The position numbers and the translations under genes were made by a program. The notes beneath the pieces are model-generated. The model saw only the letters and a program-made list of their open reading frames with translations. It was not told the DNA's origin and did no database searches. From assembly GCA_030266015.1 (NCBI GenBank), contig JAJDHD010000008.1, positions 1 to 64,000 of the forward strand: a DNA stretch of 64,000 bases, read 5' to 3'. The DNA comes from Christensenellaceae bacterium OttesenSCG-928-K19. GTDB taxonomy: Bacteria; Bacillota; Clostridia; Christensenellales; Christensenellaceae. The first letter of the stretch is position 1; each line of letters begins with the position of its first letter. Shown in pieces: positions 1 to 64,000 of this stretch.

Positions 1-220
1 TTTCGCCATAAAATCCGCTAAGATACTTATTGCTTCTTTTGTCGTGAACATAACATGCGAGAGTAGGATAGAGGCTCGGTCGTGGAATCAGATCTCAAAT
101 AATGTTTTATCACGACCAGCGAAAAAACACGCCGATCGACTAAGCGGTGCCGTTTGCATGGCAAAACAGCGCGACCCTGACACAAATAGCAAACCTTATA
201 AAACCCGGAAACAAAACACA
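1..220. other. Left margin, no supported gene
   Basis: No open frame here has a ribosome binding site or a recognisable product. A minus-strand frame opens with an ATG at 51 and runs off the left edge, but only 17 codons are visible and it lacks a Shine-Dalgarno sequence, so I do not call it. Confidence 0.4.
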
Positions 221-246
221 AGGCCTGCTAAATGGCAGGCCCCGAT
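221..246 (-). terminator. Hairpin downstream of the nitroreductase
   Basis: On the minus strand a GGCCTGC / GCAGGCC stem with a short loop lies about 30 nt past the nitroreductase stop and is followed by a T-rich but interrupted tail. It is a plausible intrinsic terminator for the MarR-nitroreductase operon. Confidence 0.55.
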
Positions 247-275
247 TGTACAAAACGGTATGCTCGTGATTTTCT

Positions 276-794
276 TTAAAATCGGTTGAAGTGTACCCGC
301 TCCGCGAACGGCTTGCGCGCCGCTTGCTTGCCTTCTTCGGCGGGAACGCCAATGGGCAGCATGGCTCGTACGCACAGGTCACCCGGCACGTTGAGCAAAT
401 CGGCAACAGCCTTCGCGCGGTTCTCGTCGCGCGTTTCTCCGTCTGTCCACACGCTGGCGTAACCAAGCGCAAACGCAGCCAGCATGATGTTTTCCACCGC
501 GGCGGCGTAATCCTCTACCTCAAAGCACTTGCCTGGGTACGCCTCTATGGACGAGGTCAGCACCACCACCACAATGGGTGCGGAAGCGATGCCTTTGTGC
601 GGGAATATCTTATTGAGCTCCGCGATCAGCACCTTATCATCCACCACTACAAAGCTGGTACCCTGCTGGTTTCCGCCCGTCGGCGCGCGCAGCCCCGCGT
701 CCAGAATCATCTCCACCTCCTCTTTGGGGATGGCGACGTCCTTGAACGCCTTGCGATAGCTGTGCCTCATTTTCACCACTTCAAAAAAATCCAT
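276..794 (-). CDS. Nitroreductase family protein
   Basis: A 172-residue FMN-dependent oxidoreductase of the nitroreductase fold. The N-terminal MRHSYRKAF segment and the following APTGGNQQ motif are the flavin phosphate-binding signature of the family, and the Ala-Pro strand near residue 70 with the GYASVW helix fits the short subfamily. The family reduces nitroaromatics, quinones or flavins with NAD(P)H in the cytoplasm; the true substrate cannot be read from sequence. The ATG at 794 follows a clear AGGAGG. It starts two bases after the stop of the MarR gene, so the two are almost certainly one operon, with the regulator controlling this enzyme. Confidence 0.88.
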   Translation of the reverse strand: MDFFEVVKMRHSYRKAFKDVAIPKEEVEMILDAGLRAPTGGNQQGTSFVVVDDKVLIAELNKIFPHKGIASAPIVVVVLTSSIEAYPGKCFEVEDYAAAVENIMLAAFALGYASVWTDGETRDENRAKAVADLLNVPGDLCVRAMLPIGVPAEEGKQAARKPFAERVHFNRF

Positions 795-796
795 TT

Positions 797-1297
797 TTAA
801 ACCTCCTGTTTCCTCTCATACTCTTTAATTTTGCCGTCGATATGCCCGTTCATACGCGCAAGGAACGCCGCTATGGTCTGCTTTTCATCCTCCGTCATCG
901 AGTCGAACAGCGCGAGATCTTTCGCGCGGCACGCTGTGTGCCCACTCTCGTGCTCCGCGTTAACGACGCGCCCCTTCTCGGTCAGGGAAAAGTACAGTTC
1001 CTTTTTGTTTTGCGACATGCGGTACTCTTTTAAGTCCCCGCTCAAAAGCAGCCGTTTGCCGATCTTGCTGGCCGCGCCCCTAGTAATGCCAATCTCTTTT
1101 GCAATGGATGTCACATTGGGCGAAGGCAGGTTTGCCGCCGCCTGCAGTACATGCAGCTCCGTGTGGCTGTATGCGGGCGCAAACGGCTTTGCCGAAACGC
1201 GTTCCAGTTCCGTTTGCAACTCGTGCATCCTGCCAAGCAACGCGTGCAGTTCCTCGTTTGTACAGCCCCGTGGCTTCTCTGTGTTTTTTGATTCCAT
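797..1297 (-). CDS. MarR-family transcriptional regulator
   Basis: A 166-residue winged-helix regulator. The stretch from the SHTELHVLQ helix through the TRGAASKIGKRLL recognition helix and the KKELYFSLTEKG wing is typical of MarR proteins, which bind palindromic operators as dimers and release DNA on binding phenolic or oxidising ligands. The frame stays open upstream to 1450, but a strong promoter lies inside that extension, so translation must start at or after the ATG at 1297. No Shine-Dalgarno precedes that ATG; with the -10 box ending six bases upstream the message may be leaderless. The next in-frame ATG, ahead of HELQTELERV, is an alternative. It is followed by a co-transcribed nitroreductase and probably regulates both. 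Confidence 0.85.
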   Translation of the reverse strand: MESKNTEKPRGCTNEELHALLGRMHELQTELERVSAKPFAPAYSHTELHVLQAAANLPSPNVTSIAKEIGITRGAASKIGKRLLLSGDLKEYRMSQNKKELYFSLTEKGRVVNAEHESGHTACRAKDLALFDSMTEDEKQTIAAFLARMNGHIDGKIKEYERKQEV

Positions 1298-1303
1298 GGA
1301 AAC

Positions 1304-1332
1304 AATATAGCCGATGACCATCACGTTGTCAA
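1304..1332 (-). promoter_or_regulatory. SigA-type promoter of the MarR-nitroreductase operon
   Basis: On the minus strand TTGACA (1327-1332), a 17-bp spacer and TATATT (1304-1309). The expected transcription start coincides with the ATG at 1297, leaving no room for a ribosome binding site. The spacer contains GATGgtCATC, a small dyad that could be part of an autoregulatory operator. Confidence 0.7.
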
Positions 1333-1576
1333 GTGGGAAATAGATAAGCACAATAGGCTCCGATAAACCACTTTCTGAAAAATACGGCGCGCAGGCATGT
1401 TTTAAGCAACGCTTTTTACCAATTGGGAATGGACCGAATCGCCTAAACATTATATATTAAGAGTTTTATGAAAGTGTCACGCGCAAGCAATGCAAACCAT
1501 CACTCAAAAAAGGATAAAAATGTATTACAGAAAGCTTTGAGGCCCTTTATTTATGGGTGTTCTCGCTTTGTCGTAA

Positions 1577-1690
1577 TTATACTGTATTAGGCATGTAAAT
1601 GCGTCTGTGATGGCCATGTTGCGCATACCGGATAAATACGCAATGGAGCGTGGAGGATGGAAGACGGATCAGGTCATGAACAGAGTATAT
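1577..1690 (+). pseudogene. Tyrosine recombinase C-terminal remnant
   Basis: Reading in frame from 1577, just after an in-frame TAA at 1574, the peptide begins LYCIRHVNASVM and continues MLRIPDKYAMERGGWK. This is the box II arginine-histidine region and the following helix of a phage-type tyrosine recombinase, in the Firmicute subfamily where the usual LGH motif is replaced by ERGGW. The N-terminal domain, the first catalytic arginine and the tyrosine are absent. The frame runs without interruption into a PAPS-reductase-like body around 1685-1690, so the recombinase was cut and joined by deletion. Confidence 0.75.
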
Positions 1691-2380
1691 TCTATAACAA
1701 GCGTTGACCAGCCCGAAGTAGTGAAATTTCTAAAAACGCTTCCAGATGTAAGCAGAGACTATCCAAGATACACAGACGGTAAAGTGATAACCATGTGGAA
1801 TCTGATACCAAAAAAACTTATGCCGCCTAGAATAAACGTGCGATATTGCTGTGAAAAGTTGAAGGAACGGTATGGGCGTGGACGGTTGGTAGTAACTGGC
1901 GTACGTTGGGCGGAAAGTAAAAACCGCACATGCAATCAGGCGCTTATAAAAAAATTCGGGAAAAGCAAGCGGGAAGCCGTGATGCTCCATAACGATAATG
2001 ATGAATCACGGAAGATGGTTGAAAATTGCTATAAAAAAGCAAAAACACTGATGAACCCAATTATTGACTGGACAGACGAAGATGTGTGGGAATTTATAAG
2101 GTCGGAAAATATACCATATTGCGAACTTTATGATTATGGACATGATCGGCTTGGGTGCATCGGCTGTCCTAACTCTGCGAGGCAAGAAGAAGAGTTAAAC
2201 ACTTACCCTGTCTATAAGGAAAACTATATCAGGGCATTTGACAGGATGATTACGAGGCGAAGAGAACTAGGGAAACCGACAACATGGAATAGCGGCGAAG
2301 AAGTAATTCGGTGGTGGCTGGCAAAAGAAACAAATCCGGCTGTTGACGGGCAGCTAGCTATGGAAGAACTGGAATACTAA
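1607..2380 (+). pseudogene. PAPS-reductase-like protein fused to integrase tail
   Basis: The open frame (GTG or ATG start, 257 residues) is a chimera. Residues 1-28 are the recombinase remnant. From about residue 29 (SITSVDQPEV) onward it matches phage and genomic-island phosphoadenosine phosphosulfate reductase-like proteins, with PKKLMPP, RYCCEKLKE, VTGVRWAESKNR, the DWTDEDVWEFI helix and the GCIGCPN cysteine pair. The N-terminal SGGKDS-type nucleotide-binding loop that would hold the adenylyl group is missing, so an intact enzyme is unlikely. No ribosome binding site precedes the GTG. In phages such proteins are usually tied to DNA modification or nucleotide chemistry. I read it as a deletion scar, possibly not translated. 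Confidence 0.7.
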
Positions 2381-2432
2381 CCGTTCTAACCCCACTAGGC
2401 GTGCCACATCGTATGAATGGAATGGAGGAGAG

Positions 2433-2519
2433 ATGGAACTACCACCTGACGCGGGGAGAATGTCAAAAGAGATTATGCAGGATTGCAATATATTTTGTGA
2501 ACTAGCAACCAAAGGGTGA
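2433..2519 (+). CDS. Possible 28-residue peptide
   Basis: A short frame starting MELPPDAGRM sits five bases after a very good GGAGGAGAG ribosome binding site, which is the main reason to list it. It has two cysteines and no recognisable motif. It follows the PAPS-reductase remnant by about 50 bases and could be the start of a phage gene cut short by deletion. Confidence 0.3.
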   Translation: MELPPDAGRMSKEIMQDCNIFCELATKG

Positions 2520-2621
2520 CCACAAAAAGGGTGGCGGATAAAGAAAGCAAAAGGCAGATTTCTTTAGTTAGAGCAGAGAGGAAGGGATTTAAGTAAAGGG
2601 GATTTGAGAACGGATGAGAGC

Positions 2622-2650
2622 AAACAAAAGCGCCACCTGATGGGTAGCGC
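2622..2650 (-). terminator. Intrinsic terminator of the zinc-ribbon peptide operon
   Basis: On the minus strand a GCGC-x-ACC / GGT-x-GCGC stem is followed by TTTTGTTT, ten bases past the stop of the second double-glycine peptide gene. Confidence 0.6.
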
Positions 2651-2659
2651 GTGGGGGAC

Positions 2660-2878
2660 TTACTTAATGCCTGAGCCGTCACCGTGGTTTGGTGGGGTAG
2701 GCTTGGTTCCAGGCTTAGCGCCGCAGCGTGGGCAACGGCTGTTCGGGGGACCCTGCCAGCTCTCTCCGCAAGCGCATTTCATGGGAATTGTGAAACGCTG
2801 TATGCTTGACACAAAGCCGCCGTTTGCGTCGCCGAGTTGTTCGTCAGTTAAAGATTTTTTGGTTTCGTCGTCTTTCAT
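2660..2878 (-). CDS. Double-glycine leader peptide with zinc-ribbon core (2)
   Basis: A 72-residue peptide starting MKDDETKKS, preceded by AAGGAGATG at good spacing. Residues 9-21 (SLTDEQLGDANGG) form a classical double-glycine leader of the kind cut by C39-peptidase ABC exporters. The following core has CxC ... CPRC spacing that looks like a zinc ribbon, then a Pro/Gly-rich tail. It is the downstream member of a tandem pair with 2939-3142; the two share leader, core pattern and upstream sequence. No C39 peptidase, modification enzyme or immunity gene is adjacent. It could be an exported bacteriocin-like or signalling peptide, or a Nif11-like orphan; I do not assign an activity. Confidence 0.7.
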   Translation of the reverse strand: MKDDETKKSLTDEQLGDANGGFVSSIQRFTIPMKCACGESWQGPPNSRCPRCGAKPGTKPTPPNHGDGSGIK

Positions 2879-2938
2879 GGTTTCATCTCCTTTTAGATTG
2901 TGAAGGTGGCGCGGGGGGGTGGTTAACATCACATACTG

Positions 2939-3142
2939 TCAAGTCGGCGCATCCCAAAAATTATCACAGCCGCATTTAGGGCACCGCCTTGACGATCCGG
3001 TAGTATCCCACTTATGGCCACAGCGTACACACTGTAGATGGTTTACGTGTACCAATGGTATGGGCCTATTACCTAAGACACCGCCGTTTGCCTCGTCCAA
3101 CTGTTCATCGGTTAAGTTGGTTTTAGTTTTATCTTCGTTCAT
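2939..3142 (-). CDS. Double-glycine leader peptide with zinc-ribbon core (1)
   Basis: A 67-residue peptide starting MNEDKTKTN with the leader LTDEQLDEANGG at residues 10-21. The core carries two CxxC pairs (CVRC and CPKC) about 18 residues apart, as in a zinc ribbon. AAAGGAGAT lies six bases before the ATG. It heads a two-gene operon with its paralogue at 2660-2878, about 60 bases downstream, with its own promoter and a shared terminator. The region between leader and Cys pairs differs fully from the paralogue, so the pair has diverged in the exposed part while keeping the leader and the metal site. Confidence 0.72.
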   Translation of the reverse strand: MNEDKTKTNLTDEQLDEANGGVLGNRPIPLVHVNHLQCVRCGHKWDTTGSSRRCPKCGCDNFWDAPT

Positions 3143-3172
3143 GATCGTATCTCCTTTTGGATTGGTTACTCT

Positions 3173-3201
3173 ATTATACGGCGGTGAATGGAAAGTGTCT
3201 C
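3173..3201 (-). promoter_or_regulatory. Promoter of the zinc-ribbon peptide operon
   Basis: On the minus strand GAGACA (3196-3201), a 17-bp spacer and a perfect TATAAT (3173-3178), about 30 bases before the ATG at 3142. Confidence 0.55.
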
Positions 3202-3227
3202 ATAAAAAATGAAAGCGAGGAAGGAAA

Positions 3228-3539
3228 ATGAAAAGATTATACGTTGTAACGATGGAAGATGGCAGCAGGTGGGGCGTACCGGCAGAGATCATAGCAAAGC
3301 ACCGTGCAGAATATTATGCAAGCGTTGATACGGACACCACCTATCAGAATGAGTACGACCTAATGCTCCATTGGTTTGATGAAGGGGATTATGAGTTTGC
3401 AGACTGGCCTAAGAACAACATGAATTGGTCTGATGTGAAAGAGCGTGCCGTACAGATGCCGAATGAAAGCAAGGACGTTGATTGGGAAGAAGGCTGGATA
3501 AACGGCGAATATGAATTCATTGTGGAAAGCGAGGCGTGA
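3228..3539 (+). CDS. Phage-type hypothetical protein
   Basis: A 103-residue acidic protein (MKRLYVVTMEDGSRWGVP start, NNMNWSDVKE near the end) of a kind common in Firmicute prophages beside the early-late switch. GAGGAAGGAAA precedes the ATG. No catalytic motif is visible and the function is unknown. Its stop overlaps the GTG of the next gene by four bases, indicating translational coupling with the sigma-like regulator. Confidence 0.7.
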   Translation: MKRLYVVTMEDGSRWGVPAEIIAKHRAEYYASVDTDTTYQNEYDLMLHWFDEGDYEFADWPKNNMNWSDVKERAVQMPNESKDVDWEEGWINGEYEFIVESEA

Positions 3540-3760
3540 GGGGATATGGCTACCCTGTATCTCATATGGGGAGTATAGCACAGGAAGGGGAGAGTATTGT
3601 CAGGGCAAAACTTACTACACCAGAAAGGCAGTATGTTAGCTTGAGGTACGTCACTGGATTTAGTGCGTCTGAGGTAGCTCGGCGTATGGATTATAGTGAA
3701 GATCATACACGAAAAATTAAAAAGCGTGCATTAGATAAAATAACAGCGCTGGAAAGATAA
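3536..3760 (+). CDS. Phage-type sigma-70 region 4-like regulator
   Basis: A 74-residue protein with a C-terminal helix-turn-helix (LTTPERQYVSLRYVTG, then SASEVARRMDYS and HTRKIKKRALDKI) that matches sigma-factor region 4. Small proteins of this type in Firmicute prophages act as late-gene activators. The GTG at 3536 overlaps the preceding stop (GTGA); an ATG at 3566 is possible but has no ribosome binding site. The late genes it would control (terminase, head, tail) are not present, which fits a deleted prophage. Confidence 0.7.
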   Translation: MRGYGYPVSHMGSIAQEGESIVRAKLTTPERQYVSLRYVTGFSASEVARRMDYSEDHTRKIKKRALDKITALER

Positions 3761-3792
3761 CCGCTTTTGGAACGGTAATGTCGGTTTTTTTG
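3757..3792 (+). terminator. Possible terminator after the sigma-like gene
   Basis: AACCG and CGGTT arms with an 18-base loop and a run of seven T follow the stop at 3760. The stem is short. Confidence 0.45.
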
Positions 3793-3980
3793 TGATACTA
3801 TGATACTGTCAAAAATTATAGAGCTGCCCATACCTGCTTGCAGGCTTTGGGGGCCAGAGGGTTGAAGCATTGTTTTCAGCTCTCTTTTACTTTGGACATA
3901 GTGGGTATATCAAAACGCGTTAAGCATGTGCCAGGGGCGGGGAGGCATTGCGTTTTATGAAAGGCGATATATGAAGTGCA
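3793..3980. other. Intergenic, no gene seen
   Basis: About 190 bases without a supported gene between two convergent phage-type genes. No repeat or tRNA fragment was seen here. Confidence 0.4.
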
Positions 3981-4325
3981 TCAAGGCTGACCTACGTCCA
4001 TCCTATCTACATTCCACTTCAAGTATGTATTACAGAGTTCATATTGTGGCTTTCCGTTTTTTACAACTTGATTCTTACTCTTATCAATCATGGGCTGTGT
4101 TCCACCGTCCACCCAAATGAATAACCGTGTATACAACTCTCGCCCGATCCCCCAGGCAGTAGCAGCACGCTTAAATGCGTCTGATGCTTCGCCCTTCTTT
4201 TTTTCTATATTGCTTTCGGTTCCACAGTCCTGTTTTGCTACCCACTGGTCTGTTTCATTGTCCCAAACAGAGATTGTGCAGAACAGCGTACCGTTAATGT
4301 TTTGGTATTCGCTTCTCCATCCCAT
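3981..4325 (-). pseudogene. Rad52-type phage annealing protein, N-terminus missing
   Basis: The visible 114 residues contain GWRSEYQNINGTLFCTISVWD, then a KQDCGTESN block and KGEASDAFKRAATAWGIGRELY, the core of the Rad52/Rad22-like single-strand annealing proteins of phages. Family members normally have some 50-70 further residues before this block, including an EWRVQ-type helix, and these are absent. The minus-strand frame stays open only about 15 codons upstream of the ATG before a stop, and that part is antisense to the recombinase-fusion start at 4343. The gene has therefore lost its head at about 4325-4345, most likely by the same deletion that created the fusion next to it. Confidence 0.65.
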
Positions 4326-4342
4326 TAAGGCAAAATCATAAA

Positions 4343-5617
4343 ATGATTGAAGAAAACTCCCGTCCGTACATCACTGTTTTTGGTAGCGTTTACAACTTCC
4401 AAAATGCTAATTATCACATCGTTATCAAAAATTTCGGACAAAGTGCCAGCACCATTCTTGGGTTTTGCACAGACTACGATATTGCCACTTTATCTCTCTC
4501 CCAAGATCACGATCCCTTCTCCAATGTCGTTGGGTTAACTCTTGCGCCCGGACAAAGTCTTTCTTGCCCAATCGATGTGAAAAAGCTTCCTAAAGACATA
4601 GGCGGTATCGGCTTCACTATTCACTACTCATGGGGAAGGAAGAATTATCATGAAAAGAATTATCTAAAGATTACTTCAAATTTCAACATCCCCTATACTC
4701 GCGCATCCTCAGAAGGAAAAGAATTAAAGATCATATCTTATGCCTTGCAAGAAATCGCCGAACGACTACCGTATGCAATATCAAAGCATCTTGCGTCCGT
4801 GATGGATATAAAGCTTAGCAAGTTGAGACCGTCTCACGTTCAGGGTATTATCAACGATCTTGATGGACATCGCAGAACGCAGGAAAAAGTATTGCTCACA
4901 ATAAAGCAAATCCTAAACCAAGCGGTTATTAATGACTTTATCTATAAGAATGTTGCTATTGGCGTGTCTCTTCCACCGAAACAAAAAACGCAAAAACGCG
5001 CACTAACAACTAAGGAACAAAAAGAAATATTCGGGTTAAAACTGCCAGCGCTCACACGATCCTATCTAAGCATCATACTATACTGCGGCCTGCGTCGCGG
5101 TGAAGCCTGGGCGCTTACAAAAAAAGATGTTAATTTCAAAGAAAACACAATAAGCGTCGACAAGACGGTTTCGCTGGAGGGCGGGCTGAAGGTCGGGCCC
5201 CCAAAAACAACAGCATCCATCCGCACCATCCCCATGCCGGACACGCTTGTTAAAATCCTTAAGCCTTACTTAAAACAGCAACCCGGAATGTTTGTATTTG
5301 GAGATTCTTCCGGAATTATGTCTGATAGAGATTTCCGCAAAATGTGGGATGACTTCATTTCGCTATATAACAAATCTAAGGGCGGCTCAAAAGATATCCG
5401 AGCCATAGCTGATGACATAACCCCCCATATATTCCGCCACACTTATGCCACTATGCTATATCAGGCTGGCGTAGATTTGAAGTCCGCGCAGTACCTTTTG
5501 GGGCATGCAACCATCGCTATGACTTTGGATATTTATACACATTTAGACAAATTAAATAATGTCGATATGAGTAAAAAATTGAATGCATTTCTAAAACAAG
5601 ATTTAGTCAAAATTTAG
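4343..5617 (+). CDS. Tyrosine recombinase fused to a foreign beta-rich domain
   Basis: A 424-residue ORF in two parts. Residues about 120-424 are an integrase: a shortened core-binding domain, the catalytic LRRGE arginine near residue 250, a lysine strand, HIFRHTYAT, LGHATIAMTLDIYTH with the tyrosine, and a short tail. Residues 1-110 do not resemble an arm-binding domain; they look like the beta-sandwich seen in membrane-anchored hypothetical proteins (RPYITVFG, then IVIKNFGQSAS). A complete integrase should carry about 80 more residues before the core-binding helices. Only a weak TAAGG precedes the ATG. The gene ends 74 bases from the 3' end of tRNA-Leu, the usual position of an integrase beside its attachment site. 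Activity is doubtful because the N-terminal half is replaced. Confidence 0.7.
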   Translation: MIEENSRPYITVFGSVYNFQNANYHIVIKNFGQSASTILGFCTDYDIATLSLSQDHDPFSNVVGLTLAPGQSLSCPIDVKKLPKDIGGIGFTIHYSWGRKNYHEKNYLKITSNFNIPYTRASSEGKELKIISYALQEIAERLPYAISKHLASVMDIKLSKLRPSHVQGIINDLDGHRRTQEKVLLTIKQILNQAVINDFIYKNVAIGVSLPPKQKTQKRALTTKEQKEIFGLKLPALTRSYLSIILYCGLRRGEAWALTKKDVNFKENTISVDKTVSLEGGLKVGPPKTTASIRTIPMPDTLVKILKPYLKQQPGMFVFGDSSGIMSDRDFRKMWDDFISLYNKSKGGSKDIRAIADDITPHIFRHTYATMLYQAGVDLKSAQYLLGHATIAMTLDIYTHLDKLNNVDMSKKLNAFLKQDLVKI

Positions 5618-5652
5618 TCAGATTCCGAAAAAGTAAATATATGTAAAAAAGC

Positions 5653-5688
5653 AAAAACCGCCACAACCCTATTGGTTAAGCGGTTTTT
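5653..5688. terminator. Bidirectional terminator between recombinase and tRNA-Leu
   Basis: AAAAACCGC and GCGGTTTTT arms with an 18-base loop give a stem with T-runs on both strands, serving the rightward recombinase gene and the leftward tRNA. Confidence 0.75.
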
Positions 5689-5690
5689 CT

Positions 5691-5777
5691 TGGTGCCGAA
5701 GGTGGGAATCGAACCCACACGGTATTGCTACCACAGGATTTTGAGTCCAGCGCGTCTGCCAGTTCCACCACTTCGGC
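5691..5777 (-). tRNA. tRNA-Leu (anticodon CAA)
   Basis: An 87-nt minus-strand cloverleaf with encoded CCA. Acceptor arm GCCGAAG pairs with CTTCGGC, the anticodon loop CTCAAAA carries CAA, a long variable arm (class II) is present and the T-loop is TTCGATT. The adjacent recombinase suggests this 3' end as an attachment site, but I found no duplicate of it in the window. Confidence 0.95.
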
Positions 5778-5865
5778 ATATATTTTTTTACCTGCAAATA
5801 ATAGCATACCCTAAAAAGGAAGTCAAGAAAAGCTCTTTGCTTTATCTGCCGGATTATCATATTTA

Positions 5866-6390
5866 TTATGATATGCTCCGCGCCTCGCTAAAGGGATAGA
5901 GCACCCAAAACGCATGGCCCACAATCTCCTCCCTTGCGATTGGTCCGGTATTTTTGTTTCGGCTATCCCATGAATGCGCACGGTTATCGCCCATAACAAA
6001 AACATGTTCCTCCGGCACCAGCACCGGCTCCATGTCCGCATATGGCTCATTGCTGACATAAGGCTCGTCCAGCGGCTGCCCATCTATATATACAATGCTG
6101 TCCCGCACTTCTATGGTTTCACCCGGCAGGCCAATCACACGTTTCACATAAGTGTCTTCTTCTCCCGGGTATTTCACAATAATAATATCCTGTCGTGCGG
6201 GAATTCCAAAATAGCGGGTGACTTTTTCCACCGCCAGCCATTCACTTGTATGCAGTGTTGGCAACATGGACGGGCCGTTCACCAATATGATGCCAAAAAC
6301 AAAATTGCGCACCACCAAAGCAACCGCCACTGCAATTACTATTGTGAGCACCCAGCCCCCTGCCATTTTTCTTTTTTCCGATTTTATCAT
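5866..6390 (-). CDS. lepB: Signal peptidase I
   Basis: A 174-residue type I signal peptidase of the short Gram-positive class. One membrane segment (about residues 12-31) is followed by the catalytic serine in SMLPTL (Ser41) and the general-base lysine in YVKRVIGLPGE (Lys83). The GDNR-type box (MGDNRAHSWDSR) is near residue 133. The enzyme removes signal peptides of exported proteins at the outer face of the membrane. TAAGG precedes the ATG and a perfect TATAAT lies upstream on the minus strand near 6430. The gene reads towards tRNA-Leu. Confidence 0.93.
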   Translation of the reverse strand: MIKSEKRKMAGGWVLTIVIAVAVALVVRNFVFGIILVNGPSMLPTLHTSEWLAVEKVTRYFGIPARQDIIIVKYPGEEDTYVKRVIGLPGETIEVRDSIVYIDGQPLDEPYVSNEPYADMEPVLVPEEHVFVMGDNRAHSWDSRNKNTGPIAREEIVGHAFWVLYPFSEARSIS

Positions 6391-6599
6391 CTATGCCTTA
6401 TCCCCGGTTTTTTCTGCTACAATTTATTATACAGCTTTTTGCTTAAAATAGGAAGTTTCTATTCATCCGCCTTCACAATATTACCGAAAAATTAGCCGCC
6501 CCCTATAATATTACTGGATAAATCAACGATTTTATTATAAACTGGATATACTATATCAACTGAAAAATATCCTGCATAAAGAAAGGACGGAATACCATA

Positions 6600-6932
6600 A
6601 TGAACGAATCCAATCTTGTGCTTCATGGTCTGGGGCAGATGTCCCTCTCTGTTGATCGCAATTGCCTGATCCTGGAAATGAGAAAAATCAACGAGCAGGT
6701 TCGCGTGATTCCGCTGGCAAAAATACTCTGCATTGAAGTGTCTGAGCCTAAAGACGACCACCGGGGTTACATTTATTTTCGAACACCGGACGCCAACAAA
6801 ACCATTAAGCCATCCGTAACGGGACGGGACGTAAACGCTGATGACGACATGGTATTCTTTGATGGCGACGACAACTATCAGGTTGCTTTAAAAATACAGG
6901 ATTGCCTGATGGATTTCTATGAAACCCGCTGA
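6600..6932 (+). CDS. Hypothetical protein, possible PH-like fold
   Basis: A 110-residue soluble protein (MNESNLVLHGLGQMSL start) preceded by AAAGGACGG. The alternating strand pattern, with a RVIPLAKILCIEV strand, a GYIYF strand and a C-terminal helix ending DCLMDFYE, resembles bacterial PH-like or SHOCT-associated domains that use a loop of small residues to bind partners. No catalytic residues stand out. It precedes the M3 peptidase lipoprotein by 46 bases and may be co-transcribed. The function is unknown. Confidence 0.6.
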   Translation: MNESNLVLHGLGQMSLSVDRNCLILEMRKINEQVRVIPLAKILCIEVSEPKDDHRGYIYFRTPDANKTIKPSVTGRDVNADDDMVFFDGDDNYQVALKIQDCLMDFYETR

Positions 6933-6978
6933 GCGCGGCATATTTACAACACTGCAAACATAAGGATACTGAAAAAAA

Positions 6979-8826
6979 ATGATAAAGAAGCACAGAATCA
7001 TGATCTGCCTCTTCACAGCACTGGTGTTCCTGTGCTCTTTTCTGCTGAACGGATGCTCTGCTTTTCGGCTGCTGGGAGAGCTAACAGATGCGGCGATAGC
7101 GGAAATTGAAAACAGCGCCCCCACCGCTACCCCAGAGCCGCTGCCCAGTGCCCCGGAGCCATCCGTTTCTGCCAACCCACAGGAGGACGCTGAGGAAGAG
7201 GAACGCCGGCTCACCTCTTTTGACGACATGGAATATGAACGGCCGGACGCAACCGAGACAATCCGGCGCATAGAAGAGATCAATTCCAGCATTGCAGCCA
7301 GCGAAGACTTTGAAGCGCTGGAAGCGTTGTTGGAAGAAGCTGTCGACCTTTATTATCATTTTCTTTCTATGGGCACATTGGCGTCCATTCATTCTTATAT
7401 GGATTTAAGCGACGACTACTGGCTGGAAGAAGAAAAACACATCTCCCAGAACTACGCGGGTGTACAGCTTTCCTTCCAGAAGCTATACCATACACTATTT
7501 GACTCCTCTTTCAAGACCCAAATAGAAGAGGAATGGGGCGAGGATTACTTTGACGCGATTGACGACATGGAGTATGTCAACGAGGAAACAAAGCCACTCT
7601 ACGAGGAAGAAGCGCTGCTCACAAGCAAGTATATAGAAAAAGTCACAACCGCTGCTGTAGACTATAACGGCGAGCAACTGACTTACTCGGATATTATGTC
7701 TCTGGCGGATTATGACGAGCTAAAAAGCGCCCTTTTGGCTTGGTATGACGTCTATAACCCCGAGCTTGGCCAGCTTTACATCGACCTTGTAAAAGTCCGC
7801 CAAAAGATTGCCCAGGCCCTGGGATACGACAGCTATACCGACTTAAGCTTCGACGGCGATTACCCGGATTATACTCCCGAAATGGCCGAGCGTTATCTTG
7901 ACGATATTGTGAAATATGCCGTCCCTGTGTTCCAGCAGCTTGCTTACGACGGACTTGTATACAGCCCCTCGGTATCCATGGAATATGAAGAGTTTTCCGG
8001 CTTTCTGCGCGACGTCCTCCACAACCTTTCCCCCGACCTGCTGGAGACATATGACGTTATGGAGCATTACGGCCTGATTGATTACGAACCCCGCTCCTTC
8101 AAGGAATCCGGCGCGCAGACAACCTATATCTACGATTATGACGCACCCTTTATCCTGATGAATTATGAAGACGACGCTTCCAGCATGTCCACGCTTGTGC
8201 ATGAATATGGACATTTTAATGAATATTACCTTACCAGAAACGAGCTTGCCGCTTCGCTTGATACGGTGGAAATCTTTTCGCAGGCGCTGGAGCTGCTTGT
8301 AGCCAACCATTACAGCTCATCCGTTGGCGACGAGGCCGGGTATCAAATGCTATATGATATTGTATCCGATACCTTTACCTCCTATGTGGAGCAGCCTTAT
8401 TACACCGCAATGGAGCTACAGGTCTATTCACTTGACCCGGACACCCTAACCGTGGATATGCTAAACGAAATCGCCCGGCAAGAATCCGCGCGCTTTGGCC
8501 TGGATATTTTCTGGTTTGACGAATTCCATTTATATGACTGGGTAACGTTAGTTCATATTTATGAATATCCATTCTATACATTGTCTTATTCCACCTCGGC
8601 AGATGTATCACTGCAAATTTGGGAAGCCTCCCTGCAGGATGAAGCGCAGGCCGTTGATATTTATTTTGACCTCCTCTACCGCGAGGAGAGTGATAAATTC
8701 ATCGAAAACGTGGAGGCGGCAGGCCTCACCAGCCCGTTTGAGACGGGGCGCGCGCAAGAGGTTGCCGACTTTGCACAAAGAATGCTGGTGAATGAAGACT
8801 GGCCGGGATGGCAGGATGCTGCATAA
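6979..8826 (+). CDS. M3-family oligoendopeptidase lipoprotein
   Basis: A 615-residue exported zinc peptidase. The signal peptide ends in a lipobox (LLNGC, Cys near residue 26), followed by a Pro/Ser/Ala-rich linker. The M3 catalytic site VHEYGH lies near residue 408 with the downstream glutamate in EIFSQALE. Overall length and helical character match PepF/oligoendopeptidase F. Most PepF enzymes are cytoplasmic, so a lipid anchor places this one outside the membrane, acting on peptides at the cell surface. The start ATG follows a weak AAGGAT. The MAP-type catalytic residues look intact. Confidence 0.85.
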   Translation: MIKKHRIMICLFTALVFLCSFLLNGCSAFRLLGELTDAAIAEIENSAPTATPEPLPSAPEPSVSANPQEDAEEEERRLTSFDDMEYERPDATETIRRIEEINSSIAASEDFEALEALLEEAVDLYYHFLSMGTLASIHSYMDLSDDYWLEEEKHISQNYAGVQLSFQKLYHTLFDSSFKTQIEEEWGEDYFDAIDDMEYVNEETKPLYEEEALLTSKYIEKVTTAAVDYNGEQLTYSDIMSLADYDELKSALLAWYDVYNPELGQLYIDLVKVRQKIAQALGYDSYTDLSFDGDYPDYTPEMAERYLDDIVKYAVPVFQQLAYDGLVYSPSVSMEYEEFSGFLRDVLHNLSPDLLETYDVMEHYGLIDYEPRSFKESGAQTTYIYDYDAPFILMNYEDDASSMSTLVHEYGHFNEYYLTRNELAASLDTVEIFSQALELLVANHYSSSVGDEAGYQMLYDIVSDTFTSYVEQPYYTAMELQVYSLDPDTLTVDMLNEIARQESARFGLDIFWFDEFHLYDWVTLVHIYEYPFYTLSYSTSADVSLQIWEASLQDEAQAVDIYFDLLYREESDKFIENVEAAGLTSPFETGRAQEVADFAQRMLVNEDWPGWQDAA

Positions 8827-9040
8827 GCGGCAAAACAATTCCCCTTTTAAGCAAATAGCAAAATGAAAAGCAGCAATGTGCAGAACGCTATATAATACGC
8901 GCTGCACAGCCGTTTTTTGCGCTTACCGACTCCACTGACCTTTGTGAAACCACAATAAATTTTACATAACCCTGATGAAAAGCCCGGATAAACCGTGTAT
9001 ACTGTATCATGTAATAAAACAGATACGGAGACTTTTAACC

Positions 9041-10762
9041 ATGCGAAAATCCAGAAAGATCCTTCTCATTATCATTGCAGTTGTCGTGGCTTTGGGCGCA
9101 ATAGGCGGCACTTATTTTTATGACAGGCGGTATGGCCGCAAAACGGCGCAAAACCTGCCGGTGCAATATAACGCGGCCGCCCTTGAAAACGCCAATGCGC
9201 AAACTCCCGCTGCCACAGCCGCAACAAACCCAAGCAACCTGGGGTTTGCCACAAAGCTGATGCTGGATGGCACAGAGGTTGCGCCGGACGGCTTCAGCAG
9301 GGAAAATGAAATCAGCTTTAGCAATGGCAACAGCTACACAGACGCAGAAGGGATCATCACCTTCCGCGGCAACAATTACAGGGATTCCGCCAGCTATGGC
9401 AGCCCTGCAATCGCCCAGGCAAAGCTTTCTGCCGAATATTGGGAATACAAAACAGGATCGCTGCCCAAGGGCGACCTGACGCAGGCAAAAGGCTCGGACG
9501 AATGGTCGGGCAGTGGGTGGACAGGCCAGCCACTAATTGTTAAGTGGGATGAGCAAACAAAGCAGGTCATGAACCTGTACCCTGAAAAGAAAGAAAAAGC
9601 CAATTTGGTGGAAGTGATTTATGCTACGATGGATGGCAATGTTCACTTCCTGGATTTGGAAGACGGCACGGCCACGCGCGACAAGCTGAATATCGGCCTG
9701 CCGTTTAAAGGCGCTGGCGCGCTTGATCCGCGCGGATACCCCATCCTCTATGTGGGCGCGGGCGATTCCCTTCCCTCCTCCGTAAACAACGGCCAGGCGC
9801 GCGTATTTATCTATAGCCTTGTCGATTTCACCTTGCTGCATGAATTTGGCGCAAGTGATCCCTTCTCCCCGCGGGAATTCCACGCATATGACAGCTCTGC
9901 ATTTGTGGACGCGGAAACGGACACACTGTTGTATCCGGGCGAAAACTCTATACTATATACCATGAAGCTTAACACGGAATATGACCCGGCCACAGGCGCG
10001 CTTTCCATTGACCCGACAGAGGAGGTAAAGTGGACGTATTCCACCGACCGCACCAGCGAAGAATCCTTCTGGTGGGGCATGGAGGACAGCGCGTCTATCT
10101 GGGGCGGTTATATGTATGTTTGCGACAACGCCGGAAATATGATGTGCATTGACCTTAACACCATGCAGCTTGTGTGGGCGCAGGATATTATGGACGACGC
10201 AAACGCCTCACCCATCTTTGAAGAAGACGCAAACGGAAACAAATATGTCTATGCCGCTCCCTCGCTGCATTGGCAGCAGGACCCCAAAACAAATACAGGG
10301 CGTATTTCCATATACAAGCTTAACGCCATGACTGGGGAAATTATATGGGAAAAGCCCTATGAGGTGCATACTGTGGACGGTATTTCCGGAGGTGTGCAGG
10401 CTACCGCCGTGCTGGGGCAGGGCAAAATAAGCGATCTGCTGATTGTGCCTGTGGCGCGCACCCCGCAAAAGCGTAACGGACAGCTTGTCGCGCTGGACAG
10501 GGAAACAGGCGAGGAGCGTTGGGTGTTTGATATGGCAAATTATGCCTGGACTTCTCCTGTTGCAATATACGCCCAAGATGGCACGGCGTATATCGTACAA
10601 TGCGATTCTGCCGGAAACATCCATTTGCTGAACGGCATGGACGGCACGCTGCTGGATACACTCAGCATCGGTTCTAACATTGAGGCATCGCCCGCTGTAT
10701 ATGAAAATACAATAGTAGTAGGCACAAGGGGCAAGCAAATTGTGGGCGTGACCATTGAATAA
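9041..10762 (+). CDS. Membrane-anchored PQQ-like beta-propeller protein
   Basis: A 573-residue protein starting MRKSRKILL with one N-terminal membrane helix (about residues 7-24), an Asn/Ala/Thr-rich linker, and an extracytoplasmic body of repeated Trp-docking propeller blades. Examples are LVWAQDI, IIWEKPYE and ERWVFDMANYAW, each followed by a SP-type strand. These are PQQ-like/BamB-type repeats, which normally serve as protein-binding platforms; the quinone ligands are not apparent. The frame is open to 8975, but GGAG ten bases upstream supports the ATG at 9041. A strong terminator follows. The partner is unknown. Confidence 0.75.
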   Translation: MRKSRKILLIIIAVVVALGAIGGTYFYDRRYGRKTAQNLPVQYNAAALENANAQTPAATAATNPSNLGFATKLMLDGTEVAPDGFSRENEISFSNGNSYTDAEGIITFRGNNYRDSASYGSPAIAQAKLSAEYWEYKTGSLPKGDLTQAKGSDEWSGSGWTGQPLIVKWDEQTKQVMNLYPEKKEKANLVEVIYATMDGNVHFLDLEDGTATRDKLNIGLPFKGAGALDPRGYPILYVGAGDSLPSSVNNGQARVFIYSLVDFTLLHEFGASDPFSPREFHAYDSSAFVDAETDTLLYPGENSILYTMKLNTEYDPATGALSIDPTEEVKWTYSTDRTSEESFWWGMEDSASIWGGYMYVCDNAGNMMCIDLNTMQLVWAQDIMDDANASPIFEEDANGNKYVYAAPSLHWQQDPKTNTGRISIYKLNAMTGEIIWEKPYEVHTVDGISGGVQATAVLGQGKISDLLIVPVARTPQKRNGQLVALDRETGEERWVFDMANYAWTSPVAIYAQDGTAYIVQCDSAGNIHLLNGMDGTLLDTLSIGSNIEASPAVYENTIVVGTRGKQIVGVTIE

Positions 10763-10818
10763 GCCGCAAAAAACATAATGTATTATATATGATATACACA
10801 ACAGAAGTGTACAGCGTT

Positions 10819-10845
10819 AAAAGCAGGCTTTTTGCCTGCTTTTTT
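10819..10845 (+). terminator. Intrinsic terminator
   Basis: AAAAGCAGGC and GCCTGCTTTTTT arms with a TTTT loop follow the propeller gene by 56 bases. Confidence 0.85.
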
Positions 10846-11881
10846 CATTTCAACAACAGTATTTCAATACGTTTTTTATGATTATTCTAAAAAACTAGCT
10901 GCATTGCAGTGTGCTGTTGTCTAATTTCCCTTTTTATTGTACACAGGCATAAAACAGATGGCTCGCCATCCGTATCCTGAAGCCCTGCGCACACAAAACC
11001 CGCCGGAGAACAAGCGTTCTATCTGCTTTGAAAATAGCTTATGCACATTCACAAGCTATTCTGATCACTCCCCACTTCTATACACTATTCAATTCTAATT
11101 TATGCGTTTCGGCTCACAATTCGTTTGCTTTCGACATAATAATCAGTTTATGCCCCCACCAGTCCACTTTTGGCGTTTCTGTTATCTCGTTTGCTCCCTG
11201 CAAACAGATCGCCAAATTCACCAAGTATAGATGCCCTGCAATCGAGCGGAAGCACTCTTCATGTAAACACGTACCTCAGCATGAACAGTGCCGCATAAAA
11301 CAAAGGCAATGATATTTGGCATAACCCAATAGAATAGAAATTCCTTTGGCAAGACTTTCACTCATATCCCTTTTATACTGTCAAATTTCCTATTTTATTC
11401 CTCATGGCATCTGCCACCGCGCCCACGCACTGCCTTTTGCCGCCAATTTTACATTTTTCTATCCCAATTTACATTGCAAATAGATACATAAACATTTGAT
11501 ATACTTTATGTTTTTTTGATTTCATCCATGTTTACACTTGTCTTTTTTATTAAAAAACACAACGGAACTTTCACTTCAAATCGCTTTGCGATGGGCTTTT
11601 TCAACATTCCTCAAACCATACGCCGCGCCATGCAATAAGCACCTCTGTCAAAATTTGAGTCTTCCCTTTAGGTTGTTACTATACACCAGCCCGTTCTTCG
11701 CCTTTCTCCTGTTTTTCGCAAAACATCGTAATATTCCTGATTATGTTTTATATTTTTGTATTTTGTGTATAATCATTTTAATTCGTGTTATATTGTATTA
11801 TTTTAAAGATATTATCATGTATTTATGAATCCCCTTCTTCCCTACCTATACCGGTATCCTTCACCCCTGCCCATACATTCA
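10846..11881. other. One-kilobase AT-rich gap
   Basis: About 1.04 kb with no gene I can support. Two frames (11028-11312 and 11538-11828, plus) are open but lack ribosome binding sites, have poor composition and match nothing. No tRNA, riboswitch or repeat family was recognised. It may hold a decayed gene or an unrecognised RNA. Confidence 0.5.
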
Positions 11882-13153
11882 TTACAGCTCTATATAGGCG
11901 TCACGCTCCGCGCCCACAGACACATAACGCACCCTGCTGGCCGTCATTTTTTCTATATAGCGCACATAATCCAGCGCTTCCCTTGGCAGGTCTGTCGGCT
12001 TTCGGCAACCAGAGATATCTGTATGCCAGCCCTTTACATATTCTATAACGGGCTTGGCCCCGCTTAAGGCATCCCCCACCGGGAATTCCTGGGTCTGGCG
12101 GCCTTCCACCTCATATGCCACGCACACGGGTATTTTATCCAGATAAGACAAGACGTCCATTTTTGTAAGCGCAATCTCATCGGCGCCTTGCACCCTCACG
12201 CCATAGCGCGATGCAACAGCGTCAAACGCCCCTACACGCCGCGGTCTGCCCGTAGCCGCGCCATATTCCCCCCCCTGTTTCCGCAGCTCTTCCGCTTCTC
12301 CGCCAAACATCTCTGCTGTGAACGGCCCTTCTCCCACACAGGTGGAATACGCCTTCATAATACCAATTACATTTGTAAGCTTTCTGCCCGGAATTCCCGA
12401 GCCAATCGGCGCATATGCCGCAATTGTAGAGGAGGACGAAGTATAAGGGTAAATGCCAAAGTCGATATCCCGCAACGCTCCAAGCTGCGCTTCAAACAAT
12501 ATATCCTTGTTTTGCCCGGCGGCTTGCTCCAAATACCGGCCGGTATCACATATAAACGGCTTAAGCTGGTTTCCAAACTCGCGCAGCCATCCTGCGACGG
12601 CCTGCGTTTTTACTTCGCTTTTTTCATAGGACTTATGAATCGTCAGGTTTTTCCATTCCACAATATCCGCCACCTTGGCGTCCAGCGTTTCCTGATAAAG
12701 CAGGTCGCCCATGCGAATGCCCTTTTTCATATACTTATCGCCATATACAGGTGCGATTCCCCTGCGCGTAGAGCCGTATTTGGCATCTTTTAGTCGTTCT
12801 TCCTCCAATATATCCTGCTGCACATGGTATGGTGTGCAAATAATAGCGCGATCTGATATCTTCAGGTTTTCCGGCGTAATTTTTATGCCCGCTTGCTGTA
12901 GCCTGCCTAGTTCCCCGCAAAGGTGTTCCAAATCAATCACCATCCCATTGCCCATCACATTTATAACATCCGGGCGCAGTATGCCGGATGGCACCAGGTT
13001 TAGTATAAATTTACCCTGGCTGTTGATCACTGTATGCCCGGCGTTGTTGCCCCCCTGGTATCGCACCACCACATCATATTTCCTGCTCAAAAGGTCTACC
13101 ATACGACCCTTTCCCTCGTCTCCCCAATTAATTCCTACAATCGCTGTTAACAT
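11882..13153 (-). CDS. purA: Adenylosuccinate synthetase
   Basis: A 423-residue enzyme joining IMP and aspartate with GTP to form adenylosuccinate, the first committed step to AMP. The P-loop variant GINWGDEGKG at the N-terminus (usually GxQWGDEGKG), the NNAGHTV motif, the IGSTxKGI-like region and the C-terminal KxxRVRYVSVG block are all visible, and length is normal. The ATG at 13153 follows GGAGAG at about 10 bases; a TTG at 13171 is in frame but would lie on that sequence. The Q-to-N change in the P-loop neighbourhood is uncommon but conservative. Confidence 0.92.
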   Translation of the reverse strand: MLTAIVGINWGDEGKGRMVDLLSRKYDVVVRYQGGNNAGHTVINSQGKFILNLVPSGILRPDVINVMGNGMVIDLEHLCGELGRLQQAGIKITPENLKISDRAIICTPYHVQQDILEEERLKDAKYGSTRRGIAPVYGDKYMKKGIRMGDLLYQETLDAKVADIVEWKNLTIHKSYEKSEVKTQAVAGWLREFGNQLKPFICDTGRYLEQAAGQNKDILFEAQLGALRDIDFGIYPYTSSSSTIAAYAPIGSGIPGRKLTNVIGIMKAYSTCVGEGPFTAEMFGGEAEELRKQGGEYGAATGRPRRVGAFDAVASRYGVRVQGADEIALTKMDVLSYLDKIPVCVAYEVEGRQTQEFPVGDALSGAKPVIEYVKGWHTDISGCRKPTDLPREALDYVRYIEKMTASRVRYVSVGAERDAYIEL

Positions 13154-13710
13154 CACTTTCACACTCTCCAATACAATTTATCCGTACTGCTTTATGTAGC
13201 ACACACAATATACGGTAGCCTTTGCCCAGGTGTTGTCCGTTTTGTGTCTTTGCTTTCCCCGGGCACAGAAATACATAATATTCCTTATACGCCTAACAAA
13301 TTCCATCTGCCATGAATCATTTTTGCTGCTGTTGAATGCAGCTCTACTTTCTTCTTTTGCTTGTCTACTACCTGCTTGCATAATTCACAAATATCGTTAC
13401 TCCGTTACACAGTCATATTTTAACGCTGCGTCCTATCCATGTCAATGTGTTTTTGCAATATCTCTGTCGACTTATTTCATAATATGTTTATTATCCATTA
13501 TGCATTGGCGTATTTTTGCAATTTCCTACACCCTAATTTCATTTTAATCTATAAAGGTTGCCACATTATGTAGCATACACCGCGCGCTTAAGGCAAACAT
13601 ACTAAAAAACGCTTGCGCAAGTGTTTTTTCCGCCCCATGATTCAATTCCCCGGTAAATGGGTATTTATGATATTGAAGCAATATGTAAACAGAAAGAGGG
13701 AAATATACCC
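13154..13710. other. Intergenic with a 26-bp palindrome
   Basis: No gene is supported between purA and the 54-residue ORF. At 13604-13629 a near-perfect palindrome centred on TTGCGCAA with A6 and T6 ends could act as a bidirectional terminator or an operator. Confidence 0.45.
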
Positions 13711-13875
13711 ATGGATGAGAAAAACAGTTGTTTTGTAAAACCGGAGGGCACCGAGGATAAGGCGCTGGATGTTGTGGAAGCCTGGCACGATGCAACAAAA
13801 AACGATGTAACCGGCAGCTATTCCGGTTTGGATGAAGATTGCGGTGCGCCAGAGCAAGATGCGGACGATCTTTAA
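13711..13875 (+). CDS. Small acidic protein, 54 residues
   Basis: Starts MDEKNSCFVKPEG after AGAGGG at nine bases. It is strongly acidic with two cysteines and no membrane segment or known motif. It has its own terminator 25 bases downstream, which supports a real transcription unit. The frame extends upstream to 13657 but the ribosome binding site favours 13711. The function is unknown. Confidence 0.55.
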   Translation: MDEKNSCFVKPEGTEDKALDVVEAWHDATKNDVTGSYSGLDEDCGAPEQDADDL

Positions 13876-13900
13876 GCAATCAGTGAACCACATGCACAAA

Positions 13901-13930
13901 ATAAGCTGTCTAGGATAGACAGCTTTTTAT
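13901..13930. terminator. Intrinsic terminator, convergent genes
   Basis: AGCTGTC and GACAGCT arms with a 7-base loop followed by TTTTTATT, between the 54-residue ORF and the PatB-type gene that converges on it. Confidence 0.75.
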
Positions 13931-13942
13931 TATGAAACCCGG

Positions 13943-15118
13943 TCATCTTAACACCTGATATAGCCGTTCCAATCCCTGCTCCAGCACCTTTTGCGGACAT
14001 GCTATGTTAATTCGCTCAAAGCCCGAACCGCCCTTGCCAAAAATATATCCTTCATCAAAAAACAACTGTGCTTCTTGCGTCATTCTGTTCTCCAGTTCCG
14101 CATCTGTCATTTCCAAACGCCGCATATCCAGCCATTGCAGATAAGTGCCTTCTAGCGGCGTCACTGTGATATCGGGCAGGTTTTTGGCAACAAAGCTTTC
14201 CACAAGCTTGCTGTTTTTGTAAAGCACGCTTATCAACTCCTCCAGCCATGCCGCGCTGTTGTTATACGCTGCCTTACAGGCTTCATATGCCAGCACATTC
14301 AGCTCTATCAACCCAATCTTCATTTTTTCCGCGTGGAATTTTTCGCGTAGCCCTTCCTCCTGTATTATAATATTGGAAGCCTGCATTCCTGCAAGATTAA
14401 ATGTCTTGCTGGGCGCGGTAAGAATGACGCTGTTACTGCCAAAGCCTTCCTTGGCCGTGGAAAAAACAGTATGCCTGTATCCCGGCATAACAAGGTCGCT
14501 GTGAATTTCATCCGCCACCACGAGAACACCATGCTTTTCACACAGCTCGCCCACCTGCCGCAGCTCGTCCTTTGTCCACACTCGTCCCACCGGGTTGTGC
14601 GGGCTGCAAAGCAGCAGCATTTTATTTTGGGGATTTCGCACCTTGCTTTCAAGATCTTCAAAATCTATTTCATATCTTCCGCCGCGGTTTATCAATTCAT
14701 TTTGCACCAGCACCCGCCCATTATTTTGCGCCACCAAAAAAAATGGGTAATACACGGGTGGCATCACAATCACGCCATCCCCCGGCTGTGTAAACGCGTT
14801 GACGCACAGCCCCAGCCCAATCACCACCCCTGGCGATGTTTCGATCCATTCTGGGCGAACCTCCCAACCATGACGGCGGCGCATCCACCCGCATACCGCT
14901 TCAAAATACGCGTCTGTTGGCTCTGTATACCCCAAGGCAAGCCCGCCAACCGCATCCTGAAGCCCACACACAATCTCCGGCGCTGTCACAAATTCCATAT
15001 CCGCCACGGAAAAGGGCACAATCCCCCGCTCTACCTGTGGGTTTTTCTTTTTCATTTCAAGCCATTTTGCCGAGCCGGAATTACTCCGATCCCTCACTGT
15101 TTCAAAGTCATATTTCAT
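13943..15118 (-). CDS. PatB/MalY-family PLP-dependent C-S lyase
   Basis: A 391-residue fold-type I aminotransferase-like enzyme. The N-terminal RxxTxSxKW-like segment (RSNSGSAKWLEM), GVVIGLG, the CSPHNPVGRVW motif, DEIHSDLV and the PLP lysine in APSKTFNLAG are diagnostic of the PatB/MalY group, which cleaves cystathionine or cysteine to pyruvate, ammonia and a thiol. Some members also act as aminotransferases or regulators. GGAAGG precedes the ATG at 15118 and the frame upstream of it is not needed. It lies between a terminator and the hemerythrin gene and appears monocistronic. Confidence 0.88.
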   Translation of the reverse strand: MKYDFETVRDRSNSGSAKWLEMKKKNPQVERGIVPFSVADMEFVTAPEIVCGLQDAVGGLALGYTEPTDAYFEAVCGWMRRRHGWEVRPEWIETSPGVVIGLGLCVNAFTQPGDGVIVMPPVYYPFFLVAQNNGRVLVQNELINRGGRYEIDFEDLESKVRNPQNKMLLLCSPHNPVGRVWTKDELRQVGELCEKHGVLVVADEIHSDLVMPGYRHTVFSTAKEGFGSNSVILTAPSKTFNLAGMQASNIIIQEEGLREKFHAEKMKIGLIELNVLAYEACKAAYNNSAAWLEELISVLYKNSKLVESFVAKNLPDITVTPLEGTYLQWLDMRRLEMTDAELENRMTQEAQLFFDEGYIFGKGGSGFERINIACPQKVLEQGLERLYQVLR

Positions 15119-15167
15119 ATCTGTACCTTCCTGTGATGCTATTATAGCATATGGACGTTGCCGGAAC

Positions 15168-15201
15168 AAAAAAAGCCACAGCTGCGCAGCCACGGCTTTT
15201 T
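15168..15201. terminator. Intrinsic terminator after hemerythrin gene
   Basis: AAAAAAGCC and GGCTTTTT arms with an inner GCTGCGCAGC dyad; T-runs are present on both strands. Confidence 0.75.
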
Positions 15202-15218
15202 ACTCAATTTCTTATCTT

Positions 15219-15764
15219 TTATTTCAGGTTGCTGAACCTAGCTGTCTTGCGCTGGATCTCGTTTGGCCTGTTTTCCAACGCTTCCTCCAGTTGCTCTTCA
15301 CGCGTTTTGGCAGCAGCCTCTGCCGCAATATTATCCGCGGCCTTGTTTACATATGCCGGGGTGATCCCTGCCTCATCCGCTCCATATTTATAAAAATAAG
15401 CAAACTCCATATCGTGGATTATTATATGCTGCACAAACCATTCGTCAATAAACTTATCAATAAGCTTGCCTGCCTGTGCCAGCTCCCCGCCTTTCAAAAT
15501 CTTTTTCTTAAGCGTTTCGAACTGCGCCGCGTAATATCGGTGGTAGGACTTGTGCATACCCCACTTGGGATAGCCTGTGGTTTGGTGCAGCTTTTGTTCT
15601 TCATCCAAATGCATAAGCAAGTATTTACCAAAATATTCAACCAAACTGGGAATGCGCGCCGTATCTTTCTGATCCCTGAGCTTCTCCAGCCGCCGAAATA
15701 TCTCTTTATGCTGGGCGTCCATTTCCTCTACGCCAGTTTTAAACAAATCATCCCAAATTACCAA
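15219..15764 (-). CDS. Bacteriohemerythrin
   Basis: A 181-residue di-iron protein. The metal ligands are visible in order: MDAQHKEIF (His19), HLDEEQ (His and Glu), GMHKSYH, and HIIIHDMEF (His and Asp). This four-helix bundle binds O2 reversibly and in anaerobes is thought to buffer or sense oxygen or NO. A C-terminal Ala/Glu-rich helix of about 45 residues extends past the fold. The start is a TTG: WDDLFKTGVEEMD includes the conserved N-terminal loop, so a later ATG would truncate the fold. Confidence 0.88.
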   Translation of the reverse strand: MVIWDDLFKTGVEEMDAQHKEIFRRLEKLRDQKDTARIPSLVEYFGKYLLMHLDEEQKLHQTTGYPKWGMHKSYHRYYAAQFETLKKKILKGGELAQAGKLIDKFIDEWFVQHIIIHDMEFAYFYKYGADEAGITPAYVNKAADNIAAEAAAKTREEQLEEALENRPNEIQRKTARFSNLK

Positions 15765-16103
15765 CGTCTAAACACCGCCCCATCAAGCAGGCTTTATCCG
15801 CCCGCTTTTTATTTTCCCGCTACCCTGTTTTTATGTTAATATCCAATGAAAATTAACATTTTATTTGGACACTATCATTATACTGTACTTTCATCTTTCC
15901 CGCAATACAGTTTTTTTGGGTATTCCCGCATTTAATTTCGTATTTTATCATTAATGCAAAAATCTGTCTTTTTTTCCGCTTAGTACTGCGATTGATTTTA
16001 GAATATTCATCATTTTCTCATATATTCTAATGCTTATGCAAGTGCACGCCTATATATGCAAAATCCTTACCTGCCTCTGTGCAATAGACAAACTGGCGGT
16101 ATC
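15765..16103. other. Intergenic AT-rich, no gene seen
   Basis: About 340 bases between two minus-strand genes. I see T-rich tracts and no convincing ORF or RNA. Confidence 0.4.
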
Positions 16104-16130
16104 AAAAAAAAGCGCTTATCAGCGCTTTTT
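16104..16130 (-). terminator. Intrinsic terminator
   Basis: AGCGCT arms with a four-base loop; on the minus strand the stem is followed by seven T, 30 bases after the 94-residue ORF. Confidence 0.8.
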
Positions 16131-16162
16131 CATAATAGTTACCTGTTTTTTTACAATATCGG

Positions 16163-16447
16163 CTATGCTGACCACACGCGTTGCGACGTAAGCGCATCAA
16201 ATTGTGGCTCTGTGCTGTATGCGCCTGCCGAGGACGCGCTAAGGGAAAAGAAATCGCCATTACCCAAAACCTGCTCTGCTTCATCCGCTTTTCTGGGAGC
16301 GGTAACGCTGCGCGTTTGCATTGCGCTTTTCACTTCCTGAACAGGCGTTACAGGCGAAACCGGGCCTGACCCGCGTGCACCGGAAACGCCGGGCAAACCT
16401 GCCACACCAGATATTCCTGAAATTGCGCCAATCGCATAGCCTGTCAT
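16163..16447 (-). CDS. Gly-rich small protein of unknown function
   Basis: A 94-residue ORF with an excellent AAGGAAGG ribosome binding site and its own terminator. The first 30 residues are dominated by Gly, Ser, Val and Pro with near-regular glycine spacing (GISGVAG, LPGVSGARG), followed by a Pro/Thr-rich segment and a polar tail ending SQRVWSA. It has no signal peptide or transmembrane helix that I can see. No family was recognised. Confidence 0.55.
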   Translation of the reverse strand: MTGYAIGAISGISGVAGLPGVSGARGSGPVSPVTPVQEVKSAMQTRSVTAPRKADEAEQVLGNGDFFSLSASSAGAYSTEPQFDALTSQRVWSA

Positions 16448-16631
16448 ATAAGACCTTCCTTACTGCTTCACTTTGCATATACTCTACCATGCAAAAAGCC
16501 CAGTGTCAACGGATCTTCACACTTTTGTTACAATGCAAAAGCCCTACCCCGGCGGCCTGCGCTGCTATCCTTTTGAACCTTGCAGTTATGAATAATATCG
16601 AGTATTAGTATCCCTTCCCCTTTTCCATCTA

Positions 16632-17324
16632 TCATATACCGAATATTCTGTTGATTTTGGAAAAATCACCATACAGGGTGACCACGTCACCTTCTTTCAG
16701 CACGGTTTTCTTCTTCACCTTTTTCATTTTACCGCCGTCACGCTCCAAAAAGACAACAAATATTCCATGCTTTTTTGCCAGCCTTGCATCCCGAATGCTC
16801 TTGCCCGCAATTTCCTTCGGCACGGTTTTCAACAAAACCTTTGCCAGCGAACCCTTGCGGTATTCATCAACCAGCACAATAGTATTTTCGCGGCGGCCAT
16901 AGATTTTCTTCCACGCCCAGTTTCCAATGCGCTTATCAAAAAATTCCTCTATAGACGGCACACGCTTGGCCAAAAGGAAAATGACAAAGAGCAGCGCGGC
17001 CGTAATTAAAATGGGCCACAGCTCATCTTCCGCATATGTGGGAATGGACATTAACACATTGACAAATACGCTCACAACCGTAATGCTGAACACATAGCCA
17101 AAGATCATAACTCTTCGCGCCATCTTGCGCCGTGCCGATACCTGCAACACCACCTCGCTCTCCAGTGTGGTAAATCCACTATTGGTGAGCAGCGACACCA
17201 CCTGAAAGCGTGCTTTTTCCGCGGGCAGGCCTGTGCGGCGGAAAAAAATTGAAAACACATCAATTAAGATAATATAAATAACCATTACAGCGAGAAACAA
17301 GGTAAGGGAAATCGATAAACCCAT
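16632..17324 (-). CDS. Membrane protein with TrkA-C domain
   Basis: A 230-residue protein with membrane helices at about residues 4-25, 70-92 and 98-115 and a cytoplasmic RCK_C/TrkA-C domain over the last 80 residues (VPKEIAGKSIRDARL, then GIFVVFLERDG and VLKEGDVVTLYGD). TrkA-C domains bind nucleotides or cyclic-di-AMP and gate ion transport; no pore helix of a classical K+ channel is visible. Two ATGs are in frame; AAAGGAGG abuts the first, so the second at 17324 is the true start. The ligand is unknown. Confidence 0.75.
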   Translation of the reverse strand: MGLSISLTLFLAVMVIYIILIDVFSIFFRRTGLPAEKARFQVVSLLTNSGFTTLESEVVLQVSARRKMARRVMIFGYVFSITVVSVFVNVLMSIPTYAEDELWPILITAALLFVIFLLAKRVPSIEEFFDKRIGNWAWKKIYGRRENTIVLVDEYRKGSLAKVLLKTVPKEIAGKSIRDARLAKKHGIFVVFLERDGGKMKKVKKKTVLKEGDVVTLYGDFSKINRIFGI

Positions 17325-17500
17325 ATGCATCCTCCTTTGATGTACAGCGTTGTGCCACTTGGTGCTTTGCGCACAGCCGTTTTCTCTTTATTAAGCCGGA
17401 TTTTTTGTTCTCCGGCAAGTGTTCTACCCATGCTATTACACGCACAACCCTCTTCATCATGCGCTTTTTCAAGTTTGTGCCCTCATGCATTCCCTACAAT

Positions 17501-17980
17501 CTATTTGAGGTGCCCCAAAATCACTGACCAATGATCCTGCAGTTTTTGCAAACTGAATGACGCATTTGCCGGGCTGGTGGACGGCAGGCACAGTACATCC
17601 CTTGAGATATATTTTCTGTAATAGGCATATGCCGTTTTTCCATTGGCAAATACCTGTGCAATTTTTGCTTTTTTGAATATAGGCGAAAAATCATTTGGCT
17701 GCGCGTTCCTGATGCTGCTGTCTGCCGAGCCATGGATATCACACGATTTTAAGACGTCATAGACCGCAATATGATGCAGATGGAGCATTTCTTTTTTTTC
17801 CTCCACCGTCCGTGGCATCCTGCTGCCAAGAAGCGTGGCAAGCACCTCGTAGAAGCGGTTTCGCGGATTGCCATAATAAAAGCCCTCGCTACGCGACTGC
17901 ACAGAGGGCATTGTGCCCACAATCAGGATGCGCGAGCCGCTGTCATAAACCGGCGGGAATGTGTGGCAAACGCGCTCCAT
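17501..17980 (-). CDS. Hypoxanthine/uracil-DNA glycosylase superfamily protein
   Basis: A 159-residue protein with the motif order of the small deoxyinosine-DNA glycosylases: ILIVGTMPS, FYYGNPRNRFYEVL, and LPSTSPAN near the C-terminus, matching the superfamily motifs that flip and cleave a damaged base. The family removes hypoxanthine (deaminated adenine) and related lesions in base excision repair. The start is three bases after the upstream S-component-like gene, so the two share a transcript without an obvious functional link. Confidence 0.82.
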   Translation of the reverse strand: MERVCHTFPPVYDSGSRILIVGTMPSVQSRSEGFYYGNPRNRFYEVLATLLGSRMPRTVEEKKEMLHLHHIAVYDVLKSCDIHGSADSSIRNAQPNDFSPIFKKAKIAQVFANGKTAYAYYRKYISRDVLCLPSTSPANASFSLQKLQDHWSVILGHLK

Positions 17981-17983
17981 GCC

Positions 17984-18598
17984 TCAGCCCCTCCAGCGCG
18001 GGTACGCAAAAAATTCGTGCTTCATAACTTGCTTCCAATACATATCCGTTCTATCCACCAGAAACGGAAGCAGCAAAAACAGCGGCATACCCACGACATA
18101 GCCACCCACAATGTTATTAATATAGATCATACGGAATGTTTCCCCAAACGCGCCGCCGCCCGCAAGGGCAATGGCTATGGAAACTGTGAGTGTGCAGGCC
18201 ACAATGCCGGCAAACGTGAGCACAACAAACCACAAAAGCTTTTTAAGGCTGAATATATTGGGGATTTTCAGGTTGTCACGCCTTCGCAAAAGCCCCCATA
18301 TTTTATAGGGTATAAACGCAAACAGGAAGTTACCGATGGCACCGCCTATGCTGGCAAGCGACAAGGTACCGTTTACAATATCCCCCGCCACATTGCCTGC
18401 CGCCACGCCCAACGCACCCGCTGGGCCAAACATCAGTCCCAATGTGACAGGCAGGCCGTTAACCGGCCGAAAGGTAGAAAACCCGGGAATGAGCACCATG
18501 TTTGACCCAATGAGGGACACGCCCAGAAACGCGCCGGCACAGAGAAAAAGTGCCAGCCACATCCTGCCATATCCAAACATCTGCCTAAATTCCCTCAT
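17984..18598 (-). CDS. ECF transporter S-component-like membrane protein
   Basis: A 204-residue protein with about six hydrophobic helices. The segment PVNGLPVTLGLMFGPAGALG followed by a GNVAGD turn resembles substrate-specific subunits of energy-coupling-factor vitamin transporters, which pair with EcfA/A'/T encoded elsewhere. The substrate cannot be told from sequence. GGAAGAAG precedes the ATG at 18598, preferred over the upstream ATG of the open frame. Confidence 0.6.
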   Translation of the reverse strand: MREFRQMFGYGRMWLALFLCAGAFLGVSLIGSNMVLIPGFSTFRPVNGLPVTLGLMFGPAGALGVAAGNVAGDIVNGTLSLASIGGAIGNFLFAFIPYKIWGLLRRRDNLKIPNIFSLKKLLWFVVLTFAGIVACTLTVSIAIALAGGGAFGETFRMIYINNIVGGYVVGMPLFLLLPFLVDRTDMYWKQVMKHEFFAYPRWRG

Positions 18599-18690
18599 CG
18601 CGCTTCTTCCACCCCTTCGAAGCAATGATGTCCTAAATCTTAACCCTGTTTAGTTCTGATATACTTTATGGATTTCACATGTTTTTACGT

Positions 18691-20484
18691 TTAATTGCTA
18701 AGTACCGCCTTGATACGCCGCACTCCGGACGAGGAGCTTTGCTCCTTTTTGATTTTAAATTTGCCCAGCTCTGCGGTATTTTTGGCGTGTGGCCCCCCAC
18801 AGATCTCCATGGAATATCCCGGGACGGTATAGACCTTTACCACTTCGCCATATTTTGATTCAAACACGCCCGTGGCACCTTTTTCCCTGGCCTCATCCAC
18901 AGTCATCTCTTCCATAGCAATATCAATACCTGCGGCTATCGCCTCGTTCACAAACGTTTCCACCTGGTCAAGCTCATCCCGCTCAACCTTGCGGGGGAAA
19001 TTGAAGTCAAACCTCAGGCGCTCTGCCGTGATGTTGCTGCCCTTTTGGCTGATGTCGCCGCCCAACACTTTGTTAAGCCCCGCCAAAAGCAGGTGGGTGG
19101 CCGTGTGCAACCTTGCCGTTTGCTCGCCCGTATCCGCAAGGCCGCCCGCAAAGCGTTGCTCGGCTCCGGCATGGGATAGCTCTTGATGGTGCTTAAACGC
19201 TTCATCAAACCCGGCTTTATCTACCTTTATGCCGCGCTCCGTTGCAAGCTCCAGCGTAAACTCGATGGGAAAACCAAATGTATCATACAAGCGGAAGGCG
19301 CTTTTGCCGTCAATCGTATCGCCCTGCATTTTTTCCACTACTTTTTCAAATTCCTTCAGGCCTTGCTTAATCGTCTTCTGGAAACGATCTTCCTCTTTGG
19401 CTATCTCGTCTATAATGCGCTTTTCATTTTGCTGTAATTCCGGATAGGCGTGGGAATATTTGTCGATCACCACCTGCGCGATCTCTGTGAGCCTGTTTTC
19501 CGGCACACCCAGCTTACCCGCAAAACGGATGGCACGGCGCAGCAAGCGGCGCAGCACATAGCCCTGGTCTACATTGGACGGCGTAATGCCACGTTCGTCA
19601 CCAATCATAAATGTGGCACAGCGCATATGATCTGCCACAATGCGGAAGGCACGCCTTGTCTCCTCGTCCGCCCCGTCATATTTTTCGCCCGAAAGCTCCT
19701 CGGCCTTTGCGATGATGGGCGCAAACACATCTGTTTCGTACACAGAGCCTTTGCCCTGCAGTATGGCAATTGTCCTGTCCAGCCCCATGCCCGTGTCCAC
19801 ATTCTTTTGCGAGAGCGGCACATAGCTGCCGTCCTGCTGCTTATTGTATTCCATGAACACGTCATTCCAGATTTCAAGATATTTGCCGCAGCTGCACGAC
19901 GGATTGCAATCCGGCCCGCACGCTTTTTTGCCTGTGTCTATAAACATTTCCGTATCCGGCCCACACGGGCCTGTTTGCCCTGCCGGCCCCCACCAGTTGT
20001 CCTTTTTGCCAAGATAGAAGATGTGGTCTTCGCTGACACCCTGCTTCATCCACAGCTCTGCCGCCACGGTGTCCCTCGGCGCGTTCTCGTCGCCCTCAAA
20101 GCAGGTGAAATATAGCTTTTCTTTGTCAATACCCAGCCATTTTTCGCTTGTTAAAAACTCAAAGCTCCACGCAATCGCATCTTCCTTAAAATAATCACCC
20201 AGCGACCAATTGCCCAACATCTCAAAAAAAGTGCAATGGCTCTCGTCGCCCACTTCATCTATATCGCCCGTGCGCACGCATTTTTGCACATCGGTAAGGC
20301 GCGTGCCCGCGGGGTGCTTCTCCCCCATCAGGTATGGCACCAACGGGTGCATTCCAGCCGTGGTAAACAGCACTGTAGGGTCGTTTTCCGGTATGAGCGA
20401 AGCGCTGCGGATTACAGCATGGCCTTTGCTCTTAAAAAATTCCAAATACATTTCTCTTAATTCGTTGCTGGTTAGGTTCTTCAT
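18691..20484 (-). CDS. alaS: Alanyl-tRNA synthetase, short form without C-Ala domain
   Basis: A 597-residue AlaRS. It has the class II catalytic core (LFTTAGMHPLVPYLMGE, then NWWGPAGQTGPCGPD and GMGLDRT), the tRNA-recognition helices, and a full editing domain with HTATHLL and CGGPH zinc ligands. It ends at SSSSGVRRIKAVLSN. The C-terminal C-Ala/DHHA1 region (about 270 residues in standard AlaRS) that bridges core and editing domain and drives oligomerisation is absent, and the stop is followed by non-coding DNA, so this is a natural short form rather than a frameshift. No second AlaRS or AlaX is in the window. No T-box leader is visible in the 86-base gap upstream. Confidence 0.9.
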   Translation of the reverse strand: MKNLTSNELREMYLEFFKSKGHAVIRSASLIPENDPTVLFTTAGMHPLVPYLMGEKHPAGTRLTDVQKCVRTGDIDEVGDESHCTFFEMLGNWSLGDYFKEDAIAWSFEFLTSEKWLGIDKEKLYFTCFEGDENAPRDTVAAELWMKQGVSEDHIFYLGKKDNWWGPAGQTGPCGPDTEMFIDTGKKACGPDCNPSCSCGKYLEIWNDVFMEYNKQQDGSYVPLSQKNVDTGMGLDRTIAILQGKGSVYETDVFAPIIAKAEELSGEKYDGADEETRRAFRIVADHMRCATFMIGDERGITPSNVDQGYVLRRLLRRAIRFAGKLGVPENRLTEIAQVVIDKYSHAYPELQQNEKRIIDEIAKEEDRFQKTIKQGLKEFEKVVEKMQGDTIDGKSAFRLYDTFGFPIEFTLELATERGIKVDKAGFDEAFKHHQELSHAGAEQRFAGGLADTGEQTARLHTATHLLLAGLNKVLGGDISQKGSNITAERLRFDFNFPRKVERDELDQVETFVNEAIAAGIDIAMEEMTVDEAREKGATGVFESKYGEVVKVYTVPGYSMEICGGPHAKNTAELGKFKIKKEQSSSSGVRRIKAVLSN

Positions 20485-20570
20485 ACAGTCGTTTATTCTC
20501 CTAATAATAATAGTTGCTATGTCACATCATTGTGATGATTTGCATTTTTTAGTTTCGATTTGCTTTGGCA

Positions 20571-21953
20571 TCATGTACACAATGTCACAATGGCGTTCGC
20601 AATGATATCCGCCAGCCGCACCAGGTCGTCTATCTCTATATATTCATCCGGCTGGTGCTCTGTGCCCACCTTGCCGGGGAACACCGGCCCAAATGCCACG
20701 GCATTTGGAAAAGCGCGCGCATAGGTCGCCCCACCAATGGTCATGCAGGTGGCTTTCTCCCCTGTGCTTTCTTCATATGCCGCCTTCAGCCCTTGCACCA
20801 GCACGGAATCCTCCGGCACAAAGTGCGGCCGCTGCGCGAATCTCTTCTCCACCTCGTAGGCTGTCATTTTTTCTTTTACGGTGTCAAAAATAGCATCCCC
20901 GTCACCAGAGATGGGATAGCGGATATCCAGCCCGGCGTGCAGGCCGTCCTCCTCCATTTTGATATAACCAAGGTTAAGTGTAAGCGCACCATGCTCATCG
21001 CTCCCGGCAATGCCCATCGCCTGCCCGTCCGTTTGCAAAGCCGTGTACCGCGCAAGCTGGTACACCGCATCACTGAGATAGCTTTGCTTCATGGGAAGGG
21101 TGTTTAAAAAGGCAATCAGGTAAGAGATAGCGTTCTTTCCATCCTCTGGAAGTGAGCCGTGCGCCGAAAGGCCACGCGTGATCAGATGCAGCCCGTCTTC
21201 ACGCTGGAGCAGCTCCACCTTCACCGGCACATCCGTGTTGAATATATCCACCAAATCCTTTATGTCGTCCTTTTCCGCCGAAAGCACCGCCTCGCAATAT
21301 GCAGGCACCACGTTCACCCTGTCCCCGCCGCTGATGGACAGCAGCCGCAGGCCGTCTTGCGGAAGCTCCTCATCCGCTTTTTTGAAAAGGTCAAGCTGCA
21401 GCAGTCCCTTCTCCCCATTGATAATGGGAAACTGTGCGTCCGGCGAAAACGCCATTGTGGGAATCTCCCCACCGTTCTTTTTATAGAACTCAATATCTGA
21501 CCAACCGCTCTCCTCATCGCAGCCAAAGATCAGGCGCACGCGTTTGTTCAGCGAGATGCAGTCGTCTTGTATTGCCGCAAGGGCAAAAAGCGCCGCAATG
21601 GCCGGGCCTTTGTTGTCAATCGCGCCCCTGCCATAGATTTTACCGTCCTTCACCATGCCGCCAAACGCAGGCACTGTCCACCCGCTGCCCTCCGGCACCA
21701 CATCAAGGTGTGTTAAAATGGCAAGCATTTCATCGCCGTCACCGTAATCCACATAGCCCAGACGGGAAAACATACTCTCGCTGTCAAAATACATCCGCTC
21801 CGCGAAGTTGAGCATTTTATTGAGCGCAAAGAAAAGATCGCTGCCATATGGCATCATTCCCTGCGGCTCCCCCTTCACGCTTTTGACACGAAGCAGCTCG
21901 CAGAGCGCCTCCACCATTTCCTGCTTACGGGTCGCCAATGTAAAACTGATCAT
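20571..21953 (-). CDS. pepV: PepV-type M20 dipeptidase
   Basis: A 460-residue zinc dipeptidase of the Xaa-His dipeptidase/PepV group. The first metal histidine is in LTHLDVVPEG, the bridging aspartate in GRGAIDNKGP and the catalytic Glu pair in CDEESGW. The lid domain, a C-terminal GGATYARAF region and the terminal metal histidine in GTEHQPDEYI follow. It hydrolyses dipeptides in the cytoplasm and usually shows broad specificity. A GGAAAGG lies ahead of the ATG. It has its own promoter at 22013-22041 and reads towards alaS, with which it is probably co-transcribed. Confidence 0.9.
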   Translation of the reverse strand: MISFTLATRKQEMVEALCELLRVKSVKGEPQGMMPYGSDLFFALNKMLNFAERMYFDSESMFSRLGYVDYGDGDEMLAILTHLDVVPEGSGWTVPAFGGMVKDGKIYGRGAIDNKGPAIAALFALAAIQDDCISLNKRVRLIFGCDEESGWSDIEFYKKNGGEIPTMAFSPDAQFPIINGEKGLLQLDLFKKADEELPQDGLRLLSISGGDRVNVVPAYCEAVLSAEKDDIKDLVDIFNTDVPVKVELLQREDGLHLITRGLSAHGSLPEDGKNAISYLIAFLNTLPMKQSYLSDAVYQLARYTALQTDGQAMGIAGSDEHGALTLNLGYIKMEEDGLHAGLDIRYPISGDGDAIFDTVKEKMTAYEVEKRFAQRPHFVPEDSVLVQGLKAAYEESTGEKATCMTIGGATYARAFPNAVAFGPVFPGKVGTEHQPDEYIEIDDLVRLADIIANAIVTLCT

Positions 21954-22397
21954 CTGACCATTTCCTTTCCTCTACCCTTGTCTGTTCTTTCTCCGATTTT
22001 TCATACATAATTATTATAGCAAACCCGCACAACATTGTACACCACGAAAATTTCCCGCGCATACCCGCAAGGCGTACGGGGTAGGTCTTTTGTACCGGGC
22101 AGGCACACGGGCATTGGATGTGCGCCAACCCATGCATACTGCGCGGGGATAAGCCGCATGTCCTTTCTACTCTTTCCCCCGCCGTAAAGCTACGCACACA
22201 GCAGAGCGGCATACTTCCGGCAATCATGTCATAATAGAATGGCCCGAGGCGCAAATCATGAATTTACGTTTATATTAACAATGTTCAACATTGATATACA
22301 TTTATTATATCTTATGTTCTATGCTCTCCCTTCATATTGTAGGCTGACGGAATATACGTGTGTGCGGCGGCGTATGGCCCTCATACGGGGGTTTTGC
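21954..22397. other. Divergent intergenic region with palindrome
   Basis: About 440 bases between divergent pepV and metG. It contains the pepV promoter and a perfect 15-base palindrome, CAATGTT-C-AACATTG at 22279-22293. No gene or riboswitch was recognised. Confidence 0.5.
22013..22041 (-). promoter_or_regulatory. Promoter of pepV
   Basis: On the minus strand TGTACA (22036-22041), a 17-bp spacer and TATAAT (22013-22018), 60 bases from the pepV ATG. Confidence 0.6.
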
Positions 22398-22426
22398 TTG
22401 AAAGAATGCTTTGAAGCGCATATAAT
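22398..22426 (+). promoter_or_regulatory. Promoter of metG
   Basis: TTGAAA (22398-22403), a 17-bp spacer and a perfect TATAAT (22421-22426), giving a leader of about 35 bases, too short for an S-box or T-box. Confidence 0.8.
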
Positions 22427-22468
22427 AGAAGGGATATCTACAGATACAGGAAAGGGAAGCAACAAAAA

Positions 22469-24418
22469 ATGAGTGAAAAATTCTATATCACCACACCAAT
22501 CTATTACCCCAGCGACAACCTGCATATAGGCCATGCCTATTGCACCACGGCAGCAGACACCATTGCGCGCTTTAAGCGGATGACGGGGTATGACGTTATG
22601 TTCCTTACGGGAACGGACGAGCATGGGCAGAAAATTGAGGACATTGCCAAGGAAAAAGGAATGCAGCCCATCGAATATGTGGATGGTATTGTGAACAATA
22701 TCCAGGAGCTGTGGAAGCTGATGAATATTACAAACGATGATTTCATCCGCACCACCCAGCCGCGCCATGTGGAATGTGTGCAAAAAATATTTAAAAAGCT
22801 GTATGACCAGGGTGATATTTACAAGGATACCTATGAAAGCTGGTATTGCACACCGTGCGAGTCCTTTTGGACCGATACACAGCTTACCGAGGATGGCAAC
22901 TGCCCCGACTGCGGCAGGCCGGTGCACCGCCTGAAGGAAGAAAGCTATTTTTTCCGCGCTTCCAAATATGCGGACAGGCTGATTTCCTACATTGACACCC
23001 ACCCGGAGTTTATTCAGCCGGAATCACGCAAAAATGAAATGATGAACAACTTTTTGCTGCCCGGGCTGGAGGATCTTTGTGTGTCGCGTTCGTCATTTAA
23101 ATGGGGTATCCCTGTGCCTATAGAGGGCGAGGAGGATAACGTTATTTATGTGTGGCTGGACGCGCTCTCCAACTATATCAGCGCGCTTGGCTATATGAGC
23201 GATGACGACAGCAAATTCCAAAAATATTGGCCGGCAAACGTGCAGCTGGTAGGCAAAGAGATTGTACGCTTTCACAGCATCACATGGCCCATTATGCTGA
23301 TGGCACTTGATTTGCCGCTGCCCGAGCGGGTATATGGCCATGGCTGGCTTACATTACAAGGCGGCAAAATGAGCAAATCAAAGGGTAATGTGGTGGATCC
23401 GGTGGTGCTGGCAGAGCGCTATGGCGTGGATGCGCTGCGGTATTTCCTGATGCGCGAGGCGCCGCTCGGCAGCGATCTTACCTTCTCCAACGAGCTGCTT
23501 TTATCCCGTATCAACGCAGACCTTGCAAACGACCTGGGCAACCTGCTTTCGCGCACGGTGGCAATGATAGAGAAATATTTCGGCGGCGTGATCCCCGGGG
23601 ACCTGGAGCCGCACAACACCGACGAGGTTTTGAAAGACTCGATAGAAGGCCTGGCGGCGGACTTTGAGCAAAAGGTGGACGAATTCAAAATCAGCGAGGG
23701 ACTGGAGCGCGTGTGGGAGTATATCAGCGCCATGAACAAGTATATCGACGTAACAATGCCATGGGCGCTTGCCAAGGAAGCGGACAAGAAAAACCGTCTT
23801 GCCAGCGTGATGTACCACCTTGCGGAAGGCCTGCGCATTGTGAGCGTATTGGTGGAATGCGTAATGCCGGAAGCCGCGGTTAAAATACGCGCGCAGCTTG
23901 GCATGGAGAAAAAGGAGCTTTGCAGCTTTGAGAGCGTGCGCTTTTATGGCGGGGAAATCGAGGGCTGTAAGGTGCAAAAGGGCGAGCCGGTGTTCCCACG
24001 GCTGGATGTGGAAAAAGAGCTGAAGGAGCTGGAGGCCCTACGCAAAAAGGCATTGGAGCATGTGCCGCAAAAGAAAGAAGAAAAAAAAGCGGAGCAACCC
24101 GCAGAGATTAGCATAGACGATTTTAAAAAAGTGCAGCTGAAGACGGCAAAGGTAACAGCGTGCCAAAACCTGAAAGGGTCGGACAAGCTTTTGCTGCTCA
24201 CCGTGAAGGTGGGCGACGAAGAGCGCACCATTGTATCGGGTATCCGTGAGAGCTACAGCGCAGAGGAAATGGTGGGCAAAACAGTGATTATTGCGGCAAA
24301 CCTGAAGCCTGCTAAGCTGCGGGGCCAGCTTTCCGAGGGTATGGTGCTTGCCGTGGGCGATAACCCCAATGTGAAGCTGCTCACTGTAGACGCACAAGAC
24401 GGGCTGACCGTATCGTGA
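22469..24418 (+). CDS. metG: Methionyl-tRNA synthetase
   Basis: A 649-residue class I synthetase with the HIGH-type motif DNLHIGHAY, a Cys4 zinc knuckle (CTPC and CPDC), KMSKSKGN, the anticodon-binding helices, a Lys/Glu-rich linker near residue 540 and a C-terminal EMAP-like tRNA-binding domain (ISIDDFKKV, then IVSGIRESY and KPAKLRGQLSEGM). The ATG follows GGAAAGGGAAG. Its stop overlaps the GTG of the next lipoprotein gene. In Bacillus the orthologue metS is followed directly by yabD (tatD) and preceded by yabB-yabC-abrB; here the same genes lie nearby but are separated. Confidence 0.96.
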   Translation: MSEKFYITTPIYYPSDNLHIGHAYCTTAADTIARFKRMTGYDVMFLTGTDEHGQKIEDIAKEKGMQPIEYVDGIVNNIQELWKLMNITNDDFIRTTQPRHVECVQKIFKKLYDQGDIYKDTYESWYCTPCESFWTDTQLTEDGNCPDCGRPVHRLKEESYFFRASKYADRLISYIDTHPEFIQPESRKNEMMNNFLLPGLEDLCVSRSSFKWGIPVPIEGEEDNVIYVWLDALSNYISALGYMSDDDSKFQKYWPANVQLVGKEIVRFHSITWPIMLMALDLPLPERVYGHGWLTLQGGKMSKSKGNVVDPVVLAERYGVDALRYFLMREAPLGSDLTFSNELLLSRINADLANDLGNLLSRTVAMIEKYFGGVIPGDLEPHNTDEVLKDSIEGLAADFEQKVDEFKISEGLERVWEYISAMNKYIDVTMPWALAKEADKKNRLASVMYHLAEGLRIVSVLVECVMPEAAVKIRAQLGMEKKELCSFESVRFYGGEIEGCKVQKGEPVFPRLDVEKELKELEALRKKALEHVPQKKEEKKAEQPAEISIDDFKKVQLKTAKVTACQNLKGSDKLLLLTVKVGDEERTIVSGIRESYSAEEMVGKTVIIAANLKPAKLRGQLSEGMVLAVGDNPNVKLLTVDAQDGLTVS

Positions 24419-25497
24419 GGCGGAAAAAGCTTGTTGCGGCAGGCCTTGCCCTGCTACTGGCATTTGTCCTTGCGGGATGCGCCGCGCAGCAGGGGGGGCT
24501 TACGCGTGAGGGATACCGCCTGCTTGGCGGCCTTTCGGGGCAGGCTGTCGGCAATACTCCGGGCAATCTTGCAAATGGCGGGCTTGCCGCGCCAATTGAC
24601 GATAACAGCTATTATATCTGGAACCGCAATTACGCGGGGCCGGATGTCTCCTCTATCCTGCAAGTACATGGCGTTAATTCTGTGGAATGGTATTTTGCGG
24701 GCGCTGTGGCAGACAATATAAGCGATGGCGGCGACGGCTGGGTATATTTTTTGCTGGGCGACGGCAGCGCCTGCCGGGCCGAGGTGGGCGGCTATGGCTT
24801 TGAAAGCCTGATAAATGACCTATCCTGCCACCAGCTTGCGCTTGTGGGGGACACGCTTTTTGTGAGCGGTCAGGACAGGGACAGTGGCGTGATCCTTGCG
24901 ACGGACAAAAACGGCGGTAATCGCCGGATAATATTCCGCACCGACGGTCATTATACCCCGGGTATGCTGCTGGTAGGCGAGGCCCTTCTTTATGCGGTGT
25001 GGAATGAGGATACAGAAGAGGCGGAGCTTCGGCGGGTTGCGTTTGGCGGCACAAGCCATGAGGTGGTGCTGCGTGGCAGCTTTTCCTCCTTCCAGTCGGA
25101 GGGGGGCACGGTTTATTATTCCGCGGAGATTAGGGAAGACGGACTTTTTTCACTGTATGAGCTAGCTGACGGAGCCAAAGAGCCTGTGCCGGTGGCAGAG
25201 AACGTTCAAAGCTATTATGCCGGGGACGGCGGGCTATATTATCTGGTGCGCAAGCCTGTGGAAACGGCAGACCTGACCCTGTATTACAGGGAGAATGGCG
25301 GACAAGCGCAAAAGCTGGCGGACTGGCAGCGCGATGACCTTACCGGGCTGGACGGCGGCGTGGAGCTTTTTATGGCAGATGGCCGCCTGCTGTGTGTCAC
25401 GCGGCAGGGCTACCTTCTGTTTTATTATGAAATTGCCTCCGGCAACATGATGGAGGGCGTGGCGCGAAGCAGCCTCACCCGTTCGTTTTTTAAGTGA
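24415..25497 (+). CDS. Lipoprotein with propeller-like repeats
   Basis: A 360-residue exported lipoprotein starting at a GTG that overlaps the metG stop (GTGA), so translation is probably coupled. The signal peptide ends LAGCA (lipobox). The mature part has repeated strand-rich units with aromatic motifs, such as GDGWVYFLLGDG, GGLYYLVRKP and QGYLLFYYE, typical of DUF5050-like propeller proteins. The function is unknown; such proteins are probably surface scaffolds or sensors. About 240 bases without a gene separate it from tatD. Confidence 0.72.
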   Translation: MRRKKLVAAGLALLLAFVLAGCAAQQGGLTREGYRLLGGLSGQAVGNTPGNLANGGLAAPIDDNSYYIWNRNYAGPDVSSILQVHGVNSVEWYFAGAVADNISDGGDGWVYFLLGDGSACRAEVGGYGFESLINDLSCHQLALVGDTLFVSGQDRDSGVILATDKNGGNRRIIFRTDGHYTPGMLLVGEALLYAVWNEDTEEAELRRVAFGGTSHEVVLRGSFSSFQSEGGTVYYSAEIREDGLFSLYELADGAKEPVPVAENVQSYYAGDGGLYYLVRKPVETADLTLYYRENGGQAQKLADWQRDDLTGLDGGVELFMADGRLLCVTRQGYLLFYYEIASGNMMEGVARSSLTRSFFK

Positions 25498-25737
25498 AAT
25501 GGCAGGCAGAAGTGCTTCACCTGGCAAATCCGAATGACGGGGTTGATTTTCATTCTTCTTGAAAAAGGCTTTGGGGAAAGCGTTTCTGCTATAAGGAGCA
25601 AACACATGCCGCTCCGGCATCCTTCTATCGACAGCCCCGCCTTCCCCGCAAATGCATCACGTTTCTTTTCGCAAACAAAACGGTAAGGACCGGGCATGGT
25701 AAAAATGCCCTTATGAGCACATATGAAAGGACTCAAT

Positions 25738-26499
25738 ATGTATTACGACACACACGCCCATTTATTGGATGAGCAATTTGACGAAGACAGGCACAGCCTG
25801 ATACTGTCCCTGCCCGGGCAAGGCATAGGCTGGTATAACGAGTGCGGCTCGGACATGGATACCTCCATCCGCGCGGTTGCGCTGGCAAAAGAGCACGCCA
25901 TGGTTTATGCCGCGGTGGGGGTGCACCCGCACAGCGCAAAGGAGTGGGACGCACATTCTGCCGGCGAGTTGAAATCGCTCGCCAAAAACAGCAAAGTGGT
26001 GGCGATTGGCGAGATTGGGCTGGATTATCACTATGATTTTAGCCAAAGGAACACTCAAAAGGACGTTTTCGCACATCAAATGGAGCTTGCGTGGGGATTG
26101 GGCTTGCCTGTCATCATCCATAGCAGGGAGGCAACAGAGGACACGCTTGCCGTATTGAGGCGTTTTCCGCATGTAACCGGCGTGCTGCACAGCTTTTCGG
26201 GCAGTGTGGAGACCATGCGCGAGGCTCTTTCCATGGGGTATTATATATCACTTTCCGGCGTGGTCACGTTTAAAAACGCAAAAAAGACGGTGGAGGTGGC
26301 GGCAGAAGTGCCTATTGAACGCCTTTTAATAGAAACAGACAGCCCGTATATGGCGCCGGCGCCCCATCGCGGCAAGCGTAACGACCCTTCGCTGGTGAAG
26401 TGCGTGGCACAAAAGATTGCGGAGATACGCGGCATGGATACGGCGGAAATAGAAAGAATAACAACAGCGAACGCAAAACGCTTTTTTGGCGTTGAATAA
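25738..26499 (+). CDS. tatD: TatD-family metal-dependent DNase
   Basis: A 253-residue TIM-barrel hydrolase. Metal ligands: DTHAHL at the N-terminus, GEIGLDYHY (Glu), HSREA (His), LHSFSG (His) and ETDSPY (Asp). Members cut DNA 3'-5' and act in DNA repair or processing. The upstream ATG at 25723 has no ribosome binding site, while AAAGGA seven bases before 25738 does, so MYYDTHAH is the start. It is followed by a Gfo/Idh oxidoreductase and a TatD-associated radical SAM gene with tight spacing. Confidence 0.92.
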   Translation: MYYDTHAHLLDEQFDEDRHSLILSLPGQGIGWYNECGSDMDTSIRAVALAKEHAMVYAAVGVHPHSAKEWDAHSAGELKSLAKNSKVVAIGEIGLDYHYDFSQRNTQKDVFAHQMELAWGLGLPVIIHSREATEDTLAVLRRFPHVTGVLHSFSGSVETMREALSMGYYISLSGVVTFKNAKKTVEVAAEVPIERLLIETDSPYMAPAPHRGKRNDPSLVKCVAQKIAEIRGMDTAEIERITTANAKRFFGVE

Positions 26500-26516
26500 A
26501 TAGGAGGAATGCGGCT

Positions 26517-27542
26517 ATGGGAAAATTTAAATGGGCAATTGTGAGCACTGGGTATATTGCGCACCGCTTTGTGCAGGGAGCTCGGCTGCTTCCGCAGGCG
26601 GATATTGTGGCTGTGAGCTCGCGCACAATGGAAAGCGCAAAAAAATTCGCGGACGAATATGGCATTGCGGGACGCTATGACGATTATGGCAAAATGCTGG
26701 CGGAAGCAAAACCGGATATTGTGTATGTCGCCACGCCAAACATTGTCCACTATGCGTATGTGATGCAGGCGCTGGAGCGGGGTATTCATGTGCTGTGTGA
26801 AAAGCCGATGGCGGATAACCTGACGCAAATGAATGAGATGTACGCAAAGGCGGCAGAAGCCGACCTGTTTTTGATGGAAGGCATGTGGACGCGCTGCTTC
26901 CCTGCTGTGCGCAAGGCAATCGATTGGATACGCAGTGGCAAAATCGGCAGGGTAAACCACGTGCGGTCAGAGTTTTCCTTTAAGCCGGAGGACGGCCACT
27001 GGCAGCCGTGGAAGGCCGAGGCGGCACTGGGTGGCGGCGCAATACGCGACCTAGGCATCTACACGCTCTCTATGGCGTTCCTTGGCATTCCGGAAGAGCC
27101 GCTTAGCATCACATCAACCTGCGTGCCATATCGCGGCGCGGACTTGCATAGCGAGTTCTTTTTGGAATTTGCGGATAACAGGACGGCCTTTTTACGAAAC
27201 GGTATGGACACGATGGCCGGACTGGAAACGGTGATTTGCGGCGATGAAGGCCAAATTAAGATTGGCAGGGTGTTCTTTTGCCCGGACAGGGCTATTTTGT
27301 ACCGTAACGAAGAGGGCGGCGGGTTTGGCTATGTAGAGCAAGAGGTGTTCGACGAGCCATATGAGGCCACCGGCTTCCAGTATGAGGCACAGCATGTGAT
27401 GGACCGCATAAGCGCAGGCGAGACCACCAGCGACTGGTTCCCCCCCATGGAAAGCCGCAAGATTTGCCGCATAACGGATGAATTCCGGCGCAAGTGGGGC
27501 ATCCGCTACACAACAGATCCGGAAGGATGGTGGACAGACTGA
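26517..27542 (+). CDS. Gfo/Idh/MocA-family oxidoreductase
   Basis: A 341-residue NAD(P)-dependent dehydrogenase. The Rossmann fold starts with the family pattern GTGYIAHRF-like (VSTGYIAHRFV), the second dinucleotide-contacting strand gives VSSRTMESA, and CEKPMADN carries the conserved lysine. The C-terminal alpha/beta domain is present in full. Members oxidise or reduce sugars, inositols or similar polyols; the substrate is unknown. AGGAGG precedes the ATG. It sits between tatD and the TatD-associated radical SAM gene and overlaps the latter by 16 bases. Confidence 0.87.
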   Translation: MGKFKWAIVSTGYIAHRFVQGARLLPQADIVAVSSRTMESAKKFADEYGIAGRYDDYGKMLAEAKPDIVYVATPNIVHYAYVMQALERGIHVLCEKPMADNLTQMNEMYAKAAEADLFLMEGMWTRCFPAVRKAIDWIRSGKIGRVNHVRSEFSFKPEDGHWQPWKAEAALGGGAIRDLGIYTLSMAFLGIPEEPLSITSTCVPYRGADLHSEFFLEFADNRTAFLRNGMDTMAGLETVICGDEGQIKIGRVFFCPDRAILYRNEEGGGFGYVEQEVFDEPYEATGFQYEAQHVMDRISAGETTSDWFPPMESRKICRITDEFRRKWGIRYTTDPEGWWTD

Positions 27543-28216
27543 GCGCAAGCACCTTTGTATACAAGCTGGGAAACGTAAACTACATCAACCTGACAAACAA
27601 GTGCACCTGCGCCTGTACCTTTTGCATACGTGATAACGGCGGCGGCGTGGGCGGCTATGACCTGTGGCTGGAAACGGAGCCGTCGGCACAGCAGGTGATC
27701 CATCTGCTGGAAAGCGATAAAACGGATATTGTGTTCTGCGGTTATGGCGAACCCACCATGCGGCTGGATGCGCTGCTGGAAATTGCCCGTTATGTAAAAG
27801 GCTATGGCGGGCATGTGCGGCTGGATACAAACGGCCACGGCAGCGTGTATAACGGGCGGGACATCGCGCCTGTGCTGGCAGGCAAAGCGGAAAATGCGCC
27901 GGAGCAAGAACGTGGGACGGAAGTTCTTTGTACGGGAAAACAAGGCACACGGCAGTCATCCGGCATTATGCCGATTGACGAGGTGTCGATCAGCCTCAAT
28001 GCGCCCACAGCAGAAGAATACGCAAAAATCACTAATTGCCGTTATGGGGAACAAGGCTTTTATGATATGCTGGGTTTTGCCGCGGCCTGCGTGAAAAACG
28101 GCATCGACACGGCGCTTTCCGTGGTGGACGTGATTGGCGACAAGGAAATTGAAGCCTGCCGTAAAATCGCGGAAGACATTGGGGCCCGGCTGAAGGTGCG
28201 CCATTACGTGGAGTAA
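27527..28216 (+). CDS. TatD-associated radical SAM protein
   Basis: About 229 residues with the radical SAM cluster motif CTCACTFC (Cx3Cx2C), FCGYGEPTM (the GGE-like motif) and SISLNAP. It matches the family found beside TatD (TatD family-associated radical SAM); its reaction is unknown. The best start is the ATG at 27527, overlapping the previous gene; the frame is open to 27494. An unusual insert of about 30 polar residues (roughly 116-146, beginning KAENAPEQ and ending SSGIMP) interrupts the segment between the AGL-type turn and IDEVSISLN, where close relatives run straight through. The insert keeps frame, so the gene may still work. Confidence 0.8.
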   Translation: MVDRLSASTFVYKLGNVNYINLTNKCTCACTFCIRDNGGGVGGYDLWLETEPSAQQVIHLLESDKTDIVFCGYGEPTMRLDALLEIARYVKGYGGHVRLDTNGHGSVYNGRDIAPVLAGKAENAPEQERGTEVLCTGKQGTRQSSGIMPIDEVSISLNAPTAEEYAKITNCRYGEQGFYDMLGFAAACVKNGIDTALSVVDVIGDKEIEACRKIAEDIGARLKVRHYVE

Positions 28217-28277
28217 AAACAAAAAATTGCCTATATCCGCCCGATCGCTTGTGGGCAGATAACAACGGAGGGAAGCA

Positions 28278-28727
28278 ATGCAAATTAAAAAACTTTTGGC
28301 AGAAGAAGTTCCGCTGATCCATTCGTGCCTCTTAGGCCTGGCAGAGCATCACAACAGCATCGAAGGCTCGTTCTCCGGTATTTATCCCACACATACCCTT
28401 GATGAACGGATGAAGGACACACAAGAGAAGCTGCGCGGCGGAGACGCCGTGCTGTATGCCGTGATGGAAGATGACAAGGCAGTGGGCTGCATGTTTGCGT
28501 TGGTAGACGGAGGCGTGGGCACATTGGCCATCCTTTATGTAGATAAACGGTTGCGCGGCAAGGGTTACGGCGACGCGTTAATGCAAAAGGCATTGGATTT
28601 TTTCAAAGAGAAGGGCGTTACCCTCATAGACATCAACGTGGTGGCAGGCAACAACGCAAAATCATTTTATGAAAAGCACGGTTTTTCCCTCCGGCAATAT
28701 GTGATGAGCAAACGGACGGGGGAATAA
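28278..28727 (+). CDS. GNAT acetyltransferase
   Basis: A 149-residue N-acetyltransferase with the acetyl-CoA signature LYVDKRLRGKGYGDALMQKAL and the terminal NNAKSFYEKHGFS block. GGAGGGAAGC precedes the ATG. The acceptor is unknown. A strong terminator follows the gene. Confidence 0.85.
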   Translation: MQIKKLLAEEVPLIHSCLLGLAEHHNSIEGSFSGIYPTHTLDERMKDTQEKLRGGDAVLYAVMEDDKAVGCMFALVDGGVGTLAILYVDKRLRGKGYGDALMQKALDFFKEKGVTLIDINVVAGNNAKSFYEKHGFSLRQYVMSKRTGE

Positions 28728-28752
28728 CGCTTTTGGGAAAGCCGATGAAACG

Positions 28753-28787
28753 GAAAACAGGCCGTTTGTAGCTGTGGCCTGTTTTTT
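28753..28787 (+). terminator. Intrinsic terminator
   Basis: AAACAGGCC and GGCCTGTTTTTT arms with a 12-base loop, between convergent GNAT and M56 genes. Confidence 0.85.
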
Positions 28788-28792
28788 CGTAT

Positions 28793-30514
28793 TCAACCCG
28801 CAACAGGCAGGTTAATGTCGGTATTTGCCAAGTGGATGGAAATGGAGATTTGCTGTGTGGTATACTCCTCTGCAATCCCATCCGCACCCTCTTGGAGCAG
28901 CCCCATAATCCTTGTTGTTTCCGCAAACTCCCTGATCCTGGCCGAATCTACATCCGCCCCCGTATCAGGCAGGCCCTGTATGGGCACAGTCACAGCCATC
29001 TGCTCCAGATCTTCCATGATACCTTCCAATATTTCGTTACGCTCACCCACGGTGATGTCGTCTTGCGTGCCCGGAACGTTCCATTCAATCCTGAATATGG
29101 TATCAACAGCGGCACGCTGCCCATCCTGTAATTCTTTTGTAAAGCGGATGCCATAGGCCATTGTGTCACTTGCGCCCTCCGCCAGCCGCAACGCTGTCTG
29201 GACTGCCCCGCCATCCGACATAGTATCCGCAAAGCTCCTGTCATGCTGCGCCAGCATTTCTTCATATTGCTCGAAAAAACGCTCCACATCATATTGTACA
29301 AAATTATAACCGCCTATATTGAAGTATGCGCGGCTTTCCTCTATTACCACTGGGGAAAGTGTCGTTGCCGGTGCTCCAGCCGGATGGGACGCCACAAAGC
29401 TTTCTTCCGTGACGGAATCGGCTATGGCCCCAGATTGCTCGCCAACGGAATGAATGGGCGACTCCTCCTGCCCCATCGTGGCGACGGCAGGCGCATGTGC
29501 TTTTTCAGCGCTGTGCGCTGCCGTAACTTCATCTGCCTCCTGCGCGCATCCAATGAGCAATCCGGCGCATACCACCACTGTGGCAACGACGCACGCGGCC
29601 AGCCTGCCTTTTCGTTTTTTGTCCATATCCAGCATGGCAAGCAGGCGTTTTTTGGTGCTGCCATAGCTTGTGTGAAAATCGGCTGAAAATGCAGTTCGAA
29701 CGCTGCTTTTCACATTTGTGGCAGCAAGTATAGCCTGCCCGTATGCCTGCCGTTCCCTTCTGCCTGTGCCGCTTAGCACGGCTTCGTCGCACGAAAGCTC
29801 GCATTGCAGCCCTGCCGCCCTTGCCGCAACGTGGGCCAGCGGATTGAACCACTGAAAAGCGCGCGCCGCCAGCATCAGCACCCGCAGCCACAGGTCGCGC
29901 CTTTTATAATGCACCAGCTCGTGCAACAGTATGTGCTCCAGCTCAAGCTGTGGATAGTCCCGCGCGGGAAGCAGCACAATGGGCCGCAGCAGCCCCACCA
30001 GCATGGGGCTTTGCAGTAGCGGGCACTCCTTCAGCGGCAGGTTTTTTTGTATCCCCAGCCTTTGCCTGCATTGCGCAAAAAGCGCAAGCGTAGCGGAATC
30101 CTGCACACAGGTGCTCCACCGCTGTGTAGCGCGCACAAAACGAATATGGCGGAAAAGCTGCCAGCCGATGAATATTGCCAGCCCTGTAATCCACACGATA
30201 AATAATATATTCGCTACAGAAAGCTCAACGGATTGCGGCGAGGCCGACTGCACATCCTGCACAACAATGGATTGCACCGAGGCTTGCAGCACGATGGAAA
30301 CCGTGCGCGTAAGGTTGGGCGCGGGCAGGCGCACCGGAGCGGAAAAATCCGGACGGAAGGGCAACAAAAAACCCGTAAGGCAAGCAATCCACATATAATA
30401 CAGGCCCTTTGCGCTATACCTGCGCCCCCACACGGCAGAAACGGCAAAAAGGGCCAGTGTAACAACAGACATGGAAAGCGTGCTTTCCAACAGCATGGAT
30501 AAAAACTGTTCCAT
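28793..30514 (-). CDS. BlaR1-like M56 membrane metalloprotease, no penicillin-binding domain
   Basis: A 573-residue protein with four N-terminal membrane helices, the cytoplasmic M56 zinc site LEHILLHELVHYKRRD (HExxH near residue 200), the downstream NPLAHVAARAAGLQCELSCDEAVL helix, a fifth membrane segment around residue 320 and an extracellular domain of about 240 residues. In BlaR1/MecR1 the outer domain is a beta-lactam sensor; here it lacks SxxK and KTG and is rich in acidic and Gln residues, so the signal is unknown. The ATG at 30514 follows AAAGGACAC. It lies downstream of a BlaI-type repressor and should relieve repression by proteolysis. Confidence 0.83.
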   Translation of the reverse strand: MEQFLSMLLESTLSMSVVTLALFAVSAVWGRRYSAKGLYYMWIACLTGFLLPFRPDFSAPVRLPAPNLTRTVSIVLQASVQSIVVQDVQSASPQSVELSVANILFIVWITGLAIFIGWQLFRHIRFVRATQRWSTCVQDSATLALFAQCRQRLGIQKNLPLKECPLLQSPMLVGLLRPIVLLPARDYPQLELEHILLHELVHYKRRDLWLRVLMLAARAFQWFNPLAHVAARAAGLQCELSCDEAVLSGTGRRERQAYGQAILAATNVKSSVRTAFSADFHTSYGSTKKRLLAMLDMDKKRKGRLAACVVATVVVCAGLLIGCAQEADEVTAAHSAEKAHAPAVATMGQEESPIHSVGEQSGAIADSVTEESFVASHPAGAPATTLSPVVIEESRAYFNIGGYNFVQYDVERFFEQYEEMLAQHDRSFADTMSDGGAVQTALRLAEGASDTMAYGIRFTKELQDGQRAAVDTIFRIEWNVPGTQDDITVGERNEILEGIMEDLEQMAVTVPIQGLPDTGADVDSARIREFAETTRIMGLLQEGADGIAEEYTTQQISISIHLANTDINLPVAG

Positions 30515-30696
30515 AGTAGTGTCCTTTCGGTAACAAATAATCATTTCGGCAAGCAGTAGCAGGGAAATGAAAACCAGCTGATTGTTCTGCTTTTGATGGT
30601 GGCAATTTGCGGAAGGCATACCCTTCCCTTACAGCCAGCTACGGCCAGCGGCAAAGAGTTGCCATTACATTAAGCCTCAGGAAAAGATGAGCATTC

Positions 30697-31074
30697 TCAC
30701 TCTGGGCTCCGGGGTTGTCCGGAATCGATAAGGCGCTCTAATTCCCGGCGCTGACAATCGGTGAGGCTGCCGCCGGAGAGAGCGGCAACAAGGCTGTGCA
30801 CCGACCCGCCATGGTATTGCTGCATAAACTGCTTTGTTTCAAATTCCAGGTAATCCTCTTTTGTAACAATGGGAAAATAAACCCGTGATTTTGGCCCCTG
30901 CTTCTCTGATCGGAGAATTCCCTTATCTACCAGCCGGGACAGCATGGTCAGTATGGTGTTCAGCTTCCAGTCTTTTTGCTCCAGCTGGTCACTCAGCATA
31001 CGTGCGCTTATGGGAGGCGTTTGCTCCCACGCAAGCTGCATAATTTCAAATTCCGCATCGGAAAGCCTTTTCAC
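30697..31074 (-). CDS. BlaI/MecI-family repressor
   Basis: A 125-residue winged-helix repressor starting MKRLSDAEFEIMQ, with the typical LNTILTMLSRLVDKGIL recognition helix, the SRVYFPIVTKEDYL wing and a dimerisation helix. The frame opens at 31086, but AAAGGTGG lies about seven bases before the GTG at 31074. The promoter is bracketed by two identical-arm operators, so autorepression is expected. The partner M56 protease gene follows downstream in the same direction, giving a classical repressor plus antirepressor pair. Confidence 0.88.
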   Translation of the reverse strand: MKRLSDAEFEIMQLAWEQTPPISARMLSDQLEQKDWKLNTILTMLSRLVDKGILRSEKQGPKSRVYFPIVTKEDYLEFETKQFMQQYHGGSVHSLVAALSGGSLTDCQRRELERLIDSGQPRSPE

Positions 31075-31100
31075 ACGCGGCACCACCTTTCTTTTACCAA

Positions 31101-31129
31101 ATTCTACACCGCGTAGAACAACATGTCAA
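31101..31129 (-). promoter_or_regulatory. Promoter of the BlaI-M56 operon
   Basis: On the minus strand TTGACA (31124-31129), a 17-bp spacer and TAGAAT (31101-31106). Confidence 0.8.
31102..31118. promoter_or_regulatory. BlaI-type operator 1
   Basis: TTCTAC-N5-GTAGAA dyad overlapping the -10 box. Confidence 0.8.
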
Positions 31130-31137
31130 GCATTATT

Positions 31138-31154
31138 TTCTACATCGCGTAGAA
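31138..31154. promoter_or_regulatory. BlaI-type operator 2
   Basis: A second TTCTAC-N5-GTAGAA dyad, 36 bp centre to centre from the first and just upstream of the -35 box. Confidence 0.8.
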
Positions 31155-31160
31155 AACCTC

Positions 31161-31577
31161 TCAATGCCCTTTGTGCTTTTGCTTGCGTTTTTGCTGCTTT
31201 AACGCAAATTGCCGCTCTTTTTCCTGCTCATTTTGCCGCTGTTTTTTTGTTTTACGCTCTGCTTTTTGCTCCTCGTGCTGCATGGCAAGCGCTTGCTGCG
31301 ACTTTGTGCCCGTTCCCTTTGCTATTTCCCTTGCCGCCCTGCGCTGCATACGCTTGGGGTTTACCCTCGCGGGTGGTGCGGCTTTTATGCGGACGGGCGG
31401 GCTGAAGCACAGCCTGTGCCGGTTTTCCAACAAAAAGGCATACACCTCATAATCCTTTGGTTCTGCGCCGAATGTGATTTTGCATACGCGAAGCCTGCCA
31501 TGGGCAGACAGCTCATACACCCCCACCCAAAAAGGGTCGTCAAAAAACACCGTCAGCTTTGCCGTGATCGTTTGCAT
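31161..31577 (-). CDS. yjdF: YjdF family protein
   Basis: A 138-residue protein starting MQTITAKLTVFFDDPFWVG. The N-terminal strand region, with AKITFG-like and YEVYAFLL motifs, is the YjdF (DUF2992) domain. The C-terminal third is a highly basic, Gln/Lys-rich helix. The biochemical role is unknown; in other Firmicutes it is controlled by the azaaromatic-responsive yjdF riboswitch, and a long structured leader is present here. GAGGAGG precedes the ATG at 31577. Downstream the M56 operon operators begin within a few bases of its stop. Confidence 0.85.
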   Translation of the reverse strand: MQTITAKLTVFFDDPFWVGVYELSAHGRLRVCKITFGAEPKDYEVYAFLLENRHRLCFSPPVRIKAAPPARVNPKRMQRRAAREIAKGTGTKSQQALAMQHEEQKAERKTKKQRQNEQEKERQFALKQQKRKQKHKGH

Positions 31578-31705
31578 CACAAAAACCTCCTCATGATCAC
31601 AGCAAAGAATGGACAACCAAGGAGATTGGCAGGTTACTGACAGTATTGCTACCGCGCCCGGACTACCGGCCGGGGCTGTGTTTTTTCCTTTGCGTTTATG
31701 GAATT
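31578..31705 (-). ncRNA. Structured leader, candidate yjdF riboswitch
   Basis: The transcript from the promoter at 31712-31740 has a leader of about 125 nt before yjdF. It contains AAAGGAAAAAACA, a CCGG-xx-GTAGT-CCGG hairpin, a TACTG-tc-AGTA element and GTAACCTGCC, and ends at a GAGGAGG ribosome binding site. Position and features fit the yjdF riboswitch class, but I recall its consensus only loosely. Confidence 0.5.
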
Positions 31706-31711
31706 GGTATT

Positions 31712-31740
31712 ATTGTATCGCAAATACGGCGGGGAGGCAA
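31712..31740 (-). promoter_or_regulatory. Promoter of yjdF
   Basis: On the minus strand TTGCCT (31735-31740), a 17-bp spacer and TACAAT (31712-31717). Confidence 0.6.
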
Positions 31741-31813
31741 GCACGATCCTCCACAAAACAAAGCCCACTATGCCGGCGGGCAACCGGGTATTTTGCTTCC
31801 GGGCGTTGTGTGC

Positions 31814-31819
31814 TATACT
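31814..31819 (+). promoter_or_regulatory. -10 box of trmN6
   Basis: TATACT lies six bases before the trmN6 ATG at 31826 and no Shine-Dalgarno is present, suggesting a leaderless message. The -35 is weak. Confidence 0.5.
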
Positions 31820-31825
31820 TTAACA

Positions 31826-32548
31826 ATGGAACGTATAGACGACCTGCAATTAAAAGGGCTTAAAATTATACAGGATTCCAACCTGTTCTGCTTTGGCACA
31901 GACGCCGTGCTGCTGGCGGATTTTGCGGAAATTCCCAAGGGTGCGCGCGTGGTGGACCTGGGCACGGGCGGCGGTATTTTGCCGCTTCTCTTATACGGCA
32001 GGCAAAAGCACGCGCGTTATTTTGGCATAGAATTGCAGCCCGGGCTGGCTTCTCTGGCGCAAAGAAGCGTGGAGCTGAACGGGCTTGGCGAAAGCATAGA
32101 AATTGTGCAGGGCGACCTTGCAAACGCATATAAGCACTTTGGCAACGCAAACGATATCGCGGTGGCAAACCCGCCTTATGAAAAAGCGAATGACGGGGCG
32201 GCCCGCAGTAGCGAGAGCCACCGCATTGCGCGAAAGGAAGTGTGCATTACGTTTGACGGACTGTGCAAAAGCGCCGCCCGGCTGCTGAAGACAGGCGGCA
32301 AGTTTTACATGATCCACAAGGCGAGCCGGCTACCCGAGCTTTTTTCCACACTAAAGGCGCACAGGCTGGAGCCCAAGCTGCTGCGCTTTGTGGAGCCGCA
32401 CAAAAACGAGGAACCGAAATATACGCTTCTCTGTGCCGTAAAGGACGCGGCAGAGCACCTGCGCATAGCGCCTCCGCTTATCCTCGCCGATGAGCGCGGG
32501 GGCGAATCGGATGAGCTTCGGCGCATTTACCGCCGGGAAAGGGGATAA
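31826..32548 (+). CDS. trmN6: tRNA1(Val) adenine-N6 methyltransferase
   Basis: A 240-residue SAM-dependent methyltransferase (yabB in Bacillus). The start ERIDDLQLKGLKIIQ is the family N-terminus. VVDLGTGGGILPLLL is the SAM motif, FGIELQP the acidic strand II end, and NPPYEK the catalytic NPPY for exocyclic amino methylation. The frame is open far upstream (31646) but everything before 31826 is unrelated. It is followed after three bases by rsmI, the same order as Bacillus yabB-yabC. Confidence 0.9.
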   Translation: MERIDDLQLKGLKIIQDSNLFCFGTDAVLLADFAEIPKGARVVDLGTGGGILPLLLYGRQKHARYFGIELQPGLASLAQRSVELNGLGESIEIVQGDLANAYKHFGNANDIAVANPPYEKANDGAARSSESHRIARKEVCITFDGLCKSAARLLKTGGKFYMIHKASRLPELFSTLKAHRLEPKLLRFVEPHKNEEPKYTLLCAVKDAAEHLRIAPPLILADERGGESDELRRIYRRERG

Positions 32549-32551
32549 TCC

Positions 32552-33379
32552 ATGGCAACAGGTAAGCTATATATTGTCGCCACACCCATTGGCAACCTGA
32601 AGGACATCACTCTGCGCGCGCTGGAAACGCTGCGCGAGGTGGATTTTATTGCCGCGGAGGACACCCGGCACACCATAAAGCTTTTAAACCACTATGAAAT
32701 TAAGAAAAAAACCGTAAGCTTTCACGAATACAGTGACGAAAAACGCCTGAACGAGGTGCTGGACATGCTGGCAGAAGGTAAAAGCTGCGCGCTTTGCTCG
32801 GACGCGGGCACGCCCGTGATCTCCGACCCCGGCTTTATTTTAATCAAGCGCTGTGCCCAGCTAGGCATAGAGATGGAAAGCATCCCCGGGCCATGCGCCG
32901 CGATTTCGGCTGTTGCGCTTTCCGGCATAGATTGCCGCCGTTTTCTTTTTGCTGGTTTCCTGCCCTCAAAGCAGGCGGCACGCCAAAGCGAGCTTGCCTC
33001 GTTGCGCGGGGTGGGCGTGCCCATTGTGCTATACGAAAGCCCGGCGCGCGTTGTGAGGACACTGGAAGACATTTGTGCCGTTTTTGGCGACGACACGCCC
33101 GTATGTGTGGCACGCGAGCTGACAAAGCTCTACGAAGAGGTGGTGCGCCTTCCGGCAAGGCAGGTACTGCAATTGTTTGCGGACAGAAGCAGCATAAAGG
33201 GTGAATTCGTGCTGGTGGTTGGCGCTGTTCAAAAGGAGGCAGCGACGGATATGGAAATTATCGCCGCACTGAAGGATTGTGTTGCCCGCGGCATGGCAAA
33301 AAAAGAAGCCGTAACGACTGTTACGGCCATGTTGTCCTGCCCCAAAAATAAAGTATATAAGCTATCCTTGACTATTTAA
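32552..33379 (+). CDS. rsmI: 16S rRNA (cytidine-1402-2'-O)-methyltransferase
   Basis: A 275-residue tetrapyrrole-methylase-fold enzyme. It begins KLYIVATPIGNLKDITLRA, followed by AAEDTRHT, LCSDAGTPVISDPG and GPCAAISA, the RsmI hallmark set. It methylates the ribose of C1402 in the ribosomal P site together with RsmH. The C-terminal small helical domain is complete. It converges with abrB, reproducing the Bacillus yabC-abrB arrangement. Confidence 0.95.
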   Translation: MATGKLYIVATPIGNLKDITLRALETLREVDFIAAEDTRHTIKLLNHYEIKKKTVSFHEYSDEKRLNEVLDMLAEGKSCALCSDAGTPVISDPGFILIKRCAQLGIEMESIPGPCAAISAVALSGIDCRRFLFAGFLPSKQAARQSELASLRGVGVPIVLYESPARVVRTLEDICAVFGDDTPVCVARELTKLYEEVVRLPARQVLQLFADRSSIKGEFVLVVGAVQKEAATDMEIIAALKDCVARGMAKKEAVTTVTAMLSCPKNKVYKLSLTI

Positions 33380-33440
33380 TTCGAGGCGCCATATCGCCTT
33401 TGCCTGCCCTTTCGGCTATTTGTCCAGCTTTACCCGCATA

Positions 33441-33683
33441 TCATTTCTTTGCAAGCTTATCAATGCAGGAAGCACAAACATTTTTACCATTATATGTTGT
33501 TATGTCTTCCATGCTTTCACAAAAAATGCAGGAAGGCTGGTATTTTTTCAGCAATATGTAGTCACCGTCAACATAGATCTCTACCGGGTCCTTTGGCCCA
33601 AGGTCCAGCACACGCCGAAGCTCTATGGGCAAAACCACTCTACCCAGCGAATCCAGCGGACGAACAATTCCTGTAGACTTCAT
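33441..33683 (-). CDS. abrB: AbrB/SpoVT-family regulator with zinc-like tail
   Basis: An 80-residue transition-state regulator. Residues 1-45 form the swapped-hairpin DNA-binding domain (GIVRPLDSLGRVVLPIELRRVL). The tail carries two CxxC pairs (CIFC and CASC) that probably bind zinc, a form common in Clostridia and different from the Bacillus AbrB tail. AGGAGG precedes the ATG at 33683. Such proteins repress stationary-phase genes in growing cells. Confidence 0.9.
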   Translation of the reverse strand: MKSTGIVRPLDSLGRVVLPIELRRVLDLGPKDPVEIYVDGDYILLKKYQPSCIFCESMEDITTYNGKNVCASCIDKLAKK

Positions 33684-33703
33684 AGCAAACCTCCTATAAA
33701 CAA

Positions 33704-33733
33704 AATATAGTATCGCCCCCCTCAACTTGTCAA
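33704..33733 (-). promoter_or_regulatory. Promoter of abrB
   Basis: On the minus strand TTGACA (33728-33733), an 18-bp spacer and TATATT (33704-33709). Confidence 0.65.
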
Positions 33734-34006
33734 TATCCGGGGCGCTAATACCTGAGTTCTTAACTCATAATTCTATTATATGTAAACTGATACAAAAATC
33801 AACAGATATCACAGAATTTTAACGTTTTGTTAAATAACAGTCCATATTTTATTATTTTCCCATCTTTTTTCTGCACATTTCTGCTCTTTTTTGAAACATC
33901 TAACACAGGCTGGATTCCATTCCGCGCACTTCCCCTTTCCTCCCAAACGCACCTTGCGCTTTTTATTTTTCTTTGCCCCTCTTTCTCCATTCCTGCCTGA
34001 AAGTTG
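33734..34006. other. AT-rich intergenic
   Basis: About 270 bases between divergent promoters with no gene or recognised RNA. T-rich tracts dominate. Confidence 0.4.
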
Positions 34007-34035
34007 TTTACTTTTACCCTTGCCGCTAGTATAAT
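34007..34035 (+). promoter_or_regulatory. Promoter of the comB-like gene
   Basis: TTTACT (34007-34012), a 17-bp spacer and a perfect TATAAT (34030-34035). Confidence 0.7.
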
Positions 34036-34088
34036 GAAATATCAGGAACGAAATTATCTACTTATTATTTTCTTACTTTGAGGTGCTT

Positions 34089-34805
34089 ATGAAAGTTACT
34101 AGTTATGCAGCTTATCCGGATGTAAGCAGCGGTCTGCTGGTGGACAGGACTGCTATTATGGTTGACGCGCTGCGCGCATCCGCAACTATTATTACCGCCG
34201 TGGCAAACAAATGCGACCGCATTGTGCCCACCAGCGAGGTGAACGAGGCCGCTGCCATTCACAAAATTGCCGAGGGCAACATGCTTTTGTGCGGAGAGGT
34301 GGACGCCCAGAAAATAAGCGGGTTTGACCTGGGGAATTCCCCGCTTGAATACACCCAGCAGGTGGTGGAAGACAAAATATTGATTTATGCCACCACCAAC
34401 GGTTCTGTCGCTGTGAAATCGCTTGTGCAGGCCGAAGACATCTTTGTGGGCACGTTTATCAACGCGACCGCTGTTGCCGCAAAGGCCTATGAAATAGGCA
34501 GAGAGATTGTGCTGGTTTGCGCCGGCACAAACGGTCATTTTTCCACAGATGACATCATGGCAATGGGATGTGTTGTCGAGCGGCTTTTAAAGCTGGACGA
34601 GACACTTGAAACGGACGACCTGTGTAAAGTTGCCCTGCGCATTTACAACGAGGCAAAGCAGGACATAAACGCCGCGCTGGAAGGCTGTGCGCAATTTGAA
34701 TACCTGAAGCAACTGAAGCTATATGACGACCTGGAGTATTGCGCGCGCGAAGACATGTTTGACGTTGTGCCCGTATACCGCGAGGGCGTGATTGTGGCGG
34801 GCTAA
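34089..34805 (+). CDS. ComB-like 2-phosphosulfolactate phosphatase family protein
   Basis: A 238-residue protein with the family pattern: VDALRASATIITA near the N-terminus, then EVDAQKISGFDLGNSPLEY, ATTNGSVAV and CAGTNGHFSTDD. In methanogens ComB hydrolyses 2-phosphosulfolactate on the way to coenzyme M; in Firmicutes the physiological role is unclear and partner genes are not present here. GAGG five bases before the ATG at 34089 selects that start over a GTG six bases upstream. Confidence 0.82.
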   Translation: MKVTSYAAYPDVSSGLLVDRTAIMVDALRASATIITAVANKCDRIVPTSEVNEAAAIHKIAEGNMLLCGEVDAQKISGFDLGNSPLEYTQQVVEDKILIYATTNGSVAVKSLVQAEDIFVGTFINATAVAAKAYEIGREIVLVCAGTNGHFSTDDIMAMGCVVERLLKLDETLETDDLCKVALRIYNEAKQDINAALEGCAQFEYLKQLKLYDDLEYCAREDMFDVVPVYREGVIVAG

Positions 34806-34820
34806 AATAGGCATACAAGC

Positions 34821-34856
34821 AAAACCGCCTGCATCTATGACTTGCAGGCGGTTTTT
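34821..34856. terminator. Bidirectional intrinsic terminator
   Basis: AAAACCGCCTGCA and TGCAGGCGGTTTTT arms with a nine-base loop between convergent genes. Confidence 0.9.
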
Positions 34857-34864
34857 ATGTGCCG

Positions 34865-35788
34865 TTATGCGTTCCTCGGCGAATCCTCCGGCAGGTATTC
34901 CTCCCGCTTTTCATTTATGACCACTTCGCCCGTTTTTATATCCATCTCTATACGCCACACATAATCCACATCCCAGCTCGTTTGGGTCAGCACCTCCGCC
35001 ACCCAGCGGGGCGTGCGGTGATCCGGCATTTGCTTTTCCACAAGCAAAAACGTGAGGTCTTCCATATCCTCTACCAAAAGGCTAATGGACGGATAACTGC
35101 CGTCCTCTTCTATATACGGAAAATACGTCGGTTCATTTATCACCGGGCTGTCTTTCATGGCAAGCACTTCGCCAAGCACAATCTGCTTCACCTCATCCGT
35201 GTTGAGCTCATCCGTATTTGCGAAGTCCTCCAGTGAATTATGCATCCGGGTAAAGGATATGACGCTGCCATCCCGCGCCATGGAAAACAAATTGGAATTG
35301 ACAAGGCAGCCCTGCGCCCGTTCCGTTACCTCAATATGCCCCGCGGGAAAGCCATCGCTGACAAATTCTGTAATAAACTCTACCTCATTCGCCTCCCATG
35401 CGTAATAGCCATAAAGCATTTTCGCGTGCTCTGCCGCCAGCCGCTCCATCTCGCTCTCCGGCAGAACCTGCCCCGCGTCCGCCGCATCCCGCAGTTCGCC
35501 ATGCATCAGCCCCGAGACAATCTCGCTGCCATCCTCCGATACCGTATACTCATAGCGGTCGTCTTTGTATTTTTGCAGTGTCTCACCAAATACATTTTCT
35601 ATTGTGCCCATCTTCTCCAGGCTGCCCTCCGAAAACCCGGCCTCCTGCAGCGACAAGATCAACGCTTCCTCACCGGCCTGCCCTGTGGCATTTGCCGTTG
35701 TATCTGCCCCTGCCTGCCCGCCACGCGTGCACGCACAAACGCAAATAATGGCAAGCGCCGCCAGAAGTAAACATGCATATTTTTTCAT
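34865..35788 (-). CDS. Lipoprotein of unknown function
   Basis: A 307-residue lipoprotein starting MKKYACLLL with lipobox VCAC and a Gly/Ala/Thr linker. The body has alternating strands with many acidic residues; the C-terminal part ends in a strand-rich DYVWRIEMDIKTGEV segment that resembles small PepSY-like or YPEB-like folds. No active site is visible. GGGGGA precedes the ATG; the frame upstream to 35878 lacks one. Confidence 0.65.
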   Translation of the reverse strand: MKKYACLLLAALAIICVCACTRGGQAGADTTANATGQAGEEALILSLQEAGFSEGSLEKMGTIENVFGETLQKYKDDRYEYTVSEDGSEIVSGLMHGELRDAADAGQVLPESEMERLAAEHAKMLYGYYAWEANEVEFITEFVSDGFPAGHIEVTERAQGCLVNSNLFSMARDGSVISFTRMHNSLEDFANTDELNTDEVKQIVLGEVLAMKDSPVINEPTYFPYIEEDGSYPSISLLVEDMEDLTFLLVEKQMPDHRTPRWVAEVLTQTSWDVDYVWRIEMDIKTGEVVINEKREEYLPEDSPRNA

Positions 35789-35879
35789 CCACTTGTCCCC
35801 CGTCAAAATTCGATATATCCTTATGACAAGATTTGGATGCGGATTGTTCCCTTGGGCAGTCATTCCTACCCGCAGCACA

Positions 35880-35908
35880 TAAAAAAACCGGCGTTTTCCG
35901 CCGGCTTG
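35880..35908 (-). terminator. Intrinsic terminator
   Basis: GCCGGCG and CGCCGGT arms with a short loop and seven T on the minus strand, after the GNAT gene. Confidence 0.8.
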
Positions 35909-35923
35909 TATCCGTATAATTTT

Positions 35924-36379
35924 TTAAAGCTCTTTTTGCAGCATGAGGATTTCCTCGCCCTCCAGTATGTCGCTTTGCATACTTTCGGATGCGACAAAAT
36001 GCAACTGCTCGCGGTAAATCTTGAGCGCACGGTAGTTGGCGGGGTCCACATTCACCTCCACCACGCGGATGCCAAAGGTTTTCATATCCGCAAATGCGAT
36101 ATTTAAAAGGGACGTGGCAAGCTGTGGCGTGGATTGCGGGTCTACAATGTTAACACTGTGCAAAAACGCCTTGTCCGGGTCGTCAAAGTTGCGCAGGAAG
36201 TATACATAACCCAAAACCTCGTCATATTCCACCGCAACATAAACGCGCGCATGGCGCAGCATGGCAATCAACTCAAAAATATCGAGTGCCTCGCCCGCAT
36301 AAGCGCTGGCCTCGATTTGCACAAGCTGCTCCACCAGGTCAAAATCACGTTCCTTTATTTGAAAATATTCAATCGCCAT
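35924..36379 (-). CDS. GNAT-like acetyltransferase
   Basis: A 151-residue protein with N-acetyltransferase topology: YVAVEYDEVLGYVYFL (strand 4 region), STPQLATSLLNIAF (helix after the CoA loop) and VNVDPANYRALKIYREQLHFV (C-terminal motif). The Q/RxxGxA pyrophosphate loop is replaced by a less typical sequence, so activity is probable rather than certain. The acceptor is unknown. Confidence 0.6.
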   Translation of the reverse strand: MAIEYFQIKERDFDLVEQLVQIEASAYAGEALDIFELIAMLRHARVYVAVEYDEVLGYVYFLRNFDDPDKAFLHSVNIVDPQSTPQLATSLLNIAFADMKTFGIRVVEVNVDPANYRALKIYREQLHFVASESMQSDILEGEEILMLQKEL

Positions 36380-36494
36380 TGCGTTTGTTCCTCCTCTGCA
36401 AAAAAAACGGGCGCTATCGCCACGTTGTCAAACAATTCTAAAGCAACTCTTAGTATAACTGTTCACAAATCAGATTGCAAGAAGTACGGGAAAA

Positions 36495-37256
36495 TTATTC
36501 TTTTTTGCCCTGCCGCGCGGCAACAGGCTGTGCCACGCCTGCGTTCCCCTGTCCCCCAGAAAAATCACTGCGGATAATCTGATCTGCCACAAAGCTGAAA
36601 TAACCGCCGCCCGCCACAATAACATGATCAAGGAACTGAATGCCTAACACATCCAGCGCTTCTTTGATATGCCGTGTGGTTTCGATGTCATTTTTGCTGG
36701 GCCTGGGGCTGCCGCCCGGATGGTTATGCGCCACCAGCACCTTGTCTGCGCTGCTGCGCATGGCGGCCTCGGCAATCTGGCGGATGTATACGGATGTGGC
36801 GGTGGGCAAGCCTTTGGAGAGAAGTGTGGCGCTTTTTACGCCAAAGGCGGCATCCAGGCAAATGATGTAAAAATGCTCCACCGGCTTGCCGTAGAGCAGC
36901 GATTTTGCATAGTCCGCGGCTTTTTCCACAGAGTCAAGCGCAACCCCGCCATCTTCCCCGGCAAACCAAAACTTCGCGGCAAGCTCGGGAATCAGCTTCA
37001 CCAATATGGCGGCAGATTCACCAATCCCCGGCACCTTTTGCAAGTCCTCCACCGTGGCGGCAAACACATTTTTCAGGCTGCCAAAGGTTTGGAGCAAAAG
37101 ATGCGCCAGCTCGTTGGTATCCCGCCTGGGGATGGCATAAAAAAGCAGCAGCTCCAGCGCCTGGTGATCCTCAAACCCGGCGAGCCCCTCGCGCGCAAAC
37201 CTGTTTTTAAGCCGCTCCCGATGCCCGGTGTGCGGCATATCCGTTTCTTTTCCCAT
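36495..37256 (-). CDS. radC: RadC-family JAMM protein
   Basis: A 253-residue protein: an N-terminal helix-hairpin-helix segment (DLQKVPGIGESAA) and a JAB/JAMM metalloprotease-like domain with HNHPGGSPRPSKND carrying the zinc histidines, serine and aspartate. The name is historical; a DNA-repair role is not established, and the domain also occurs in mobile elements. The C-terminal tail of about 25 residues is Gly/Gln-rich. The start is ambiguous between ATGs at 37256 and 37238. Confidence 0.85.
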   Translation of the reverse strand: MGKETDMPHTGHRERLKNRFAREGLAGFEDHQALELLLFYAIPRRDTNELAHLLLQTFGSLKNVFAATVEDLQKVPGIGESAAILVKLIPELAAKFWFAGEDGGVALDSVEKAADYAKSLLYGKPVEHFYIICLDAAFGVKSATLLSKGLPTATSVYIRQIAEAAMRSSADKVLVAHNHPGGSPRPSKNDIETTRHIKEALDVLGIQFLDHVIVAGGGYFSFVADQIIRSDFSGGQGNAGVAQPVAARQGKKE

Positions 37257-37314
37257 ATTCCATATAATTCGAGAACGTTATAGAAAAACCCTTTTCCGAT
37301 TGGCCACGCCTGTA

Positions 37315-37350
37315 AAAAAAGCCCGGCGCAGGTTATTCTGCCCGGAGCAT
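37315..37350 (-). terminator. Probable terminator of the hydrogenase-like sensor gene
   Basis: On the minus strand a GGGCAG / CTGCxCC stem is followed by a run of seven T. Confidence 0.5.
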
Positions 37351-37390
37351 AACAAAAGTGCCGGTTTACGCTTGAGGGCAGGTGCCGCTG

Positions 37391-40102
37391 TTACCCCCGC
37401 CCGGGCGCGGCCTTCCCTTGCTTGTGATTTTCCAGCGCGGCTTCCAGCCCGGCCTGTGGCATGGGCTTGTAATAATAAAAGCCCTGTATGATATCCACCC
37501 CCGCCTGCACGCAATACTCCAGCTGGTTTTTTGTTTCCACGCCCTCCACGCACACTTTTTGTCCCGTCTTGTGGATAAGATCGGCCATGGTAGCAAGGAA
37601 ATCCTTGGAGTAAGTGTTGCTTTCGATATTCTTGATAAACGACCTGTCAATTTTCACAAGGTCAAGCGGCAGTTCATTCAAATAACTCAAGGAGGAATAC
37701 CCCGTGCCGAAATCATCCAGCGCCACCTGCATCCCCGCCTCCACAAACCTGCCCATGATAAGCTTTTGCCTGGAAAGGCTCTCTATACCCAGGCTTTCGG
37801 TAATCTCCAGCACTATATTACCCGGCTTCACGCCCTCGTTCTTCACAATATGATAAAGGCTTGCAAAGATATCCGGCGCGTTAAACTGTTTTACAGACAC
37901 ATTGACGCTTATCATAAAATCCGGATTTGCCTGGTTTATTTTTTTGCACAAGCGCGCCGCCTGCCCCAGCACAAATTCACCCAGCGACAGGATGAGCCCT
38001 GTGTGCTCCGCCACGGGAATAAACGCGCCCGGCGATACGGGCTCGCCGTTGTCGTCCTTCCAGCGCAGCAGCGCCTCCGCACCCACAATCTCCCCCTGCG
38101 CCGACACCCACGGCTGGTAATGCACCTCAAACCGGGCAAAATCATTGGCAATGCAGTCGCGCATCTGGCGGATCATGTCCACGCGTTCGTTCGTATCCGT
38201 ATCCAGGCGCACATCATACATCACAAAATCATTTTTACCGCGTTTTTTTGCCACATGCATCGCAAGGTCGGCATTTTTTATGATAACATCCGCGCTCTCA
38301 TCCGCTACGGGAAAGCGCGCCCCGCCCACGCTGACCGTGCAATAGAAGCGCGCGCCCATTAGCTCCCATGCTTCTTGTGTGCGCGATAAAATAACCTGCG
38401 CGGCCTCATTGGCACGCGCGTCCGGCGCATCCTCCATCATCAGGCAGAATTCGTCCCCCCCAATACGGAACACCTCCGCCTCCTCCATGAATTCTTCTTT
38501 CAGGAAATTGGAAAACTCAGCCAGCAACGCATTGCCAAAGCTGTGCCCATAGCTTTTGTTAATCGTCATAAAATCATCCAGGTCGATCACCAGCAGTTGA
38601 CCCATCTGACCGTTCTTGCGCATATGGCGCAACACAGCCTCCAGCCGCTTTTCCATACCATAGCGGTTTTTCAGCCCGGTTAGCTGATCCATATCCTCCT
38701 GCGCTTCGCTGGCGCCGGTATTCCGCAGCTCTTCCAGCCTGATTTTTTGCATCTGCGATTCCGATTGCTCCATCACCAGCTTTTTTTTGACATAATCCAC
38801 GCAATTTTCCACGTGGTTATATCCCAGTGCCACCGCGCGCGCCATTTCTTCGCAGGAATGATAGCCACAGCCGCTGCAATCTTGCCCCTGCGCGTCCGCC
38901 GTAAACTTAAGCATCTTTTGGAAGGTGTGGTGCAGCATGGTCTTGGTTACTTTTTCCTCCGCTTTATAGCGGTTGTCATAATGCAGCATAAAATCCTGCA
39001 CATCGAGCGCGCTAAACCGCTCGTTAAGCGCTGCCAGCCGCTGCTCCAGGCTGGGTGGGCCGCCCTCTTCCTGCCTGATGCCCCGTTTTTCCACACGCAT
39101 TTTGTTGGTGAAATATGGGATGTGATTGCTGGACGTATTTTTGAATTCCGTCGCCGTGCCATAGTTGCAGCCACGCGCACAGTTTAATATATCAATCAAT
39201 TCGGCGCGATATGGGTCGTCATAATCAACCCTTGCGGCATAAAGATCCAGATAGCTGTAGGAGTATGTTTCGCCTTCCTTCTGGTTTACATAAGCGTTTT
39301 TATCAAGCCCGGTGTAATACTCCAAATTCTCGCGCATACCGCCCTGCGTGGAAAACAACGCGCCCATACCATAATCAATCTCCGATCCATCCGCGTAATA
39401 GTTGGAGATATCCTGGTTTCCTATGGCGCTCATCAGGTGGTCAAACGTGACGTTATAGGAAATATGGCCTGCGTTTTGCGGGCGCTCAATTTCCATTTTT
39501 TTGCCTATGCATGGGCTGATAAACGCAAGCTCGTCTGTCACTCCCATATATTTTTGCAGATAAATCGCCGTGCACATCACCGGGCTTTGCACCGGAATGA
39601 GGCGCTCCAAAAGCTCTGGCTTGTAGCGCTCAATATAATTGACAATGACCGGGCATGGCTGTGAAATAACGCCGCGCCCGCCATAATTCTTCAGGTAATT
39701 TACATAAGCCCAAATGGTAATGTCCGCACCCGCGCTAACGCTGTAAATATGCTTTACGCCGAGGCTCTTCAGGTAGCCCAGCACCATTTTGTATTTTTGT
39801 GGATAATTGATAATAAACGCCGGCGCAATGACGACGGAAATGTCCTTTTCCCCTGTTGAAAGGTCCTCAAAAAAACGCTGTGTATCGTCCTTAAAGATAC
39901 GTGCGTCATGGGTGCAGGTATCCATGCACTTGCCGCACAGGATACACTTTTCCTGGTCGATATAAACCCTGCTGCCGCCTTCTTTTTCTTCTACGGCAAT
40001 ATTCGCGCTAAAAACGGGACATACGCCGATGCACTTATTGCAGCCTTTGCACGCATCCGTCGTTTGGATAATGCCCCTGTTTAACTTGCTGTGGTCGATC
40101 AT
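37391..40102 (-). CDS. [FeFe]-hydrogenase-like sensor fused to GGDEF and EAL domains
   Basis: A 903-residue cytoplasmic protein. Order: two 4Fe-4S ferredoxin motifs (Cys 18/21/24/28 and 53/56/59/63); an iron-only-hydrogenase large-subunit domain (about 90-330) with H-cluster-like motifs QPCPVIV (Cys150), SPCIGKKME (Cys198) and NCARGC (Cys308/312); a further Fe-S motif CSGCGYHSC (409-417); a linker helix; GGDEF with intact RIGGDEF (546-552) and no obvious RxxD inhibitory site; and EAL with EALLR (676), NVS, EITES, DDFGTGYSS, KIDRS and EGVE intact. The usual TSCCPxW motif keeps only one cysteine, as in sensory rather than catalytic hydrogenases. It should convert redox state or H2 into cyclic-di-GMP change. 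GGGGAGGG precedes the ATG. Confidence 0.9.
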   Translation of the reverse strand: MIDHSKLNRGIIQTTDACKGCNKCIGVCPVFSANIAVEEKEGGSRVYIDQEKCILCGKCMDTCTHDARIFKDDTQRFFEDLSTGEKDISVVIAPAFIINYPQKYKMVLGYLKSLGVKHIYSVSAGADITIWAYVNYLKNYGGRGVISQPCPVIVNYIERYKPELLERLIPVQSPVMCTAIYLQKYMGVTDELAFISPCIGKKMEIERPQNAGHISYNVTFDHLMSAIGNQDISNYYADGSEIDYGMGALFSTQGGMRENLEYYTGLDKNAYVNQKEGETYSYSYLDLYAARVDYDDPYRAELIDILNCARGCNYGTATEFKNTSSNHIPYFTNKMRVEKRGIRQEEGGPPSLEQRLAALNERFSALDVQDFMLHYDNRYKAEEKVTKTMLHHTFQKMLKFTADAQGQDCSGCGYHSCEEMARAVALGYNHVENCVDYVKKKLVMEQSESQMQKIRLEELRNTGASEAQEDMDQLTGLKNRYGMEKRLEAVLRHMRKNGQMGQLLVIDLDDFMTINKSYGHSFGNALLAEFSNFLKEEFMEEAEVFRIGGDEFCLMMEDAPDARANEAAQVILSRTQEAWELMGARFYCTVSVGGARFPVADESADVIIKNADLAMHVAKKRGKNDFVMYDVRLDTDTNERVDMIRQMRDCIANDFARFEVHYQPWVSAQGEIVGAEALLRWKDDNGEPVSPGAFIPVAEHTGLILSLGEFVLGQAARLCKKINQANPDFMISVNVSVKQFNAPDIFASLYHIVKNEGVKPGNIVLEITESLGIESLSRQKLIMGRFVEAGMQVALDDFGTGYSSLSYLNELPLDLVKIDRSFIKNIESNTYSKDFLATMADLIHKTGQKVCVEGVETKNQLEYCVQAGVDIIQGFYYYKPMPQAGLEAALENHKQGKAAPGRG

Positions 40103-40179
40103 GGCCCTCCCCGGTTGTCCTATCGCATTCCATCCCCCGGCACAAAACAGGGCACAGGCCCTGCTTGTGTTCGTCCCAA

Positions 40180-40212
40180 TCTAACCACAACTGAATCACA
40201 ACCGAATCACAA
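40180..40212. repeat. Three tandem 11-bp repeats upstream of the hydrogenase-like sensor gene
   Basis: Exactly adjacent units at 40180-40190, 40191-40201 and 40202-40212; minus-strand forms are TTGTGATTCGG, TTGTGATTCAG and TTGTGGTTAGA. They lie 78-110 bases before the ATG at 40102, one helical turn apart, as expected for a regulator array. Confidence 0.75.
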
Positions 40213-40350
40213 GCGGATAGTTGAAAACGGGCTTTTTGTAAATTTTACCCTGTTTTTTGTGTTCCGGTTCTTTGCACTGTTTGTCCCCAGCCCAAGGTGG
40301 TATAATATAATTATAAAGCAACAGAACCGCAACAGGACAGGAGAAAGACT

Positions 40351-41112
40351 ATGGGAATTGCCGTTGTGACAGGCGCTTCATCCGGCATGGGGCGCGAGTT
40401 TGTAAAGCAGATCAGTCAAAGGGGAGATGTGGAGCAAATCTATGCCATTGCCCGCAGGCAAGACCGCCTGGACGAGCTGGCTAAGGAGGTGCAAACGCCC
40501 GTTGTTCCCCTTGCGCTCGACCTGGCGGATACAAAAAGCATCGACACGCTCTCGCAGACGCTTGCGAAGGCGCAGCCGGACGTTGCCATGCTGGTAAACT
40601 GCGCGGGGTTCGCAAAATTTGGCGCGCAGGGACAGGTGGGCACGGCAGACCTGCTTTCCATGATCGACCTTAACGTGCGGGCGCTTGTTGCGCTAACCGA
40701 GCTGTGCATCCCCTATATGAAGGCGGGCGCGCTTATTTTGGAGGTTGCCTCCACCGCGGCGTTCCAGCCGTTGCCGGATATGAACGTATATGCCGCCACA
40801 AAGGCGTTTGTTTTGAGCTATTCCCGTGCGCTTAACGAAGAGCTTGCCGAGCGCAGCATCAGCGTGACCGCCGTGTGCCCCGGCTGGACAAAGACGGAAT
40901 TCTTTGACGTGGCGGAAAAGGACGCCGACAAAAACGCTGTGCACAAAATGCCCTTTATGACCACTCCACAGGCCGTGGTGCGGCGCGCGCTGAAAGATGC
41001 GAAGAACCACCGCAGCGTGTCCGTCTGCGGGGCAATGAACGTGGCACACTGGATTTTCTCCAAAATCATCCCAGACAGCCTGATTATGACAATTTGGGAA
41101 GAGATGAAGTGA
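40351..41112 (+). CDS. Short-chain dehydrogenase/reductase
   Basis: A 253-residue classical SDR with TGASSGMGREF (NADP-type glycine motif), the NCAG motif, the catalytic serine strand and YAATK, followed by PGWTKTEF. It oxidises or reduces an unknown alcohol or ketone. A perfect TATAAT lies upstream near 40311. AGGAGA precedes the ATG. It is divergent from the hydrogenase-like sensor and convergent with the FIST genes, so it is probably an unrelated transcription unit inserted between them. Confidence 0.9.
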   Translation: MGIAVVTGASSGMGREFVKQISQRGDVEQIYAIARRQDRLDELAKEVQTPVVPLALDLADTKSIDTLSQTLAKAQPDVAMLVNCAGFAKFGAQGQVGTADLLSMIDLNVRALVALTELCIPYMKAGALILEVASTAAFQPLPDMNVYAATKAFVLSYSRALNEELAERSISVTAVCPGWTKTEFFDVAEKDADKNAVHKMPFMTTPQAVVRRALKDAKNHRSVSVCGAMNVAHWIFSKIIPDSLIMTIWEEMK

Positions 41113-41128
41113 GGGGTTGCCAGATAAT

Positions 41129-41175
41129 AAAAACCGCGACTGGTGTTACCCTGCCGCGGTTTGTTGTTTCTTTTT
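41129..41175. terminator. Intrinsic terminator between SDR and FIST genes
   Basis: AAACCGCG and CGCGGTTT arms, then TTGTTTCTTTTTT on the plus strand. Confidence 0.75.
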
Positions 41176-41178
41176 TTC

Positions 41179-42387
41179 TTAAAACGCGCACAGCACAAGT
41201 GATTCGTTGTAGGCAAATGTAACCACCTCACCGCTTTTCAACGGGATGGGGCCAATCTCCCCCATGCTGTAAAAGCCCGCGAGGGACATACCCTCCTTCA
41301 TGCTTGCAATCACCCTGTCTGCCTCCACAGAGCTTTGGGGCAGCATGAGCAAATAACGCCCGATGCAGCTGACCGCAACAATGGTGGAATACTGGTAGCC
41401 GTCTTGCTCGCCCTTCTCTATCTTGCTATTCAACTCTTCCATGCCAAGCACGGCAGCCTGCTCTATATCGCTGCGCTCCAGCGTGCAGATGGACAGCGTG
41501 GCTCCCTCTGGAATAAACCCTACCGCCGCGCCGCTGCCCTCCGCGGGGTTGAGCTGATGCAGCGTGCGCACAAAGGAATAATTCTCCCCATCCGGCGACT
41601 CTACATTTTCCAGCAGTACAGGATTTGCAACAAATGTAACCGTGTTGTTGCCCGACGCAAGGCTTGCCACATCAAAGCCCAGATCTTCCATATATTCGCA
41701 AAACGTCTGGTTGCCCACACGGTATACCACATTCTCACGCGCCTCTGTCACCTGGCGCTTGCGCTCCACAGAGGTGCCTGTCACCTTCTTGGCGGTGCAC
41801 ACCGGCTTCAGGTTGCCGGACACACACAAGAGCACCATTTTGTTCGGGTACACGTTGCCGCCAAATATGGTGGCGTTTACATCGCCATCGCCGTTATCCG
41901 ACGGCACGCCGCCAATCACCGGCACCCCCGGTGCAATCCTGTTGAAGGCTTCCGTGAAAATATCCAGCGTTACACCCAGGTTGTATGGGGGCAACGCAAA
42001 AATCAGCTTGGGCTCTTCTGGCAAGCCCTGCCTGGCCTGCCCAAACGCCCGCTCCACCTGATCTTCCACGTTTTCGCGCGTGATATCATCTGTAAGAACA
42101 GCGGAAAAATCACAATCATCCGCCGTCAGCACCATCAGCGTAGCCGCCATTTCGTGGAACCCGCCCTTGCCGTCCATCGACGCAATACACGTGCAGCCGA
42201 TGACAGGAAAGGAAAACCGCTCCATAATATGGGCGACAAAATCCTCCAGGTCGATATCCGAATAGCAATAGAGCAGCCCCACCGAGTTTTTTTGCAGTGC
42301 AAACCCGTTCATAATCCCATCCGCAAGCTCGTTTGCCGCCAGCTGCATATCATCCACCTGATAGGTTACCGCAACATTTGATTTCAT
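41179..42387 (-). CDS. FIST-domain sensory protein (second of pair)
   Basis: A 402-residue soluble protein with a FIST_N domain (FPVIGCTCIASMDGKGG, then PVIGGVPSDNGDGD) and a FIST_C domain (FCEYMEDLGF, GEIGPIPLKSG). FIST domains are predicted small-ligand, possibly amino acid, sensors. It ends in YNESLVLCAF, almost identical to the end of its neighbour. GGGGGA precedes the ATG. It is cotranscribed with the first FIST gene and lies 1.1 kb from the hydrogenase-GGDEF-EAL gene in the same direction. Confidence 0.85.
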   Translation of the reverse strand: MKSNVAVTYQVDDMQLAANELADGIMNGFALQKNSVGLLYCYSDIDLEDFVAHIMERFSFPVIGCTCIASMDGKGGFHEMAATLMVLTADDCDFSAVLTDDITRENVEDQVERAFGQARQGLPEEPKLIFALPPYNLGVTLDIFTEAFNRIAPGVPVIGGVPSDNGDGDVNATIFGGNVYPNKMVLLCVSGNLKPVCTAKKVTGTSVERKRQVTEARENVVYRVGNQTFCEYMEDLGFDVASLASGNNTVTFVANPVLLENVESPDGENYSFVRTLHQLNPAEGSGAAVGFIPEGATLSICTLERSDIEQAAVLGMEELNSKIEKGEQDGYQYSTIVAVSCIGRYLLMLPQSSVEADRVIASMKEGMSLAGFYSMGEIGPIPLKSGEVVTFAYNESLVLCAF

Positions 42388-42508
42388 TTTGTCCCCCTTT
42401 TATACTTAGCAAAGCCTCCACCAAAAATGGTTGAAAGGATGTGCAGTTGCTGCTGCGCTGCTGCTTCCAGTGCAGCTTTGCTATCATTCGCAGTTTTCCC
42501 ACGCATGG

Positions 42509-43696
42509 TTAAAACGCGCAGAACACGAGTGTTTCGTTATACATAAAGCTTTTTCCCGGAATTTCGGGAATGGGCGCAACCTCGCCCCCGCTGTAAAACC
42601 CAATGGCATGCATACCTTCCGGCAGCATCTGCCCCACTATATCCGCCTCGCCGCCCGTGCCGGGCAATAGCAACAGGTAGCGCGCAATACACGATACCAT
42701 AAGCAGGCTGGAACGTTCCTGCCCGTCCCCAAGCTGCTGCAATACCTGCCGCATCCCCTGCTCTACAGAGGAGATCACATCCTCCCTGCGATAAGTGCAA
42801 AAAGAGATTGTGGCGCCCTGTGGCACGCCCGCAAGCACGGTTACACTGCCCTCTTGCCTGTTTGCATACCTCACCACGCGGGAATAGGAAAACTGGTTGC
42901 CTTGCTCATCCTCCTGCTCCACAACGAGCGGATATGTAACATAGGTAAGCACGCCCGTCTCTGTATCCTCCGCCACGGGAATGCCCATGCTTTCCAGATA
43001 TTCCACAAACGTCTGCTCTCCCACACGGTTAATCGCCGTGCCATGCGAGGACACCACCTTCCGCTTTCGCGGAAACGTATGGTCCTCAGGGATCATCACC
43101 GTCCACACCGGGTGCACATTGCCTGTGATGCCAAGAAGCACCAGCCTGTCATCCGACACCTCTGTATTACAAATAACTGCCGCTTTTTCCCCACTTTCAT
43201 AGTTTGTTGTGGGGATGCCGCCCAAAATAGGAATGCCGGCAAGCTCCTTGCTAAACGCCTGTGAGTAGCCTTCCATGGGAATATTGCCCCCCACTGCCGG
43301 AAACGCCAGCACAAGGCCCGGCTTTTGCCCCGCGCTGCTAAGAAGCTGCCCACAAACCGCCGCAGCCTGCTGCTCTACCCCTTCTGCCGTAACCGCGCCG
43401 GACACCACGGTATGGAACGCGCAATCATCTGCCGACAGCACCAAGAGCACCGCCGCCATTTCGTGGAAGCCGTCTTCGTCATCCATAGAGGCAATGCAAT
43501 TACACCCCACAATATTAAATGGCACGCTTTCACACAAAAGCGTCATAAATGTTTTTGTATCCATATCTGAATAGCAGAAAAGAATGCCCACAGAATTTTG
43601 CTTAAGCGCAGGGCCTTCGAGGACGCCCGCCGCCAATTCTGCTACGGCCAGCTCCGGATTATCGATTTCATACGTGGTTGCCAGCTTTGAAATCAT
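42509..43696 (-). CDS. FIST-domain sensory protein (first of pair)
   Basis: A 395-residue paralogue of 41179-42387 with the same plan: FNIVGCNCIASMDDEDGFHEM, PILGGIPTTNYESG, and a FIST_C half with FVEYLESMGI and GFYSGGEVAPIP, ending YNETLVFCAF. Both proteins keep the GC(T/N)CIASMD cysteine pair, which may be functional. Its promoter is near consensus. No output domain is attached, so it should act through a partner; the nearest candidate is the GGDEF-EAL sensor. Confidence 0.85.
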   Translation of the reverse strand: MISKLATTYEIDNPELAVAELAAGVLEGPALKQNSVGILFCYSDMDTKTFMTLLCESVPFNIVGCNCIASMDDEDGFHEMAAVLLVLSADDCAFHTVVSGAVTAEGVEQQAAAVCGQLLSSAGQKPGLVLAFPAVGGNIPMEGYSQAFSKELAGIPILGGIPTTNYESGEKAAVICNTEVSDDRLVLLGITGNVHPVWTVMIPEDHTFPRKRKVVSSHGTAINRVGEQTFVEYLESMGIPVAEDTETGVLTYVTYPLVVEQEDEQGNQFSYSRVVRYANRQEGSVTVLAGVPQGATISFCTYRREDVISSVEQGMRQVLQQLGDGQERSSLLMVSCIARYLLLLPGTGGEADIVGQMLPEGMHAIGFYSGGEVAPIPEIPGKSFMYNETLVFCAF

Positions 43697-43772
43697 GTTG
43701 TACCTTCAATTTTACCAAGCTCGTTTGTTCATTTAAACATGGCGCCACAAAGCCGCGCCAGACTACTACAAT

Positions 43773-43801
43773 ATTATAGTATATACATCCGTTATTGTCA
43801 A
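43773..43801 (-). promoter_or_regulatory. Promoter of the FIST operon
   Basis: On the minus strand TTGACA (43796-43801), a 17-bp spacer and TATAAT (43773-43778): a perfect consensus, 77 bases from the ATG. Confidence 0.85.
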
Positions 43802-44116
43802 AATCTATTTAGCGCTCCCTCTCTGTATTCCCTATGCAAGACAGAATGCCTGTGCACGCGATTTGTGTGCGTTTATTTTCCGGGTCAGCTGCAATGTCCG
43901 TCTTTACACACCACCCTTTGCCCGCTGGCACGGTCTGCCCAGCACAAGGCAAACGATTGTTTCCAGCCGCTGCTTTTGTTTTATTAATATAGAAACAAAT
44001 ACTGCCGGGCCACCTTACTATGCACTGCGCCACTCCCCGGCATACCGCGCCGCCCGCGCGGATAAAAATATATGTACGCACAGAAAAAATGGTAATGGAA
44101 ACGAGGGGGAATTTAC
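43802..44116. other. Intergenic, no gene seen
   Basis: About 315 bases between divergent genes with no supported ORF or RNA. Confidence 0.4.
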
Positions 44117-44374
44117 ATGAAAAAAATCCTGGTGCAAAACTTTATTAATGACGAAGTGCGCGATTGCCCATATCCGGAGAAATGCCTTGTGTATATTTTT
44201 ACAGGGAGCGGCAGCTTTATCTGCCGTGGCACAGGCACGGAATCAATGGAGTTTTTGGGCGAATACCTTGTATTGAAGGGTGCGGTGGCAAACGCCAACA
44301 TGAAAGTGGAAAAAACCGCCATCAGCTACGACCATATCTCGGCGGTCTCTGTCAATAATAAATCTGAGGGATAA
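44117..44374 (+). CDS. Hypothetical protein, 85 residues
   Basis: Starts MKKILVQNF after GAGGGGG. It contains a CPYPEKCLVYIF segment and a Gly-rich GSGSFICRGTGTESM turn; beta-strand-rich, soluble, with no family recognised. It is followed by the strongly structured region rather than another gene. Confidence 0.55.
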   Translation: MKKILVQNFINDEVRDCPYPEKCLVYIFTGSGSFICRGTGTESMEFLGEYLVLKGAVANANMKVEKTAISYDHISAVSVNNKSEG

Positions 44375-44377
44375 CGC

Positions 44378-44920
44378 GCGCGCAGTTTTTGCGCGCATGA
44401 ACCGTGCAGGGGGATAAGCCGCCCTTACTGGAGCGGCGTAGGGAAAACCATGGGGCGTGTTTCGGTTGCCCTGTTTAAGGAAACAGACCCAAATGCGAAC
44501 CCCTATTTTGATTTATTTGTCATTCGCCGGGCGGTACAGACCTTTTACGTTTATTGGTTTGGAACTCCCGCCGCGGTGCGGCGGGAGGATAGGTGGTATG
44601 TCAGAAAATGGCATAAACAGCTACGCGAACGCAGCTTATCTCATATCAATGTAGCTGCTCTGGGGAAAATGCATGAGCCTAAAGAAATCGTATTGCCTAG
44701 AGGAACGCATTTTCCAAGGCCGCTTCACTGTTCACGCCATTCCCTGACATGAGAATATAGAAGAAATGAAAACACGCCCAGCGAGCGCATTTTATTATAT
44801 GCGATGCATAGATAAAACACCAATTTTGGGAGTGAAGTTCGAATCCCGCTCGCCTAGGCAGATTGCCCCAAATACGAACGTCCTCTTGAGTTTGTGTTTT
44901 TCAAGGAGGTACAAAACTTC
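44378..44920 (+). ncRNA. Densely paired region, candidate structured RNA
   Basis: No convincing ORF, yet many long perfect helices: GGGCGTGTTT (44453-44462) with AAACACGCCC (44770-44779); hairpins at 44471-44486 and 44565-44587 (10 bp, 3-nt loop); 44631-44636 with 44653-44658; GGAAAATGC (44664-44672) with GCATTTTCC (44707-44715); GCGAGCG (44781-44787) with CGCTCGC (44847-44853); and a CCTCTTGA hairpin at 44882-44911. Nesting is consistent with one RNA of 330-460 nt. The strand is inferred from the neighbouring gene. It does not match tmRNA, RNase P or SRP RNA motifs I know. Confidence 0.4.
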
Positions 44921-45051
44921 TTGCGATTGCTGTTAAAGCATCTGCGGTAGTACGGGGGGGCGATAAGGAAGCACACCGAAATATTTTCCGTGATCCAAGC
45001 ATAAACAAAATAGTAAACTCGAAGGTGAGGGGGCATCTTTATCCCGTGGGA
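44921..45051. other. Intergenic
   Basis: Short gap before the response-regulator stop; nothing recognised. Confidence 0.4.
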
Positions 45052-46656
45052 TTAAGTCCGCGCGGCACGGTATTCGGTTGGCGTGCAGCCAGCTACCTTT
45101 TTAAAGATCTTGTTAAAATATTTGCTGTTTGAGAACCCGCATTGGTCGGAGATCTCGTGCACCTTCATATCGGTAACAAGTAGCTCCTTTGCTTTTTTAA
45201 TCCTGATTTCTGTGAGGCATTGCATAAAGCTTTTGCCATAATATTGCCGGAAGAGCGCGCTTAAGTAGCTGGGAGTAAGATGAACCTGGCTTGCGGCGTC
45301 ACTCAGGCTGATATCCGATGCGAAATGGCGGTTCATATAATCCAGCACCTTGCTGATGATCTCTTTATATTTTGACGTTCGGTCGTGGTTCACTTTGCTG
45401 ATGATTTCTGTAACGAGGGCAACAAGGCTATCCTGTGAAACGGCGCTGCAGTCGGTGGTGGATGCTTTGTTTTTTGCTTCTACCAGCATGTCTGCAAGCT
45501 TTTTGTTGTCAATGCCAGATTCGCGTATGAACTCCTCCAGATGCAATAGAAACCGATTCAATGCTAAATGCTGGGAGTGGTTGTGGAAGCGGTCGGAGTG
45601 GAAAAGCAGCTGATAAAACAATTCGGTGCTTTGTGTTGCCTCCTTCAGACTGGAGCCCGCGATTTGCAGCAAGATACCTTTTTCGATTTCGATGAGGGAA
45701 ACCTGCGTTTGTGTGTGGTTGGAAAAAACATCCATATAAAGCCTTACCGGGTCGTCCGCATTGTGAAAGCTGTCCCGCGCGGCGTTGCTGGCCTCTGTGT
45801 AGGCCTCGGCAACTTCATGCACGGCGTGGTGCATGTTGGAAATGCTGATAGATATTTTGGTGTTGTTTGCATCGGAAATAAAGCGCAGCGCGCACCTTGC
45901 TTTGCCAGCAAGCTCCTCCATAATCGATTCCTCTGGCTGAGTGCCGGGGACGCTGACGAGGCAAAAAAGTTCATTGTGGGTATTTTCGAAAAATACGATG
46001 TTACCCATGCCAAATTCATCGGCAAAAAGATCGCGCAGTGAAATCAAAAAATAGCTGAATTCCTGTGCGGGCATGTGGAACGCCTCCTGACAGGAAAACG
46101 CGCAGCATACAAAAGCCGGGAAAAATTCCAACAGGCCAAAGAATTCCACGGATTGCGCAACCTCCCTTTCGGAGTTGAGGCGGGAGAGTGCCAGGTGGGA
46201 GACAAATTGTTCCATGAGATAAGGTTTGTGGCGCTTCAACTGCGCCTCAATATGCTTGTGGCGCTCATTTGCTTCCTGTTCATGATCCAGTTCCTTTATT
46301 GCGGTGATAAGCGCGGCGTTCAGCTCATCCGGGTCTATGGGTTTAGTAATATAGTCGATAGAACCATAGGTGAGGGCTTCGCGCACAAAATCATAGTCGT
46401 CATATCCGCTTACAACAATCACTTTTTTTTGAATATTGTTTTCTTTTAATTCGTTGATCAGGTCTATACCGCTCATCACGGGCATTTTGATATCCGTAAT
46501 CACGATGTCCGGGCCTTGACTTATAATCAGCTCGGATGCCTCCAGCCCGTTTTTTGCCTGCCCGCACAGCTCAAGCGGCAGGTTTTCAAAATCGATGGAA
46601 TATTCGATGCTTTTCCTGATCAGCGCTTCGTCGTCTACAATGAGTACTTTATACAT
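45052..46656 (-). CDS. YesN-type response regulator (REC plus AraC HTH)
   Basis: A 534-residue regulator. The receiver domain (KVLIVDDEAL, phospho-acceptor in DIVITDIKMP, KPID) is followed by a central helical region of about 290 residues and two AraC helix-turn-helix motifs (SLSDAASQVHLTPSYLSALFR and VHEISDQCGFSNSKYFNKIF). Such regulators activate carbohydrate uptake genes. GGAG six bases before the ATG at 46656 fixes the start, which overlaps the histidine kinase stop by eight bases. Confidence 0.92.
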   Translation of the reverse strand: MYKVLIVDDEALIRKSIEYSIDFENLPLELCGQAKNGLEASELIISQGPDIVITDIKMPVMSGIDLINELKENNIQKKVIVVSGYDDYDFVREALTYGSIDYITKPIDPDELNAALITAIKELDHEQEANERHKHIEAQLKRHKPYLMEQFVSHLALSRLNSEREVAQSVEFFGLLEFFPAFVCCAFSCQEAFHMPAQEFSYFLISLRDLFADEFGMGNIVFFENTHNELFCLVSVPGTQPEESIMEELAGKARCALRFISDANNTKISISISNMHHAVHEVAEAYTEASNAARDSFHNADDPVRLYMDVFSNHTQTQVSLIEIEKGILLQIAGSSLKEATQSTELFYQLLFHSDRFHNHSQHLALNRFLLHLEEFIRESGIDNKKLADMLVEAKNKASTTDCSAVSQDSLVALVTEIISKVNHDRTSKYKEIISKVLDYMNRHFASDISLSDAASQVHLTPSYLSALFRQYYGKSFMQCLTEIRIKKAKELLVTDMKVHEISDQCGFSNSKYFNKIFKKVAGCTPTEYRAART

Positions 46657-48451
46657 TGGGTTCTCCATCCTTTAACTGTGGTTTGGTATATGGCAATGTG
46701 ATGGTGATTTTGGTGTAGTGCCCATATGCGGATTCATAGCGTAGCCCGTATTCGTTGCCATAATGCAGGTGGATACGCTGGTTGATGTTAAAAATGCCGT
46801 AAATCCTCCGGGACGGCTTTTTCCCGTTTTGAAGGATATCATTGATATTCTCAAGGGTATCGTCGTCAATTCCGCTGCCGTTATCCACCACCGCTATAAC
46901 AACGCGGTCATCTTTAAGGACCGCCCGGATATACATCACACAATTGGTTTCCTTGCTCTCGAAGCCGTGCAATATGGAGTTTTCCACAAGCGGCTGGAAC
47001 AAAAGCTTGATGACGGGATAATTTTCCAGTTCGGGCGCAATGCGGTACCTTAAAGTAAACTTATTGTCGTGCCGGATATTCTGGATATACAGGTAATTTT
47101 GGACATGCTCCACCTCCTGCGAAAGCGTCAGGTGCAGTTGTCCTTTATTAACGCTTAACCGCAGCATACGCGATAGCGCCAACACCAGCCTGCTGATATC
47201 GGTATACCCCTTGATGATGGCAAGGCTGTTGATGGACTCCAGCGTGTTGTATAAAAAGTGCGGGTTGATTTGCTCCTGCAGCGCGTTGATTTCTATCATC
47301 TGCTTTTCGATTTGCTCATCGGAGAGAGCCTTTACCGTGTTTTGAAGCTGCCCCAACATACTGTTAAACTGCTGCGCAAGCTGGTTGATTTCGTCATTTC
47401 CCTTTATGGTGGCGCGCACAGTAAAATCACCCTGCTCAATTTTGTTGAACAGTGTGGATAATTCCATAATAGAGCCGGTTAGGTTTTTGGAGAAGACAAA
47501 GCTTAAAAACGCCGCAAGCACCATGGAGATGGCAAATACAATGATCGCGTTGGTCATTGCGTTAAAAGCATTTGCTTGTATGTAATCAAGCGGAGTAAAG
47601 CTGACGATGTACCAGTCCAGGATATTGGAAGGAACCCAGTTTACCAGATAGTCTGTTTCATTTATGGTAAACAGGAAGGAGTCGTGGTCGCTTAGAATCT
47701 GGTCTACAAAAGGCAGGCGCTCGGTATATACATTGAGGAAGGAATGCTCCGAATGCACAATGGGCTTGCCTGCGCTGTCCATAATCAGGTAGGTGGAGCC
47801 GGAATCCCGGTTGTCTACCGTCAGCGCCGCGGTGAGCACAGATTCCTTCATATTGACCAATGAAATGGCATAAGGTTCATTATCAGCTCCGTAAAAGAGC
47901 CGGGCATTGCAAATGATACGGTTGTTTTCTGTGAGCAGGTGCGATGTAATATAATAGTCGTTGATCCACGCGGCGTCCCCGTTTGCGGCATAGGCGATAT
48001 CGTACACCGAGCTGAGCTTGATGGATTCCCACGCGTAATCGAAAATTTGCCCCTGGTGCAGGCTGACCGCGCCCGGACGCGCAATATAAATAGAGGAAAG
48101 ATTGCTATTGGAGGACATAATGGCGGATAGCAGGCTGGAGGGAATTTCCGCTTCCTGCTGCGATTCGGCAACGGACGCAAAACCTGCGTTCAGGTAATCC
48201 AATATGATGCTGTTGCTATAGATTGCGTTTGATACCTGATTAACGGAATCCATACTTTGTGAAACGTTATCGTCGATTTTGGAGAGCGTGCTGTATAGCT
48301 GGGTGCTTAGTTCCTTTGTGATGAAGTCTGTGGTGAAGGAATAGTTTAAAACACTGGATAGCAGGGCAACAATAAGCACAAGCAAAATGAAAAACAATAT
48401 TGTTTTGCGGCGGATGGGTATGCTGTTAAATTTGTAAACCAGCTTGTTCAT
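46649..48451 (-). CDS. YesM/LytS-type sensor histidine kinase
   Basis: A 600-residue kinase: a membrane helix at about residues 16-38, an extracellular dCache-like sensor of about 250 residues, a second helix near 300, a HAMP domain (ending FNKIEQGDFTVRATIKG), the His_kinase motif INPHFLYNTLESI and an ATPase domain (VVDNGSGIDDDTLENI). The upstream ATG at 48475 lacks a ribosome binding site. It pairs with the overlapping response regulator and faces, across 328 bases, a sugar-binding lipoprotein that could present the ligand. Confidence 0.92.
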   Translation of the reverse strand: MNKLVYKFNSIPIRRKTILFFILLVLIVALLSSVLNYSFTTDFITKELSTQLYSTLSKIDDNVSQSMDSVNQVSNAIYSNSIILDYLNAGFASVAESQQEAEIPSSLLSAIMSSNSNLSSIYIARPGAVSLHQGQIFDYAWESIKLSSVYDIAYAANGDAAWINDYYITSHLLTENNRIICNARLFYGADNEPYAISLVNMKESVLTAALTVDNRDSGSTYLIMDSAGKPIVHSEHSFLNVYTERLPFVDQILSDHDSFLFTINETDYLVNWVPSNILDWYIVSFTPLDYIQANAFNAMTNAIIVFAISMVLAAFLSFVFSKNLTGSIMELSTLFNKIEQGDFTVRATIKGNDEINQLAQQFNSMLGQLQNTVKALSDEQIEKQMIEINALQEQINPHFLYNTLESINSLAIIKGYTDISRLVLALSRMLRLSVNKGQLHLTLSQEVEHVQNYLYIQNIRHDNKFTLRYRIAPELENYPVIKLLFQPLVENSILHGFESKETNCVMYIRAVLKDDRVVIAVVDNGSGIDDDTLENINDILQNGKKPSRRIYGIFNINQRIHLHYGNEYGLRYESAYGHYTKITITLPYTKPQLKDGEPNV

Positions 48452-48779
48452 GATCCCGGCTTGCCCCCTATGCAAAAATCATACCACAAACCTATTTTAA
48501 AGAATATACCATGTTTTTATAATCCATCGGCAGGGTAAAATCATAAAAAAGTGCACCTTGCGGCAAGAAAGGTTTTTTGCGTATAGTATCAATATAAAGC
48601 GGGGTGCAAAATGTGTTTTTGGGGTGGGGCAGGCGCTTTTTTGGTAATCATAAAAAAGTATACCATTCAAAAAAATTTGGAATATACAACCCCGCATATT
48701 TTGGTATATGATAAATACGCAGGGAGACATTACAGAAATTCACAAACCGGATACTGAACATAAAAGGAAAGAGAAACAA
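48452..48779. promoter_or_regulatory. Regulatory region with two direct repeats
   Basis: The divergent gap holds two copies of GGTAA(aa)TCATAAAAAAGT(n)ACC at 48534-48557 and 48643-48664, 107-109 bp apart. They are good candidates for response-regulator sites controlling the rightward sugar operon. Confidence 0.6.
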
Positions 48780-49796
48780 GTGGAAAACCGTTTTATTTGT
48801 AAAACTGTTTTTAAGAAGCTGTTATGTATTATGGTTGTCTTTTTGTGCGGCTTTTTGCTGCCTGCCTGCCAGATGGTCGAGGGGAACCTGACGGTGGAGG
48901 ATGGGCCGAATGGGGTTGTGGTAGACAGGGACCTGAACGTAATCTTTATTACGCCGCTCAACAACCACCCAATTTGGCTGGATGCAAAATATGGCGCGGA
49001 GGCAAAAGGCAGGGAGCTGGGCGTAACGGTGACATGGAGTGGCCCGGAGATCATTGATATCGAAAAGCAAGTTGAAATCATGTACGACGCAATTGAGCAG
49101 GAATACGACGCTATCATTATGTATCCTGTGGACCCGCCGGCTTTTGAGGAAGTGATGCGGGCGGCGCGGGACGCGGGTATACCCGTGGTGGCTGTGTGCG
49201 GTGATTCTGACCCGGCTCTACGTGATTCATATGTAGGGACAGACGTTGTGAGGTTTGGGCAGGAGGCTGCTGAACTAATCGGGGAAAAATCGGGAGGGCA
49301 GGCAAACCTTGCCATACTGTGTACAAATTATGAGATCATAAACCAGGTGCACGAATATGAGGCGTTTGAGGCAGTCATAAAGGAAAAATATCCCGGCATA
49401 AAAATTGTGGCGCGCGAGGCGGACGACACGGATACGCTGAAGGCGATAGAAAAGACAATTGAAATACTGGAAGAGTACCCGGAGGTGGACTTTTTCTGGT
49501 CGATGGAGGGGGCTGGCGGCCCGGGCATTGTGCGGGTGCTGAAGGAACGCGGGCTAAACGAAGAGATTCCTGTGCTTGCCACCGACTCCATGACGGATAT
49601 GCTGGATTATATTGAGGCGGGCGATGCATGGGGCTCGCTCGCGCAAAACTTTTATAAGCTGGGGATGATAAGCGTGGAAAACGCCGTGAACCATATTTAT
49701 GGCAATGAGGTAGAGGACGTGACAGATTCGGGGTTTGTGTTTATCACACAGGAAAACGTCCAGTCATTCCGCGAAACGGCAGAAGGATGGTACTAA
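48780..49796 (+). CDS. Periplasmic-type sugar-binding lipoprotein
   Basis: A 338-residue type 1 binding protein. Signal peptide and lipobox LLPACQ, then the two-lobed ribose-binding-protein fold (NVIFITPLNNHPIWLDAKYGAE, PVDPPAFEEVMRAARDAGIPVV, AILCTNYEIINQ). The start is a GTG with AAGGAAAGAGA upstream. It is the first gene of the operon, separate from the transporter's own binding protein, and is divergent from the histidine kinase. Paired with a LytS/YesM kinase it could be a sensor subunit, as with XylFII-LytS. Confidence 0.88.
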   Translation: MENRFICKTVFKKLLCIMVVFLCGFLLPACQMVEGNLTVEDGPNGVVVDRDLNVIFITPLNNHPIWLDAKYGAEAKGRELGVTVTWSGPEIIDIEKQVEIMYDAIEQEYDAIIMYPVDPPAFEEVMRAARDAGIPVVAVCGDSDPALRDSYVGTDVVRFGQEAAELIGEKSGGQANLAILCTNYEIINQVHEYEAFEAVIKEKYPGIKIVAREADDTDTLKAIEKTIEILEEYPEVDFFWSMEGAGGPGIVRVLKERGLNEEIPVLATDSMTDMLDYIEAGDAWGSLAQNFYKLGMISVENAVNHIYGNEVEDVTDSGFVFITQENVQSFRETAEGWY

Positions 49797-49883
49797 TGCC
49801 AACTGTCGATAGAAAAACTGGAAACCAGCTTTTTTATCAACGCAGGGCATTTGGTAAATCGTATAAAAGAAAGGTCAGGGAAA

Positions 49884-52295
49884 ATGAAAAAACTATCGGA
49901 CAAGCAATCGGTAAAAGAAGTGATTGCCCAGATGACGGTGGAAGAAAAAGCAAAGGCGCTTACCGGGGAATCGATGTTCTCCGGCATGGGAATGGAGAAA
50001 TACGGCATACCGGCGGTGCGTTTTTTGGACGGTGGCACGGGTATCAATTATTTCCAGCTTTACCTGGAATGCTTTGTGCGTAACCATGATATGTCCGTAG
50101 ACGGCGGCGCGGGGCTGTTTGATATCACGTCAGAGGCGCAGGTGGTGCCCATGCTGTTAGAGCTTGACGAGAATGAAGAAGCCGCAAAAAAGGCTGAAGA
50201 AAAGCTGCAAAAAGAAGTAGCCTTTATGAAGGAAAAAATGAAGGCATATATACCGGACGGTGTGCTGCCCGGCTGTTTCCCCCCAGGCATCTTGTTTGGA
50301 GCGACATGGGACAGGGAGAATATTTATGAGGCGGGCAAGGCACTTGGCAAGGAGTGCGGTTTTTATGGCATAGACGTATTGTTGGGCAGCCCTAATGTGA
50401 ACATACATCGTGATCCGCTGGGCGGCAGGGTGTTTGAGGGGTATTCGGAAGACCCTTGCCTCACGGCAAAGCTGGCCCCGTCTTTTGTGAAGGGTGTGCA
50501 GAGTGAGGGTGTTATCGCAAATGTGAAGCATTTTGCGGCAAACAACCAGGAAACGGACAGGCGCACGGTGAACGAAATGATCCCCGAGCGGGCGTTGTAT
50601 GAAATTTATTTCCCCGGTTTTAAGGCGTGTGTGCAGGAGGGCGGCTGCAAGACAGTGATGAGCAGCTACAATGCCATCAACGGCACGTATAGCGCAATGA
50701 ATGGCTGGCTGCTGACCGAAGTGCTGCGCGATGAATGGGGATTTGAAGGATTTGTGGTGTCGGACTGGGGCGGCGCATATGACCAGCCAAAGGCGTATGA
50801 AGCGGGCAATGATTATGATATGCCCGGCCCACGCAGTGTGGATACTGTGGTGCAGGCGGTGGAGAACGGTGAGCTGGATGAGGCGGTACTCGATCGTGCG
50901 CTCACACGGTATTTGAATCTTGTGCTGGAAATGCCCATCGTTGTGGGGCGCAAAAATACGGAAATGGATTATGATTACTCTCAAAAGGCAGCGTATAACG
51001 CGGCAAAAGAGGGTATTGTGCTGCTGAAAAATGAGAATGGTACACTTCCTCTTAATAAAGAAGAAAAAGTCTGCTTTATAGGAGAGAAGAGCAAGCGGTT
51101 TATCGAATCTGGCGGAGGTAGCGCCAATGTGCGCACAGACCGTTCAACGAGCATGGTTTCCTGCGCGGAACAGATTGCCGGGGCAGGCAACGTTTCCTTT
51201 GGCAAGATAGAGGATGGCGCAGATGCTGTTGTGGTCACCGTGGGTGTGATCGGCCAGGAGGGTTTTGACCGTGCCGACATGGAACTGGAGGCAAAGGATA
51301 AAAAGCTGCTGGAGGAAACACTGGCGCAGGCAAAGGCGGCGGGAAAGAAAACAATCGTGATATTAAACGTGTGTGGGCCGGTGGACATGAATTCGTTTAT
51401 TGACAATGCAGACGCGGTGCTTTGCGTGTTTATTCCGGGCATGGAAGGCGGCAGGGTAACGGCGGATATTTTATACGGCAATATAAACCCGTCCGGCAAG
51501 CTGCCCATCACCTTCCCTCAAAAGTATGAGGATGGCCCGACCTATGGCAACTTCCCGGGGCGTGACCAGGAAGTGTGGTATGGTGAAGGAATCTTTGTGG
51601 GATACCGTTATTATGACCAGCGGGATGTGGCACCGTTGTTCCCGTTTGGACACGGGCTGTCGTACACGCAGTTTGAAATAGGGAATATTAAAACGAACAC
51701 AGATAAAATAGAAGCGAACGATGCATCCGGCGTGGTGGAGGTATCCGTTACGGTTAAAAACACAGGCAAGATGGCGGGCAAGGAAGTGGTGCAGCTTTAT
51801 GTGGCGCATAAAGACCCGACATTGCCCAAGCCGCCTAAGGAGCTGAAGGATTTCCAAAAGGTTTGCCTGGAGCCGGGCGAAGCAAAAATAATCACGTTTG
51901 CCATTACAAACAAAGAGCTGCAAAGCTATGACAGCGGCATGAAAAAGTGGATCACCGAACCGGGCGTCTATGAGCTGCAAATCGGCAATTCCTCGCGCGG
52001 TATTAAAGCGGTGGCGGAAATAGAAGCCACGGGCTATAACCCATATGGCGTAAATGAAAAAACGACGCTGGGGCAGCTGGTGATTATTCCGGGCGCGCTG
52101 GAAAAGCTGATGGAGTTCTGCCCGGATACGGGAATTACAAAGGAAAGCATAGAGCTGTCTATATTGTTTGCGTCCACAGGGGAGCTGGGGGATTATTGGA
52201 AACGGATCATTGAGCCCTTGCTGGATGGAATGAATGCGCAGCAAAAAGAAGATAGATATAAAGAAATGCTGAAAGTGATGAATCAATTTCACTGA
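49884..52295 (+). CDS. Glycoside hydrolase family 3 beta-glycosidase
   Basis: An 803-residue intracellular enzyme without a signal peptide. The GH3 N-terminal barrel has GVLPGCFPPGILFGATWD, VIANVKHFAANNQETDRR, and the nucleophile aspartate in GFVVSDWGG. The C-terminal domain has KEGIVLLKNENGTLPL, the acid/base region around GVIGQEGFDRADMELE, and a fibronectin-III-like end (VKNTGKMAGKEVVQLY). An extra C-terminal helix of about 80 residues is present. It probably releases sugar from oligosaccharides or glycosides imported by the ABC system downstream. AAAGG precedes the ATG at 49884. Confidence 0.93.
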   Translation: MKKLSDKQSVKEVIAQMTVEEKAKALTGESMFSGMGMEKYGIPAVRFLDGGTGINYFQLYLECFVRNHDMSVDGGAGLFDITSEAQVVPMLLELDENEEAAKKAEEKLQKEVAFMKEKMKAYIPDGVLPGCFPPGILFGATWDRENIYEAGKALGKECGFYGIDVLLGSPNVNIHRDPLGGRVFEGYSEDPCLTAKLAPSFVKGVQSEGVIANVKHFAANNQETDRRTVNEMIPERALYEIYFPGFKACVQEGGCKTVMSSYNAINGTYSAMNGWLLTEVLRDEWGFEGFVVSDWGGAYDQPKAYEAGNDYDMPGPRSVDTVVQAVENGELDEAVLDRALTRYLNLVLEMPIVVGRKNTEMDYDYSQKAAYNAAKEGIVLLKNENGTLPLNKEEKVCFIGEKSKRFIESGGGSANVRTDRSTSMVSCAEQIAGAGNVSFGKIEDGADAVVVTVGVIGQEGFDRADMELEAKDKKLLEETLAQAKAAGKKTIVILNVCGPVDMNSFIDNADAVLCVFIPGMEGGRVTADILYGNINPSGKLPITFPQKYEDGPTYGNFPGRDQEVWYGEGIFVGYRYYDQRDVAPLFPFGHGLSYTQFEIGNIKTNTDKIEANDASGVVEVSVTVKNTGKMAGKEVVQLYVAHKDPTLPKPPKELKDFQKVCLEPGEAKIITFAITNKELQSYDSGMKKWITEPGVYELQIGNSSRGIKAVAEIEATGYNPYGVNEKTTLGQLVIIPGALEKLMEFCPDTGITKESIELSILFASTGELGDYWKRIIEPLLDGMNAQQKEDRYKEMLKVMNQFH

Positions 52296-52434
52296 AAAAT
52301 GCATGAAAACAACTGAATGATGAACCATTGAAAAACCGCATGGATATGCGGGGGTGTCTTTTGTGATGCCAAAATACGGATTAAAGTTTGTGCCAAAGGC
52401 ACAAAAAAACATAAATTTTCTAGGAGGAAAAGAA

Positions 52435-53700
52435 ATGAAGAAAACAATGACGATTGTCGCTTTGGTGCTTGTGTGCGTGTTCATGCTCGCAGCATGCTCG
52501 TCCGGTGCGGGTACGGCGACGGAAGAACCCGCGGCAGATGCGGCGACAGAAACAGCCGCAGCGGATGACACAGTTGCAGAGCAGCCTGCGGCTGACGACA
52601 CAGCAACCGAAGAGCCTGCGGCTGACGATTCGGCTGCAAGCGGTGACAAAATGCTGATCGGCTTTAACAACTTCCTGAAGGGGAACTACTCGGTAGACAT
52701 TCTGGAGAGGGCTGTTGTACAGACAATTGAGGCGCTGGGAGGCGAAGCAATGGTGGTAAACGATGAAGCGAAGCCGGAAAACTCGGCAAGCAATGTGGAT
52801 AACATGATTGCGGCAGGCGTGGACGGCATTGTGTTCCTTGGTCTTGCAGATACGTTGTTCCCAGTTGTGGCACAAAAGTGCGACGCGGCGGGCGTGCCGT
52901 TTGTAATCACAGACCACAAACCCACAGAGGATGTGCTGGAAACACTGATCGCATCTGAAACATATGTAGGCGGCGCGTGCACAGAGGACTTTAACACAGG
53001 CAGGGGCATCGCGGATTACGCACTGGAGGACGGCCTTTCCAAGGCAGTTGTTATTACATCTGAGAACACGGATACAACACATTATGCGCGTGCGACAAGC
53101 TTTGAAGAGCAGTTTACGGCAGGCGGCGGCGAAGTGCTGAACATTAGCTGGGGCTCCATTGCGCAGCTTTCCGACGTGCTGACAAGGGCGACGGACGTGC
53201 TTACCGCGCATCCGGATGCGGATTGTGTTTATGCCACAAACGGCGATATTGGCTCCATCTGCCTGGAAGCGCTGGCAAAATTCCCGGATATGGATGCAAA
53301 GCTTTTTGTAACAGACCTTGACCCGAGCGTATTGGAAGGCCTGAAGAGCGGCGATGTTGCTGCCGGCAATGGCGCACACTGGATCAATGGTAACATTTCC
53401 ACGGCACTGCTGATCAACTACCTGCAGGGCAACCACATTGTGGATGGCGACGGGAATTCTCCCATGATCATCGTTCCTGTAATGGTGCTTCCCAGCAACC
53501 TTGTAGACCTTTATGATGAGTTCTGGATTCAGAACCAGCCATATTCCAATGAGGAATTGCAGGCAATGGTAAGCGCAGACATGACGTATGCTGATTTTGA
53601 GCAGATTATGACGGACTATACGGTGGAGAACAGGCTACAGGCCAAGGTGGACCAAGGATTACTTTCGCAAGAGGACCTAGATGCAGCTTTGGCCGGCTGA
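52435..53700 (+). CDS. Sugar ABC transporter substrate-binding lipoprotein
   Basis: A 421-residue type 1 binding lipoprotein (lipobox LAACS) with a 45-residue Ala/Asp/Glu/Thr-rich linker, then the RbsB-like fold (LIGFNNFLKGNYSVDILER, FVITDHKP). AGGAGG lies eight bases before the ATG at 52435. A strong GC-rich hairpin at 53715-53748 separates it from the permease, a common way to keep binding-protein expression higher than the membrane components. Confidence 0.9.
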   Translation: MKKTMTIVALVLVCVFMLAACSSGAGTATEEPAADAATETAAADDTVAEQPAADDTATEEPAADDSAASGDKMLIGFNNFLKGNYSVDILERAVVQTIEALGGEAMVVNDEAKPENSASNVDNMIAAGVDGIVFLGLADTLFPVVAQKCDAAGVPFVITDHKPTEDVLETLIASETYVGGACTEDFNTGRGIADYALEDGLSKAVVITSENTDTTHYARATSFEEQFTAGGGEVLNISWGSIAQLSDVLTRATDVLTAHPDADCVYATNGDIGSICLEALAKFPDMDAKLFVTDLDPSVLEGLKSGDVAAGNGAHWINGNISTALLINYLQGNHIVDGDGNSPMIIVPVMVLPSNLVDLYDEFWIQNQPYSNEELQAMVSADMTYADFEQIMTDYTVENRLQAKVDQGLLSQEDLDAALAG

Positions 53701-53714
53701 CATCTGACTTTGGA

Positions 53715-53748
53715 GAGGCGCCCGCCCTATTGCGGGGTGGGCGGCCTC
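53715..53748 (+). terminator. Hairpin between binding protein and permease
   Basis: GAGGC-GCCCGCCC and GGTGGGC-GCCTC arms, no T-run: probably an mRNA-stabilising or attenuating hairpin rather than a full terminator. Confidence 0.55.
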
Positions 53749-53838
53749 ATAAATAACGCATAATTGTACCAACGGTACACGGAAACTGGAAGGGTATGGA
53801 ATTAAAATGAAAGATAACCACCAGGGGAGGGAAACACG

Positions 53839-54840
53839 ATGAATGCAAAAAGTGAAAACCTGAATCCCGACCTGCAGGCAAAGGGTAAATCAGCCGGCCA
53901 ATACAAAATGACGATTATAACAATCGCTATCATCGCAGTGTTGTTCATTATATTGAACGTGATTACAGGCAGCCGCTTTTTAACGGGCAGCAATATGCTG
54001 ACCGTGCTTACAAATTCGGTTGTCCCGGCGTTCGTTGTATTGGGCTTTTGCTTTATCTTCACCATGGGTATTACAGACCTGTCTGTAGGCGCGATCATGA
54101 TACTTGCAAGCAATATTGGCGGCATACTTGCCGTTGAGGTAGGGCTGGGCTATTTTGGCCTGTTTGTGGGCGGCATTGGCACGGCGGTGCTGTTGCAGCT
54201 ATTAAACATGAAGCTGATGCTGGCGTCTAAAATACCACCGTGGATTTTGGGCATTGGCATGACAATGGTCTATGAGGCGATTGCTTCCATTTATAACGCG
54301 TATATGATTGGCCAGGCAACACAGGTTGTGTCGCTGGAAACGCAGTGCAGGGAGCTGGGGCAGGCCCCGTGGAATATCATAGTGCTGGCGGCCGGCCTTA
54401 TCATAGCATACCTGATTTACAATCGTACCAATATTGGTTTTGGCCTGCGGGCGGTGGGCAGCAACAGGGAAGTGACGAAAATGATGGGCATTAACGTGAA
54501 CAAGGCAATCCTTCTTGCCGGGCTTGTGGGCGGCATATTCCTGGGCCTTGCCGCTATCATAAACTCCAGCTATTCGGGCAGGGTGATGCCCACAACGGGC
54601 CTCAATAGTATTGGCAATATCTTTACGCCATTGGCGGCCTTCCTGCTGGCGAGCGCGCTGCAAAAGGCGTTTAACCTGACCATAGGCGCGATTGTGGCGG
54701 CGTTCCTTATCACGGCGTTGTTTAATGTGTTGACGCTGATGGGTGTGCCCTCCGGCACCATGCAACGGGTTGTGATGGGCGCAAGCGTGCTTATTTGCGG
54801 CATTATTTCCCAACGCGGCTTTAAGGGGGTGGTAAAATGA
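53839..54840 (+). CDS. Sugar ABC transporter permease 1
   Basis: A 333-residue RbsC-type permease with about nine membrane helices and the EAA-like cytoplasmic loop (GLRAVGSNREVTKMMGINVNK). AGGGGAGGG precedes the ATG. The stop overlaps the ATPase start (ATGA). It forms the pore with the second permease at 56348. Confidence 0.9.
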   Translation: MNAKSENLNPDLQAKGKSAGQYKMTIITIAIIAVLFIILNVITGSRFLTGSNMLTVLTNSVVPAFVVLGFCFIFTMGITDLSVGAIMILASNIGGILAVEVGLGYFGLFVGGIGTAVLLQLLNMKLMLASKIPPWILGIGMTMVYEAIASIYNAYMIGQATQVVSLETQCRELGQAPWNIIVLAAGLIIAYLIYNRTNIGFGLRAVGSNREVTKMMGINVNKAILLAGLVGGIFLGLAAIINSSYSGRVMPTTGLNSIGNIFTPLAAFLLASALQKAFNLTIGAIVAAFLITALFNVLTLMGVPSGTMQRVVMGASVLICGIISQRGFKGVVK

Positions 54841-56348
54841 CAGCGCAAAAAGGTGAAGTTGTGTTCAAAGCGGAGCACATGAAAAAATATTTTGGCGCCA
54901 CCCACGCAAATGACGATGTAACGATAGAGCTTTACCGCGGCGAGGCGCGCGGACTGATTGGCGAGAACGGGTCGGGGAAATCTACACTGATCTCCATGAT
55001 TGCGGGCATTGCGCAAAAGGATAGCGGCACAATGACGATGAACGGCGGGGTTTTTGAACCGCAAAACTCCATTGACGCAAGCAGGCATAAAATCGGCACG
55101 GTGGTGCAGGAGCTGGGCCTGGTGGACGGCCTGCCCGTGGGTATGAATATCTTTTTGGGACGCACAGAGCAGTTTAAAAAAGGCGGTGTGCTGAACATGC
55201 GCCGGCTGTACCGCGAGGCAGAAGAACAGTTTTCCAAATGGAATTTCCCGCCCATGCCCATGCGCAGGATGACGGGCGACCTGACAGTGGAAGAAAAGAA
55301 GATTGTGGAGCTGGTACGCGCGCTTTCCATTGATCCAGATTTGCTGATACTGGATGAGATTACCCAAGCACTTTCGCTCAATAACAGGCGTATATTGTTT
55401 GACATTATTGAACAATTGAAGGCGGCGAACAAAGCGGTGATGATGGTGACGCACGACGTGGAGGAAATGGTGGATGTAACGGACAACATTACCATTATGC
55501 GCGACGGTGAGATTGTGGACACCAAGAGTTGTGACGATGTGACCGCCGACGACGTGAAACGGCTGATGGTGGGGCGCGATTTGAAGGGGGCGTATTACAG
55601 GGAAGACCAGCAGGAGTCCTACGGCGACGAGGTGGTGCTGAAGGTGGAAAATCTCTCCTCCGACCATTTTCAGGATGTGTCGTTTGAGCTGCATAAGGGC
55701 GAGATACTTGGCGTGTGCGGGCTTTCGGACGCGGGTATACACGAGCTTGCGGAGGCGCTTTTTGCCGTGCGAGATGTGACGCGTGGCAGGGTGGTGTATA
55801 CAAAGAGCAATGATAAAATCCAGTCGCCCAGGCAGGCGATGGGGCTGAAGATGGGCTATGTACCCAAGGACAGGGACAAGCAGGCGTTGATGGTGAACGA
55901 TAGCATAGAGGATAACGTGGCCCTGCCCACAGTGGAGCTGATTCGGGGCAAACTGGGATTTTTAAGCCCTAAAAAGCGCAAGGAGCTGGCGGGCAAGGTG
56001 ATTGCTGAGTTTGAAGTGAAGACGAGCGGCGGCGGACAGCTTTTGAGCAGTCTTTCCGGCGGTAACCGGCAGAAGGTGAACCTGGGGCGCTGGATGATTC
56101 AGGACAAGGAGATACTTATACTGGACTGCCCCACGCGCGGCGTGGATGTGGGCGTGAAGTCTTATATTTACCACAGGATGACGGAGGCCAAGCAAGCTGG
56201 TGTTTCCATGGTGGTGGTGTCGGACGAACTGCCCGAGCTCATTGGTATGGTGGATACATTGATCATCATGAAGGCGGGTAAAGTAGAGCAGGTATCTAAA
56301 CGGAGTTCCGGGTTTACGGAGGAAGCGATAATTGAGGTGATGCTGTGA
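54837..56348 (+). CDS. Sugar ABC transporter ATPase (two NBDs)
   Basis: A 503-residue RbsA/MglA-type tandem ATPase. The first half has Walker A GENGSGKST, a divergent signature (LTVEEKKIVELVRAL) and Walker B LLILDEIT. The second half has no Walker A lysine (GLSDAGIHEL), keeps LSGGNRQKVNLGRW, and its Walker B reads LILDCPTRGVD, with Cys in place of the catalytic Glu. One site is therefore degenerate, as in many sugar importers, though the Glu-to-Cys change goes further than usual. Confidence 0.9.
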   Translation: MTAQKGEVVFKAEHMKKYFGATHANDDVTIELYRGEARGLIGENGSGKSTLISMIAGIAQKDSGTMTMNGGVFEPQNSIDASRHKIGTVVQELGLVDGLPVGMNIFLGRTEQFKKGGVLNMRRLYREAEEQFSKWNFPPMPMRRMTGDLTVEEKKIVELVRALSIDPDLLILDEITQALSLNNRRILFDIIEQLKAANKAVMMVTHDVEEMVDVTDNITIMRDGEIVDTKSCDDVTADDVKRLMVGRDLKGAYYREDQQESYGDEVVLKVENLSSDHFQDVSFELHKGEILGVCGLSDAGIHELAEALFAVRDVTRGRVVYTKSNDKIQSPRQAMGLKMGYVPKDRDKQALMVNDSIEDNVALPTVELIRGKLGFLSPKKRKELAGKVIAEFEVKTSGGGQLLSSLSGGNRQKVNLGRWMIQDKEILILDCPTRGVDVGVKSYIYHRMTEAKQAGVSMVVVSDELPELIGMVDTLIIMKAGKVEQVSKRSSGFTEEAIIEVML

Positions 56349-57313
56349 TGAATAAGAGTTTGGGCAAACGGGATTTTTGGACAAGCTTCCAGCATATCTT
56401 CCCCTTCCTTGGGTTGATCGTCATCATTATTGTGTTCAGCATTATAGCTGGGGATAAAATCTGGACGCCGACCAATTTTGTTGGTATTATAGCGTTGATG
56501 ATACCGCTTTGCATTGGCGGCAGCGGCATGATCTTTGTGGCGGCGCAGGGCAGCACGGATATGTCACAAGGCGCGTTGGTGGCGTTTGCGGGCACGCTGG
56601 GCGGCATTGCGAGCATTTACATCGGCTTTTGGGCGTTTGTGCCCGTGTCGGTGGGCACAGGCATTCTGATTGGCATATTCAACGGCGTGATGGTGAGCAA
56701 GTGCAAGGTGTCGTCACTGATGGTAACATTGTCTATGCTCATTACGTTGCGGGCAATCGTCGCTTTTGTGACGAATGGACAGGCGTTCTTTGTAGACCAG
56801 CAGATTTTGGAGCTTAACAAAATGGAGATTAAACTGCCCATCTTCATTTGTGTGGTTGCGCTGATGTGGTATCTGTTTGAATACACAAAGCTTGGGTTCT
56901 TCTCCAAGTGCATTGGTGAAAACCAGACGGTTGGAAAGTTTGCGGGCATCCCTGTGGATAGATATAAGATTGCGGCATTTGCGCTGTCTGGCGCTATGGC
57001 CGGGCTTGTGGGCGTGTTCACAGTGGGTAGTATAGGCGGCATTTCGCCACAGATGGGCAGCTTCTTTGAGCTGCAGGTTATGATCTCCATGTTTGTGGGC
57101 GGTATCCCGGTGACGGGCGGCGCCACCAGCAGGTTTTACAAGCTTGTGGTGGGTGCGCTAATGCTGGCGTTTTTGCAGAATGGACTAACGATCAGCCAGG
57201 TGGGTGCGGAAGCGTCTGAGCTGATTCAAGGGCTGATCCTGATTTGCGTGGTGTTTTTCACGCTGTTTGTAAGGAACAAGTTTATCCAGCGGCAGATGGC
57301 AAAAGAAGCCTGA
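56348..57313 (+). CDS. Sugar ABC transporter permease 2
   Basis: A 321-residue second RbsC-type permease with eight or more membrane helices and a cytoplasmic loop, SKCIGENQTVGKFAGIPVDRYK. The ATG at 56348 overlaps the ATPase stop (TGATG). Two different permeases imply a heterodimeric channel. Confidence 0.9.
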   Translation: MNKSLGKRDFWTSFQHIFPFLGLIVIIIVFSIIAGDKIWTPTNFVGIIALMIPLCIGGSGMIFVAAQGSTDMSQGALVAFAGTLGGIASIYIGFWAFVPVSVGTGILIGIFNGVMVSKCKVSSLMVTLSMLITLRAIVAFVTNGQAFFVDQQILELNKMEIKLPIFICVVALMWYLFEYTKLGFFSKCIGENQTVGKFAGIPVDRYKIAAFALSGAMAGLVGVFTVGSIGGISPQMGSFFELQVMISMFVGGIPVTGGATSRFYKLVVGALMLAFLQNGLTISQVGAEASELIQGLILICVVFFTLFVRNKFIQRQMAKEA

Positions 57314-57358
57314 AGGAGCTGGACGCAAGAAATATCAGAGTTGTAGGAGAGAAAACAG

Positions 57359-58684
57359 ATGGCGGTATATGATCCCCAAAATGACCCGGCTGCGGTGCAG
57401 ACCACGGCTGGGTATCCGCCCGTACATGGCATGGGCACGGATTTTCTGTTTGCAAAAAAGGAGATACAGGTGCTGCGGGGCCTGGCGTCCCGCGTATCCG
57501 AAATCTCTCAAAGAGCGGATATGAAGCAAAAGGCGGAGCTGTGGACAAGGCACAACGACCTGAAAACGGATACGCCGGTGGTGTTTATTGATCCGGAATA
57601 TGGCTGGAACGAGCTGGTGCCTCCAGAGACGCTGGAGTGCGCCGATCCGCTAGCACGGACGTGGGAGATGGCGCTGCGCAAGCAAATTTATTGGGCGGAC
57701 GACCTAAAGGACGACCGTGTGATAAAAGGCTATTTTGATGTGCCGTATAGTGTGATAGATACCGGCTGGGGCTTTGCGGAAGAAACGACGGGCGGGGCGA
57801 CTGTGACGGGCGATGCTTATCACATAGAGGCTGCCCTCGCCGATCTTGAAGCAGACTTTGAAAAGCTGCATTACCCTGACATTATCATCCAGCCGGAGGA
57901 ATCGGATGTGATGATGGATTTGGCGCATAGTCTTTTTGACGGGATATTGAAGGTGCGCCGCAAACACACATGGTGGTGGACGCTGGGTCTTGGCTGGGAT
58001 TATGTATTTTTGCGCGGCATGGAAAATTACATGATTGATTACCTGGTGGAACCGGAGTGGGCGGCAAAGCTGCGGGAATTCCTGTGCGAAGGCAAGCTGA
58101 GGATGCTGGATTATTTGCAGGAAAATGGCTTGCTTGCCACCAATACGGGCGCGACCTATGTCGGCTCGGGTGGCTTTGGATTTACGGATGAGCTGCCATC
58201 TGAAGAAGAAAATACGGAAAATGTGCAGCTAAAGGATATGTGGGGTTTTTGCGACGCGCAGGAAACCGCGCGGATGGATCCCGATTTTTACGGGGAATAC
58301 CTGCTGCCGCTGCATAAAAAGATATTAAGCCGGTTTGGCCTTAGCTGCTATGGCTGCTGTGAGGGGTATGAAAACAGGTGGCATTATGCAAAGCAATTGC
58401 CCAACCTGCGGCGGGTATCGGTTTCTCCCTGGGCAAAGTGGGAAACGGTGCCGGAGAACCTGGGGAAGAACTATATTGCTTCTGTAAAGCCCAGCCCCAC
58501 GCCGCTGGCGGAGCCGCACATGGATGAAGACGCGGTGCGCAACGAATGCCGCGAGGCTGTGGAAAAGACAAAGGGCGGCATATGCGAATTCATCATGAAG
58601 GACAATCATACGCTGGGGCACAACCCGCAAAACGCGGTAAGATGGGTGGAGATTATGCGGCAGGAGATTGATAAAGTATATTAG
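57359..58684 (+). CDS. Uroporphyrinogen decarboxylase-like protein
   Basis: A 441-residue protein of the URO-D/methyltransferase superfamily, with WWWTLGLGWDYVFLRGMENYMIDYL, the YVGSGGFG turn, SCYGCCEGYE and the FIMKDNHTLGHNP block near the end. Haem-pathway HemE is shorter and lacks these; close relatives sit in sugar operons of Firmicutes with unknown function. Paralogous families demethylate corrinoids or methoxy compounds, but no corrinoid protein is encoded here. It follows the transporter by 45 bases with AGGAGAG upstream, so it is part of the operon. Confidence 0.75.
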   Translation: MAVYDPQNDPAAVQTTAGYPPVHGMGTDFLFAKKEIQVLRGLASRVSEISQRADMKQKAELWTRHNDLKTDTPVVFIDPEYGWNELVPPETLECADPLARTWEMALRKQIYWADDLKDDRVIKGYFDVPYSVIDTGWGFAEETTGGATVTGDAYHIEAALADLEADFEKLHYPDIIIQPEESDVMMDLAHSLFDGILKVRRKHTWWWTLGLGWDYVFLRGMENYMIDYLVEPEWAAKLREFLCEGKLRMLDYLQENGLLATNTGATYVGSGGFGFTDELPSEEENTENVQLKDMWGFCDAQETARMDPDFYGEYLLPLHKKILSRFGLSCYGCCEGYENRWHYAKQLPNLRRVSVSPWAKWETVPENLGKNYIASVKPSPTPLAEPHMDEDAVRNECREAVEKTKGGICEFIMKDNHTLGHNPQNAVRWVEIMRQEIDKVY

Positions 58685-58730
58685 TGGTGTCTCTTCCTCT
58701 ATGATTTAATAAAGCTACGAAAGAAGGGTA

Positions 58731-58749
58731 CACCGGCTTTTTGCCGGTG
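58731..58749 (+). terminator. Hairpin before the MFS gene
   Basis: CACCGGC and GCCGGTG arms with a five-base T loop, followed by CATTCTT. A weak terminator or processing site between the URO-D-like and MFS genes. Confidence 0.55.
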
Positions 58750-58776
58750 CATTCTTCATATAAAGGAGTAGATTCT

Positions 58777-59967
58777 ATGGCGACGCTGTTTTTGTTACTC
58801 ATATACCTGACCTATATTGCGCTGGGGCTGCCCGATTCGCTTTTGGGATCGGTGTGGCCGGTGATGCACACAGACCTCGGCACCAGCTTTGAGAGCGCGG
58901 GCATTGTTTCCATGGTGATTGCGGGTGGCACAATTGTGTCCAGCCTGGTGAGTGAAAGGTTAATCCGCCGTTTTGGTACACATAGGGTTTCCTTTGTGAG
59001 CGTGTTTGCCACGGCGGGCGCGCTGCTGGGATATTCGCTTAGCCCGTCCATGGCGATGATAGCGTTGATGGCGGTGCCGCTTGGGCTGGGGGGCGGGTGC
59101 ATCGATTCCGCCATGAACAATTATGTGGCGCTGCATTACGAGGCAAAGCACATGAATTGGCTGCACGCCTTCTGGGGGGTGGGCGCGTTTGCCGGGCCTC
59201 TTGTAATGGGCGTGTTTATGCGGCAGGGCGATAATTGGCGGGGCGGTTACCTTGCCATTTCCATCATATTATTTGTTATTGCCATTTTGCTGACGGTTTC
59301 CTTTCCCATGTGGAAAAAAACGGGTGCTGCTGTAACGGGCAAAAAGCAAGAAGGACAGGCGGAGCTGCCCCCACCGGTGGATGCGCGCACGGCAATCCGC
59401 ATCCGGGGCGTGTTGCCCGCAATGGCGACATTTTTGGTGTATTGTGCCGCGGAATATACGATAGGGCTGTGGGGAAGTAGTTTTTTGGTTTATGTGCGCG
59501 GGTTTGCCGCGGCGGACGCGGCGATGGGCGTGTCGCTTTATTATATTGGCATTACGGCGGGGCGTTTTTTGAGTGGTTTCCTTACGGCGAAAATGAGCAG
59601 CGCGCGGTTGATCCGTACTGGTGTGGTGATGGTGATGATTGGCGGGGGGCTGCTGTTTATTCCCGGGCCGTTTTTTATGCCGCTTGTCGCGTTTTTTTTC
59701 CTGGGATTTGGCTGTGCACCCATTTTTCCGAGCATGGTGCACGAAACGCCCGCACGCTTTGGCGAGAATGTTTCGCAAAAGCTGATGGGCTGGCAGCTGG
59801 CCTCTTCCTATGTGGGGGCGACGTTTATCCCACCGCTGGTGGGTATTTTAGGGAACAACACAAGCATGATGGTGGTTCCCATATTGATGCTGCTGTATGG
59901 CGTGGTGTTGTTTGCCTGCACGGAACGCATTAATAAAGTGGCGGGTGCGGGTAAAAGCAAACCTTGA
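58777..59967 (+). CDS. MFS transporter
   Basis: A 396-residue permease with twelve predicted helices. The N-terminal YIALGLPDSLLGSVWPVM and the RRFGTHRVS loop place it with the FucP/YbjJ-like sugar and multidrug branch. AAAGGAGT lies eight bases before the ATG at 58777, chosen over the upstream ATG. Its place at the end of the carbohydrate locus suggests sugar or product transport. Confidence 0.88.
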   Translation: MATLFLLLIYLTYIALGLPDSLLGSVWPVMHTDLGTSFESAGIVSMVIAGGTIVSSLVSERLIRRFGTHRVSFVSVFATAGALLGYSLSPSMAMIALMAVPLGLGGGCIDSAMNNYVALHYEAKHMNWLHAFWGVGAFAGPLVMGVFMRQGDNWRGGYLAISIILFVIAILLTVSFPMWKKTGAAVTGKKQEGQAELPPPVDARTAIRIRGVLPAMATFLVYCAAEYTIGLWGSSFLVYVRGFAAADAAMGVSLYYIGITAGRFLSGFLTAKMSSARLIRTGVVMVMIGGGLLFIPGPFFMPLVAFFFLGFGCAPIFPSMVHETPARFGENVSQKLMGWQLASSYVGATFIPPLVGILGNNTSMMVVPILMLLYGVVLFACTERINKVAGAGKSKP

Positions 59968-60024
59968 GTGGGGGGAGGGATAGATAAGCCCCTATAGCGT
60001 ATGAAGTGCAGCTTGATACTGTGT

Positions 60025-60927
60025 TTAGCGGCCCAGATTGTGCAGGATTTCCCGGAAGCGCTTTGTTGCAAGCTCACTGGGTTCGCCTTTTTTGCAAAAG
60101 GATAGCTTTGCCAGCTTGGGTACCACACGCTCCACAATTATTTTTCCATCTATTGTTTTGGATTCCAATGCGTGGAAGGCCTCCAAAAAGCGACTGTCTT
60201 TTTTTGCATAATCGTAAAAGGACAGGATATAGACGTATTTAAAAAGGTTATAGCCGCGAAAAGGGTATTCTACCTGCATAAACAAGGTGCCGATTCCGTA
60301 GTGGCAGGGGCCGACCGGTTTTTTGACAGTCCAGTGCCAAAGGAGGAATTCGACGGCCTTGTCGAGGGCGGGTTCGTTGTTTCGGTAACGGCTGAAGCGA
60401 AATGCGTCAAGTGCCGTGAGTGTGGGCAAAGGGTTGGAGTATTCGGTCTCCGGCCCGCGGCCATAGGAGAATTTATTGCACCGCAAGCCCCCGTCCTTGT
60501 ATTGGATATCCAGAAAATGCTTGAAGGATTGTTCGATGCGGTTATCATGTGCATAGCCCATATGGCAGAGAACTTGTGTGGTAATTGCGGTCTGGCACGG
60601 ATAAATGCCACCTTTTGGATAGATGCAGAACCTGCCGTCTTCCTGCCATGTGCTGAAGATTAAATCAGCAAGCTCTGCCATAAGAGGGGCATCCCTCTCC
60701 ATTCCCAGCTCCAACAGGTAAAGTGCACAATCAAGGGTGGAGAAGGGTGAGCCTTTTAGCAGGCGCTTATCCGGGGTTGTCCAATAATCCGCCCCATTAT
60801 CATGCCGGTGTGACAGGATGACATCGGCGTCTGCCTGATACTTTTTATCTATTGCCATAGCCAAACCCTCTTGCATACAGTCTAAAACAAAGTAACGAAG
60901 CATCTTTGCTTTGATGAATGCTATCAT
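60025..60927 (-). CDS. Alpha/alpha-toroid (prenyltransferase/squalene-cyclase-like) protein
   Basis: A 300-residue helical-repeat protein: STLDCALYLLELGM, DLIFSTWQEDGRF, FLDIQYKDGGLRC and ALDAFRFSRYRNN are repeated QW-like helical hairpins of the six-hairpin toroid. No DxDD or metal-binding cyclase motif is visible, so an enzyme assignment is not justified. The true start may be the ATG at 60858, preceded by GAGGG. It converges with the MFS gene. Confidence 0.65.
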   Translation of the reverse strand: MIAFIKAKMLRYFVLDCMQEGLAMAIDKKYQADADVILSHRHDNGADYWTTPDKRLLKGSPFSTLDCALYLLELGMERDAPLMAELADLIFSTWQEDGRFCIYPKGGIYPCQTAITTQVLCHMGYAHDNRIEQSFKHFLDIQYKDGGLRCNKFSYGRGPETEYSNPLPTLTALDAFRFSRYRNNEPALDKAVEFLLWHWTVKKPVGPCHYGIGTLFMQVEYPFRGYNLFKYVYILSFYDYAKKDSRFLEAFHALESKTIDGKIIVERVVPKLAKLSFCKKGEPSELATKRFREILHNLGR

Positions 60928-61131
60928 ATCATTTTCTGTTTATTGGTGCAAACAGGTTGTTTGCGGATGAGTGCAGGGTTGTACCTGCTGTAAGATCCGG
61001 TCGAAATAGGCATTACATTGATTAGACATGGCATAAAAAATTATACATCTTTTTGTGAGATGCGCGATATGCATCCGGTGCCATGTCGGTGTAATATCTT
61101 GTTGAAATAGAGATCGTTCGGACGTGAGTAT
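60928..61131. other. Intergenic
   Basis: No gene seen. The region leads to the tRNA-Thr terminator and fragment. Confidence 0.4.
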
Positions 61132-61166
61132 AAAAAAATCCGCGAACCACCAAAGATGATTCGCGA
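61132..61166 (-). terminator. Terminator of the former tRNA-Thr gene
   Basis: On the minus strand CGCGAA / TTCGCG arms followed by seven T, downstream of the tRNA fragment. Confidence 0.7.
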
Positions 61167-61190
61167 ACTTGTCTGCGGGCACTTGCCCGC

Positions 61191-61240
61191 TGGAGCTTCT
61201 AAGCAGACTCGAACTGCTGACCTCATCCTTACCAAGGAAT
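61191..61240 (-). pseudogene. 3' fragment of tRNA-Thr (GGT), attachment site
   Basis: The minus strand reads TTGGTAAGG (anticodon loop with GGT), then a perfect T-arm GCAG-TTCGAGT-CTGC, an acceptor 3' strand and CCA. The bases 5' of the anticodon loop no longer pair, and no D-arm or 5' acceptor strand follows beyond 61240. This is the 3' half left at one end of an integrated element; the intact tRNA is expected outside the window, at the element's right end. Confidence 0.8.
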
Positions 61241-61549
61241 AGGTAGCAACAACAATAAGAGCTTTATGTGCATATGGTATCACGCAATACCGTACTGTGA
61301 CAACGTTTTTATGGCGTCAGATGAAATAAGTGCAGGTAGTGATATCGTGCGTAACCCAGTTCACAGTAGCAGATATGGAGCTGAGTAAAAATGGTTAAAA
61401 GCTTGGAGCTAAGGATTAGGTTTTCTTCACAAAAAGCTGATAACCACAACGAAAATTCAATATTATAGAAAACAAGAGAGCTGATAACCATAATGCAATT
61501 TTTTCTAAGTTCATTTTTGAAGCGCTAATACTCGTCTGAAAACATGGGA
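61241..61549. repeat. AT-rich left end of the element
   Basis: No gene. Contains a short direct repeat AGCTGATAACCAYAA at 61435-61450 and 61479-61494, and the left copy of the 48-bp direct repeat at 61511-61559. Confidence 0.5.
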
Positions 61550-61559
61550 TTAAGAAAGG
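61511..61559. repeat. 48-bp direct repeat, left copy
   Basis: Begins TCATTTTTGAAGCGC and ends ATTAAGAAAGGG; about six or seven mismatches with the copy at 62773-62821, same orientation. Confidence 0.75.
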
Positions 61560-62014
61560 GAATTAGAGTCTATTATATATTGTAGAAAAGCGATAAAGCT
61601 TTTTGCTGCGACTTGTTTAGTTGTTGAAGAATAGTTGTTATCTAAGAAGCAAATACTAAAAATATTTGTTTCCTCAATTTGAATCAATATGTCAATATAT
61701 ACATTGACTCCTTCTACTCTTTGAGAATAACTAATTAATTGATCAAACTTCAAAATATCAGGAGATGATAGAGGACTGTGGCCAATAGACCATTGTTTAT
61801 TGAGGTCATCAATAATAATTTGATATCCAAATGCAATATAAGATTGAGATACTTTAAACGCAGATACGTTAAGATAAAGTGAGAAAGCCGCTAGAAGCCT
61901 TTGTTCTTTTGCTAATGGTTTGTTTTTTTTTCGATAGACTTTGTAGGAAATGAATATCGCTAAAACAGCAATAGTGACAAGAAAAAAGATGCCAAATATA
62001 AAAGTATCACTCAT
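61550..62014 (-). CDS. Single-pass membrane protein, unknown
   Basis: 154 residues starting MSDTFIFGIFFL: one N-terminal membrane helix (about residues 5-25), then a cytoplasmic KVYRKKNKP anchor and a soluble domain with two strand pairs (YIAFGYQIII, VNVYIDILIQIEE). GGAGG precedes the ATG at 62014. It is divergent from 62089-62577 with starts 75 bases apart, sharing a control region. AT-rich, unlike the chromosome to the left. No family was recognised. Confidence 0.65.
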   Translation of the reverse strand: MSDTFIFGIFFLVTIAVLAIFISYKVYRKKNKPLAKEQRLLAAFSLYLNVSAFKVSQSYIAFGYQIIIDDLNKQWSIGHSPLSSPDILKFDQLISYSQRVEGVNVYIDILIQIEETNIFSICFLDNNYSSTTKQVAAKSFIAFLQYIIDSNSLS

Positions 62015-62088
62015 TAAAATATCCTCCAATAATGAATATAGCAAAATATGTAGAAAAATGCTATGATTTACATATAGGAAGGGATGCC

Positions 62089-62577
62089 ATGGATAAAAAA
62101 CAAGAATTCGATTCTCATCAAACAAAATGTATTATGACATATTCAAATATATCTCGTAAGTTCGATATAAATAATTGGGAAATTCATCACCATCATGAAA
62201 CACTAAATTATTGGATTGAAGAAAACTTAAATTTTATTAACACCTCAACAAAAGATCTGAAAGAACTTCTTAGATACATAAAGGATGTCCTTTTTCGTTT
62301 GCAACACCAACAAAAAAAAAGAAACTCTGCAATGATATTATCAATTGTTTCACTGTGTATATCTGGAATTTCGCTAATGTACTCATTTATGGGTGGTACA
62401 GGTGAAGCAAACCTATATTCAGGTATTATTTTTACAGTTGCTGTTGTCATGGTTGTAAGTTTTGTGTACCTTTTGTTTTTTCTGATAATTGAGAATAAGA
62501 CACATTCAAGGGTGCTATTTAGTGAAATGTGTATATTATCAATCGAAAGCATATTAGATAATCGAGAACAGGAATAG
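62089..62577 (+). CDS. Two-pass membrane protein, unknown
   Basis: 162 residues starting MDKKQEFDSHQ, with a helical N-terminal half (likely coiled coil, INTSTKDLKELLRYIKDVLFRLQ) and two C-terminal membrane helices (about 87-107 and 117-138). GGAAGGG precedes the ATG at 62089. It forms a divergent pair with 61550-62014, and both lie between the two direct repeats. The architecture is like small phage-defence or exclusion effectors, but I have no motif to prove that. Confidence 0.62.
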   Translation: MDKKQEFDSHQTKCIMTYSNISRKFDINNWEIHHHHETLNYWIEENLNFINTSTKDLKELLRYIKDVLFRLQHQQKKRNSAMILSIVSLCISGISLMYSFMGGTGEANLYSGIIFTVAVVMVVSFVYLLFFLIIENKTHSRVLFSEMCILSIESILDNREQE

Positions 62578-62772
62578 TTTGTCTGTTTCGATGAGAACAT
62601 TATGTCCAACATGTCCGCTTACATTGAATAATAGTTTGAGTAACATTTTGTCTTGTAACTCCAAGCAAAAAGGCATTCTACCAAAGATTTGAAACCTATT
62701 TCATTTTTGAGAAAACTGTAATAACTTATATTTTCATAAATTTCCAGAATGGAATGAAATTACTCTCAATGA

Positions 62773-62821
62773 TCATTTTTGAATCGCCAATACTTGTCTG
62801 ATATCATGGAATTAAGAAAAA
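62773..62821. repeat. 48-bp direct repeat, right copy
   Basis: Begins TCATTTTTGAATCGC and ends ATTAAGAAAAAGG, just before the 52-residue gene. Confidence 0.75.
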
Positions 62822-62840
62822 GGAAAGTGAGGTTACAGAA

Positions 62841-62999
62841 ATGAGAGCATTATCAACTTTATCTGTACTACTGACATTGTTTGCGCTGATCACGAGCATC
62901 TATACTGGAACGATCATATGGGGCTTGTGGATTACAACAGCCTTGATCACCTACCTGCCTATCGGCCTTATATCATATTTTAGCAGACGTAGTAGATAA
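62841..62999 (+). CDS. Small membrane protein, 52 residues
   Basis: Starts MRALSTLSVLL with GTGAGG upstream. Two hydrophobic helices (residues 4-24 and 27-45) and an RRSR end. It has no homologue I know; small two-helix proteins of this kind occur in mobile elements. Confidence 0.5.
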   Translation: MRALSTLSVLLTLFALITSIYTGTIIWGLWITTALITYLPIGLISYFSRRSR

Positions 63000-63008
63000 G
63001 TATTTACC

Positions 63009-63036
63009 TTGTTCGCCCAGCATGGTGTGATATAAT
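63009..63036 (+). promoter_or_regulatory. Promoter of the 47-residue zinc-ribbon gene
   Basis: TTGTTC (63009-63014), a 16-bp spacer and TATAAT (63031-63036); the -10 box ends seven bases before the ATG. Confidence 0.6.
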
Positions 63037-63043
63037 ATCAAGC

Positions 63044-63187
63044 ATGATATGTAAGAAATGCAGTACAGAAATGTTCAAGCGGGCAGCTAAAAATCCGCAA
63101 ATAACCATACAGGTATATGTCTGCCCTAAATGTGGCACATTGGTCATAATCGACGCAAACGGCGAGGAAACCTGGGAAACAAAATAA
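63044..63187 (+). CDS. Zinc-ribbon protein, 47 residues
   Basis: Starts MICKKCSTEM and has a second CPKCG, giving two CxxC pairs 25-30 residues apart. No ribosome binding site precedes the ATG, and the -10 box position suggests a leaderless message. A terminator follows at 63207. Its role in the element is unknown; it may bind nucleic acid. Confidence 0.65.
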   Translation: MICKKCSTEMFKRAAKNPQITIQVYVCPKCGTLVIIDANGEETWETK

Positions 63188-63206
63188 AACTAAATAGTAT
63201 CTTTGG

Positions 63207-63240
63207 AAGCGGCTTGGTCAATCGATCAGGCCGCTTTTAT
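63207..63240 (+). terminator. Intrinsic terminator
   Basis: AAGCGGC and GCCGCTT arms, 16-base loop, TTTTATT tail. Confidence 0.75.
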
Positions 63241-63617
63241 TGTAGATTGAGCGTGACATAAACTCCCGGCTGTGCCGGGAGAGTCAGTTGGCTTTAGCTT
63301 TAAGTTGCCAAAGTAAGGGACAATATCACGCTTATAGTAATACCTGATGCTTGGTAAATAGAGTAGTGATACTGAAAATCTACAAAAGATAGAGCTATTG
63401 CAGATAATCGGACGAGCCTATTTGATCCTTTAGGAGCGGCAGTGCAATTAAGCATAAGGCAGATTATTCAATGCGCCATCAGGCGCTGCCGGTATCAGAC
63501 CCTTATAGGGCCAGTGCAAGCCACCCGCTCAGCGGATGGTCCTGACTGTGCTCATTTTTGCGTATAGCAAGCCATTCATCTAAGCTAAAAGTAAATAAAC
63601 CTATGGAGGATATCAGC
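63241..63617. other. Leader/control region of the parA gene
   Basis: Holds an 8-bp perfect hairpin (CTCCCGGC-tgt-GCCGGGAG, at about 63264-63282) and several smaller dyads, including GCGCCATCAGGCGC near 63475. No ORF. It looks like an origin, oriT or regulatory segment of an integrative element. Confidence 0.5.
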
Positions 63618-64000
63618 ATGTCGAAAGTTATCGCAGTAGTAAACAATAAAGGCGGCGTTGGAAAAACCACGCTCACAATCAATCTTGCCGCTACGCTCGT
63701 GCAGGAAGGGAAAAAGGTGGCGATGCTGGACTTCGATCCGCAGTGCAGCCTTACCATTGGCGCTGGATATAAGCTGGATGAACTCACATATACCATTACC
63801 GACGTGCTGAACGCTGTCGTAAACGGAAAGATGGAAACCATCAAAAATACATGGTTGGAGCATGAGGAAGGTATGCACTTGATGCCCGCCGACAAAAATC
63901 TGGTCGGCTTTGAAAGCAGCTTGCTACAGGAATATGGGCGCGAACTGTTCTTGAAGCGGTACATCGATACTATCAAGGATCAGTTTGATTATATCATCAT
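63618..64000 (+). CDS. parA: ParA/Soj-family ATPase (partial)
   Basis: The first 127 residues of a ParA partition ATPase: MSKVIAVVNNKGGVGKTTLT is the deviant Walker A, AMLDFDPQCSLT is the A' motif, and FDYIII at the edge is entering Walker B. GGAGG precedes the ATG. The gene continues beyond the window. ParA of this form is typical of conjugative elements and plasmids in Firmicutes, which fits the tRNA-Thr boundary at 61.2 kb. Confidence 0.92.
   Translation, partial: MSKVIAVVNNKGGVGKTTLTINLAATLVQEGKKVAMLDFDPQCSLTIGAGYKLDELTYTITDVLNAVVNGKMETIKNTWLEHEEGMHLMPADKNLVGFESSLLQEYGRELFLKRYIDTIKDQFDYII

Follow-up and report, generated by a model that had tools for sequence, protein, structure and literature searches.

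A clostridial protein that joins a putative C2-type [FeFe]-hydrogenase sensory module to GGDEF and EAL domains: a candidate switch from H2 to c-di-GMP

The 64-kb window, i.e. the whole stretch of DNA analysed, carries an open reading frame (ORF) with an ATG start whose product unites ferredoxin, [FeFe]-hydrogenase H-cluster, iron-sulfur, GGDEF and EAL domains in one polypeptide (Table 1). A GGGGAGG sequence a few bases 5′ of the start codon represents a plausible ribosome-binding site. The preliminary description of this DNA had given the same ORF, and its 903 residues, coordinates and minus strand proved exact; the two ferredoxin clusters, the CxxCx4C Fe-S motif and the GGDEF and EAL parts that it had placed in this ORF were all found as Pfam domains, and the domain search it had suggested (Fe_hyd_lg_C, Fer4, FeS, GGDEF, EAL) returned a match for every one of them. 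The Fer4 dicluster match spans residues 18–67, and E-values of 1.6e-23, 1e-5, 8.4e-35 and 2.3e-62 were obtained for Fe_hyd_lg_C, FeS, GGDEF and EAL, respectively. Fe_hyd_lg_C scored 84.1 bits at a Pfam cut-off of 22.1 bits, and a chance origin of the five-domain composition is excluded. Among NCBIfam models, GGDEF-EAL phosphodiesterases scored best, and [FeFe] hydrogenase subfamily models matched only far under their cut-offs. The input half aligns with CpI-type hydrogenases and the output half aligns end to end with the structures of MorA and DosP (PDB codes 4rnh and 9bgv). Any given cysteine of the ferredoxin motifs is shared by 125 or more of the 130 relatives, and all 130 have the four cysteines of the C-terminal FeS domain. 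The linker between sensor and GGDEF domain is likely a signalling helix.

Table 1. Features of the fusion gene and its surroundings; positions are those of the window.
Feature	Position	Strand	Basis
Whole ORF, 903 aa: ferredoxin, H-domain, FeS, GGDEF, EAL	37391..40102	-	
Two ferredoxin-type [4Fe-4S] motifs, residues 18-63 (C18 C21 C24 C28; C53 C56 C59 C63)	39914..40051	-	Pfam Fer4 families
H-cluster domain (Fe_hyd_lg_C), residues 88-315; ligands C150, C198, C308, C312; L1 SQPCP, L2 SPC, L3 LNCARGC	39158..39841	-	Pfam, CpI alignment, conservation
C-terminal Fe-S domain, residues 406-435, Cx2Cx4Cx16C (C409 C412 C417 C434)	38798..38887	-	Pfam FeS PF04060
Linker from sensor to GGDEF, residues 436-469 (~35 residues)	38696..38797	-	Position between Pfam domains
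GGDEF domain, residues 470-624; GGDEF, R546 and K619 kept; N524 at guanine-specificity Asp; no I-site	38231..38695	-	Pfam and alignment
N524 codon AAT (PleD D344 / Hypr GacA Ser348 position)	38531..38533	-	Alignment; meaning of position from PMC6456294
EAL domain, residues 657-880; EALLR, NVS, EITE, DDFGTG, KID, EGVE, QG all present	37463..38134	-	Pfam and motif alignment
radC, next gene downstream	36495-37256	-	
248-bp intergenic region, common to the fusion gene and the divergent SDR gene	40103..40350	.	
SDR gene, divergent	40351-41112	+	
FIST gene (N+C), upstream beyond the SDR gene	41179-42387	-	
Second FIST gene (N+C)	42509-43696	-	

The two FIST proteins encoded in tandem upstream are 40% identical to one another, and their genes are preceded by a promoter with a perfect TTGACA-17-TATAAT match at 43801-43773. 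The fusion gene does not form an operon with this pair because the divergent SDR gene stands between them, and at the other module loci with several-kb flanks no FIST neighbour was found; the FIST genes were accordingly rejected as operon partners. Elsewhere in the genome, FIST is fused to GGDEF (G000:C117, L167), so that FIST sensing also feeds c-di-GMP in this organism, and occurs beside a histidine kinase (L169). The window further holds an azaaromatic (yjdF) riboswitch (31593-31697, minus strand, 77 bits) at the 5′ end of an ORF of 151 aa (31161-31616, minus strand).

Relatives of the sensory module were collected with a profile built from four modules, which was searched at four mutually overlapping taxonomic settings of approximately 390 genomes each, and 130 distinct modules were recovered. 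Domain searches assigned MCP outputs to 72 of them, histidine kinases (often hybrid) to 23, GGDEF to 14 and GGDEF-EAL to nine, the present protein counted, with other outputs such as sigma-54 activators in the remaining 12. Output swapping is frequent in this clade, which comprises MCP, histidine kinase, sigma-54 activator, GGDEF and GGDEF-EAL proteins. Phylogenetic trees separated the Clostridia clade of our module from groups A, C3 (the PAS/phosphatase-type C) and D with SH-aLRT support of 99–100%; group D was represented in these trees by group D-like sequences that had been assigned by motif and context. The module fell inside the MCP-dominated clade in both trees (support 99 and 100), in a clade separate from group D (M2e) HydS (support 100). 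HydDB lists histidine-kinase-linked (C1) and chemotactic (C2) [FeFe] classes (PMC5037454). We provisionally assign the module, as its best match, to HydDB group C2, ‘chemotactic (putative)’, a name that depends on MCP linkage, because MCP is the commonest output in the clade and in view of HydDB’s wording for C2. As the protein itself ends in GGDEF-EAL instead of an MCP domain, it would be a relative with a C2-type sensor module rather than a C2 chemoreceptor. PAS and PP2C, named in the preliminary description as the usual outputs of sensory [FeFe] proteins, are therefore not the only ones, given the C1 and C2 classes of HydDB and a clade that is mostly MCP-fused.

The same genome encodes two more Fe_hyd_lg_C proteins. 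One is a paralogue of the same clade fused to MCPsignal (L002), which like the MCP-fused proteins G001 L011 and Acetoanaerobium noterae L262 would share the C2 sensor module; an origin of the fusion gene from this paralogue by a simple output swap was ruled out, as their modules belong to different sub-clades. The other (L001; SSACP / ITPC / EGLACTGGC) is a separate, group D-like gene in a clade different from that of our module, and it is clustered with HATPase and NuoE-like genes. At L042:2000-8100 (G000:C55), the group D-like HydS gene (446 aa) stands with HATPase, PHP and NuoE-like genes, which recalls the context of TamHydS.

Comparison with known sensory hydrogenases revealed partial similarities. 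TamHydS of Thermoanaerobacter mathranii, a group D (M2e) protein (PMC8163306, PMC13104023), likewise has two N-terminal [4Fe-4S] clusters, an H-domain and a Cx2Cx4Cx16C motif without PAS, and shows the same exchanges M353S and M497L, but it is devoid of an output domain; the group D identity that these exchanges might suggest was ruled out by the trees. Group C3 or TmHydS-type proteins with PAS and SpoIIE phosphatase, e.g. RUMAL_RS17375 of Ruminococcus albus, share the sensory [FeFe] architecture and the C-terminal FeS domain, whereas the present protein has no PAS, is only 24% identical to RUMAL_RS17375 and belongs to a separate clade. Group 2c [NiFe] hydrogenases, ‘diguanylate cyclase-linked (putative)’ in HydDB, are hydrogenase sensors also proposed to act via c-di-GMP, but these are unrelated enzymes, while our sensor is of [FeFe] type and part of one polypeptide with GGDEF-EAL. 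Among [FeFe] classes, Table 1 of HydDB has none linked to diguanylate cyclase (PMC5037454). DosP is a gas sensor joined to a GGDEF-EAL output of the type found in our protein, although the input domains of both MorA and DosP are unrelated to that of our protein.

Alignment with CpI identified C150 and C198 as equivalents of C300 and C355, and K201 and E204 as equivalents of K358 and E361, all four being kept, and the third motif DILNCARGC supplies C308 and C312, the latter corresponding to CpI C503. The proton-transfer residue C299 is replaced by P149, M353 by S196 and M497, placed by motif register, by L306. The cysteines predicted to coordinate the H-cluster are thus all retained, with changes in proton-transfer and second-sphere residues, and with SQPCP, SPC and DILNCARGC in place of TSCCP, MPC and EVMACPGGC, the module lies outside catalytic group A, which has C299. 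Among the 130 modules, despite their different outputs, the four cysteines are complete in 129, proline occupies the P149 position in 123, and K201 and E204 are found in 124 and 129, respectively. The term ‘degenerate’ previously applied to this H-cluster domain is hence adequate for the C299, M353 and M497 positions but not for the four ligands and K201/E204. Among sensory enzymes, cysteine at the C299 position occurs in only 17% and proline in about 10%, and TmHydS binds an H-cluster all the same with alanine there (PMC10055695). The maturases HydF and HydG are encoded in the genome, and HydG was also present in five of six relatives tested. An AlphaFold model of the sensor, built from two sequences, reached a mean pLDDT of only 34, too low to be informative, and a scan of viral contigs revealed no relatives.

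Eight further GGDEF-EAL fusions (L214, L215, L219, L225, L240, L242, L243 and L244) come from four families, none of them the family of the present protein; the reading frame of L225 has one in-frame TGA upstream. When GGDEF-EAL was mapped as a label on the tree, parsimony required five changes, four of them forced by starred branches, so that a single origin was ruled out and this output was gained independently at least four times. The output half of our protein shares about 29–30% identity with each of two GGDEF-EAL proteins from the same genome (204 bits in both cases) and 27–31% with the other fusions (186 bits at most); it was probably recruited independently, because it is no nearer to the other fusions than to these proteins. 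In the open literature searched, which leaves most subscription journals outside, no fusion of an [FeFe] hydrogenase with GGDEF/EAL or c-di-GMP output was found described. We regard the fusion as a different output on a known putative sensor type; it recurs in Clostridia and seems not to have been described. The preliminary description had presented it as an unusual output, but the protein is not unique, considering the eight further fusions and several GGDEF-only members. Two of the fusions, L243:1768-4353 and L244:980-3553, combine an intact EAL domain with a decaying sensor (AHTCP or ASFCP, and in L244 a change of C308 to Gly) and a decaying GGDEF domain (MGGGTF or IMSDHF), as if the phosphodiesterase outlives the sensor.

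With the ligands kept in 129 of 130 modules and HydF and HydG in the genome, the proposal of a sensory [FeFe]-hydrogenase-type module joined to a c-di-GMP output was upheld. We lean, by a modest degree, towards a one-protein switch with a C2-type [FeFe] module at the input and c-di-GMP turnover at the output. The input would consist of the two ferredoxin clusters, the H-cluster domain and the C-terminal [4Fe-4S] domain typical of the Clostridia ‘C2-type’ clade. An H-cluster would be assembled in the module, and H2, or the balance of H2 and electrons, would shift its state. A conformational change might then travel via the FeS domain and the helix or linker behind it to the output. It would mainly affect the EAL phosphodiesterase, to which the GGDEF domain would be a partner that binds GTP or has weak cyclase activity. 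In this way, H2 or redox conditions around the cell could set c-di-GMP and hence the choice between motile and sessile life, and the MCP paralogue may feed the same kind of signal to chemotaxis in parallel. H2 sensing by this protein, like the link to electron load, is plausible as a prediction; to our knowledge, no group C2-type [FeFe] module has been tried for it. The nearest analogue studied by experiment is the group D sensor TamHydS, in which H2 alters the secondary structure but does not reduce the C-terminal cluster (PMC13104023); a signal could thus be passed on without electrons flowing through this cluster.

The same module might instead sense redox state (electron load), O2, NO or CO by its [4Fe-4S] clusters only, lacking the diiron subsite and not responding to H2, with c-di-GMP turnover as its output all the same. 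The residues at the C299, M353 and M497 positions and parts of the L3 loop, which differ from those of catalytic enzymes, argue for this explanation and against an H2 switch, as does a Clostridium survey in which group C2 matches were discarded after additional validity checks (PMC9431212). The genome G501 (L046/L101), rated 100% complete, also counts on this side: beside its module-MCP protein it encodes a second protein with an H-domain, and no HydG match was found in it, which would be explained by a gap or by a sensor that lacks the diiron site. We nevertheless consider sensing by [4Fe-4S] clusters only unlikely, though still a serious competitor, because C312, which is the fourth ligand of the cubane and also its bridge to the diiron site, as well as K201 and E204 would be dispensable in a simple [4Fe-4S] site, and these are kept in nearly all of the 130 modules; the HydG genes of this genome and of the tested relatives speak against it as well.

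With respect to the direction of the output, the preliminary description had taken both enzyme motif sets as intact, with c-di-GMP turnover as the output. In a truly bifunctional protein, c-di-GMP would be synthesised by GGDEF and broken down by EAL, and the sensor would decide between the two. For EAL, the motif alignment confirmed a complete phosphodiesterase set (E676, N734, E766/E769, D796, D797, K817, D819, E853 and Q873). The GGDEF domain has its signature (RIGGDEF), R546 and K619, and the GGDEF-only members of the sensor clade have canonical RWGGDEF motifs, both in favour of a working cyclase. However, N524 occupies the position of the guanine-contacting Asp (PleD D344), which is Asp in each of the 33 further GGDEF domains of the alignment and likewise in MorA; the neighbouring conserved Asp of ‘IND’ is replaced by K516, and the alignment revealed no RxxD I-site in this domain. 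Moreover, the GGDEF motif has degenerated in several of the sister fusions with GGDEF-EAL (YAGDEF, MGGGTF, IMSDHF), while their EAL is intact. True bifunctionality thus appears improbable. Asn at the specificity position might alternatively change nucleotide use, e.g. to cGAMP or to ATP binding, since this position divides Hypr (Ser) from canonical (Asp) enzymes and the domain has the GGDEF rather than GGEEF form that Hypr enzymes need (PMC6456294). Yet Hypr enzymes have Ser or Thr rather than Asn, so the domain does not classify as a Hypr (cGAMP) GGDEF; the Asn change is borne by one genome only, and the 64-kb window contains no cGAMP riboswitch, which makes altered nucleotide use highly improbable. 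Hydrolysis of c-di-GMP, with GGDEF regulatory or weak, is the likeliest output and the most economical explanation, because EAL is complete, the GGDEF domain has N524 and no I-site, and several sister fusions lose GGDEF yet keep EAL. Some 34 GGDEF domains encoded in the genome score above the cut-off; c-di-GMP is therefore a real currency in this organism.

In a wider sense, Clostridia may repeatedly have built switches from H2 to c-di-GMP by placing one [FeFe] module before GGDEF or before GGDEF-EAL with a regulatory GGDEF, the present example allowing H2 partial pressure to control hydrolysis beside a chemotaxis paralogue; we offer this generalisation tentatively, at somewhat below even confidence. 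As the module shares one polypeptide with an enzyme whose activity, the making or cleaving of c-di-GMP, is simple to assay, H2 sensing by C2-type modules would become directly testable, and the natural GGDEF-only and GGDEF-EAL variants represent a ready comparison set. If H2 indeed gates these proteins, fermentative and syntrophic H2 exchange among Clostridia would be tied to biofilm formation and motility via a known second messenger.

Several minor observations concern the relatives of the module. Sensory [FeFe] modules are joined to sigma-54 (NtrC-type) activators, the domain type being judged by eye, in L063, L064, L065, L098 and L100, one more output that would act directly on transcription. 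C2-type modules of a single clade (L087, L088 and L090) are fused to a large CheA-like kinase, likewise typed by eye, with a possible Hpt region. An ORF of 178 aa lies immediately 3′ of the MCP-fused paralogue on the same strand (L041:6506-7042, G000:C79) and may encode a partner. The module-MCP gene of A. noterae is located on a 2.63-Mb record labelled plasmid (NZ_CP154629.1), which is chromosome-sized in appearance.
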